From Candidatus Saccharimonadota bacterium (lineage in GTDB: Bacteria; Patescibacteriota; Saccharimonadia; Saccharimonadales; Saccharimonadaceae): a DNA stretch of 33,734 nt. Where the stretch lies: positions 1 to 33,734 of the forward strand of contig WRFU01000009.1 of assembly GCA_009778675.1 (NCBI GenBank), given 5' to 3'. A model generated the notes under the pieces. That model was not told the DNA's origin. It did no database searches and saw only the letters and a program-made list of their open reading frames with translations. A program made the position numbers and the translations under genes. Shown here piece by piece: positions 1 to 33,734 of the stretch. How positions within the stretch are numbered: the stretch's first letter is position 1; every line of letters starts with the position of its first letter.

Positions 1-53
1 AACCCTTGCAAAAATTATTCTTCTCTTGTCATCCTGAACTTGTTTCAGGATCT
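1..53. repeat. PR-C (partial) plus PR-A palindromic repeats
   Basis: Bases 1-11 are the right half of PR-C (full copies at 18755-18775 and 18860-18880). Bases 28-53 are a full PR-A: GTCATCCTGAAC at the left, GTTTCAGGATCT at the right, near-palindromic. Other PR-A copies lie at 9007-9032 (inside pgk), 15985-16010, 18824-18849, 20639-20664 and 25765-25790. The PR-C/PR-A spacing resembles the right half of the composite at 18824-18880, read on the other strand. Confidence 0.85.
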
Positions 54-261
54 TATAAATTATATTTGCAGGCAAAGTTGTGTATTTAAAACGCCGAATT
101 GTTAACTTGCGTCTAGACTTTGCCTAACAAACCGGATTATCGAAAAACATGGAAGAACCAGGGGGAGCGAATAGAACGCTCTCCCCAGTACTTGCCTTAA
201 GGCCAGAGAGCAAAAAAGCTCAATCTGAAACCCAAGGACTTAATGCGATGTGTTAGTGGTG
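54..261. other. Intergenic region with hairpin
   Basis: There is no convincing ORF. The one clear structure is a hairpin at about 161-186, GGGGGAGCG against CGCTCTCCCC around a short AT loop. It lies about 75 bases past the stop of the minus-strand gene ending at 262 and may end that transcript, but it has only a weak T tract on the minus strand. Confidence 0.4.
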
Positions 262-1278
262 CTAAAAAGCGCCGGGATCGGTGTCATTCACCTTAGGGCC
301 GCCTTCGTTAGGCAGCTTTTTTTGTTTATCCCGATCATCGTCGGGCGCCTTTTTTCCCGGCGCCTGTACGGTGTCACCATCGGAATCACCACCTTTCATA
401 GTTTTTCCGTTGGCGCTTTTGGTGTTTGGCGGTTTATTAGCCGGCGCATCCCCAGGCACCTTGTTGGCATCAGGTACCTTGTTGGGTCTCTGGTTGCCTG
501 GAGGTCGAGTGTAACCCGCAGGATTACTACTCTTTGGGGTTAGCCCACTAGGGGTTGTTTGGTGTGGCGTTGACTTACCACCTGTGGCCTTCGGCGTCCA
601 CCATCCGGTGGTTTCTGGCTGGTAGCCGCACTCCAGGCGAACCCGGAATACTTTGCCGCTAGCCAGAGTGATCACGAGCTCGTTGCCACCAGTATTGGTG
701 CCTTTACTCGTTACCACCGACGGCTTGTTGCCCTCAAGCCCATTGGGGTGCATGTACGCCTGGTAGGTGTACTTGCCCTTAATGGGCTGCACCGTGGCAG
801 CCATGGCGTCCGATGGCAGCAAAATTGCTTTCATCTTGGCCACGGCTGCCGGCCACGGCATTTTCCCGTCAGCCTTGAGATCCTTCACAAAGCGCAGGTG
901 CGCTTGATCCGGAGTCTCATTGGGCTGCAGGATTTGCGTACCCATGGTGTGATCCATGTAATACGCTAACGCCGCGGCTAGTGCCGGGTCAGCACCCTTG
1001 GTCGTCGACGGGGTAATGCTAACGAACAAGTCGTTAAGCACATACTCGTTAACAGAGGTAGCTTTCCCGGCATTGACGGCCTTGGTGGCCGCCGCCCAGC
1101 GGTCCGGTCCGAAGTTAAACTTCGTCGCCGAATCACTCTGTACGTCACCATTAAAATAATGGATAACGTACTCCGGCGTTTTCGCCGATGCTTTTTTCAC
1201 AACCATCGTCCACGTCATAAATGACGCGATGATGAGAAGTGCTGCCGCGCCGGTTATCAGCGCAATTTTCTTGACCAT
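262..1278 (-). CDS. Secreted or anchored protein of unknown function
   Basis: 338 residues from the ATG at 1278. A GTG at 1287 is in frame and follows the upstream stop directly, but AGGTGA sits at the right distance for the ATG, which I prefer. An N-terminal hydrophobic segment (about residues 4-24, after MVKK) looks like an uncleaved signal or a membrane anchor. A compact region of about 190 residues follows, then a long low-complexity tail rich in Pro, Lys, Asn, Thr and Gly, typical of wall-spanning or surface-exposed segments. I recognise no family. It lies directly downstream of the two-TM gene ending at 1288 with almost no gap, so the two are probably one operon transcribed from the promoter near 2455-2483 and may work together in the envelope. 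Confidence 0.75.
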   Translation of the reverse strand: MVKKIALITGAAALLIIASFMTWTMVVKKASAKTPEYVIHYFNGDVQSDSATKFNFGPDRWAAATKAVNAGKATSVNEYVLNDLFVSITPSTTKGADPALAAALAYYMDHTMGTQILQPNETPDQAHLRFVKDLKADGKMPWPAAVAKMKAILLPSDAMAATVQPIKGKYTYQAYMHPNGLEGNKPSVVTSKGTNTGGNELVITLASGKVFRVRLECGYQPETTGWWTPKATGGKSTPHQTTPSGLTPKSSNPAGYTRPPGNQRPNKVPDANKVPGDAPANKPPNTKSANGKTMKGGDSDGDTVQAPGKKAPDDDRDKQKKLPNEGGPKVNDTDPGAF

Positions 1279-1287
1279 TAAGATCAC

Positions 1288-2112
1288 CTACTTTCCGTCG
1301 CCCCCAGAAGAAGACGACTTTTCTGCACCTTCATCAGATGCTGGCTTCGTCTTCTCGTGGATGGTTCCTTTCAGCTTCTCTGTGGTCTTTTTGGCTTTCT
1401 GCCTAACATTGCCTTTGCCTTTGCCCTTGCCTTTGCCTTTGCCCTTGCCCTTGTTGGGCTTCGGCTCAGGTTCTGGCTTAGAATCTTTACCAGATCCAGC
1501 TGGGAGTTCTTCCGATGGAATATTCTCTACTGGAATTGACTCCTTAGGCTTACCCACCGTCGGTGTGACATAAGCCACTTCCGGCTGCCACTCTTCCTGA
1601 GTGACTTTATGGCGTAGCCAAGCCTTGCGGCCAGCATGGATGAGCAATAGGGCTAGAACCCCAAATACCAGCCCGAAAAGCAAGGGACCAACCCACCATG
1701 TTTCCATAACTGGATTGTGGAAAACGATCGACGTATTCTTATCGACCATTTGCGTCAATGTCCAAACGTGGCTTCGGGCGACGAGGAAGGCGATAATGCC
1801 AACAACGCCGGCAACAATCCACTCCCAGGCCGCTTCCTGCGTGGTATTCACCTCGGTGCGACGCACTGAGGCATTGGTGGATCTTGCCACATCGTAGGTG
1901 TGGTTAATCGCCACTCCGACATTGGTGACATTTCTGTCAACAACACTTACCTGGTCGACAATAAGTCCTGTCGACCGTACCACAGCTGCTTCCATACTTT
2001 GATGGCGTGCGGCAGCATTTGCCTCGATTTGCTCGAGAGCTGCCATGGTGGCCTTATGGGTCACCTCGATACTATTTGCGCCTTGCGGCGCGAGGTTTGA
2101 AGTACTACTCAT
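1288..2112 (-). CDS. Two-TM membrane protein with Lys-Gly repeat tail
   Basis: 274 residues from the ATG at 2112, chosen because an AGGAG Shine-Dalgarno lies 7 bases upstream; the ORF itself could extend 9 codons further. Residues 15-95 look helical and possibly coiled coil. Two hydrophobic segments follow (about 98-113 and 141-160). The C-terminal 110 residues are charged, with a Lys-Gly dipeptide repeat at about 221-234 encoded by hexamer repeats (about 1409-1454), then a Lys-rich stretch and a Ser/Gly end. No known family is recognised. It is the first gene of a probable two-gene operon and follows a strong promoter and a ~340-nt leader with several hairpins. An envelope role is inferred only from the topology. 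Confidence 0.75.
   Translation of the reverse strand: MSSTSNLAPQGANSIEVTHKATMAALEQIEANAAARHQSMEAAVVRSTGLIVDQVSVVDRNVTNVGVAINHTYDVARSTNASVRRTEVNTTQEAAWEWIVAGVVGIIAFLVARSHVWTLTQMVDKNTSIVFHNPVMETWWVGPLLFGLVFGVLALLLIHAGRKAWLRHKVTQEEWQPEVAYVTPTVGKPKESIPVENIPSEELPAGSGKDSKPEPEPKPNKGKGKGKGKGKGKGNVRQKAKKTTEKLKGTIHEKTKPASDEGAEKSSSSGGDGK
1409..1454 (-). repeat. Hexamer tandem repeat encoding (Lys-Gly)n
   Basis: About seven to eight tandem copies of TTGCCT or TTGCCC (plus-strand reading) encode alternating Lys-Gly. The unit is 6 bp, so gain or loss of copies changes protein length without a frameshift. Confidence 0.85.
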
Positions 2113-2454
2113 TGTAGACTCCTTTCTGCATCGCCGCAAAGCGATGCTTGTTGGTTTAGCCCATAACGGGTGCTATGGGCTAGCTGCTTTTTGCACGAAA
2201 ATACGCGCGTAAAATCATGCTAGAAACAGCTTTTTGCAGGTAAGACTTTATCCACAAAAAGCTGCCTCTAACATTCACAGCGCCAACAAACATCTTAAAC
2301 ACATCACATCACATTCGTGCTCGCAAGCACGACTAAAAGCGGCCTTTAGCTGCCCTTAGTCGCGCCTACAAACACTATGTTTTGCAATAATCCGATTTGT
2401 TAAGGACCACTTGGATCCATATAGCTCTTCCGTCTATACTCCCTAGACATAGCC
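2113..2454 (-). promoter_or_regulatory. Long structured 5' leader
   Basis: This stretch carries no convincing gene and should be transcribed as the leader of the gene starting at 2112. Visible hairpins include GCATCGCC/GCGATGC at 2128-2147, next to the Shine-Dalgarno; TAGCCCATA/TATGGGCTA at 2157-2182; a CGTGCT/AGCACG stem near 2315-2332; and two copies of an AGCTTTTTG-type segment that could pair. The hairpin beside the ribosome site suggests translational control. I recognise no RNA class. Confidence 0.5.
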
Positions 2455-2483
2455 ATTGTAGCACACGCGTGCTTTTTTGTCAA
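2455..2483 (-). promoter_or_regulatory. Strong sigma-70-type promoter
   Basis: On the minus strand: TTGACA (2478-2483), a 17-bp spacer ending in TGC, and TACAAT (2455-2460). It should drive the two minus-strand genes ending at 262, with transcription starting near 2447. Confidence 0.8.
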
Positions 2484-2534
2484 TACTATTTACATATTTT
2501 ATGCATAAACACTATACCTACAAGGGGCGACTTT

Positions 2535-2571
2535 GCCAATAAAACGCAAAACTACCCATTTTATAGGGTAG
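2535..2571 (-). terminator. Intrinsic terminator after the RRM gene
   Basis: On the minus strand CTACCC and GGGTAG form a stem around an AT-rich loop (2552-2571), followed by a T-rich run. It lies about 25 bases past the RRM stop. Confidence 0.75.
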
Positions 2572-2594
2572 CTCTGCTTGTATTCACTTAAGTT

Positions 2595-2885
2595 TTACCA
2601 ACTTTTACGGTGTGAATCATTGCCTGAACGGTTTTCTTTCGGGCGCGCCATATTAACGGTAATTTCGCGGCCGTCAAGAGTTTTACCATTCAGTTCGTCG
2701 ATGGCTTTTTGTAGGTCGTCGGTATTTTCATACTCAACAAAACCAAAACCACGGCTACGGCCAGTGTCGCGGTCGGTTACAACCTTGGCGCTGGCAACGG
2801 GCCCAACAGACTCAAAAAAGGCTTTGAGTGCATCATCGGTGGTGGCAAAAGCCAGGCTACCGACGAAAAGTTTCTGTTCCTGCAT
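2595..2885 (-). CDS. Small RRM RNA-binding protein
   Basis: 96 residues, essentially a single RNA recognition motif. RNP2 is LFVGSL near residues 6-11 and RNP1 is RGFGFVEY near residues 45-52. The rest of the beta-alpha-beta-beta-alpha-beta fold (about residues 4-80) fits, and a short basic tail follows. Stand-alone RRM proteins of this size occur in cyanobacteria and many CPR bacteria, where they bind single-stranded RNA and are often linked to cold or stress responses; the exact target cannot be inferred. It is a single-gene unit with its own terminator at 2535-2571. AAGAGTAAC just before the ATG is a weak Shine-Dalgarno. Confidence 0.93.
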   Translation of the reverse strand: MQEQKLFVGSLAFATTDDALKAFFESVGPVASAKVVTDRDTGRSRGFGFVEYENTDDLQKAIDELNGKTLDGREITVNMARPKENRSGNDSHRKSW

Positions 2886-3069
2886 GTTACTCTTTCTACT
2901 GTTAAGTTAATATTCTCACAGATCGATATCTGCCAAGTGCAAGAACCTCGATTTTTGCCTTTAGTTATAACTTTCTGTACTTTGGTGAACCTCCTTCTAT
3001 CGAAATGGAACGAGATCTGTAAAGACTTTATCAGATGGCAGGGGCTTATTCAAGGTTTAAGGAGTAATT
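2886..3069. other. Intergenic region between divergent genes
   Basis: AT-rich region between the RRM gene (minus) and the small ORF at 3070 (plus). I see no strong consensus promoter. An AAGGAG Shine-Dalgarno for the 3070 ORF lies at its right end. It may hold the left end of the mobile-looking region, but I found no repeat of the tRNA-Glu end here. Confidence 0.35.
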
Positions 3070-3159
3070 ATGCGTGCTAATAGACCCCTTTATTCCATTG
3101 AACTCTTTCTTTTTGGTTCTTTTTCTTTCTTTGTGACTTGGGTGTTTTATCATGATTAA
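3070..3159 (+). CDS. 29-aa single-TM small protein
   Basis: ATG at 3070 with AAGGAG 5-6 bases upstream. The 29-residue product starts MRANRPLYSIELFLFG and is mostly aromatic and hydrophobic, consistent with one membrane helix. Its stop overlaps the ATG of the next gene at 3152, which suggests translational coupling, so this may be either a real small membrane protein or a coupling leader ORF. The good ribosome site and the overlap are the support; no homologue is recognised. Confidence 0.5.
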   Translation: MRANRPLYSIELFLFGSFSFFVTWVFYHD

Positions 3160-3586
3160 CTACACATCTAAACATAACTACGCTCTGGCGGTATTATCTG
3201 GCCACATGAGCAAAGCTGCGGCATACAGACTGCATATTAACTCTGCTGTTGGTAATGCTTCAGCAGCGGCTTATCGGCTAGAACACACCGATACTATGCG
3301 TACACTGATGGCAGGTGTGCAAGAAGAGCTAGATCAAACCAAGGAGCTAGAAGATAAACGCCTAAAGGCTGTTAATGTGGCTATAGATACGGCGGTGGAT
3401 GTACTTAGTTCGCCTGATACACTAACCAACAAGGAAAAAATCGCGGCGGTTAAGATATTACATAGCTTATGTAACAGTAACAGTGCATTTAAGGAATATA
3501 TAAACAAGATGAATGATAGTGATATGGCGGCATTAGAGACCCCCATTAAAGATTCTAAGTTTGATAACGCTGGCTTGATTGGCTAG
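3152..3586 (+). CDS. Helical protein of unknown function (element gene)
   Basis: 144 residues, mostly alpha-helical and charged, with no signal peptide or membrane segment. The first half contains two Ala-rich segments resembling the helix-turn-helix region of phage terminase small subunits (AAAYRL occurs twice, near residues 22-27 and 38-43), but the match is too weak to name. The start overlaps the end of the 29-aa ORF, and no independent Shine-Dalgarno is visible, so it probably depends on coupling. Codon use is richer in ATA, AGA and TTA than the glycolytic genes, like the recombinase, which fits one mobile element. Confidence 0.65.
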   Translation: MINYTSKHNYALAVLSGHMSKAAAYRLHINSAVGNASAAAYRLEHTDTMRTLMAGVQEELDQTKELEDKRLKAVNVAIDTAVDVLSSPDTLTNKEKIAAVKILHSLCNSNSAFKEYINKMNDSDMAALETPIKDSKFDNAGLIG

Positions 3587-3706
3587 TAGCATACTACCTC
3601 TTATGCGAGGGGCTAAACCTATGGCTTGGTGGCTTTCTTGCTAGGCTTAATAGTAATTAGAAAACCCTACATTTGCACTAGAACACGAGCCGCTATTTTT
3701 TTATTG
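3587..3706. other. Short intergenic region
   Basis: No ORF. A small inverted repeat (GCATA...TATGC, about 3588-3606) follows the stop of the preceding gene; otherwise nothing recognisable before the -10 box at 3707. Confidence 0.35.
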
Positions 3707-3890
3707 TATAATGGCAGTATGTAGCCTAAACCAGCTTTGCTGGCATGGTTACCTAAAAACCGTATGAAAGAAAACAGCCTGTCGTTGGGCTACCTTTCAT
3801 ACGGTCATAGCTGGAAACGGTTATGGGGACGCAAGTCTCACCGACGGCAGGCTTTTTGGTTGGCCTCCGTGATATCAAGGAAGGAGGTCT
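3707..3890 (+). promoter_or_regulatory. Promoter and riboswitch-like structured leader
   Basis: An extended -10 (TGTATAAT, TATAAT at 3707-3712) starts the region; no good -35 is visible. The leader has a perfect 12-bp stem (ACCGTATGAAAG with CTTTCATACGGT, about 3757-3805). Its loop holds CAGCCTGTCGTTGG, which can instead pair with CCGACGGCAGGCT downstream, next to TTTTTGG, forming a terminator-like hairpin. Further on, GGCCTCC can pair with the ribosome site GGAGGTC. Overlapping alternative helices, a T-tract hairpin and an anti-Shine-Dalgarno are what cis-regulatory RNAs show. A segment resembles part of the c-di-GMP-I aptamer, but the order of parts does not fit, so no class is named. Confidence 0.5.
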
Positions 3891-4562
3891 ATGAAGCCTA
3901 AACATAAAAACAGTAGTTTATTAATCATCATATTTAGTGGCGTAACTTTTGTGCTAGCGGTATTAGCATTAGTAACCATAACATCAGGCAATAAGAGCAG
4001 TAGCCAAAGTGAACAAGATAAAAGCCCACAAACAGGACTCGGTCTAACTCAATCTGCTAAAAACAATCAATTTCAATCGCCTGTTAAACAAGAAGAGATA
4101 GATCGTGAAGCCGAGAATCAGCGGTTACTTGATACTGGTAAGGTCGCCAAAGCCAACCCTGGGGTAACTGATGCATCAAGAGCTGGTATCTCTTACGCCG
4201 TGAGTGTAACATTCAACCCAGATACCAAGAGTATTGATATTAGCGTGCCGGCATCGTTTAAGAATAGCTCTTATGGTCAGCAAGTTCTTAAGCAAATTCA
4301 AACCTCCTTCGCTCAAATAGACCCTAATAATGCCAACATGCAACAAATGATAGATGATCTTCAGAAAAGCCTACAAGGATCAGTTGATAATTATGAAAAT
4401 GCTCAGGACACTACACCAGAGATATCAGGTGATAAAACTCAGGAGTATATTAGCGATAATTCGGTAAAACAAATAGCAGCAATCATAATCGGATCTATAG
4501 CATTAGCAACGCTAGCTATAACTGTGACTATGGTTGTGTTAAATAAACGAAAGGAGGCATAG
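3891..4562 (+). CDS. Bitopic membrane protein of unknown function
   Basis: 223 residues from the ATG at 3891, with a strong AAGGAGG upstream. A hydrophobic helix at about residues 9-30 is followed by a polar Ser/Gln/Asn-rich outside region of about 160 residues. A second helix at about 193-216 ends in NKRKEA, a positive-inside tail. Both ends should be cytoplasmic, with the middle outside. No domain is recognised. It lies in the AT-rich mobile-looking region, after the structured leader and just before the 19-aa ORF. A role at the cell surface, perhaps for the element, is inference from topology. Confidence 0.7.
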   Translation: MKPKHKNSSLLIIIFSGVTFVLAVLALVTITSGNKSSSQSEQDKSPQTGLGLTQSAKNNQFQSPVKQEEIDREAENQRLLDTGKVAKANPGVTDASRAGISYAVSVTFNPDTKSIDISVPASFKNSSYGQQVLKQIQTSFAQIDPNNANMQQMIDDLQKSLQGSVDNYENAQDTTPEISGDKTQEYISDNSVKQIAAIIIGSIALATLAITVTMVVLNKRKEA

Positions 4563-4565
4563 ATC

Positions 4566-4625
4566 ATGGAGCAACTTAGTAAGAAATCTTTAATAATTAC
4601 AGAGACAAACGAGATAGACCCATAA
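4566..4625 (+). CDS. 19-aa small ORF
   Basis: ATG at 4566 with AGGAGG (4552-4557) 8 bases upstream, one of the best ribosome sites in the window, inside the 3' end of the preceding gene. The product MEQLSKKSLIITETNEIDP is short and polar. It could be a genuine microprotein, or a remnant start of a gene truncated by rearrangement. Confidence 0.4.
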   Translation: MEQLSKKSLIITETNEIDP

Positions 4626-4684
4626 GTACCATTTAGCCCTTACTATGCGCTAGAGGGCATTATATGAGCTCACAGAGCGTATAT
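4626..4684. other. Short spacer
   Basis: No ORF and no clear structure apart from partly matching GCGC/GCTC segments; it leads into the promoter at 4685. Confidence 0.3.
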
Positions 4685-4923
4685 TTGCTCTGGCGGTTCT
4701 CTAGATGTATAATGGATTGTGCAAGGAATGCTGGTGTGCCCTGCCCGTACGGAGTCTTGCTTTCTAAAGACGCTAATCTTTACACGGCGGCAAGCCCCAG
4801 ATGATTACCTTGAAAGTCCACAAACGTGGCTATCTGGCAACTGAGAGATAGGAACTCAGCCCCTAGTATCAACAACTAATTTTGACCTTTAAGGAGAATT
4901 TTTTGTTGGTGCTAGGGGCTTTT
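4685..4923 (+). ncRNA. Candidate ~200-nt structured RNA with terminator
   Basis: The promoter is TTGCTC (4685-4690), a 17-bp spacer and TATAAT (4708-4713), with start near 4720. The body has several local stems, including CCAGAT with ATCTGG enclosing CCAC/GTGG, and CTGAG/CTCAG. It ends in a strong intrinsic terminator: AGCCCCTAGTATCAACAA pairs with TTGTTGGTGCTAGGGGCT, then TTTTTG (about 4858-4925). No ORF spans it. Promoter, body and terminator together support a stand-alone RNA, or an attenuated leader for the recombinase operon, since AAGGAG sits in the terminator loop. I recognise no Rfam class. Confidence 0.55.
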
Positions 4924-4970
4924 TGTTTCACCAACATAATCCGTTTAGTACCAACAGATACGAAAACGGA

Positions 4971-5210
4971 ATGGAAACAGTTCAATCAAACTCGACAACC
5001 AGATCAGTCTCAAAGGCTGTTCTTGTTGATGACGGACTGCTAATAACTGTAAAAGAAGCTAGGAAGATCCTCGGAAAAGGTGCAAAGAATCTCAGTGATG
5101 AATACCTAACAACAATGATAGTGGCTATGGAAGCACTAGCTCAAGATGTAGTTATAAAGAATGTCGTTCCAAACTTACAGCAGGTATGCTACGATAGGGA
5201 TAAGTTATGA
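4971..5210 (+). CDS. 79-aa protein coupled to the recombinase
   Basis: 79 residues from the ATG at 4971; the frame could begin at a TTG at 4923, but that codon lies in the terminator. The N-terminal 20 residues are Ser/Thr-rich, then comes a helical region with a segment beginning VKEARKILGKGAKNLSDE, which recalls small DNA-binding or accessory proteins encoded before large serine recombinases. The last bases overlap the recombinase start (ATGA-type overlap at 5207), so the two are translated together. An excisionase or directionality-factor role is possible by position only. Confidence 0.65.
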   Translation: METVQSNSTTRSVSKAVLVDDGLLITVKEARKILGKGAKNLSDEYLTTMIVAMEALAQDVVIKNVVPNLQQVCYDRDKL

Positions 5211-6775
5211 ACTACGCATACGGATACAGACGAGTTAGCACAGATGAACAGGTGGATGGTGCTTCTTTAGAAAACCAAAAACGAGCTATTACAAGATATG
5301 CCAAGGACAATGACATTGAAGTTGTCGGCTGGTATGAAGATGAAGGTATATCAGCTAAAACTGCTCACCGTCCAAACTTACAGCGTATGCTGGATGATGT
5401 TAGAAAAAACAGAGGTAAAGTTGATTACATAATTGTATATAACACTAGTCGTATCTCAAGGAACATGGAATCCTTCTCGAAGGATATTGCGCCCTTTTTA
5501 ACGGCTAATGGTGTCGGTTTACGTTCTACACAAGAAATGATTGATGAAACACCGTATGGCAAGTTTATGAAGAACTTGTCTATATCTATACACCAGCTTG
5601 ATAACGATATTAAATCGCAGACTGTATCAGATAATATGAAGCTAGTGGCACAACAAGGGTGGTGGCAATCGTGTTCACCTTATGGGATGAAGATCGAGAA
5701 AGTAGTCATTGGTAAGAATAATGATGGTAAGCCAAAATACAGGTGTGTTCTAGCACCTGATACTACTGATGGCCTATCAGATAAGGTGGCACTAATCATC
5801 AACAGATTCAGTAGTGGTAGTATGAATGTGGCAGATATACTAGTATATGCCAAAAAGTTAGGTATGAAAGGTATGAGGGGTGGTGAGCTGTCGTTTAACA
5901 CCTTAGATAATATACTGCGTAGTGCTGTTTATGCCGGCTATATATGCTCAGAACGTCTGACTGAAGGTGAAGTATATAAGGGTAACTGGGATGGCATAGT
6001 TAGCTTTGATACTTACAAACGTAACCAGATACTGCTAAATCGTGATAAGCGAGTGTTTAACCCTCTACCTGATGAGTTCTACCCTCTTAAAGCTTCGGCA
6101 TTATGTCCTGTATGCCATAAACACTTACGCGGCAGTGCTCCAAAGAACGGTAGCGGCAAACCGTCGCCTCGATATCATTGCACCTGTAAAGGCGCGAAAA
6201 GCATGCAGCCACAGGAAGCGCATGAGATATTTGCTAAGTTCCTTGAAGATATAACACCAACGGATGGAACGGTCAAACTATTCAAAGAAATTGTTAAGCG
6301 AACCGTGCATAAACAATTAGGGTCTGTAAATACCGAAATCAAAGCTCTGCGAAGTGAACAAGGTAAGATTGATAGTGACATGGAAAAAGCCCTCCAGAGG
6401 CTCTTAGATGGCGATATAACACCTGAAGAGAAGGATCTATATATCAGTAGCAATAAGAAACGCCGATCTGACCTTGATGCATCGATTGTGGAACTGGAAG
6501 ATATACAGAAAATTAATGAATCCACTATCGAGTACGTTTGTAATTTCATCACTATGCCAGCTAAATTGTGGCGTGATGCTAACTATGAATCTAAGGTAGC
6601 GTTCCAGGGTATGTTATTCCCGGACGGATTTGTACTAGACACTAATAATAAACGATGTGGAACGGAAGGTTTAAGCCCACTCTTCTCTGTTATCTCAACC
6701 CAAAAAGCACCAAATGGTGCTCTTAATTCTAACGTGGTGATCTCGCCGGGAATCGAACCCGGATTGCCAGGATGA
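5207..6775 (+). CDS. Large serine recombinase (site-specific integrase)
   Basis: 522 residues. The N-terminal resolvase domain (about 3-150) has YGYRRVSTDEQ with the nucleophile Ser11 and the downstream R-I-S-R signature. A recombinase domain follows (about 160-275). A zinc ribbon comes next, with CPVC and CTC pairs near 300-330, then a coiled coil (about 365-430), the layout of large serine integrases. Such enzymes join attP and attB with a 2-bp crossover and need a directionality factor for excision. The last 13 codons run through the tRNA-Glu gene on the opposite strand, and the tRNA terminator lies within the ORF as well. Base and codon use (ATA, AGA, TTA) differ from the glycolytic genes, which fits transfer. 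It marks the region from about 3070 as an integrated element. Confidence 0.93.
   Translation: MNYAYGYRRVSTDEQVDGASLENQKRAITRYAKDNDIEVVGWYEDEGISAKTAHRPNLQRMLDDVRKNRGKVDYIIVYNTSRISRNMESFSKDIAPFLTANGVGLRSTQEMIDETPYGKFMKNLSISIHQLDNDIKSQTVSDNMKLVAQQGWWQSCSPYGMKIEKVVIGKNNDGKPKYRCVLAPDTTDGLSDKVALIINRFSSGSMNVADILVYAKKLGMKGMRGGELSFNTLDNILRSAVYAGYICSERLTEGEVYKGNWDGIVSFDTYKRNQILLNRDKRVFNPLPDEFYPLKASALCPVCHKHLRGSAPKNGSGKPSPRYHCTCKGAKSMQPQEAHEIFAKFLEDITPTDGTVKLFKEIVKRTVHKQLGSVNTEIKALRSEQGKIDSDMEKALQRLLDGDITPEEKDLYISSNKKRRSDLDASIVELEDIQKINESTIEYVCNFITMPAKLWRDANYESKVAFQGMLFPDGFVLDTNNKRCGTEGLSPLFSVISTQKAPNGALNSNVVISPGIEPGLPG
6701..6721 (-). terminator. Intrinsic terminator of tRNA-Glu
   Basis: On the minus strand AGCACC-ATTT-GGTGCT is followed by a T run. 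It lies 13 bases past the tRNA 3' end and inside the 3' end of the recombinase ORF. Confidence 0.7.
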
Positions 6776-6809
6776 AAACCTGGTGTCCTAACCGTTAGAC
6801 GACGAGACC
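6735..6809 (-). tRNA. trnE: tRNA-Glu (UUC)
   Basis: 75 nt including an encoded CCA end. The acceptor stem pairs GGTCTCG with CGAGATC with one G-U. The D arm, an anticodon stem with loop TTTTCAT (anticodon TTC), and a T arm with GGTTCGATTCC are all present. It has its own promoter (6818-6846) and terminator (6701-6721). The serine recombinase ORF runs antisense through its 3' part, ending at 6775, so the tRNA is the likely right boundary of the mobile-looking region. Confidence 0.96.
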
Positions 6810-6817
6810 GCAAAAGA

Positions 6818-6846
6818 ATATTACCAGAAAAAATCCCCCCTGTAAA
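6818..6846 (-). promoter_or_regulatory. tRNA-Glu promoter
   Basis: Minus strand: TTTACA (6841-6846), a 17-bp spacer, and TAATAT preceded by TGG (6818-6823), 8 bases before the first tRNA base. Confidence 0.7.
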
Positions 6847-7132
6847 CCCCCATCAGAAAAAGGTTGGCTTGTGCCAGGCTCGCTAGTTGTTGTACTACAC
6901 TAAACTGCAAATGGTAGGGCTGGTGGCGTTCGCTGTGTTCAATTTTGGGTAATCGGCTTTTCGCTGCGATTTTTATATTTTTTCATGGTTAATTCCAAGA
7001 AGAAAATGGAAAAATCCAGAGAAAAACGCTCGGCTTGGTGGGCGAAAATTGGACACAGTGAACGCCACCAGCCTTATTAGGGACATGGTAAGAGCTCTGG
7101 GGCATAATGCTCCTGCCCTAAACCGCTCGTGC
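6847..7132. repeat. PR-E copy 1: long inverted repeat between tRNA-Glu and pyk
   Basis: No gene. The outer arms (6918-6948 and 7041-7073) are about 31-33 bp and nearly perfect inverted copies, beginning GGCTGGTGGCGTTC. Inside are AATCGGCTTTT and AAAACGCTCGGC, also found at 8598-8663 before pgk, so the core is shared while the outer arms are not. The whole hairpin is about 156 bp. Confidence 0.85.
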
Positions 7133-7138
7133 TATACT
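7133..7138 (+). promoter_or_regulatory. pyk -10 box, leaderless start
   Basis: TGCTATACT is an extended -10 whose hexamer ends 7 bases before the pyk ATG. Transcription should start at or next to the ATG, and no Shine-Dalgarno could fit. Confidence 0.75.
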
Positions 7139-7145
7139 ATAAACA

Positions 7146-8585
7146 ATGGTAAAAAAATTCAAACGCACCAAAATATTAGCCACTATCGGGCCGGCTGTTA
7201 GTAGCCCCGAAAAAATCGAAGAACTTATACAACTAGGGGTCAACGGTTGTCGGCTTAACATGGCACACGGTGATTATCCCGAATACGACCGCCATATCGA
7301 CTGGATTCGTACAGCTAGCAAAAAATTAGATCGCCAGGTGGCAATTGTCCAGGATCTACAAGGGCCAAAAATCCGCCTAGGCATGTTAAAAAACACCAAA
7401 CTAGAAGTCAAAACCGGTGACGAACTGGTGCTGGACTCTAGCCTAAAAGAACATACTGGCAATTTACGCCTGCCGGTCCAGTACAACCTGGCCGAAAAGG
7501 TCAAAATCGGCGAACCGTTATATATTTTTGATGGCAAAATCCAAACCGAGGTTACAGAGGTAGTCAACAAAACTGCCATAAAGGTAAAAGTCAAAAACGA
7601 CGGCGTAATTATGAGCAACAAAGGCATTAATTTGCCCGACACCGATTTTAGTGGTGATGTTTTAACAGATAAAGACATCGCCGATATAGAATTTGGCGTT
7701 AGTCGCGATTTTGACTACGTGGCACTAAGTTTCATTCAATCGGCCGAAGATATCGACAATTTACGCCAAATACTGCTTTCCTACGGTTCTGACGCCCAGA
7801 TTATCGCGAAAATCGAGACCAAAGCAGCTGTTAAAAGCGATAAACAGCTAGAAGATATCGTCAAGGCAACTGATGGTATTATGGTAGCTAGGGGTGATAT
7901 GGCCTTTGAAGTCAGCGCCGAAGTGGTGCCAATTGTCCAAAAAAAGCTGGTCGCCCTGTGCCGTAAACACGGTAAACTGTGCATTGTGGCCACCCAAATG
8001 ATGAGCAGCATGGTTGATAACCCCGAGCCAACCCGCGCCGAAGTTAATGATATCGCTACCGCTGTTATCCAGGGGGCAGATGTCGTCATGCTCAGCGAAG
8101 AATCAGCAGTTGGCGAGTATCCACTAGAAGCCGTGCAATCGATGCGTAACGTTATAATTTACACCCAAGATAACTACCCAGTCGACCCCATACCCACCGA
8201 TGTAGTAAGCAGTAACGGCGAAACTCTAAATGCTATTAGCGAAGCCGCTGTTGGTTTAGCCGAAAAGTTAGATGTTGATGCCATTATTGCCGGAACGACC
8301 ACTGGTATCACCGCCGCCACGGTAGCAGCTAATCGACCAAATTTACCAATTATTAGCGTTACCGATAGCCCTAGGGTAGCGCAGCAGCTAGCCCTAATGT
8401 ATGCCAATGTTAGCTATATAGGTGATAATTACGACGACGATTACATTTTTGGTTTAGTTAAAGATATGTTAGGTACCGGCCGTTTGGGCTACAAAACTGA
8501 GGTTTTGGTGGTAATTGTGCGCGGCCAGCAAAAAGGCATCCCGGGTGGCACTGACACAATTGAAGTTAGGAAAATCTCAAGGTGA
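7146..8585 (+). CDS. pyk: Pyruvate kinase
   Basis: 479 residues, full length. It transfers phosphate from phosphoenolpyruvate to ADP, the ATP-yielding last step of glycolysis. Visible motifs: TKILATIGPA-type start (residues 8-17), RLNMAHG (typical enzymes have RLNFSHG), the KIE catalytic lysine region, MVARGDM, ATQMM, and the PTRAEVNDIATAV...MLSEESAVGEYP block. The C-terminal domain (about 355-479) is present. The start follows a -10 box by 7 bases, so the mRNA is probably leaderless. pgk lies 72 bases downstream and may be cotranscribed. No palindromic insertion is seen here, unlike in several other housekeeping genes of the window. Confidence 0.98.
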   Translation: MVKKFKRTKILATIGPAVSSPEKIEELIQLGVNGCRLNMAHGDYPEYDRHIDWIRTASKKLDRQVAIVQDLQGPKIRLGMLKNTKLEVKTGDELVLDSSLKEHTGNLRLPVQYNLAEKVKIGEPLYIFDGKIQTEVTEVVNKTAIKVKVKNDGVIMSNKGINLPDTDFSGDVLTDKDIADIEFGVSRDFDYVALSFIQSAEDIDNLRQILLSYGSDAQIIAKIETKAAVKSDKQLEDIVKATDGIMVARGDMAFEVSAEVVPIVQKKLVALCRKHGKLCIVATQMMSSMVDNPEPTRAEVNDIATAVIQGADVVMLSEESAVGEYPLEAVQSMRNVIIYTQDNYPVDPIPTDVVSSNGETLNAISEAAVGLAEKLDVDAIIAGTTTGITAATVAANRPNLPIISVTDSPRVAQQLALMYANVSYIGDNYDDDYIFGLVKDMLGTGRLGYKTEVLVVIVRGQQKGIPGGTDTIEVRKISR

Positions 8586-8597
8586 GGCTGCCTGCTG

Positions 8598-8663
8598 TTT
8601 GCCATTTTGGGCAATCGGCTTTTGCCGTAGGCAAAACGCTCGGCCTGGAGGGCAACGATGGCA
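8598..8663. repeat. PR-E copy 2, overlapping the pgk start
   Basis: It shares AATCGGCTTTT...AAAACGCTCGGC and the flanking TTTTGGG and TGGWGGGC with the copy at 6918-7073, with a central TTTTGCC/GGCAAAA hairpin. The right arm holds GGAGGG (8647-8652), the Shine-Dalgarno of pgk, and runs into the first pgk codons. Confidence 0.75.
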
Positions 8664-9890
8664 GTTGACCAACTACCACTCAAAAGACTACAAGATGTTG
8701 ATGTTGCTGGTCAAACAGTACTAGTCCGGGTTGACTACAATGTCCCATTAACAGATGACGGCCAAATCAGCGATGATTCGCGTATTCGGGCTAGCCTGCC
8801 TACTATCCATTATCTGTTAGACCACGACGCTAAAAGGGTTATCCTGTGCAGCCATTTAGGCCGCCCAGGGGGTAAAGTTGTGCCAGAATTATCGCTTAAA
8901 CCAGTGGCACAGCGGTTAGAAACTTTGTTAGATACGCCTATCTTTGCTGCTGCTATGAGCTCTCCTGCCCCCTATCACTGTGAACTTGTTTCGGAATCTG
9001 ACCCCAAGATCCTGAAACAAGTTCAGGATGACAAGATTACTCTACTCGAGAACTTGCGTTTTGACCCTGGTGAAGAAGCCGACAGCCCTGAATTTGCCAA
9101 ACAACTAGTTGAATCAACAGGGGCACAGGTGTTCGTCCAAGACGCTTTTAGCGTTCTACACCGCACATCTGCCACCACAGATGCCATCACCAGGCTATTA
9201 CCGAGTGTGGCTGGGCTGTTAGTCGAAAAAGAAGTCAAAACGCTTACAGCGGCCTTAAACAAGCCCACACGGCCATTTGTGGCGGTAATAGGTGGTGCTA
9301 AAATCGCCGATAAAGTCGGTTTTGTGCAAAAAATAGTCCAAATTGCCGATCAAGTGCTAATCGGTGGTGCCCTAGCCAATACCTTCTTTCAAGGCCATTC
9401 CTTGAAAGTCGGTAAGAGTTTGGTTGATGCCGATGGGTTAGGGGTAGCCAAACAAATTTTGGCCGAAAATGGGCAAAAAATCATCTTGCCAACCGATGTT
9501 GTGGTGGCCGGCGAAATTAACGAAGACGCCAATGTACTAGAAAAATCAGTTAATAACGTCCTAGACAATGACATTATTCTAGATATTGGTTCACAAACTG
9601 TTGCAGAATTTACAACAGTTATATCTACAGCCAAAACCATATTATGGAACGGTAACTTGGGCTATAGCGAAATAGATCGCTTTGCCACCGCCACTGCCAT
9701 GGTAGCCAAAGCTATCGGTGAAAATACAACTGCCACCACTATTATTGGCGGTGGTGATACAGCTGGTTTTGTGCATAATTACCAAAAAACCCATAAAAAT
9801 CTAAAATACAGCCTGATTTCTACCGGCGGTGGCGCCACGTTGGCGTTTATCGCTGGTGAACCGTTACCAGGGCTAGAAGCTCTAAAATAA
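8658..9890 (+). CDS. pgk: Phosphoglycerate kinase
   Basis: 410 residues. It makes ATP and 3-phosphoglycerate from 1,3-bisphosphoglycerate. Motifs: VRVDYNVPL (23-31), SHLGRP (65-70), ENLRF, GGAKIADK, WNGNLG, and the nucleotide-binding GGGDTAG with STGGGA near the C terminus. The ATG at 8658 has GGAGGG 5 bases upstream, within a palindromic repeat. About 20 extra residues (about 104-125, containing CELVSESDPKILK) sit before LLENLRF, where related enzymes go straight into the strand; they are encoded by a PR-A inverted pair (8977-9032). A PR-B copy at 9387-9407 encodes residues that align in length with normal Pgk. Catalytic motifs are intact, so the enzyme should be active. Confidence 0.97.
   Translation: MAVDQLPLKRLQDVDVAGQTVLVRVDYNVPLTDDGQISDDSRIRASLPTIHYLLDHDAKRVILCSHLGRPGGKVVPELSLKPVAQRLETLLDTPIFAAAMSSPAPYHCELVSESDPKILKQVQDDKITLLENLRFDPGEEADSPEFAKQLVESTGAQVFVQDAFSVLHRTSATTDAITRLLPSVAGLLVEKEVKTLTAALNKPTRPFVAVIGGAKIADKVGFVQKIVQIADQVLIGGALANTFFQGHSLKVGKSLVDADGLGVAKQILAENGQKIILPTDVVVAGEINEDANVLEKSVNNVLDNDIILDIGSQTVAEFTTVISTAKTILWNGNLGYSEIDRFATATAMVAKAIGENTTATTIIGGGDTAGFVHNYQKTHKNLKYSLISTGGGATLAFIAGEPLPGLEALK
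8977..9032. repeat. PR-A inverted pair inside pgk
   Basis: A diverged PR-A (8977-8999) and a standard one in the opposite orientation (9007-9032) form a hairpin with about 20-bp arms and a loop of about 7 bases. The reading frame stays open through it. Confidence 0.85.
9387..9407. repeat. PR-B copy inside pgk
   Basis: Exactly the 21-bp PR-B unit (TTTCAAGG, then CCATT, then CCTTGAAA), identical to the intergenic copies at 16031, 18783 and 25813. It encodes part of TFFQGHSLKVGKS and adds no length to the protein. Confidence 0.9.
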
Positions 9891-9925
9891 CAGATCTAAG
9901 GGGTTGACCTTTGGATGGTGTATTA

Positions 9926-10972
9926 TTAGACGGCCTCTTGTAGCCCATTTTTACCGAGTGCCACAAAAAGCATAGCTAAGTCAAAAGCTTGCCGTCCGAT
10001 AACAGCGTGCGAGTGGTTTGGTATCTCTAGTAAATCAATTACACCGGGGTTCTTTTCGTTGACCCTATCCGCTACTGCTCTCATATTGTTAGAGTTATTA
10101 AGCCTACTTTCGTCTAATTGGATTAACTGTATACCTTTAACTGCATCAGTTTCAGCGGCGGCCTCAAGATCTTTTTCGAGCCCAGCTTTGCTCATGGACA
10201 GCGGGCGATCAATCAGGGTTTGCCATAAATAACTTGGCGCATGTTGCCTTGGTGGCGCTACCATCCTGATAGGGACTTTAAGTGGGTTACCCTTAGCTAT
10301 ACCTGTAATATCTTCAGGAGTCGCCATAGTGTATTGGATCACATTGCCATTTTCTAACCCCGTAAAACGCCAGGCCATGCGCTCAAACCCTAAATACTCG
10401 CTACCGGGTGGGTCAACAGCGTTAATTATCATCTGTTCTTGGTCTAAAAACGGCGCTGCGCTTAAGGCTAACCGACCACCTTCTGAAGCCCCGTGGACAT
10501 ACAAAGCAGCCGTTTGGGCAATGATATCTTCTGACTCAAAAAAGTCATTGATTGCCGGTGCTAACCATTCACCGGCTGCAGCGTAGCTACCAGTTTTAGC
10601 CAGGTCTTTGACCACGCTGGTAGGGAATAAATCTGAACCACTAAACCCAGGTTGTTCAACGATCACCAGCGATCGGTCCAACCCACTAGCCAAACTAGAC
10701 ATTTCTTCACCATGCTTGCTGTTTGATATACCCCAAGGTTGAAACATTAAAATAGCGCTCTTTGTAGCGCTTTCACCGATTTTTCTATATAAATTAATAT
10801 TTATTTTTTTGCCATTTTTTACTTCAATTCGGTGGATTTCAGGCTCTGGGGGGGGGGTGCTATCGATATCTTTGGCCTGTTGTAATAGCTCATCCTTTGA
10901 AGCCCTAAAAACCTCACCGCCATCTTGGCTGGACAAGACTTTTAAGCCATCGTGAAAGCTATAATCAATCAT
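9926..10972 (-). CDS. Alpha/beta hydrolase-like protein
   Basis: 348 residues from the ATG at 10972, placed 6 bases after a TATAAT box, so probably leaderless. GASEGGR near residues 161-167 is a G-x-S-x-G nucleophile elbow (Ser163), and NHSHAV near 319-324 supplies a likely catalytic His. The first 55 residues are not typical of the fold. The substrate is unknown; an esterase or peptidase-like role is the usual outcome for this fold. There is no signal peptide, so it is probably cytoplasmic. It is convergent with pgk. A run of ten C in the coding strand (codons ~39-42) sits early in the gene and could switch it on and off by slippage. It could instead be an inactive fold member. Confidence 0.8.
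   Translation of the reverse strand: MIDYSFHDGLKVLSSQDGGEVFRASKDELLQQAKDIDSTPPPEPEIHRIEVKNGKKININLYRKIGESATKSAILMFQPWGISNSKHGEEMSSLASGLDRSLVIVEQPGFSGSDLFPTSVVKDLAKTGSYAAAGEWLAPAINDFFESEDIIAQTAALYVHGASEGGRLALSAAPFLDQEQMIINAVDPPGSEYLGFERMAWRFTGLENGNVIQYTMATPEDITGIAKGNPLKVPIRMVAPPRQHAPSYLWQTLIDRPLSMSKAGLEKDLEAAAETDAVKGIQLIQLDESRLNNSNNMRAVADRVNEKNPGVIDLLEIPNHSHAVIGRQAFDLAMLFVALGKNGLQEAV
10848..10857 (-). repeat. Poly-C tract of 10 in the hydrolase coding sequence
   Basis: Ten G on the plus strand (C on the coding strand) encode Thr-Pro-Pro-Pro at about residues 39-42. It is much longer than any other G/C run in the window. Slippage by one base would frameshift the gene after about 40 codons. Confidence 0.9.
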
Positions 10973-10978
10973 CTTTTC

Positions 10979-10984
10979 ATTATA
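10979..10984 (-). promoter_or_regulatory. Hydrolase -10 box, leaderless start
   Basis: TATAAT on the minus strand ends 6 bases before the ATG at 10972. Confidence 0.75.
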
Positions 10985-11174
10985 GCTCAGATTAACTAAA
11001 ATGTCAAGTCGAATTGGTAGTGACAGTGGATAGTCCCAGAGGTGGATCTTTTAGCCTATTTATTTTTGGCTTAGCATTATCTTAGATTATGCTTGTGTTT
11101 TGTTTGGAAAAGGGTAATATATTAACTAAGTAGAGTAGGCACTAAAGATGCGAGAGAAAAGTGGTTATACAGCT

Positions 11175-14100
11175 ATGCGCATTGCAAAAAAATGTAGTTA
11201 TTTAGTATTTAGCCTACCAGTGGTGTTGTCATCGATATTTGCTGCTATGGCCTATATTTTGTGGCAGCCTACGGCTAATGCTGCTACGGCGGCCGATCCA
11301 TCCACCATTCCAGCTTGCAACGGTAATTCAGAGTGTTTTGCGTTTACCGTTGACACTCGATTAACTAGTAGTGGTGCTACCACCAACACGACCACCAGTT
11401 TTTCGATACCAACCTCGGGTAATGTCGGCAGCGCCAATAATCCGTACAAGTGGTTGATTGACTGGGGTGATGGTAGTGACCAGCAAGCGGTATCTGGCAC
11501 TAGCGGCTCTACTTCGGCTGGCATTGCTCATAACTATGCTTCGACCGGTGGGGCAGGGCAGTACCAAATTACTATCCAGCCCAATGGCACTGCTACAGCC
11601 GGCTGGCTTAATGCTTTTAGTTTTAAAGATAATACCGCGGGTGCTAATACCAACGCCAATAAATACATGTTTAGGTCTATTGATACGCCATTTACCGAAT
11701 TGATGCGTACCAAAGGTGCAGCTTATCGCTTTTCCCAAATTTTTTACGGCACAGTTAATGGCACAGTTATCCCGAGCAATTTGTTTACTAATGTTTCAAC
11801 AACTGGTGATACTAATTTGAGCTATTTATTCAGTAGTACTTTTTATAATTTTGCGAGTAATTCGACCACTGCCGCTATTCCAGCCGGTCTATTTAGTAGT
11901 ATTGACACTAGTAGTGGTACAAACTTTGACCATGTATTCCACGGCACTTTTTATGCTTATGCTACTAATTCTACCACTGGCACTATCCCAACCGGCCTGT
12001 TTAGTACAATTGACACTAGCCGTGGCACGAATTTCAACTATGCATTCTTTAGCACTTTCAGTAACTATGCCAAAAAATCTACCACCGCCACTATCCCAGC
12101 TGGCCTGTTTAGCACAATTAATACTAGCAGCAGTAGCGGTGCAGCCCTAAGTTATATGTTTGGTGGTACTTTTAACGGCTACGCCTATAATTCCACCGCT
12201 GGCACTATCCCAGCCGGCCTATTTAGTAGTATCAGCACTACTAATTGCACCAACTTTAGTTATATGTTTAGCAACACTTTTAACAGCTACACCTTTAATT
12301 CCACCACCGCTACCATTCCGGCCGGGCTATTCAGCACGATTGACACTAGTAGGGGGACTAATTTGGCGTATATGTTTTATAGTACTTTTTCGTCGTATGC
12401 TTTTAATTCTACCACTGGCACCATTCCAGCTGGACTATTTAACAGTATAGTTACTAATAGCAACACCAATTTTAGCAATCTGTTTGAGGGTACTTTTAAT
12501 GGCTATGCTCGCAATTCTACCACTGGCACCATTCCGACGGGTTTATTTGATTCTATCAAAACCAGTCTTGGTACAGATTTTAGTTATATGCTATGTAACA
12601 CTTTCTCGAATTACGCTTATAATTCTATTACCGGCACTATCCCGGCCGGTTTATTTAACGGCATTAACACTGCCCGTGGCACTAATTTTAATAGCATGTA
12701 CTATAACGTGTTTAACAATTACGCTAGCCGTAAGGCTACTTTTAAAGTTGGTGGCACGGTTGCCGGATCATGGACTTACATTAGTCCCTACTGGTCCAAA
12801 ATTGGTCCAAATGGCACACCAGACGCTAATCCGACAGTTAACGCTACCACTGGTAGTCAAGTTATTCCGACTTACAACACCAATAATCGCAACATCAACG
12901 CCCCAACTGGCACATACGCTAATGCCATTTGGTATCGCACCGATGGTACATCTTGCGCTGTTACAACCCCCACACCAGACTGTGGCGCACAAACACCAGC
13001 CCAATATGTTAGTTTTCCTAATAACACCGAATGGGCCACAACCACCAGCACCGAGCATGGTAGCGTAACTTTTTACTCTGGCCCAGCTTCGGCGGCGATC
13101 ACCAACACCACCATAATAGGCTGGGCGAATATCGAATTAGTGCCCCAAACGGCTACTATCACCTTGGGTGGTATCAAAACCACTAGCTTACTGGCCGGGG
13201 CTAATATCACTAGTTGGTTCACTAATCTACCCGCTGGTCTGACCGCCACTGTGGCTAACACTGCGGTTGGTGCTGCTGCTATTGATGTGACATTCACTGG
13301 CACGCCGGTGGCTGATTCTACTGGTACGCTAGTAGTTGCTATACCGGCTAGTACTTTATCTTCTAATGCATTATTGAATGTTGCAACCAACCCCAATGCT
13401 ACCTGGAGGATTACCACACCGCTGGCTACCATGTCCCCAGCCACTATTTCGGGCTGGACTGGCACACCGCTGGCCAGTGGCCAAACGGTTAATATTGGGT
13501 TTACTAACACCGCTATTGCCAATGGCACCGCTTTTCGACTACGGTTGGCCGCTGGTACCGATGTAACTAACTGGTTTACTAATATCCCAAGCGGTTTGAC
13601 CGCCACTATTGATACTACAGCTAACATTGGTGATACAGCAGTGTCGGTGGTATTCGCTGGCACTCCCGCAGTTAATAATTTAGAGGCGATCGCTGTTACT
13701 ATCCCAGGCGCGCAACTTACGTCCGGGGCTGATTTAGAGGTAGCTAGCAACCCCGAAACACAGTGGCAAATTGTTACCGCCGCCGCCGATATCGCCAATG
13801 TGATGGTATCTGGTACGGTGAATCAAATGCTAAAGCCGCAATCCACCACGGTGAATTTAACAGATACCACGATTAAAGACAGCATTCCAGCCGAGACTAA
13901 CATAACCAGCTGGTTCACAAACCTCCCGGCGGGCTTAAAAGTTACCACCAGTAGCAGTGTTGCGGCTGGTAGCACAACTATTCCCATAACTTTTTCAGGT
14001 CAACCAACAGTTGCAAGTTCGGCCACGATTGATTTTACAATTCCAGCCGCTTATCTGATTTCTGATGCCAACCTGGCCGTCATCATCAATCATGCGGCGC

Positions 14101-14237
14101 ACTACCAGATTACTATCGGTGTGCCAAACACAGGGGTAGCGAAAGCCACATTGGCAGGGTCGCTGCTAGCGATAATATCTGGTATGGCACTAACCTTAGT
14201 GATCGCTGTATTTATCCTTAAAAAACGAAGAGTGTAG
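11175..14237 (+). CDS. Large repeat adhesin with VPNTG sortase signal
   Basis: 1,020 residues from the ATG at 11175. The frame is open from 11148, but the paralogue at 28921 starts at the equivalent Met (MRITKKLSYLVF versus MRIAKKCSYLVF). A signal peptide is followed by a domain with WLIDWGDGS and a tail QYQITI, as in PKD or BspA-type N-domains. Nine repeats of about 36 residues follow (11779-12750), each with a GLF...T-F...STT-TIP pattern like BspA/DUF285 repeats. A linker and three copies of a ~110-residue domain, each with an ITSWFTNLPAGL-like line (about 13100-14130), come next. The end is VPNTG, a hydrophobic helix and KKRRV: a sortase signal, so the protein should be wall-anchored. A host- or partner-binding role is inference; no sortase is in the window. 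Confidence 0.9.
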   Translation: MRIAKKCSYLVFSLPVVLSSIFAAMAYILWQPTANAATAADPSTIPACNGNSECFAFTVDTRLTSSGATTNTTTSFSIPTSGNVGSANNPYKWLIDWGDGSDQQAVSGTSGSTSAGIAHNYASTGGAGQYQITIQPNGTATAGWLNAFSFKDNTAGANTNANKYMFRSIDTPFTELMRTKGAAYRFSQIFYGTVNGTVIPSNLFTNVSTTGDTNLSYLFSSTFYNFASNSTTAAIPAGLFSSIDTSSGTNFDHVFHGTFYAYATNSTTGTIPTGLFSTIDTSRGTNFNYAFFSTFSNYAKKSTTATIPAGLFSTINTSSSSGAALSYMFGGTFNGYAYNSTAGTIPAGLFSSISTTNCTNFSYMFSNTFNSYTFNSTTATIPAGLFSTIDTSRGTNLAYMFYSTFSSYAFNSTTGTIPAGLFNSIVTNSNTNFSNLFEGTFNGYARNSTTGTIPTGLFDSIKTSLGTDFSYMLCNTFSNYAYNSITGTIPAGLFNGINTARGTNFNSMYYNVFNNYASRKATFKVGGTVAGSWTYISPYWSKIGPNGTPDANPTVNATTGSQVIPTYNTNNRNINAPTGTYANAIWYRTDGTSCAVTTPTPDCGAQTPAQYVSFPNNTEWATTTSTEHGSVTFYSGPASAAITNTTIIGWANIELVPQTATITLGGIKTTSLLAGANITSWFTNLPAGLTATVANTAVGAAAIDVTFTGTPVADSTGTLVVAIPASTLSSNALLNVATNPNATWRITTPLATMSPATISGWTGTPLASGQTVNIGFTNTAIANGTAFRLRLAAGTDVTNWFTNIPSGLTATIDTTANIGDTAVSVVFAGTPAVNNLEAIAVTIPGAQLTSGADLEVASNPETQWQIVTAAADIANVMVSGTVNQMLKPQSTTVNLTDTTIKDSIPAETNITSWFTNLPAGLKVTTSSSVAAGSTTIPITFSGQPTVASSATIDFTIPAAYLISDANLAVIINHAAHYQITIGVPNTGVAKATLAGSLLAIISGMALTLVIAVFILKKRRV
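11779..12750 (+). repeat. Nine ~108-bp coding repeats
   Basis: Tandem units of about 36 codons, nine copies, diverged in sequence but with a constant GLF...TIP frame; unit 4 is two codons longer. The paralogue at 29617-30256 has six. Copy-number change by recombination is likely over evolution. Confidence 0.85.
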
Positions 14238-14296
14238 GCCTAGGTTAGCTACAGGCTTGTTGGTTAAGCTTAAACGGTGTACACTTTAAACAGCTT

Positions 14297-15082
14297 ATGG
14301 GTAGGCAAAAAAAGTTAATTATCGGTAACTGGAAAATGAACTTCACGGTGGGTGAAGCTAGTTTACACTTAAATAAACTAGAAAATGCTATTAAGCCTGC
14401 CCCTAATGTAGAGGTTGTTTTAGCCCCCAGTACGATTAGCCTGCAACCGCTTAGTTTACAGGTAAAGCCCAAACAATTTAAACTAGCCGCCCAAAATTAT
14501 TATTGGCGGGATTTTGGCGCTTTTACTGGTGAAACTTCAATCCATCAGCTAAAAGGCATAGTAAAATACGCCATAACTGGTTACGGTGAACGGCGTTATC
14601 TGTTTGGCGAGACCAACAAAGACATCCGTCGCAAAGTAGCCGCCGCCCTGCGTCACGACATCATACCGGTGTTGTGTATTGGTGAAACAGCTAACGAGCG
14701 GCAATTTCATGAAACCAGCGATGTCATTTACGATCAGCTTATCTCTGGTCTGGCCGAAGTTACCAGCGAAGATATCACCAAGGTAGTAATAGTTTACGAA
14801 CCAGTTTGGGCTATCAGCACCGTAGCCGATGCTGAAATTTGCACCCCAGATGATGTCGCCGCCGCGATCAAAGAAATCCGCCACCAGGTTGAATATCTGT
14901 ATGGCAAAAAAGTTGCTGAGCAAATCCAAGTACTATACGGTGGTGGTGTCAACGAAAATAACGTCGGTAGCTATTTACTGACCCCTGGCGTCGATGGCCT
15001 ACTTGTCGGCAGTAGTAGTTTAAGAGTAAAATCATTTGCAGACATAGTCGAAAAAGCAAATATCTTAGGAGGAAAAATATGA
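14297..15082 (+). CDS. tpiA: Triosephosphate isomerase with altered active site
   Basis: 261 residues, a complete TIM barrel. It normally interconverts dihydroxyacetone phosphate and glyceraldehyde 3-phosphate. GNWKMN with Lys13, CIGET, YEPVW with Glu168 and the GGGVNENN phosphate region are present. However, the usual GHSERR is GYGERR here (TAC at 14582-14584): the general-acid His is Tyr96. Loop 6 also departs from the usual AIGTG pattern (AISTV). The enzyme may be slow, reshaped or repurposed, and nothing else in the window could replace it. The -10 region TACACT/TTTAAA just upstream gives a very short leader at most. Its last codons overlap the next gene at 15079, so the two are coupled. 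Confidence 0.93.
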   Translation: MGRQKKLIIGNWKMNFTVGEASLHLNKLENAIKPAPNVEVVLAPSTISLQPLSLQVKPKQFKLAAQNYYWRDFGAFTGETSIHQLKGIVKYAITGYGERRYLFGETNKDIRRKVAAALRHDIIPVLCIGETANERQFHETSDVIYDQLISGLAEVTSEDITKVVIVYEPVWAISTVADAEICTPDDVAAAIKEIRHQVEYLYGKKVAEQIQVLYGGGVNENNVGSYLLTPGVDGLLVGSSSLRVKSFADIVEKANILGGKI

Positions 15083-15963
15083 AAGACCTAGATTTTGATG
15101 AAATTGACCGAGCGGTTGGTAGTGCCATGGGTGGTAGTGAGCCAAAGGCGTCAGAAAGCTCTCCATTTATCGAACAACTCAAAAATGATGTCAAGGCCGA
15201 CCCAGCACCAGAAAACGCGCCTAGCGAGCCTGTAGAGCCTGTAGCGGTCAAGTCTGAGCCGAGGGTCATTCCTCACCGTAAGGGTCAATTTTTAGATATG
15301 GTCAATCCTAACGCCAATATGAAGCATCACCACCACGGTGTTATCCCGCCAAAAGTGTCACACGAAGCCGCTAGCATCGAGCCCGATAGCAGCGCCCGAA
15401 AAGATACCCCAGTAGCGGCAGAAGAGCCACCCAAGGAACAACCCAAAACCGAGCCAGTAACACCAGGGGTAGAGAATCTAGACGATCAAGACGACGACGT
15501 AACAGAAATTAACCCTGATAAGTTGATTGAAGAACCCGAAGAAGACCCTAAACTACCAGAAGGCATCAAAGATGAGCTACTAGAAGCTCACAGCGAAGAC
15601 ACCGAGCCCAAAGGGTTAATCGAAGAGGAATCGGGCAAAGAAGCGCCAAAAGAGCCCGAAAAGGTAACAAAACAACCCGAACAGCTTGAACAAGATGAAG
15701 AATCAGCCCTCGATACGCCATTTTTGCCAGATACCAAGGTAGAAAAACGACCTCTAGGGGGTGGTGAGCCCGAAGTTATAGCTAGCACACCAGACGTCCA
15801 CCAAGAAATTAAAGGTTTAAGTACTGCAGCACCGGCAGAACCCGCCCCAGTTATTGTAAAATCCAAAGGCAAATCGGGCTGGCTGTGGGCACTACTAGTC
15901 GTGTTACTAGTCATCTTAGGTGCCGGCATCGGCTTCGTAGTTTATCTGTTCTGGCTATCATAA
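15079..15963 (+). CDS. Acidic tail-anchored protein of unknown function
   Basis: 294 residues from the ATG at 15079, with AGGAGG upstream, overlapping the tpiA stop. The first 255 residues are strongly acidic and Pro/Glu-rich, low in order and with no recognised domain. The C-terminal about 24 residues (from about residue 268, GWLWALLVVLLVIL...) form one membrane helix with almost nothing after it. The topology is either tail-anchored with a cytoplasmic acidic domain or, less likely, outside. The protein at 22890-23429 has the same plan. Coupling to tpiA need not mean a metabolic role. Confidence 0.78.
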   Translation: MKDLDFDEIDRAVGSAMGGSEPKASESSPFIEQLKNDVKADPAPENAPSEPVEPVAVKSEPRVIPHRKGQFLDMVNPNANMKHHHHGVIPPKVSHEAASIEPDSSARKDTPVAAEEPPKEQPKTEPVTPGVENLDDQDDDVTEINPDKLIEEPEEDPKLPEGIKDELLEAHSEDTEPKGLIEEESGKEAPKEPEKVTKQPEQLEQDEESALDTPFLPDTKVEKRPLGGGEPEVIASTPDVHQEIKGLSTAAPAEPAPVIVKSKGKSGWLWALLVVLLVILGAGIGFVVYLFWLS

Positions 15964-16064
15964 TCGACATTATCCTAGGTCTCCGTCATCCTGAATTTAT
16001 TCCAGGATCTAAGCCCGTAACCCCTAATATTTTCAAGGCCATTCCTTGAAAAGTGGTAGAATGC
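15964..16064. repeat. PR-A / PR-B pair upstream of a promoter
   Basis: PR-A at 15985-16010, then AAGCCCGTAACCCC, then PR-B at 16031-16051. PR-B ends 13 bases before the -35 box at 16065. The order PR-A, PR-B, promoter and the same 13-base gap recur at 25765-25875. Confidence 0.85.
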
Positions 16065-16093
16065 TTGACAAAACATAAGAAGCTTGCTATACT
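16065..16093 (+). promoter_or_regulatory. Strong promoter of the 60-aa gene
   Basis: TTGACA (16065-16070), a 17-bp spacer ending in TTGC, and TATACT (16088-16093). The promoter at 25847-25875 matches at 28 of 30 positions. Confidence 0.85.
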
Positions 16094-16187
16094 GTAAGTA
16101 TATGCTGTTGATTCAGGCGAATCCGGCATATCACCGACGACACAAGCAGAGGGCTTGCGTAAAGGTGTCGATAGGAAAGGAACACTT
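16094..16187 (+). promoter_or_regulatory. Structured leader of the 60-aa gene
   Basis: About 88 nt between the predicted transcription start and the ATG at 16188. One ATATGC/GCATAT stem and one GACAC/GTGTC stem (enclosing AAGC/CTTG) are visible. The Shine-Dalgarno is GGAAAGG just after the second stem. Confidence 0.5.
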
Positions 16188-16370
16188 ATGTTTCACAAGA
16201 TTCCTCGCCAATATCATCAACCAGTCATTAAGGTCGTGAGTCGTAGCAACAAAAAAGCTATGATTATCGTGACAGATGAGGGGTTGCGTACTCTCCACTT
16301 ACAACCATATACCAAAGACACGTGGATCAGTCATGATCACCGCCTATGGCGTTTGCCAATGGCGGCGTAG
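16188..16370 (+). CDS. 60-aa basic protein of unknown function
   Basis: 60 residues from the ATG at 16188, which has AGGAAAGG upstream; an in-frame start at 16155 lies inside the leader and is unlikely. It is small, basic and rich in His, Lys and Arg, with no membrane segment. No family is recognised. It has its own strong promoter and structured leader and a terminator directly after, so it is an isolated single-gene unit. Such a layout suggests an abundantly made small protein, perhaps nucleic-acid binding, but that is inference. Confidence 0.6.
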   Translation: MFHKIPRQYHQPVIKVVSRSNKKAMIIVTDEGLRTLHLQPYTKDTWISHDHRLWRLPMAA

Positions 16371-16395
16371 GTCGGACACTTTTCACGATCGGTGA

Positions 16396-16421
16396 CGAGC
16401 GCGGTAAAACCGCGCTCGTTC
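16396..16421 (+). terminator. Intrinsic terminator after the 60-aa gene
   Basis: ACGAGCGCGG and CCGCGCTCGT pair perfectly around TAAAA, followed by a short T/AT-rich run. Confidence 0.8.
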
Positions 16422-16498
16422 CATATTTAGATTTTAAGAACCTACAAGACAGTCTTGTTTGTTGCGTAAAAACGATAAAAAAGCTTGAGTGTATCTGT

Positions 16499-16504
16499 TA
16501 TAAT
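16499..16504 (+). promoter_or_regulatory. pcrA -10 box, leaderless start
   Basis: TATAAT ends 7 bases before the ATG at 16512, leaving no space for a Shine-Dalgarno. Confidence 0.7.
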
Positions 16505-16511
16505 AGATACA

Positions 16512-18749
16512 ATGGATATATTGGCGGGTTTAAATGTGGCGCAAAAAGAGGCTGTCGAAACGTTGAACGGCCCGCTTTTGATTTTAGCTGGGGCGGGTAG
16601 TGGTAAAACTAAAACTCTAACCCACCGCATAGCTAATTTAATCGCCAACCACGGTGTAGATACCGGGCAGATCTTAGCTGTTACCTTTACCAATAAAGCG
16701 GCTGGCGAAATGCGCAGTCGTCTAGCTACATTGCTCGCGGATACTAGACAGCATGCTGTTACTGCGCGACTATCGAAGGACGGCGAGAGAGTCAGCGCCG
16801 AGCCCCGTAACGACGGGCGCGAGAAGCGGCGCAGTGGCAGTGTGCTGGCTAGTATCCGCGAACCATATGTCAGTACCTTGGCCTCTAGCCGTACTTTTAT
16901 GCCCTACATGGGTACTTTTCATAGTATTTGCGTCAAAATTTTGCGCATCGAGGCCGAAAACACTAGTTTTTCGCCTAATTTTGTCATCTACGATGATGAT
17001 GATCGCCAAAGCCTAATCAAACGAGCCCTGAAAGAGCTTAATATTGTCGACAAAACTCTAAAACCACGCATGATCAGTAGCGTAATATCTAAGGCTAAAA
17101 ACGACTTTATATCGCCCAGTGAGTTTGAAGCTTATGCTAAATATCCATCCAGTGAGATAATTGCTAAAATTTATGCCCGGTACGAACAAGAACGGGCTAA
17201 AACTGGCGCGTTGGATTTCGACGATTTACTACTAGAAACCGCCAAATTGTTCAGCAACAATCAGCAGGTTCGCCAGCGCTGGCAGCAGCGGTTTAAGCAC
17301 ATTTTAATCGACGAATACCAGGACACCAACGCTGTCCAATACCAGATGGTTAAATTGCTGGTGGGCAAAGAACGCAACATCTGCGTGGTTGGCGACGATT
17401 GGCAGAGTATTTATAGCTGGCGCGGGGCAGATTACACTAATATTCTAAACTTCGAAAAAGATTTTAAAGGGGCGAAAGTTATCAAATTAGAACAAAATTA
17501 TCGCAGCACCCAGCCAATTTTAGACGCGGCCGCTAAAGTTATTGCTAAAAACAAATCGAGAACCCAAAAAGTCCTGTGGACAGATAAAAAACAGGGCGCG
17601 CCAGTGCAGATAAACGAACTGCGCGACGAAACCGAAGAAGCCATGGTGGTCGCTAATCGTATTATTGGGCGGGTCAGCAGCGGTGCGCGCAAGTTTAGTG
17701 ATTTTGCCGTGTTATATCGCACCAATGCTCAAAGCTACCCCTTTGAACGAGCGTTTATGCAGCGCCATATTCCGTACCGATTGGTCGGTGGGGTGCGTTT
17801 TTACGACCGCGCCGAAATTAAAGATTTAATTGCCTATTTGCGCCTACTGTACCAGCCCAACGATCTAGTCAGCCTAAACCGGATTGTTAACGTGCCAGCC
17901 AGGGGCGTGGGCGCGGTTAGCTTGACTAAATTTGGTGATTTTTGGTCAGCCAGTGGTGGCAATATTATCCAAGCGTTACTAAAAAGTGATAACTTAAGTG
18001 GCCTAACCGCTAAAACCAAAGAAAACTTACGGGCTCTGGGCGATGCCTTGATTTTATTGCGTGACAAGATTGAATCTGGCACTACTCCAGGCACAATTGT
18101 GCAAGAATTAATTGATTTGATAGATTACAAAACCTACCTAAACGACGGCACACCGCAGGCTGATGATCGGCTAGAAAACATTGGCGTACTGGTTAGCGAA
18201 GCTGCGCACTACGAAAACTTAGAAGATTTTTTGGCTGATATCGCCCTAATGACCAGCGCCGATGAAAATAGTGAAGGCGATAAAGTCACGCTCATGACGT
18301 TGCACGTGGCCAAGGGGTTAGAATATCCGGTGGTGTTTATTGTCGGCCTAGAAGAAGGCTTGTTGCCGCATGCCAGGGCGGTAGATCTTAACGCTAACAC
18401 CGAAGAAATGGAAGAAGAACGCCGCCTGGCCTACGTGGGCATGACGCGCGCCATGGAAGAACTAATGTTAAGTTTTGCCCAAAGCCGATTCTTTTTTGGC
18501 CGCCGCCAGTACCAAATGCCCAGCCGCTTTTTAGAAGATTTAATGGATCCGACGCAGTTGTTTAGGCCAGATCTGCAAGAGGCCGAAACCTTTATCGACC
18601 AGCCGTTCGCGGTGGGCGACCATGTGCGCTCGCAACAATTTGGCACTGGCGAAGTGACAGATGTGGATGGTTTGGCGGTAGTTGTAATATTCGATTCTGG
18701 CGCCACCAAAACGCTAAATGTAGAATACGCCCGGCTAGAAAAAATCTAA
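16512..18749 (+). CDS. pcrA: UvrD/PcrA-type 3'-5' DNA helicase
   Basis: 745 residues. This SF1A helicase unwinds DNA in repair and replication-conflict removal. Motifs in order: AGAGSGKT (Walker A, about 27-34), TFTNKAAGEM (Ia), TFHSICVKILR, LIDEYQDTNAVQY (II), VVGDDWQSIYSWRGA (III), NYRS (IV), TLHVAKGLEYPVVF (V), EEERRLAYVGMTRA (VI). The PcrA-type C-terminal tail FGTGEVTDVDG...IFDSGATKTL is present. The start is ATG 16512, 7 bases after TATAAT; a TTG further up would overlap the promoter. Residues about 76-113 are extra and basic (SKDGERVSAEPRNDG and so on), encoded by the palindrome 16736-16860; normal PcrA runs from KERV-LL to the TFHS motif with few residues between. The insert precedes the TFHS motif and should be tolerated. 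Confidence 0.97.
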   Translation: MDILAGLNVAQKEAVETLNGPLLILAGAGSGKTKTLTHRIANLIANHGVDTGQILAVTFTNKAAGEMRSRLATLLADTRQHAVTARLSKDGERVSAEPRNDGREKRRSGSVLASIREPYVSTLASSRTFMPYMGTFHSICVKILRIEAENTSFSPNFVIYDDDDRQSLIKRALKELNIVDKTLKPRMISSVISKAKNDFISPSEFEAYAKYPSSEIIAKIYARYEQERAKTGALDFDDLLLETAKLFSNNQQVRQRWQQRFKHILIDEYQDTNAVQYQMVKLLVGKERNICVVGDDWQSIYSWRGADYTNILNFEKDFKGAKVIKLEQNYRSTQPILDAAAKVIAKNKSRTQKVLWTDKKQGAPVQINELRDETEEAMVVANRIIGRVSSGARKFSDFAVLYRTNAQSYPFERAFMQRHIPYRLVGGVRFYDRAEIKDLIAYLRLLYQPNDLVSLNRIVNVPARGVGAVSLTKFGDFWSASGGNIIQALLKSDNLSGLTAKTKENLRALGDALILLRDKIESGTTPGTIVQELIDLIDYKTYLNDGTPQADDRLENIGVLVSEAAHYENLEDFLADIALMTSADENSEGDKVTLMTLHVAKGLEYPVVFIVGLEEGLLPHARAVDLNANTEEMEEERRLAYVGMTRAMEELMLSFAQSRFFFGRRQYQMPSRFLEDLMDPTQLFRPDLQEAETFIDQPFAVGDHVRSQQFGTGEVTDVDGLAVVVIFDSGATKTLNVEYARLEKI
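16736..16860. repeat. PR-G element in pcrA
   Basis: The outer arms CGCGGATACTAG-CAGCA and their inverse (16736-16754 and 16842-16860) are nearly perfect. The inner part, read on the minus strand, carries CTTCTCGCGCCCGTCGTTAC, GGGGCTCGGC and CTCGCCGTCCTTC, shared with mnmA (33265-33341) and partly iscS (31253-31290). The outer arms are unique to this copy. The pcrA frame stays open through it. Confidence 0.9.
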
Positions 18750-18754
18750 CTCTT

Positions 18755-18880
18755 TTGCAAGGTAAACCCTTGCAACAATGTATTTCAAGGCCATTCCTTG
18801 AAATGCTATAGGGTTACGGGCTTAGATCCTGAAACAAGTTCAGGATGACGAATAAACCTTTGCAAGGGTTTACCTTGCAA
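18755..18880. repeat. Composite repeat PR-C, PR-B, linker, PR-A, PR-C
   Basis: Flanking PR-C units (TTGCAAGGTAAACCCTTGCAA-type, 18755-18775 and inverted at 18860-18880) enclose PR-B (18783-18803), a linker with GGGTTACGGGCTTA (the inverse of the one after 16010) and PR-A (18824-18849). It starts 5 bases past the pcrA stop. Confidence 0.88.
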
Positions 18881-18903
18881 TAGCGTAAAGTGTTTTAAAA
18901 TAT

Positions 18904-18932
18904 TTGACAATATGCGATAGAACGATTATCCT
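18904..18932 (+). promoter_or_regulatory. Promoter of the 105-aa membrane protein
   Basis: TTGACA (18904-18909), a 17-bp spacer, and TATCCT (18927-18932). A leader of about 75 nt follows. Confidence 0.7.
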
Positions 18933-19012
18933 AAAGATGTTTTATAGGTGTAGTTTACATTCTTTAAAATGTCATTTCACAATCTGGTGTCCGTACAGGA
19001 AGGAAGTATCAA

Positions 19013-19330
19013 ATGTCTACATTTTGGATTATTGTCTTTATAATTTCCGTTGTTATAGCACTTTTAGTAACAACACGATTCGTCTACTTAAAAGAAACAT
19101 TCAGCCTTAAGCACGAAAGCAAAGCCGACAGGCTGTTTAGAAAGGTGGCTTTTCTGTGCTATCTTGTGCCTTTTGCGGTTTTGATTAGTGGTGTGGTGAT
19201 GAGTGCAATAACGGGGCATATGCCTCCTAACGCATCTTTGTTGGTTTCACTTTTAACTGCCCTATACGCTTGTTGTATGGGTCTATGTATACTGCTGGTT
19301 GGGGCCGTAGCTAGAAAGTCAATTCAGTAA
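19013..19330 (+). CDS. Small three-TM membrane protein
   Basis: 105 residues from the ATG at 19013, preceded by AGGAAGGA. Hydrophobic segments at about residues 4-22, 46-68 and 77-98 predict three membrane helices, with a charged loop of about 20 residues between the first and second. No known family is recognised. It forms its own transcription unit with a strong promoter, a short leader and a terminator at 19356-19386, so it may be a constitutively made membrane component. Nothing in the sequence gives a substrate. Confidence 0.72.
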   Translation: MSTFWIIVFIISVVIALLVTTRFVYLKETFSLKHESKADRLFRKVAFLCYLVPFAVLISGVVMSAITGHMPPNASLLVSLLTALYACCMGLCILLVGAVARKSIQ

Positions 19331-19355
19331 TTGTAACATTACACCAGATTGTACT

Positions 19356-19386
19356 GCCCCTGGTCTAAGAACCAGGGGCTAGTTTT
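19356..19386 (+). terminator. Intrinsic terminator
   Basis: GCCCCTGGT and ACCAGGGGC pair around CTAAGA, followed by TAGTTTT. Confidence 0.85.
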
Positions 19387-19393
19387 GTGTTAA

Positions 19394-19399
19394 TATAGT
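19394..19399 (+). promoter_or_regulatory. Rpf-like gene -10 box, leaderless start
   Basis: TATAGT ends 7 bases before the ATG at 19407. Confidence 0.55.
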
Positions 19400-19406
19400 T
19401 ATACAT

Positions 19407-20552
19407 ATGCGAGTATTTGTAAGGCAAAAATCGTTTCTCGCACTATTTGCGCTGGGTACACTGGTACTTTTAGCGTTAGTTTTAGTGTGTACTTTTACTG
19501 CTAGGGCGACTGATGGCAATGATCATACTCACCTGGTGACGATTTACGATAGTGGGCAACGTTATGTGGTAAAAACTTCAGCTAAAACTGTCAAAGAAGC
19601 CCTAAAAGAATCAAATGTCGAAATTGATGCCAAAGATAACGTTGAGCCAAGCTTAAATGAAGAAATTGTTTCGACCGATTTTAGCATTAACATTTATCGG
19701 GCTAGGCCGGTATTAATTGTTGATGGTAATGTACGGGTTAAGGTGTTAACAGCCGCCCAAACTAACGAAACTATTGCCGACGCGGCTGGGATTAAACTGT
19801 ACCCCGAAGATGAAGTTAAACTAGAGCCAACCAATAACTTGGTGGAATCTGGTGTGAATATGCAGCTAAGCATTAAACGTGCCAAAATCGTCAATGTTAA
19901 TTTTTACGGTGAAAAAATGGTGATGCGTACTCAAAGTAAAACTGTTGGCCAATTTTTGGACGAAAAAAAGCTAGCCCGTGACCCCAATGATTTTGTGTCT
20001 AAAATGTGGGACGACGATATTGTGAACGGTATGACGATCGAAATCTGGCGCAATGGTAAAAATACGCTTAAGGTAGACGAAGACGTGCCATTTAGCGTTG
20101 AACAAATTCGCGATTACGACCGTGAAGTGGGCTACAAACAGATAAAAACACTGGGCAAAAATGGCAAAAAAACCGCTATTTACGAAGTCAACATGTTTTA
20201 TGGCCACGAATTATCACGCAAACTGATCAGTCAAGCTATCACGTTGCAACCGGTGACGCAGGTCGAAGTGGTCGGAGCCAAAATAAGCAATACTTTTAGG
20301 GGTAGTTTTGCCGAAGCTTTGGCCAAACTACGTAGTTGTGAGGGCGGTTACAGTAGTAATACCGGCAATGGTTACTATGGTGCTTACCAGTTTGATATTC
20401 GTACCTGGGGTAATTATGCGGGCTATGCCAATGCGGCGGCCGCACCACCGAGTGTGCAGGACGAAAAAGCCTGGCTAACTTACAAATCTCGTGGCTGGAA
20501 TCCCTGGCCAGCGTGTAGCAACAATCTAGGCTTGCAGGATATCTACCGCTAG
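19407..20552 (+). CDS. Rpf-like secreted muralytic protein with DUF348 repeats
   Basis: 381 residues. The start has a hydrophobic signal region (about residues 9-33). Then come three DUF348-like units of about 40-75 residues each (VKTSAKTVKEALKE, LTAAQTNETIADAAG and MRTQSKTVGQFLDEKK lines), a G5-like stretch, and a C-terminal transglycosylase-like domain of about 75 residues with LRSCEGGYSSN (catalytic Glu in CEGGY), GYYGAYQF and WP-x-C motifs as in actinobacterial Rpf proteins. These cleave peptidoglycan and help wall remodelling or resuscitation. It lies at the cell surface, alone behind a leaderless -10, with a repeat-rich stretch after its stop. A wall-hydrolase role is well supported; the biological trigger is not visible. 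Confidence 0.92.
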   Translation: MRVFVRQKSFLALFALGTLVLLALVLVCTFTARATDGNDHTHLVTIYDSGQRYVVKTSAKTVKEALKESNVEIDAKDNVEPSLNEEIVSTDFSINIYRARPVLIVDGNVRVKVLTAAQTNETIADAAGIKLYPEDEVKLEPTNNLVESGVNMQLSIKRAKIVNVNFYGEKMVMRTQSKTVGQFLDEKKLARDPNDFVSKMWDDDIVNGMTIEIWRNGKNTLKVDEDVPFSVEQIRDYDREVGYKQIKTLGKNGKKTAIYEVNMFYGHELSRKLISQAITLQPVTQVEVVGAKISNTFRGSFAEALAKLRSCEGGYSSNTGNGYYGAYQFDIRTWGNYAGYANAAAAPPSVQDEKAWLTYKSRGWNPWPACSNNLGLQDIYR

Positions 20553-20557
20553 CGTTC

Positions 20558-20585
20558 TTGAGGGGAATCCCATGGCTCCCCTCAA
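20558..20585. repeat. Hairpin after the Rpf-like gene
   Basis: TTGAGGGGA and TCCCCTCAA pair around a short loop, starting 5 bases past the stop. There is no T tract, so it may protect mRNA 3' ends rather than terminate. Confidence 0.65.
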
Positions 20586-20638
20586 CACGCGGACGACTGG
20601 CAAAGCCAGCTCGATCGTTATCCTGGGGTATACCGTGT

Positions 20639-20735
20639 GTCATCCTGAATTTGTTTCAGGATCTAAGCCCGTAACCCTATACCAAAACCACCAGAGCATA
20701 TTGCCCCCAACCCCCTAAAGGGGGAATGCTCTGGC
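20639..20735. repeat. PR-A, linker and PR-D
   Basis: PR-A at 20639-20664 is followed by AAGCCCGTAACCCTATACC, as after the copy at 15985. PR-D at 20691-20735 has CCAGAGCAT/ATGCTCTGG arms around a CCCCCTAAAGGGGG core. A PR-D-like core also occurs inside tatD. Confidence 0.85.
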
Positions 20736-20768
20736 AGCTTTAGCATAGGGCTACTCGTCAGTTTTGAG

Positions 20769-20774
20769 TATAAT
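20769..20774 (+). promoter_or_regulatory. rsmA -10 box, leaderless start
   Basis: TATAAT ends 6 bases before the ATG at 20781. Confidence 0.75.
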
Positions 20775-20780
20775 GGATCT

Positions 20781-21578
20781 ATGGCACAACCCAGAAAATC
20801 CCTAGGGCAGCACTGGTTAAAAGATCGAACTATTTTGGCCGATATTGTTGATTTTGCCGGTGTTACTAGTAGCGATACAGTGCTCGAAATCGGCCCCGGA
20901 CAGGGCTATTTGACTAGTATGTTACTTGGGGTAGCCAAACAGGTGGTAGCAGTCGAAATCGATGCCGATTTGGCTAAAAAACTACCGGGTCAGTTCCCGG
21001 GCAAAAATTTAGAAGTTATAACTGGTGATTTTTTAGCCTTTGATTTACGCCAACTGCCGGCTGGTTATAAAGTGGTGGCCAATATCCCCTATTACATAAC
21101 CGCCGCTGTGGTTCGTACGCTATTAACAGCCGCTAATAAACCAACTAGTATTACGCTGTTGGTGCAAAAAGAAGTCGCCGAAAGGTTAGCTGCCAAGCCT
21201 GGCGATATGAGTGTTTTGGCCATTAGTGCCCAATTTTATGCGAATGTTACACTTGGCTTTGTAGTACAAGCCAAGTATTTTACCCCACCACCAAAGATCA
21301 ACAGTCAGCTAGTGCGCCTAACCATTTCAAGGCCATTCCTTGAAAGAGAGTTTCAAGGAATGGCCTTGAAAGGTTTGCAAGACGAAAAGGAGTTTTTTAA
21401 ACTGGTACGGGTAGGTTTTAGCAACAAACGTAAAAAACTGGTTTCTAATTTAGCGGTTGGTTACCAAATCGATAAGCAAGTAGTTGAAACTTTATTTGCT
21501 AAGCTTGGCCTAAGCCCCGAAATCCGAGCGCAAGATCTATCACTTGATGATTGGCAAAAGTTATACAAAAATATCTAA
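20781..21578 (+). CDS. rsmA: 16S rRNA adenine dimethyltransferase RsmA (KsgA)
   Basis: 265 residues. It dimethylates the two adjacent adenines near the 3' end of 16S rRNA during small-subunit maturation, using S-adenosylmethionine. Motifs: GQHWLKD (9-15), EIGPGQGYLT (motif I, about 36-45), VEID (58-61), NIPYYIT (motif IV, 101-107), and PPPKINSQLVRL (169-180, usually PPPKVDS). It starts 6 bases after TATAAT. Between LVRL and EKEFFKL there are about 17 extra residues (182-198), encoded by a perfect PR-B hairpin (21325-21371). They fall in the C-terminal domain loop, away from the catalytic core. Confidence 0.97.
   Translation: MAQPRKSLGQHWLKDRTILADIVDFAGVTSSDTVLEIGPGQGYLTSMLLGVAKQVVAVEIDADLAKKLPGQFPGKNLEVITGDFLAFDLRQLPAGYKVVANIPYYITAAVVRTLLTAANKPTSITLLVQKEVAERLAAKPGDMSVLAISAQFYANVTLGFVVQAKYFTPPPKINSQLVRLTISRPFLEREFQGMALKGLQDEKEFFKLVRVGFSNKRKKLVSNLAVGYQIDKQVVETLFAKLGLSPEIRAQDLSLDDWQKLYKNI
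21325..21371. repeat. Perfect PR-B hairpin inside rsmA
   Basis: Two PR-B units in opposite orientation form a perfect 21-bp stem with loop GAGAG. The frame is kept, adding about 17 residues. Confidence 0.95.
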
Positions 21579-21620
21579 TTTAGTAGGCGCTTGTGCTTGC
21601 CGCTATTTGACCTATATAGG

Positions 21621-21626
21621 TATAAT
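21621..21626 (+). promoter_or_regulatory. -10 box, leaderless start
   Basis: TATAAT ends 6 bases before the ATG at 21633. Confidence 0.7.
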
Positions 21627-21632
21627 CCCGGT

Positions 21633-22790
21633 ATGAGAACAATCCCGTATAACGCTGAACATATTAACCCACCTGACTTTTCAAATATTAATCCAGAAGA
21701 TTACCGCTACTATGCCCGGAGGTACACTCATGAACCGGAAATAAGCGACCAGATCGGCTATATTATGCCTAGCGGGGAAGTTCTAAGTGAGCCGTTTGCT
21801 TTTAATGGTTTTAACCACAACATGTATGGTATTACCGAAGCTGTACCCATAGCCGGAGCATTCTTTGACTATCTTTTTCATACCTACCATGGTACTGATT
21901 CAACAACCTGGGATGAGCGCATTGCTCGTTTAGAAGAATGGTCAAAACAGGAAAGTTACGATACGGATTGGCCCAAAATATTAGGCACTAACCTTGACCA
22001 GCCCAAAACCAAACAACATTATTTACGGCAGGCTACAAACTGGGGGCGTTTTTACGATATCTTTAGCGATGGGTTTAACGTTCAAAAGGCTAACGAGTGG
22101 ATTCTAGAAGAACGCGAAGCTGGAACTAGCTTTTGGAGTGAGTCAATACATGATGGGTTTGATCATATTTACGCTAATGGGCAGTCCTCTTACCAGATAC
22201 AACGGCAAGAATTTGTCATTCAACGAGACCTAATGGCGTTTTTAAAACCGGTTTTTGGCAGCCATTTGAATGTCCACGAAGCTTTAGGCGGGCTTGACAG
22301 TGGTTGGAATCCAAATTTTGAGGTTAATATTCATCCTGTAACGATAGCGCCGGATGACGAAAGGGCTCGTGGCGGCAAGATCAGAGCCTATACAAACAGG
22401 ATGTACCCAGTTGAGACCTACGCCCAGCCTATTAAAACAATTTTGGTACAAGTTTTAGGCTACGATGCTATTGAGCGTACTGATAAAACTATTACGACTT
22501 CATGCAATAACCCAAATGAACGATTCCATGACTATATTTTGATGGGTTGGACAATCCATCAGGTACCTAAATACGCCTGGGATAATAAGCTCGATAAGTA
22601 TACCGAAGCACCAGCCGCAGGGGCAGCCGTCATGCGGCAAGAACTTGAATTGGCAGAAGAACTAGTCAAAATCACTGCAGACGCCTCGTTAGAGGAACGA
22701 GCGCAATTTTTTGAAAATAGTGAGTCTCATCTCCGCGATATTGGGCAGGTGGTAATTGCCCGCGCTCGAAAGGATGGACAATTGTCATAA
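21633..22790 (+). CDS. 385-aa protein of unknown function
   Basis: 385 residues from the ATG at 21633, chosen because TATAAT lies 6 bases upstream; the frame is open from 21591, but that start would precede the promoter. No signal peptide or membrane segment is visible, and the protein is rich in aromatic and acidic residues, so it should be a soluble cytoplasmic protein. I recognise no family or catalytic motif; Asp, His and Glu residues are scattered (for example HDGFDH near residues 168-173). It lies between rsmA and a membrane protein gene, each with its own promoter, so context gives no function. Confidence 0.72.
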   Translation: MRTIPYNAEHINPPDFSNINPEDYRYYARRYTHEPEISDQIGYIMPSGEVLSEPFAFNGFNHNMYGITEAVPIAGAFFDYLFHTYHGTDSTTWDERIARLEEWSKQESYDTDWPKILGTNLDQPKTKQHYLRQATNWGRFYDIFSDGFNVQKANEWILEEREAGTSFWSESIHDGFDHIYANGQSSYQIQRQEFVIQRDLMAFLKPVFGSHLNVHEALGGLDSGWNPNFEVNIHPVTIAPDDERARGGKIRAYTNRMYPVETYAQPIKTILVQVLGYDAIERTDKTITTSCNNPNERFHDYILMGWTIHQVPKYAWDNKLDKYTEAPAAGAAVMRQELELAEELVKITADASLEERAQFFENSESHLRDIGQVVIARARKDGQLS

Positions 22791-22824
22791 AAGTACAGTA
22801 ACTCGATCTGTTGCAGGTCTATAC

Positions 22825-22853
22825 TTGGCAAAATAAAGCGTAAGCTGTATAGT
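22825..22853 (+). promoter_or_regulatory. Promoter of the 22890 gene
   Basis: TTGGCA (22825-22830), a 17-bp spacer, and TATAGT (22848-22853). AGGGGG lies just before the ATG at 22890. Confidence 0.7.
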
Positions 22854-22889
22854 GTAGGTAAATAAGTATTCCATAAATTAGGGGGTAAA

Positions 22890-23429
22890 ATGACACCAGA
22901 TGAAAATACAACTGTAACACCAGATATCGGTGCTATGCCGGCAGAAGAGCCAACCACTCCACCAGCCGACGTTGCTATGCCAGATCCAATCGATGTGGCC
23001 AATAATGGTGGCGATTTAAGCGGTGCAGCACCAGCAGATCCGCTAGCGCCAGTTGATCCTTTAGCCGATACTAGTTCAAACACACCTAGTTTTGATACTC
23101 CGAGTGGTGATATGGGCGAATCAATCCCAGTTAACCACGACACACCAGATGACAACATGGCCGATACCCCAAGTAACGATTATGCTGCCCCACCAGCTGA
23201 CGAACCAGCCGTTAGCAATCCGTTTGCTAGTGCTATCGACGACAAGCCAGTCGAGCCAGAAGCCCCAGTCGAAATGCCAACCCCTGTTCCAGAACCAAAA
23301 GCCAGTGGTGGCCACGGTGGTGCTAACGTGGTGCTAGTGATAGGTGTGGTTATTACACTGTTAATTTCGATCGCGGCGTTAGTTGTAGCCCTTGATGCTG
23401 CCGGCATGATATCTATTTTTAGCAAATAA
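22890..23429 (+). CDS. Acidic Pro-rich tail-anchored protein
   Basis: 179 residues from the ATG at 22890 with a strong Shine-Dalgarno. The first ~140 residues are low-complexity and acidic, rich in Pro, Asp, Ala and Thr, with no domain visible. A single helix (about 149-172, starting GGANVVLVIGVVITLL) and six residues beyond end the protein. It has the same plan as the protein at 15079-15963 but no convincing sequence identity outside composition. An exposed or cytoplasmic linker-type role is possible; no function can be assigned. Confidence 0.7.
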   Translation: MTPDENTTVTPDIGAMPAEEPTTPPADVAMPDPIDVANNGGDLSGAAPADPLAPVDPLADTSSNTPSFDTPSGDMGESIPVNHDTPDDNMADTPSNDYAAPPADEPAVSNPFASAIDDKPVEPEAPVEMPTPVPEPKASGGHGGANVVLVIGVVITLLISIAALVVALDAAGMISIFSK

Positions 23430-23762
23430 TTTCGTTATTTTTTACTTAAATTTCTATTTGTGATTTGACATTGTTAGTTATCTGTGCTATACTGAAAGAG
23501 TAGGGCATTGTGCTTTACAGTATATGGACAATTAGAGCGCTGTGAAACGCACGTTAAAGTGTGTACACACTTTTTGTTTTCGCTTTATTGCAAAACAAAA
23601 AGTGTGTACACACTTTTTGTTTTCGCTTTATTGCAAAACAAAAAGATACTCTTTTATTGACCGTCGCACTTAAGAGAACTAGCGATTCCAGGGTTTATTT
23701 TGGTTTTACCAACCTAAAGTTGGTTTATATATAGCAGCTATTACCAAGGAAGGAATCAGAAA
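23430..23762 (+). promoter_or_regulatory. Promoter, 43-bp tandem repeat and leader
   Basis: TTGACA (23465-23470), a 17-bp spacer ending in TGC and TATACT (23488-23493) start a leader of about 265 nt. Within it two exact 43-bp direct copies (23556-23598 and 23599-23641) each hold the palindrome AAAGTGTGTACACACTTT followed by TTGTTTT, so each looks like a weak intrinsic terminator. A good AAGGAAGGA precedes the ATG at 23763. No ORF is seen in the leader. Confidence 0.75.
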
Positions 23763-24170
23763 ATGGCAGAAGACAAGACAGCGACACCAGAAACTGAAAC
23801 TGAGACTGAGAACGAAACCACCGAGCCCGAACCGGTCTATGTAGTCAACGGGCAAGAAATTCGGCAACTTGCGACTAAAGAGGAAGCTGTCAACTTCACA
23901 GTCGAGGCGGCTATCAAGTTGGGCACTATTATGCCCGGGGCAGAAGATAAAATCCGAGAGATCTTTGAGCAGATGTATGATGAATCCGCAGTTAATATGC
24001 GAGTTATACAAGTCACTCATCCGACTACGGATATAATGCCACAGCCATGTGAAATCGCCGCCTTCATCTTGAGGGAACACCTCAAAAGAGTGACAGAGAC
24101 ACCACCTGTCGATCCCTCGCTTCCCTCGTTCATGGACATGTTAGCGCTAGCAATGGCATCGTATGACTAG
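23763..24170 (+). CDS. 135-aa acidic protein of unknown function
   Basis: 135 residues from the ATG at 23763 with AAGGAAGGA upstream. The first 25 residues are Glu/Thr-rich, and the remaining ~110 look like a small helical globular domain. There is no signal peptide, membrane segment or recognised motif, so it is probably cytoplasmic. It is a single gene with a strong promoter, a repeat-bearing leader and its own terminator (24190-24220). The repeats in the leader suggest post-initiation control, but no function can be given. Confidence 0.7.
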   Translation: MAEDKTATPETETETENETTEPEPVYVVNGQEIRQLATKEEAVNFTVEAAIKLGTIMPGAEDKIREIFEQMYDESAVNMRVIQVTHPTTDIMPQPCEIAAFILREHLKRVTETPPVDPSLPSFMDMLALAMASYD

Positions 24171-24189
24171 CTTTAGCTGGTTCTCGAAC

Positions 24190-24220
24190 GCGACCCCGAC
24201 ACTTGTCGGGGTCGCTTTCT
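24190..24220 (+). terminator. Intrinsic terminator
   Basis: GCGACCCCGAC and GTCGGGGTCGC form a perfect 11-bp stem around ACTT, followed by TTTCT. Confidence 0.85.
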
Positions 24221-24238
24221 ATTCTATTTAAAACAGGG

Positions 24239-24244
24239 TAAACT
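24239..24244 (+). promoter_or_regulatory. metG -10 box, leaderless start
   Basis: TAAACT ends 6 bases before the ATG at 24251. Confidence 0.6.
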
Positions 24245-24250
24245 AGGGTT

Positions 24251-25774
24251 ATGTCTAAAACACACTTATATATCGCTACGGCTATCCCATATGTCAATGG
24301 CGCGCCGCATATTGGCAACGCCATGGATTATCTGTTGGCAGACATTTGGACACGTTACCAGATGCAACAGGGGCACGCGGTACGATTTTCGGCTGGCACC
24401 GACGAACACGGCAACAAAAATGCCCAAACTGCCCTAAAACAGGGTCTGACTCCTCAAGCATTTGCCGATCAACAATCAGCCAAATATTTAGAATTAATTC
24501 AAAAAATGAAAGCTAGCTACACTGATTTTATTCGTACGACCAACCCCGAGCATACACGGGCAGTGCAATACATCTGGCAACGGTTAAAGTCGCATATTTA
24601 CAAGGGCAGTTACGAAGGTTGGTATTGCCAGGGATGCGAAAGTTTCGTTACCGACAAGGAAGCCACCACTAACGAAGGCATCTGCCCAGATCACAAAACT
24701 CCGTATCAACGGGTCAAAGAAGACAATTATTTTTTGAAAATGTCGGACTTTATACCTCAAATCAAAGCCGCGATAGAAAGTGATAAGTTAAAAATCGTTC
24801 CAGCAGCCAAAAAGAAGGAATTTTTAAGCCTAATTGCAGCTGGTATGCCCGATGTTAGTATTAGCCGTCCCAAAAAGAGCCTTAGCTGGGGCGTGGTAGT
24901 GCCAGATGATCCAGACCAAGTTATGTACGTGTGGCTTGACGCCTTAAGCAACTATATTACCGTGCTGGGGTATCCCGAAAACGAAAGTTGGAAAGATTTT
25001 TGGCCAGCCGATGTGCAGGTGCTAGGTAAAGATATTTTACGATTCCACGCCGGTATCTGGCCAGCAATTTTGCTGGGGTTAAATTTACCCTTGCCAAAAA
25101 CTCTATTGGTGCATGGCTTTGTGCTGGCCGGTGGTGCTAAGATGAGTAAAACGGTTGGCAACGTGGTAGATCCGAACGCTTTGATCGACAAATACGGCCT
25201 AGATGCTTTTCGCTATTACTTTAGTCGGCATATTCCAACCCTTGACGATGGCGATTTTACGTACGAAAAGTTCGAAAACGCCTACAATAACGAACTAGCG
25301 AACGACCTGGGTAATTTGGTGTCTCGCACCGCTACGATGATCAATAACTACCAATCTGGTGTGGTCGGTGATATCCCAGCCCCTAAACACGATATGTTTT
25401 ATTACCACACGGCCATTAAAGAGTTTCGGTTTAGCGATGCCATTACCGATGCTTGGTCGCTGCTACAGGGGCTAAACCGCTATATTGACGAAACCAAACC
25501 ATGGGAAATCGCCAAAACAGTCAAAGACGACGCTGAAGCCGAAGAACACCTCGGCGAGGTATTGTCGCGGATTGTTGGGACTATCATGCAGGCCAACACC
25601 ATGCTAGAACCATTTTTGCCCGACGCTACGGCTAAGGTTAAACAGATTTTTGGTACAGGGGTAGTCAAAATGCCCGATAAAGTGCTTTTCCCAAAGATTA
25701 TCACAAAAACCGAACCTAGTGTGCCGCCGGCCGCATCTGCACCCACCTCTGCACCCACCCCGCCGTCATCCTGA
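24251..25774 (+). CDS. metG: Methionyl-tRNA synthetase
   Basis: 507 residues. It charges tRNA-Met with methionine. Class I signatures: PHIGN (residues 19-23, the HIGH box) and AKMSKT (about 297-302, the KMSKS box). YCQGCESF...GICPDH near 124-141 is the zinc-binding knuckle, with some positions changed. The helical anticodon-binding domain (about 345-470) ends near VLFPKI. The last ~25 residues are Pro/Ala/Ser/Thr low complexity, and the stop codon lies inside a PR-A repeat at 25765-25790. There is no C-terminal tRNA-binding (EMAP/Trbp111) domain, as in many compact MetRS. The start is ATG 24251, 6 bases after a -10 box. Confidence 0.97.
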
Positions 25775-25846
25775 ACTCGTTTCAGGATCTATCGTCAGCA
25801 AAACTTTAATTATTTCAAGGCCATTCCTTGAAATATGTAACTACTA
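25765..25846. repeat. PR-A / PR-B pair at the metG stop
   Basis: PR-A at 25765-25790 supplies the metG stop codon (25772-25774). PR-B at 25813-25833 ends 13 bases before the -35 box at 25847. This repeats the arrangement at 15985-16064. Confidence 0.88.
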
Positions 25847-25875
25847 TTGACAAAACGTAAGAAGTTTGCTATACT
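25847..25875 (+). promoter_or_regulatory. Strong promoter, near-copy of the 16065 promoter
   Basis: TTGACA (25847-25852), a 17-bp spacer, and TATACT (25870-25875). Over 30 bases from the -35 it matches the promoter at 16065 with two mismatches. Confidence 0.85.
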
Positions 25876-26085
25876 GGAATTATAGGGTAGCAATATATCC
25901 TATAGTACCTTAGTAGTGTTAGAAACTCCTTAATTTTACTGTTACGTAAGAGAAACGAGGGCACTATCTGTAATGCCTTGGCTTCTCTTACGTGAGGTAA
26001 GAGGGCGCTGGTGATTGGTTGGACTACACTGTGTAGTTCGGTCACTGGCGGTGGCACGTGAGGTGTCAGAAAGGAGTTGGTTGTA
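25876..26085 (+). promoter_or_regulatory. Structured leader
   Basis: About 205 nt before the ATG at 26086. ACGTAAGAGAA (25944-25954) pairs with TTCTCTTACGT (25983-25993), a perfect 11-bp stem with a loop of 28 bases. AGGAG lies 9 bases upstream of the ATG. No ORF is visible. Confidence 0.55.
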
Positions 26086-27126
26086 ATGTTGGCTTGGAAT
26101 GAACAGAGTATTCTAAGTGAGATTGGTATTAGCCTGGAGGATGTATATCTGGACAACACAGATAATCTACGGATTAAAGTCAAGCGAATCAGTACGCTTG
26201 ACGGTCTATATACTTATACCACAGGGTATAAGATGAACGATGCCTACGTCATCAATAATTCCGCGTATCTAGTGCGGATTAAAGGCAAGGGCAAGGATGT
26301 AGTTGGAGAGTGTTCCGGGATTATGGCGGATCATGATCTAAAATTCGGCTCGTTAAGTGATGAGATCGTTGGCATCAAGCATGATACTTGCGTGTCAATT
26401 GATATCGCCAATCTGCATGAGGATGGTTTTGATGACTATCGGATTGTGATAGTTAGCAAACATTCAGCTGAGTTTGTCGGTCGTGTTGATACTATAACCG
26501 TTATTAAAGACGGCGGCTGTATTGCGCAAGCGGTGCAAGATTACTGTACTGAGAGAGTTCCGACATCCATATTCAGGGTTAAGCTGGCGAGATTATGGCA
26601 TAAATTTCGCCGTTATTCTAAAAAGCACCTGTGGGTAAGCTATGCATTAATGGGGACTGCTATTTGCGCCATTATTGCCCTGGCTTTTGTCATCGCAAGT
26701 GTGATACCTGACCCGACAATGCCTACATCGACACCTAATGATAGTTGGGCGACGGAAACATCACAGGAAAGTACTGTGACAACGGGCCACCTACACAAAA
26801 TACCGCCAGAGTTTGGCTTCGAGGAGACTTCGTCTTCAGTGGAAACCACGCTTGTGCCCAAGTCGTCCAATCCAGAAGATTATCTGACTACACCCTCTGA
26901 CGATTATGTTATCGCTCAGAGCGTTAATGGTAACGAGTTGACAATCAGCGGTATTATTGTTGATGGCCTAGATAACGATGCGAGTATACCCGGGCAGCCT
27001 GGCTATGATATTGTGGTTACAGTGCGACCTGGCGTCGAACCTGGCGATAAGATACAATATCGTGTTTTACCAGTCTCACCTCAGCGATCGGGAGCTATCC
27101 AAGAGTGGGATGCTACTCACAACTAA
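26086..27126 (+). CDS. Bitopic membrane protein of unknown function
   Basis: 346 residues from the ATG at 26086, which has AGGAG at 26072-26076; a TTG three codons earlier is possible but less likely. The first ~165 residues look like a soluble globular domain rich in Asp, Lys and Val. A strong membrane helix follows (about 187-208, WVSYALMGTAICAIIALAFV). Beyond it a Ser/Thr/Pro-rich linker leads to a ~70-residue beta-rich C-terminal part. With a cytoplasmic N-terminal domain and an outside C-terminal part it could couple inside and outside, as sensor or anti-sigma-like proteins do, but no such domain is recognised. It is a single gene with a repeat-linked promoter and its own terminator. Confidence 0.68.
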   Translation: MLAWNEQSILSEIGISLEDVYLDNTDNLRIKVKRISTLDGLYTYTTGYKMNDAYVINNSAYLVRIKGKGKDVVGECSGIMADHDLKFGSLSDEIVGIKHDTCVSIDIANLHEDGFDDYRIVIVSKHSAEFVGRVDTITVIKDGGCIAQAVQDYCTERVPTSIFRVKLARLWHKFRRYSKKHLWVSYALMGTAICAIIALAFVIASVIPDPTMPTSTPNDSWATETSQESTVTTGHLHKIPPEFGFEETSSSVETTLVPKSSNPEDYLTTPSDDYVIAQSVNGNELTISGIIVDGLDNDASIPGQPGYDIVVTVRPGVEPGDKIQYRVLPVSPQRSGAIQEWDATHN

Positions 27127-27141
27127 CACTATAAATCGCAA

Positions 27142-27173
27142 AAATCCCCCATTCGTAAGGGGGATTTCTTTTG
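27142..27173 (+). terminator. Intrinsic terminator
   Basis: AAATCCCCC and GGGGGATTT pair around ATTCGTAA, followed by CTTTT. Confidence 0.85.
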
Positions 27174-27176
27174 GTG

Positions 27177-27182
27177 TAAAAT
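27177..27182 (+). promoter_or_regulatory. tatD -10 box, leaderless start
   Basis: TAAAAT preceded by TG ends 7 bases before the ATG at 27190. Confidence 0.6.
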
Positions 27183-27189
27183 AGTTGGT

Positions 27190-28014
27190 ATGCAACTAAT
27201 TGATGCGCATTGCCATATTCATAGTGCTGATTATGGGTTAGATTCTGAGGTGGCGCTAAAGAATGCCAAAAAAGCTGGGGTTGGTAAGATTATTTGTGTA
27301 GGTACGAATGTGGCAGATTCTAAGTTGGCGGTAGAGTTTGCCGCTAAGCATCAGGGGGTTTATGCGGCCATTGGGATTTATCCGCATGAAACAGACGCTG
27401 TGCAAGATCTTGAAACACTAATTGCGATCGAATCCAAACCGAAACTACCTGAGCATTTTGCCCCAACCCCCAAAGGGGTAATGCCCAGTCGGTTTGATTT
27501 GGATTCGGTCGCAAGAATTGTTGCTCTCGGTGATATTGGGCTAGATTACCACTATCCGCACGATAGAAAGGCTCAGATAGAACGGCTGGAACAGCAGTTA
27601 GATTTAGCCCAAAAACACGATTTGCCGGTTTCTTTCCATGTGCGCGACGCTTTTGATGATTTTTTTGCGATTCTAGGCCATTTTAAGCCCATTAGGGGCG
27701 TGGTACATAGCTTTAGCGATAATTCTGCTAATCTTGACACAGCGCTTAGTAGGGGGCTTTATATTGGCTTAAACGGCATTATAACCTTTAGGTTGTCAAG
27801 CGCCCAGGCAGCGGCGATAGCCCACGTTCCCCTAGAGAGGATGATTTTAGAAACTGACTCACCCTACTTGACCCCAAGCTTAGAGCGTGGTAAAATAGAT
27901 CAGCCAGCTTATGTAAGGCTGGTGGCTAGCTGGGTGGCCAGTCAACGTAATTTAGCTTTAGAAAAAGTAGCCAAAATTACGACTAAAAACGCAGAGGATC
28001 TGTTTGGTATCTAA
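27190..28014 (+). CDS. tatD: TatD-family metal-dependent deoxyribonuclease
   Basis: 274 residues. TatD enzymes are metal-dependent nucleases acting in DNA quality control. The amidohydrolase barrel shows DAHCHIH (residues 5-11, metal-binding His7 and His9), ALGDIGLDYH (112-121, usually with Glu where Asp115 is here), HVRDAF, GVVHSFSD and ETDSPYLTP. About 29 extra residues (80-108) lie before the GDIGLDY strand, with a PHET...APTPKG line in place of a short loop; they are encoded by a palindrome at 27422-27514. It starts 7 bases after a -10 box. The gene downstream at 28054 starts 40 bases later with its own Shine-Dalgarno and may be cotranscribed. Confidence 0.95.
   Translation: MQLIDAHCHIHSADYGLDSEVALKNAKKAGVGKIICVGTNVADSKLAVEFAAKHQGVYAAIGIYPHETDAVQDLETLIAIESKPKLPEHFAPTPKGVMPSRFDLDSVARIVALGDIGLDYHYPHDRKAQIERLEQQLDLAQKHDLPVSFHVRDAFDDFFAILGHFKPIRGVVHSFSDNSANLDTALSRGLYIGLNGIITFRLSSAQAAAIAHVPLERMILETDSPYLTPSLERGKIDQPAYVRLVASWVASQRNLALEKVAKITTKNAEDLFGI
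27422..27514. repeat. Palindromic element in tatD with PR-D-like core
   Basis: The outer arms TTGCGA-CGAATCCAAA (27422-27438) and their inverse (27498-27514) pair with one mismatch. The centre, GAGCATTTTGCCCC...CCAAAGGGGTAATGC, resembles PR-D at 20691-20735. The tatD frame is kept. Confidence 0.88.
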
Positions 28015-28053
28015 AATTATTTAGGTTCAAAACAGATAAAAGGAGTAAAACCA

Positions 28054-28470
28054 ATGGATCGTGAGAGCCAGATTGACAGTAAAACTGAAAATGCGGAAAG
28101 ACACGCTAATTCTTTGCCAGAACAACTTGATAGTGCTGGTTTACGGCCGGCAGCTTTTCAGGGTGGCGTCGATGCAAAACGATTCCATGACCTGAGTTAT
28201 CTTAACGGATATATAGATCGGGGTCATAAGATAGCCGAGCGCAAAGAACAGCTAGCAGACCAAAATGAACAAGCTAGCGTGGCTGGAGTAGCGTATACGG
28301 CAGCGTTAGCGATAGAAGAAATGCGCCAAGGTTACGAAAGTTCGGATGATATTTCGCACCCCAATAAACCATCGGCTTGGTCAATCGTGAATAAGGTTAC
28401 CGAGGTAATAACTCTGGACTATCTGGTACGCGATGAAGATAATAATAACGATTACGAGCAGGCGGCTTAA
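28054..28470 (+). CDS. 138-aa protein of unknown function
   Basis: 138 residues from the ATG at 28054, with AAAGGAG upstream. It is polar, charged and mostly helical, rich in Glu, Gln, Asp and Asn, with no membrane helix or signal peptide. No family is recognised. It ends one base before the next gene starts (28472), so the two are likely one operon translated together. The pair has no other indication of function. Confidence 0.65.
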   Translation: MDRESQIDSKTENAERHANSLPEQLDSAGLRPAAFQGGVDAKRFHDLSYLNGYIDRGHKIAERKEQLADQNEQASVAGVAYTAALAIEEMRQGYESSDDISHPNKPSAWSIVNKVTEVITLDYLVRDEDNNNDYEQAA

Positions 28471-28471
28471 G

Positions 28472-28816
28472 ATGAAAAAGCCTAAAAATATTTTTAAAAA
28501 AGATAAACGACCTACCAGGCGTGAACTGATTAGTATGGAAAGCCGCCTAGGGGCGACAATTTTTGGACCTAGTGGTGGTAGGCGTCGCGAATTCTTTAAT
28601 TTGGATCCAACTACCTGGATTTGGCACGAAGAATATACAGATATGCTAGGCCGGCACCGGACAACCACGGTACGCTACGAAGTGCAAGTAGGCAAGGGGA
28701 TTTTAAAGTATAGCCAGGGTTCTAACTATAGCTATTTGCAAGGTGATGAGTTGCGAAACTTCAAGAATGCTGTTAAGGCCTACCATGATTTGGTAAAACA
28801 GCAAATTTATAACTAA
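28472..28816 (+). CDS. 114-aa basic protein of unknown function
   Basis: 114 residues from the ATG at 28472, one base after the stop of the previous gene; an in-frame start further up (28433) would overlap that gene and lacks a ribosome site. The N-terminal 20 residues are strongly basic (MKKPKNIFKKDKRPTRRE), and the rest looks like a small beta-rich domain with aromatic residues (FNLDPTTWIWHEEY near residues 42-55). No membrane segment is seen. Nucleic-acid or ribosome binding would fit the charge but is inference. Confidence 0.68.
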   Translation: MKKPKNIFKKDKRPTRRELISMESRLGATIFGPSGGRRREFFNLDPTTWIWHEEYTDMLGRHRTTTVRYEVQVGKGILKYSQGSNYSYLQGDELRNFKNAVKAYHDLVKQQIYN

Positions 28817-28834
28817 TGCCAAAACTGTTAAAAT

Positions 28835-28864
28835 TTGCATTTGTTACCATAAGCGAGCTATAAT
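28835..28864 (+). promoter_or_regulatory. Promoter of the second adhesin
   Basis: TTGCAT (28835-28840), an 18-bp spacer and TATAAT (28859-28864). The leader of about 50 nt includes GCGAGAGAAA, also found just before the start of the first adhesin at 11175. Confidence 0.6.
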
Positions 28865-28920
28865 TTAGGCTAAGAGCGTGAAATAAGAATTTAAGTGCGA
28901 GAGAAAGCTCATTTATTTTC

Positions 28921-30777
28921 ATGCGTATCACTAAAAAACTTAGTTATTTGGTCTTTGGCTTGCCAGTGGTCTTGTCATCCATACTAGCCATCGCCACCTA
29001 TGTATTGTTTAAACCGGATCAAGCCGATGCTCTGACGGCTGCTGATCCATCCACCATCCCGGCCTGTGCTCACAACCCAGAGTGTTTTGCGTTTAGTATT
29101 GACACTACACTGGATTCTGATGGTGACCACACTAACACCAGCACTACGTTTGCTATTCCAACTTCGGGTTTAGTTAGCGCCAATTTTGACGAGGCTGGCT
29201 ATAATAGCTACCGGCTTACTTGTCTGGCAGCTGATCCAAATTTATCATCTACTACCTGCAACGACATGGCGAGTTTTTTTACCCTAAACTCATTAAGTTA
29301 TGATTGGACTATTAACTGGGGCGATAGCACTGGCGATCAGACAGTTACCGGCACTAGTAACGCCAATGGTATTCCGCATACCTACACCTTGCCTGGCCAG
29401 TACCAGATTACTATTCGCCCTAGTACCACAGCTACTGATGGTTGGTTTAACGCTTTTGGCTTTTATTATAACGCTCCTGGTGCTAACGATGATGCCAACA
29501 AAGCCATGTTTAGATCTATTGATACGCCATTCACCAATCTGATGCGTACCAAGGGATCGGATGATCGTTTTGCCGGTATTTTTCTTGGTGCTGTAAATGG
29601 TACCGAGATCCCGGCCAATTTATTTGCTAATATTTCTACGGTGGGTGACACGAATTTTAATGATATGTTTTATGGCACTTTCCAAAATTACGCCTATAAT
29701 TCCACCACTGCCACCATCCCGGCCGGCTTATTTAATAGCCTTAATACCAGCAGTGGCACTAATTTTGGCGGCATGTTCATGGACACTTTCACCTATTACG
29801 CCTATAATTCCACCACTGCCACCATCCCGGCTGGCTTATTTAGTAATCTTAATACTAGCAGCGGCACCAGTTTTTACACCATGTTCTACTATACCTTCGC
29901 CTATTACGCCGATAATTCCACTACTGACACCATCCCGGCCGGCTTATTTAACAGCCTTAACACCAGTAATGGCACATACTTTAGCTTTATGTTTGGCGAT
30001 ACTTTTAATAATTACGCCCCTAATTCCACCACTGCCACCATCCCAACCGGCTTATTCTCTGGTATAAACACCAGCAAGGGGGTTAGTTTTGATGGCATGT
30101 TTGGGTATACTTTTTACCGGTATGCAGTTTTTTCTACTGTTGGTACTATCCCAACTGATTTGTTTGACAATATTGATACTAGCAATGGGCATTCTTTATC
30201 ATTAATGTTCGATAGTACTTTTTCCGCCTATGCTGTCCGCACGGCAACTTTTAAGGACAATAGTAGTGTAGTTGATGTCCAGAGCCTTAGGCCTCTTTAT
30301 AGCCTTAAATCAACTTCCACTGGTGTTATAAGTTCTGGTTTTAGCCCTACTCCCGGCGACATCATAGTTCCCACCTACGACAATAACGATCGTACCATCA
30401 CTGCCCCCACTGGCACAGACGCTAACGGTACAGCTTACGCCGATTACGATTGGTATCGCACTGATGGTACTAGTTGCAGCGTAGCTCACCCGACACCTGA
30501 TTGTGGCATCCAAAACACTTCCACCCTAGTTACCTTCCCCAATAGTACCGAATGGACACCAACCACTAGTACTGAACATGGTAGTGTTACCTTCTACACT
30601 AAAGCTAAGTCTGAACCACCCACCGAACCAATAACGCCTGGTGTACCAGGTGTGCCGGATACAGGGATCAATACTACTAAGTACAGCTTAGCCACACCAT
30701 CAATATTACTGGGTGCATCGGTAGCTACTATTGTGGCGGGTTTGATACTACTGAAACGCAAGATATTCAATAGGTAG
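28921..30777 (+). CDS. Repeat adhesin with VPDTG sortase signal (paralogue)
   Basis: 618 residues. The signal peptide (MRITKKLSYLVFGLPVVLSS), Cys-containing N-terminal line CAHNPECFAF, PKD-like WTINWGDST region and RSIDTPFTNLMRTKG line match the first adhesin (11175). Six repeats of about 36 residues (29617-30256) follow. Then the same linker ends with WYRTDGTSC...STEHGSVTFYT, and a Pro-rich spacer leads to VPDTG, a hydrophobic helix and KRKIFNR, so it should be wall-anchored. It lacks the three ~110-residue domains of its paralogue. The two arose by duplication and then changed length. Binding of a host or partner cell is inference. Confidence 0.9.
   Translation: MRITKKLSYLVFGLPVVLSSILAIATYVLFKPDQADALTAADPSTIPACAHNPECFAFSIDTTLDSDGDHTNTSTTFAIPTSGLVSANFDEAGYNSYRLTCLAADPNLSSTTCNDMASFFTLNSLSYDWTINWGDSTGDQTVTGTSNANGIPHTYTLPGQYQITIRPSTTATDGWFNAFGFYYNAPGANDDANKAMFRSIDTPFTNLMRTKGSDDRFAGIFLGAVNGTEIPANLFANISTVGDTNFNDMFYGTFQNYAYNSTTATIPAGLFNSLNTSSGTNFGGMFMDTFTYYAYNSTTATIPAGLFSNLNTSSGTSFYTMFYYTFAYYADNSTTDTIPAGLFNSLNTSNGTYFSFMFGDTFNNYAPNSTTATIPTGLFSGINTSKGVSFDGMFGYTFYRYAVFSTVGTIPTDLFDNIDTSNGHSLSLMFDSTFSAYAVRTATFKDNSSVVDVQSLRPLYSLKSTSTGVISSGFSPTPGDIIVPTYDNNDRTITAPTGTDANGTAYADYDWYRTDGTSCSVAHPTPDCGIQNTSTLVTFPNSTEWTPTTSTEHGSVTFYTKAKSEPPTEPITPGVPGVPDTGINTTKYSLATPSILLGASVATIVAGLILLKRKIFNR
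29617..30256 (+). repeat. Six ~108-bp coding repeats
   Basis: Tandem units of about 36 codons with the GLF...TIP frame of those at 11779-12750. The first units share long identical nucleotide stretches, for example TCCACCACTGCCACCATCCC. Confidence 0.85.
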
Positions 30778-30802
30778 TAAGGCTACATAGCGCGACCAAT
30801 GT

Positions 30803-30808
30803 TATACT
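30803..30808 (+). promoter_or_regulatory. Desulfurase -10 box, leaderless GTG start
   Basis: TATACT ends 6 bases before the GTG at 30815, so the mRNA is probably leaderless with a GTG start. Confidence 0.65.
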
Positions 30809-30814
30809 GGTAGA

Positions 30815-32221
30815 GTGAAGGAAATCATTTATTTAGATCACGCGGCGGCAACACCAATTAGTAAGGGTGTATTGGCGGCTATGCAACCGTATTTTAGCGA
30901 ACGGTTTTTTAACCCTAGCAGCCCTTATTTGCCAGCGGTGGGGGTGCGTCAGGATTACGAAAGGGCTAAAGATGATATTGCTCAAGCGATAGGGGCAAAG
31001 GGTAGCGAGCTTATTATAACGGCCGGGGCAACCGAAAGTATTAATTTGGCTTTTCAGATTATTCCACAGTGCTGTCACGACATCGTTTTTTCTGCTCCAT
31101 CGGCTTGGTCCAAGCGATCTGATCCAAGAAGTATCCCCATGCCTAAAGGCGGGGATCCTACTTCTTGGTCAGCTCCATTGGCCTCAAGCGCGCTAAAAAT
31201 GAAGCAGAAAAAAGATGTCGTGCGCACAGATTGCTGTACAATAACCCCTAAAGCGTTGACCCGCTCGCCGTCCTTCACGAGTCGCGCAGAAATTGACCAG
31301 TTGGCGATCCAGCAGCCTGCTGTAGTATTAACCAGCGCCATTGAACACCCTGCCGTGCTAGAAGCGGCTAAGCGGTGTGGCAACTACGATACGGTGGCAG
31401 TCAATGGGCGTGGTTTAGTAGATTTAGATGATTTAAAGGCCAAGTTAACAGATAGCATTGTGTTAATTAGTGTGCAGCTGGTGAATAACGAACTAGGCAC
31501 GATTCAGCCGATTAGTGATATTGCTCATTTGGTTAAAAATGAGCGTGCTAACAGGCTAAAAGCGGGTAATACTACCCCTCTTTATCTGCACTGTGATGCT
31601 AGCCAGGGGTTTGGCTTGCTAGATGTCAATGTGGCGCGCCTAGGGGTCGATATGCTAACGCTTAATTCGGGCAAGGTGTATGGGCCAAAACAGGTTGGGG
31701 CGCTGTATGTGGGTCGGCAGGTTAAGCTTGACCCCCTAATTGTTGGTGGTGGGCAAGAACAGGGGATGCGGGCTGGCACGCAGAACGTCGCAGGAGTGGT
31801 CGGGTTTGCAAAAGCCGTAAAAGATGCTAAAAAGCACGTCTTGGGGGAGCAAAAGCGCCTGGGCGAGCTAAAAACGGCCTTAAAACACGATTTAGCAGCC
31901 AATATAAGCTTTGTAGAGTTTTTGGGCGACCCCAAAAAGCAGTTGAATAGTTTTGTGCCAATAACTTTGCCTGGTTTAGACGCTGAGCGGCTGATTTTTA
32001 TACTAGAAGAATCAGGGGTGTTGGTGGCTACTGGTAGCGCCTGCGCAGCTAGCAAGGGTACAAAATCGCACGTTTTAAAGGCGATTGGGCTAACAGATAA
32101 ACAGATTGATGGTAGTTTACGCCTTACCATGGGCAAGTTAAACACACCGGCTAATACCAAAAAAGCCGCCGAACTGATAATCCAAGCTGTTAATACCGAG
32201 TGTGAAAGGTTGGGGCTATGA
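30815..32221 (+). CDS. iscS: Cysteine desulfurase (IscS/NifS family)
   Basis: 468 residues, about 80 more than the usual 380-400. It removes sulfur from cysteine, using pyridoxal phosphate, to feed tRNA thiolation or Fe-S clusters. Signatures: YLDHAAATP (6-14), GATES (71-75), EHPAV (177-181), HCDASQG (259-265), NSGKVYGPK with the cofactor lysine about 287 (the usual His before it is Gly), and GSACAAS with the catalytic Cys410. Extra residues 84-165 contain QCCHDIVFSAPSAW, MPKGG and SPSFTSRAE and are encoded by nested palindromes (31070-31290) shared in part with mnmA and pcrA. It starts with GTG 6 bases after a -10 box. The stop overlaps the DUF218 start at 32218. Confidence 0.95.
   Translation: MKEIIYLDHAAATPISKGVLAAMQPYFSERFFNPSSPYLPAVGVRQDYERAKDDIAQAIGAKGSELIITAGATESINLAFQIIPQCCHDIVFSAPSAWSKRSDPRSIPMPKGGDPTSWSAPLASSALKMKQKKDVVRTDCCTITPKALTRSPSFTSRAEIDQLAIQQPAVVLTSAIEHPAVLEAAKRCGNYDTVAVNGRGLVDLDDLKAKLTDSIVLISVQLVNNELGTIQPISDIAHLVKNERANRLKAGNTTPLYLHCDASQGFGLLDVNVARLGVDMLTLNSGKVYGPKQVGALYVGRQVKLDPLIVGGGQEQGMRAGTQNVAGVVGFAKAVKDAKKHVLGEQKRLGELKTALKHDLAANISFVEFLGDPKKQLNSFVPITLPGLDAERLIFILEESGVLVATGSACAASKGTKSHVLKAIGLTDKQIDGSLRLTMGKLNTPANTKKAAELIIQAVNTECERLGL
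31070..31290. repeat. PR-F/PR-G nested palindromes in iscS
   Basis: Arms starting TGCTGTCACGACATCG (31070) and their diverged inverse (about 31195-31241) enclose an inner hairpin GATCCAAGAAGTA-TCCCC/GGGGATCC-TACTTCTTGGTC. A partial PR-G (GCGTTGACCC...CGCGCAGA, 31253-31290) follows, matching mnmA at 36 of 38 bases. All stay in the same frame. Confidence 0.88.
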
Positions 32222-32826
32222 AACGCCATCTAATACGCTGGTTAATCGGCTGTGTTGTTATTATTGTGGGTATTATAGTTTTAACTTTTGGCCTAAGCTT
32301 TTATTTGTCGCCAGATGATCTTAAAAATTGTTTGCCAAATAGTTGCCAACCGGTGGATGCCATAGTGGTAATTAGCGGTGGTGACACGACCGCTAGGGTG
32401 AATGAAGCAGTTAAGTTACAAAAATTAGGTTTGGCCAAGCAGCTGATTGTATCTGGTGCCGCGGCCGACAAACAAGGCCCCAGCAATGCCCTTGTGATGA
32501 AAGAAGAGGCTGTGGCCGCTGGTGTGCCGGCAGACCTTATTTTTATGGATGAATTTAGCAATAACACTAACGAAAATGCTATGCACACCAAAGAAATCGT
32601 TGAAAATCATGATATAAAAAGTATTATTTTGGTGACTTCGGCCTACCATCAGCGCCGGGCTTATTTAGAGTTCAGCAAAGCCCTGGGTACAGGGGTGCAG
32701 ATTTATAATCACCCGGTGGCAACTGATAGCGGCTGGGAAAAGGTCTGGTGGTTGACGCCACGTGGTTGGTGGCTAGCCATTTCTGAAGTCGTCAAAATTG
32801 TGATGTTTTACGGACAACAATTATGA
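32218..32826 (+). CDS. DUF218/YdcF-like membrane protein
   Basis: 202 residues. One N-terminal helix (about residues 8-29) is followed by a DUF218-type domain: AIVVISGGD (about 49-57), RVNEAVKL, LIVSGA, NTNENA, ILVTSAYHQRRA (about 140-151), and the closing WW-P-R-WWL. The family (YdcF, SanA, ElyC) includes proteins linked to envelope integrity, with the domain outside the membrane; its chemistry is not established. It overlaps the desulfurase before it and mnmA after it by 4 bases each (ATGA), so the three are translated as one unit. Its place between two sulfur-metabolism genes may be no more than cotranscription. Confidence 0.9.
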   Translation: MKRHLIRWLIGCVVIIVGIIVLTFGLSFYLSPDDLKNCLPNSCQPVDAIVVISGGDTTARVNEAVKLQKLGLAKQLIVSGAAADKQGPSNALVMKEEAVAAGVPADLIFMDEFSNNTNENAMHTKEIVENHDIKSIILVTSAYHQRRAYLEFSKALGTGVQIYNHPVATDSGWEKVWWLTPRGWWLAISEVVKIVMFYGQQL

Positions 32827-33734
32827 GGGTTTTTGTCGGTTTGAGTGGTGGCGTGGATAGTAGTGTTTCGGCCGCGTTGTTGGTGCAGGCTGGTTACGAC
32901 GTGACAGGGGTATATATGAAAAACTGGAGTCGCGATTTGCCAGGGATGACATGTCCGTGGGCGGAAGATTTAGCTGATGCTAAGCGGGTGGCGGTGCGTT
33001 TGGGGATTGATTTTAAGGTGTTTGACTTTGAACAACAGTATAAACACAAGGTGGTCGACTATATGATTCGCGAGTATGAGCTAGGGCGGACGCCTAATCC
33101 TGATGTGATGTGTAACCAAGAAGTGAAATTTAAGCTGTTTTTAGATACCGCTCTCGAGGATGGCGCAGATGCTATAGCCACTGGCCACTACGCGCAAGTG
33201 GGTCAATGCTGTCAAAATGTCGTTTTTCCGGCTTTGACTGGCTCAGATCACCAGCTAGCACAACCTCTGCGCCACTTCTCGCGCCCGTCGTTACGGGGCT
33301 CGGCGTTGACTTGCTCGCCGTCCTTCACGAGTCGCGCAGAGGCTGGCCGGCTGGTGACTGAGCCGCGTTTGCTGATGAAAGCCAAGGACGCCAACAAGGA
33401 TCAAACTTACTTTTTGTATCGAATAACAGAGCAGGCGTTGGAAAAAACTATTTTTCCGGTGGGGCATTTGGCTAAACCGCAGGTGCGTAAGTTGGCGGCG
33501 CAGTTTGATTTGCCAACGGCGACCAAAAAAGATTCACAGGGGATTTGTTTTGTAGGTAGTGTTGGGATTCGTGATTTTTTGGGTGAATTTGTGCAAACTA
33601 CCCCTGGTAATATTATTGAACGTAAAACTGGCAAGGTGTTAGGCACACATGATGGGGCGATTTTTTACACTTTTGGCCAGCGGCACGGTTTAGACGTAGG
33701 TGGTGGGCTGCCTTATTATGTGGTCGGCAAGGAT
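32823..33734 (+). CDS. mnmA: tRNA 2-thiouridylase MnmA (partial, 3' end outside window)
   Basis: The first 304 codons are in the window. MnmA thiolates U34 of tRNAs for Lys, Glu and Gln, taking sulfur from a desulfurase such as the one encoded two genes upstream. Motifs: GLSGGVDSSV (PP-loop, residues 6-15), NWSRD, NPDVMCN with Cys97 (catalytic), ATGHYA, KDANKDQTYFL, and DSQGICF with Cys242. Between GHYAQV and LLMKAKD about 55 extra residues (127-181) replace a short hairpin: GQCCQNVVFPAL, then a line with SPSFTSRAE. They are encoded by palindromes at 33207-33341, in the same frame as in iscS. The ATGA overlap with the preceding gene couples translation. tRNA-Glu(UUC), a usual substrate, is also in the window. 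Confidence 0.97.
   Translation, partial: MRVFVGLSGGVDSSVSAALLVQAGYDVTGVYMKNWSRDLPGMTCPWAEDLADAKRVAVRLGIDFKVFDFEQQYKHKVVDYMIREYELGRTPNPDVMCNQEVKFKLFLDTALEDGADAIATGHYAQVGQCCQNVVFPALTGSDHQLAQPLRHFSRPSLRGSALTCSPSFTSRAEAGRLVTEPRLLMKAKDANKDQTYFLYRITEQALEKTIFPVGHLAKPQVRKLAAQFDLPTATKKDSQGICFVGSVGIRDFLGEFVQTTPGNIIERKTGKVLGTHDGAIFYTFGQRHGLDVGGGLPYYVVGKD
33207..33341. repeat. PR-F arm and full PR-G in mnmA
   Basis: The PR-F-like segment starts TGCTGTCAAAATGTCG (33207). The PR-G core (33265-33341) runs from CTCTGCGCC to GCGCAGAG and matches the minus strand of 16760-16832 in pcrA. Outer arms GGCTCAGATCACCAGC and the inverse of GCTGGTGACTGAGCC flank it and are unique to this copy. Confidence 0.9.

Follow-up and report, generated by a model that had tools for sequence, protein, structure and literature searches.

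The window analysed here, the whole stretch of 33,734 nucleotides, carries the sole triosephosphate isomerase (TIM) gene of a Saccharibacterium, a bacterium of symbiotic type, and this gene encodes a full-length TpiA with tyrosine in place of the catalytic His95. Among about 200 Saccharibacteria TIMs a catalytic residue has been lost in four independent lineages. TIM is the textbook case of a perfect enzyme, and hardly any variation is expected at its catalytic His and Glu. Taken from sequence, the pattern suggests that the altered single-copy TIM is kept for something besides the textbook reaction, perhaps together with the membrane protein encoded directly downstream.

The window protein, its active site and its locus

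The window gene is a normal Saccharibacteria tpiA passed down by vertical inheritance. Active-site positions are given in the standard numbering, in which His95 and Glu165 are residues 96 and 168 of the window protein.

14297..15082, plus strand: tpiA, triosephosphate isomerase orthologue, single copy, 261 aa (Pfam TIM; AlphaFold2 model)
14333..14335, plus strand: catalytic Lys (window residue 13), kept according to the sequence alignment
14582..14584, plus strand: Tyr codon TAC at catalytic His95 (window residue 96), turning GHSERR into GYGERR
14585..14587, plus strand: Gly at Ser96, a second-shell position adjoining residue 95; Ser in 173 of 174 catalytically intact relatives
14792..14794, plus strand: Val at Ala163 (IAYEP to IVYEP); Ala in 172 of 174 intact relatives; the independent H95S lineage has Val as well
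14798..14800, plus strand: catalytic Glu165 (window residue 168), kept according to the sequence alignment
14801..14850, plus strand: loop 6, of the lineage type AIST...TP with an insertion; AIS-type in most Saccharibacteria TIMs, including intact ones
14945..14947, plus strand: Gly at Ser211, phosphate gripper in loop 7 (YGGSV to YGGGV); Ser in 171 of 174 intact relatives
15011..15013, plus strand: Ser at Gly233, phosphate loop 8 (VGGASL to VGSSSL); Gly in 143 of 174 intact relatives, a variable site

By family, fold and position the protein is a TIM (EC 5.3.1.1, TpiA). It matches PF00121 as a full-length member, with 240.9 bits against a curated cut-off of 20.1 over positions 1-244 of 245, and it keeps Asn, Lys, Glu165, Cys126 and dimer loop 3. 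The AlphaFold2 model (mean pLDDT 89.8, 19 aligned sequences) predicts a TIM barrel closest to solved TIMs, the best 50 PDB matches all being TIMs with TM ~0.9 (4y96 on top with 0.90). What sets it apart from the standard enzyme is Tyr at His95 together with S96G, A163V, S211G and G233S. An active TIM has Asn, Lys, His95 and Glu165 all present, and here His95 is Tyr; phosphate loops 7 and 8, which read YGGS/GG when intact, read YGGG/GS, with position 233 variable in intact relatives too.

The preliminary description had pointed to GYGERR in place of GHSERR, with Lys13 and Glu168 (window numbering) retained, and both the TAC codon and the alignment bear this out; the four further pocket changes go beyond it. 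Its remark that loop 6 is atypical is true but not specific: at residue 171 in this loop, 135 of 204 aligned TIMs have Ser and 60 have Gly, almost all with intact His95 and Glu165, and intact relatives most often have a loop of the AIS type. Loop 6 was rejected as a mark of lost function because catalytically complete relatives carry the same kind of loop. A second, standard tpiA, named there as grounds for abandoning the idea, was not found, as the whole window genome (an 825 kb MAG, 95.66% complete) contains a single TIM match.

A sequencing error at TAC is unlikely, because four other pocket substitutions co-occur with it and the unrelated H95S lineage has the same S96G and A163V. We also rejected a pseudogene for the window TIM, as the frame is open and the scaffold shows no violations. 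Out of 39 columns that are 95% conserved in intact relatives, the window TIM breaks four, all in the pocket (H95, S96, A163 and S211), and none at scaffold or dimer-loop positions. Its unique changes relative to sister lineages fall within the range of PK, PGK, PcrA and KsgA, i.e. they are at most mildly raised, and no unusual acceleration was found against these four proteins.

The gene also occupies the ancestral, orthologous tpiA locus, as the order PK-PGK-TIM-x-PcrA is common to the window and to G219, G002 and L034. The other genes of this locus that bear on the argument are:

7146..8585, plus strand: pyruvate kinase (Pfam PK, 349 bits)
8658..9890, plus strand: pgk, active-site motifs intact (Pfam PGK, 405.8 bits), the ancestral tpiA neighbour
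15079..15963, plus strand: membrane-anchored neighbour, 294 aa, acidic and proline-rich, with a single C-terminal transmembrane segment; its ATG overlaps the tpiA stop (ATGA)

With the PGK motifs intact, a degenerate PGK as part of a general decay of lower glycolysis was rejected. In the window, PGK and TIM are separated by two inserted genes, one on the minus strand and one coding for a 1029-aa surface-type protein. The latter (11148-14237) carries repeats of STTGTIPAGLFxSIxT and a membrane anchor at its C-terminus, and is absent from the PGK-TIM position in the relatives examined. A perfect sigma-70 consensus (TTGACA, 17 nt, TATAAT) is located on the minus strand at 11007-10979, just upstream of an unnamed minus-strand gene (9926-10972). 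Upstream of pyruvate kinase, a 522-aa serine recombinase with resolvase and recombinase domains (5207-6775) is a possible mobile-element remnant.

Catalytic losses and second-shell changes in related TIMs

TIM sequences were read from about 180 Saccharibacteria genomes and from named contigs. His95 is kept in 202 of the 204 other aligned TIMs, with Ser in the remaining two, and Glu165 in 200 of the 204. A survey of relatives for the same Tyr, as the preliminary description had proposed, returned no other TIM with Tyr but did reveal four independent catalytic-residue losses. Tyr95 as a clade trait is thus unsupported, all other TIMs read having His or Ser. The three lineages in addition to that of the window are:

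L110 and L111 (genomes G194 and G143): H95S lineage, two genomes, GSGERR
L109 and L113 (genomes G209 and G193): E165D lineage, two genomes, YDPVW, Gly232 to Ser
L112 and L115 (genomes G212 and G165): E165H lineage, two genomes, YHPAW, Ser96 to Pro, Ser211 to Asn

In each of these six genomes, too, TIM is a single match. The losses require four changes on a tree of 181 TIMs (built quickly under LG+G4, some branches elsewhere being long), and its starred branches alone force four; all of the losses sit within one starred group of 78 rows, the clade without class II aldolase. We regard this pattern of loss as well supported. GYxERR-type DNA matches were also sought in 295 genomes of the class, and none of those compared with the known place of TIM coincided with it; an exact GYGERR match in G228 was rejected as a Tyr-TIM, being on another contig, while the TIM of G228 reads GHSERR. 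With the search terms tried, no paper was found on a natural TIM without His95 or on a TIM pseudoenzyme.

We conclude from the sequences that the altered TIMs of the relatives are not pseudogenes, given purifying selection and pocket-focused changes. The three loss pairs give dN/dS values (NG86) of 0.061, 0.043 and 0.089, compared to 0.013-0.078 in intact pairs; these values cover the relatives' pairs, the window gene's nearest relative being 61-63% identical with saturated synonymous sites. When the defining residue is excluded, 17 of 18 conserved-column violations in loss TIMs lie in the pocket, whereas for intact TIMs the figure is 10 of 83 (Fisher p ~2e-11 for the raw count, in which related sequences are not independent).

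Two second-shell positions recur. Ser96 is changed in six of the seven loss TIMs, to Gly in the H95Y and H95S lineages, to Pro in E165H and to Ala in one of the two E165D sequences, and Ala163 is changed in four of the seven; the H95Y and H95S lineages gained S96G and A163V independently. In unliganded (open) TIM, Ser96 hydrogen-bonds Glu165; E165D alone costs 420-fold in kcat/Km, and S96P suppresses both the E165D and the H95N lesion in laboratory TIM (PMC12874384). The resulting laboratory pseudorevertants (E165D S96P and H95N S96P; Knowles and co-workers, reviewed in PMC12874384) likewise combine a catalytic lesion with a change of Ser96, whereas the Saccharibacteria lesions are natural, single-copy and spread over four lineages. 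Changes at Ser96 can mean either compensation or that Ser96 was freed once its partner was lost. L034, a named contig outside the count of 174, combines Met96 and Val163 with unchanged His95 and Glu165. Plasmodium TIM keeps His95 and Glu165. Both residues are also kept in L011, which has a natural Phe96, as does the Plasmodium enzyme (Pareek et al. 2016, cited in PMC12874384).

The relatives identified by name are Saccharibacteria, with two filed as Nomurabacteria. These two, L032 and L035 (Cf509_bin11 and Ct408_bin148, deposited as Candidatus Nomurabacteria), look like misfiled Saccharibacteria because their TIMs are the closest to that of the window and they share its gene order. In other families of the order, the otherwise conserved Glu97 has given way to Ala, Ser or Trp (GHSARR, GHSSRR and GHSWRR in L104, L105, L138, L149, L162 and L175) with His95 and Glu165 kept; fructose-bisphosphate aldolase (FBA) is present in those of these genomes that were tested (G198, G257, G158 and G111).

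DHAP metabolism and the weighing of explanations

Family searches found class II FBA in none of the seven catalytic-loss genomes, while in the intact-TIM genomes tested it was present in 50 and absent in 78 (Fisher p = 0.046, not corrected for relatedness). DeoC/LacD/FbaB-type aldolases were found in none of 34 genomes tested. GpsA is present in one of the seven loss genomes, G209 (E165D), which keeps a GpsA-like gene, compared to 13 of 16 aldolase-less genomes with intact TIM (p = 0.005, not corrected for relatedness, the intact genomes being hand-picked). As FBA and GpsA are both absent from the other six, these genomes appear to have no enzyme that makes or uses DHAP among the aldolase and GpsA families searched. 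In the window genome, a single draft, family searches detected neither FBA, GpsA nor GAPDH. FBA is absent from its nearest relatives G002, G219 and G012 as well; GAPDH is present in these three and in the six other loss genomes, so it may sit in an assembly gap. The link between DHAP enzymes and TIM is a tendency, since neither FBA nor GpsA occurs in G219, G009 and G010, whose TIM is nevertheless intact, and loss of the two enzymes does not force a change.

The alternative posed by the preliminary description, adapted chemistry or another job, is a valid either-or, and another job is favoured by the metabolic context, which lacks FBA and GpsA, together with the changed phosphate-gripper residues. 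The reading we prefer, which in our judgement is about evenly poised between right and wrong, is that the isomerase constraint was released once DHAP was no longer needed and that the TIM scaffold was kept for a non-catalytic role, the latter being what we infer from the pattern. With no enzyme left making or consuming DHAP, selection on TIM catalysis would be lifted, and the protein would be retained for a further function that the TIM dimer performs without catalysis. The likeliest such role, judging by gene adjacency, would be that of a cytoplasmic partner of the membrane-anchored protein encoded just downstream, whose gene appears to stay by TIM while the rest of the operon is scattered. 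Some weak isomerase activity may linger, but would not be the selected trait.

The strongest competing reading is that of an impaired isomerase with compensation, in which Tyr95 would donate a hydrogen bond to the enediolate, much as a Tyr does in ketosteroid isomerase, and S96G and A163V would make up for the lesion, so that GAP-DHAP interconversion would be slower but sufficient. Glu165, Lys and Asn are kept as this would require, and TIM is so fast that a slow-growing symbiont might tolerate a large loss. Ser96, a laboratory suppressor site (S96P for E165D and H95N; PMC12874384), is the very residue that the loss TIMs change so often, E165H with S96P included, and the pair S96G and A163V arose alongside both losses of His95. 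However, that pair accompanies a bulky Tyr in one lineage and a tiny Ser in the other, so it is not specifically fitted to Tyr; the phosphate-binding residues Ser211 and Gly233 have changed too, and the known DHAP-forming and DHAP-using enzymes, within the families searched, are missing. We consider such adapted chemistry rather improbable.

Plain relaxed constraint would also account for the clustering of losses in aldolase-less lineages: a redundant isomerase with no other function would be in early decay and its gene heading for loss. The TIM gene can indeed be lost, since 12 of 295 genomes of the class have none, nine of them without FBA. Genomes lacking TIM include G116, G119, G157, G160, G189, G262, G003, G190 and G032. 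The intact frame and fold, the purifying selection within the three loss pairs, the confinement of changes to the pocket rather than the whole scaffold and the near-normal relative rate of the window TIM all argue against this, and we think it unlikely. Pocket-only changes in a conserved scaffold, the window protein still having Glu165 and Lys, might alternatively reflect remodelling into an active isomerase or lyase of another small molecule; but the four lineages lost different catalytic residues, their pockets differ without a common new motif, and no new metabolic gene was seen travelling with TIM at the loci examined, which makes a new substrate highly improbable.

If retention for a non-catalytic role is correct, the altered TIMs resemble pseudoenzymes and moonlighting glycolytic proteins, in which likewise the fold is kept, catalytic residues are lost and the gene is under purifying selection; the window TIM has lost a catalytic residue, and the purifying selection is seen in its relatives' loss pairs. 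Pseudoenzymes, however, are generally paralogues beside an active copy, whereas the altered Saccharibacteria TIM is the only orthologue of its genome. Repeated natural loss of His or Glu in a sole TIM amounts to a natural experiment on the cost of catalysis and on moonlighting, in which combinations of lesion and Ser96 change match laboratory suppressor sites. Glycolysis in Saccharibacteria may be overstated, because family searches still label the altered proteins TIM.

The membrane-anchored neighbour of TIM

A membrane-anchored ORF directly follows TIM at 97 of the 100 loci testable in the order and at one of 10 in other orders of the class, membership being judged by position, transmembrane segment and motif, with no profile used. 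The membrane segment is internal instead of C-terminal in six of the 97. The two genes usually overlap or nearly abut, the commonest spacing being -4 and the next -1. Conserved islands of the neighbour are DFDELDxAV at the start (in many members), MD(V/M/F), and (S)PF(L/I)xxxxV(E/D)KRPLG before the membrane; Pfam and NCBIfam gave no family above cut-off. Besides the window (15079-15963), the neighbour is seen downstream of TIM in L032, L034-L036, L220-L225 and others, and all seven loss TIMs keep it. At 36 loci, those of all seven loss TIMs included, the neighbour is present and PGK is outside the scanned stretch; the PGK gene of the window lies 4.4 kb upstream of TIM, beyond the short locus scanned.

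This conserved neighbour offers a testable lead to a non-metabolic role of TIM, although adjacency of the genes does not prove physical interaction of the proteins. Gene knockouts are available in Nanosynbacter lyticus TM7x (PMC12815258). Extending our preferred reading, we tentatively propose, as a possibility that is probably wrong in at least some part, that TIM and the largely disordered membrane-anchored protein may form a standing complex across the order, and that in lineages done with DHAP the TIM may have been retired repeatedly as an enzyme and survive purely as a structural cytoplasmic partner. L118 (G252) is a 715-aa open frame with a very divergent TIM part (GGAKVE at the Asn-Lys site, 155 bits) and is possibly a PGK-TIM fusion; the ORF downstream of it also has a membrane segment.
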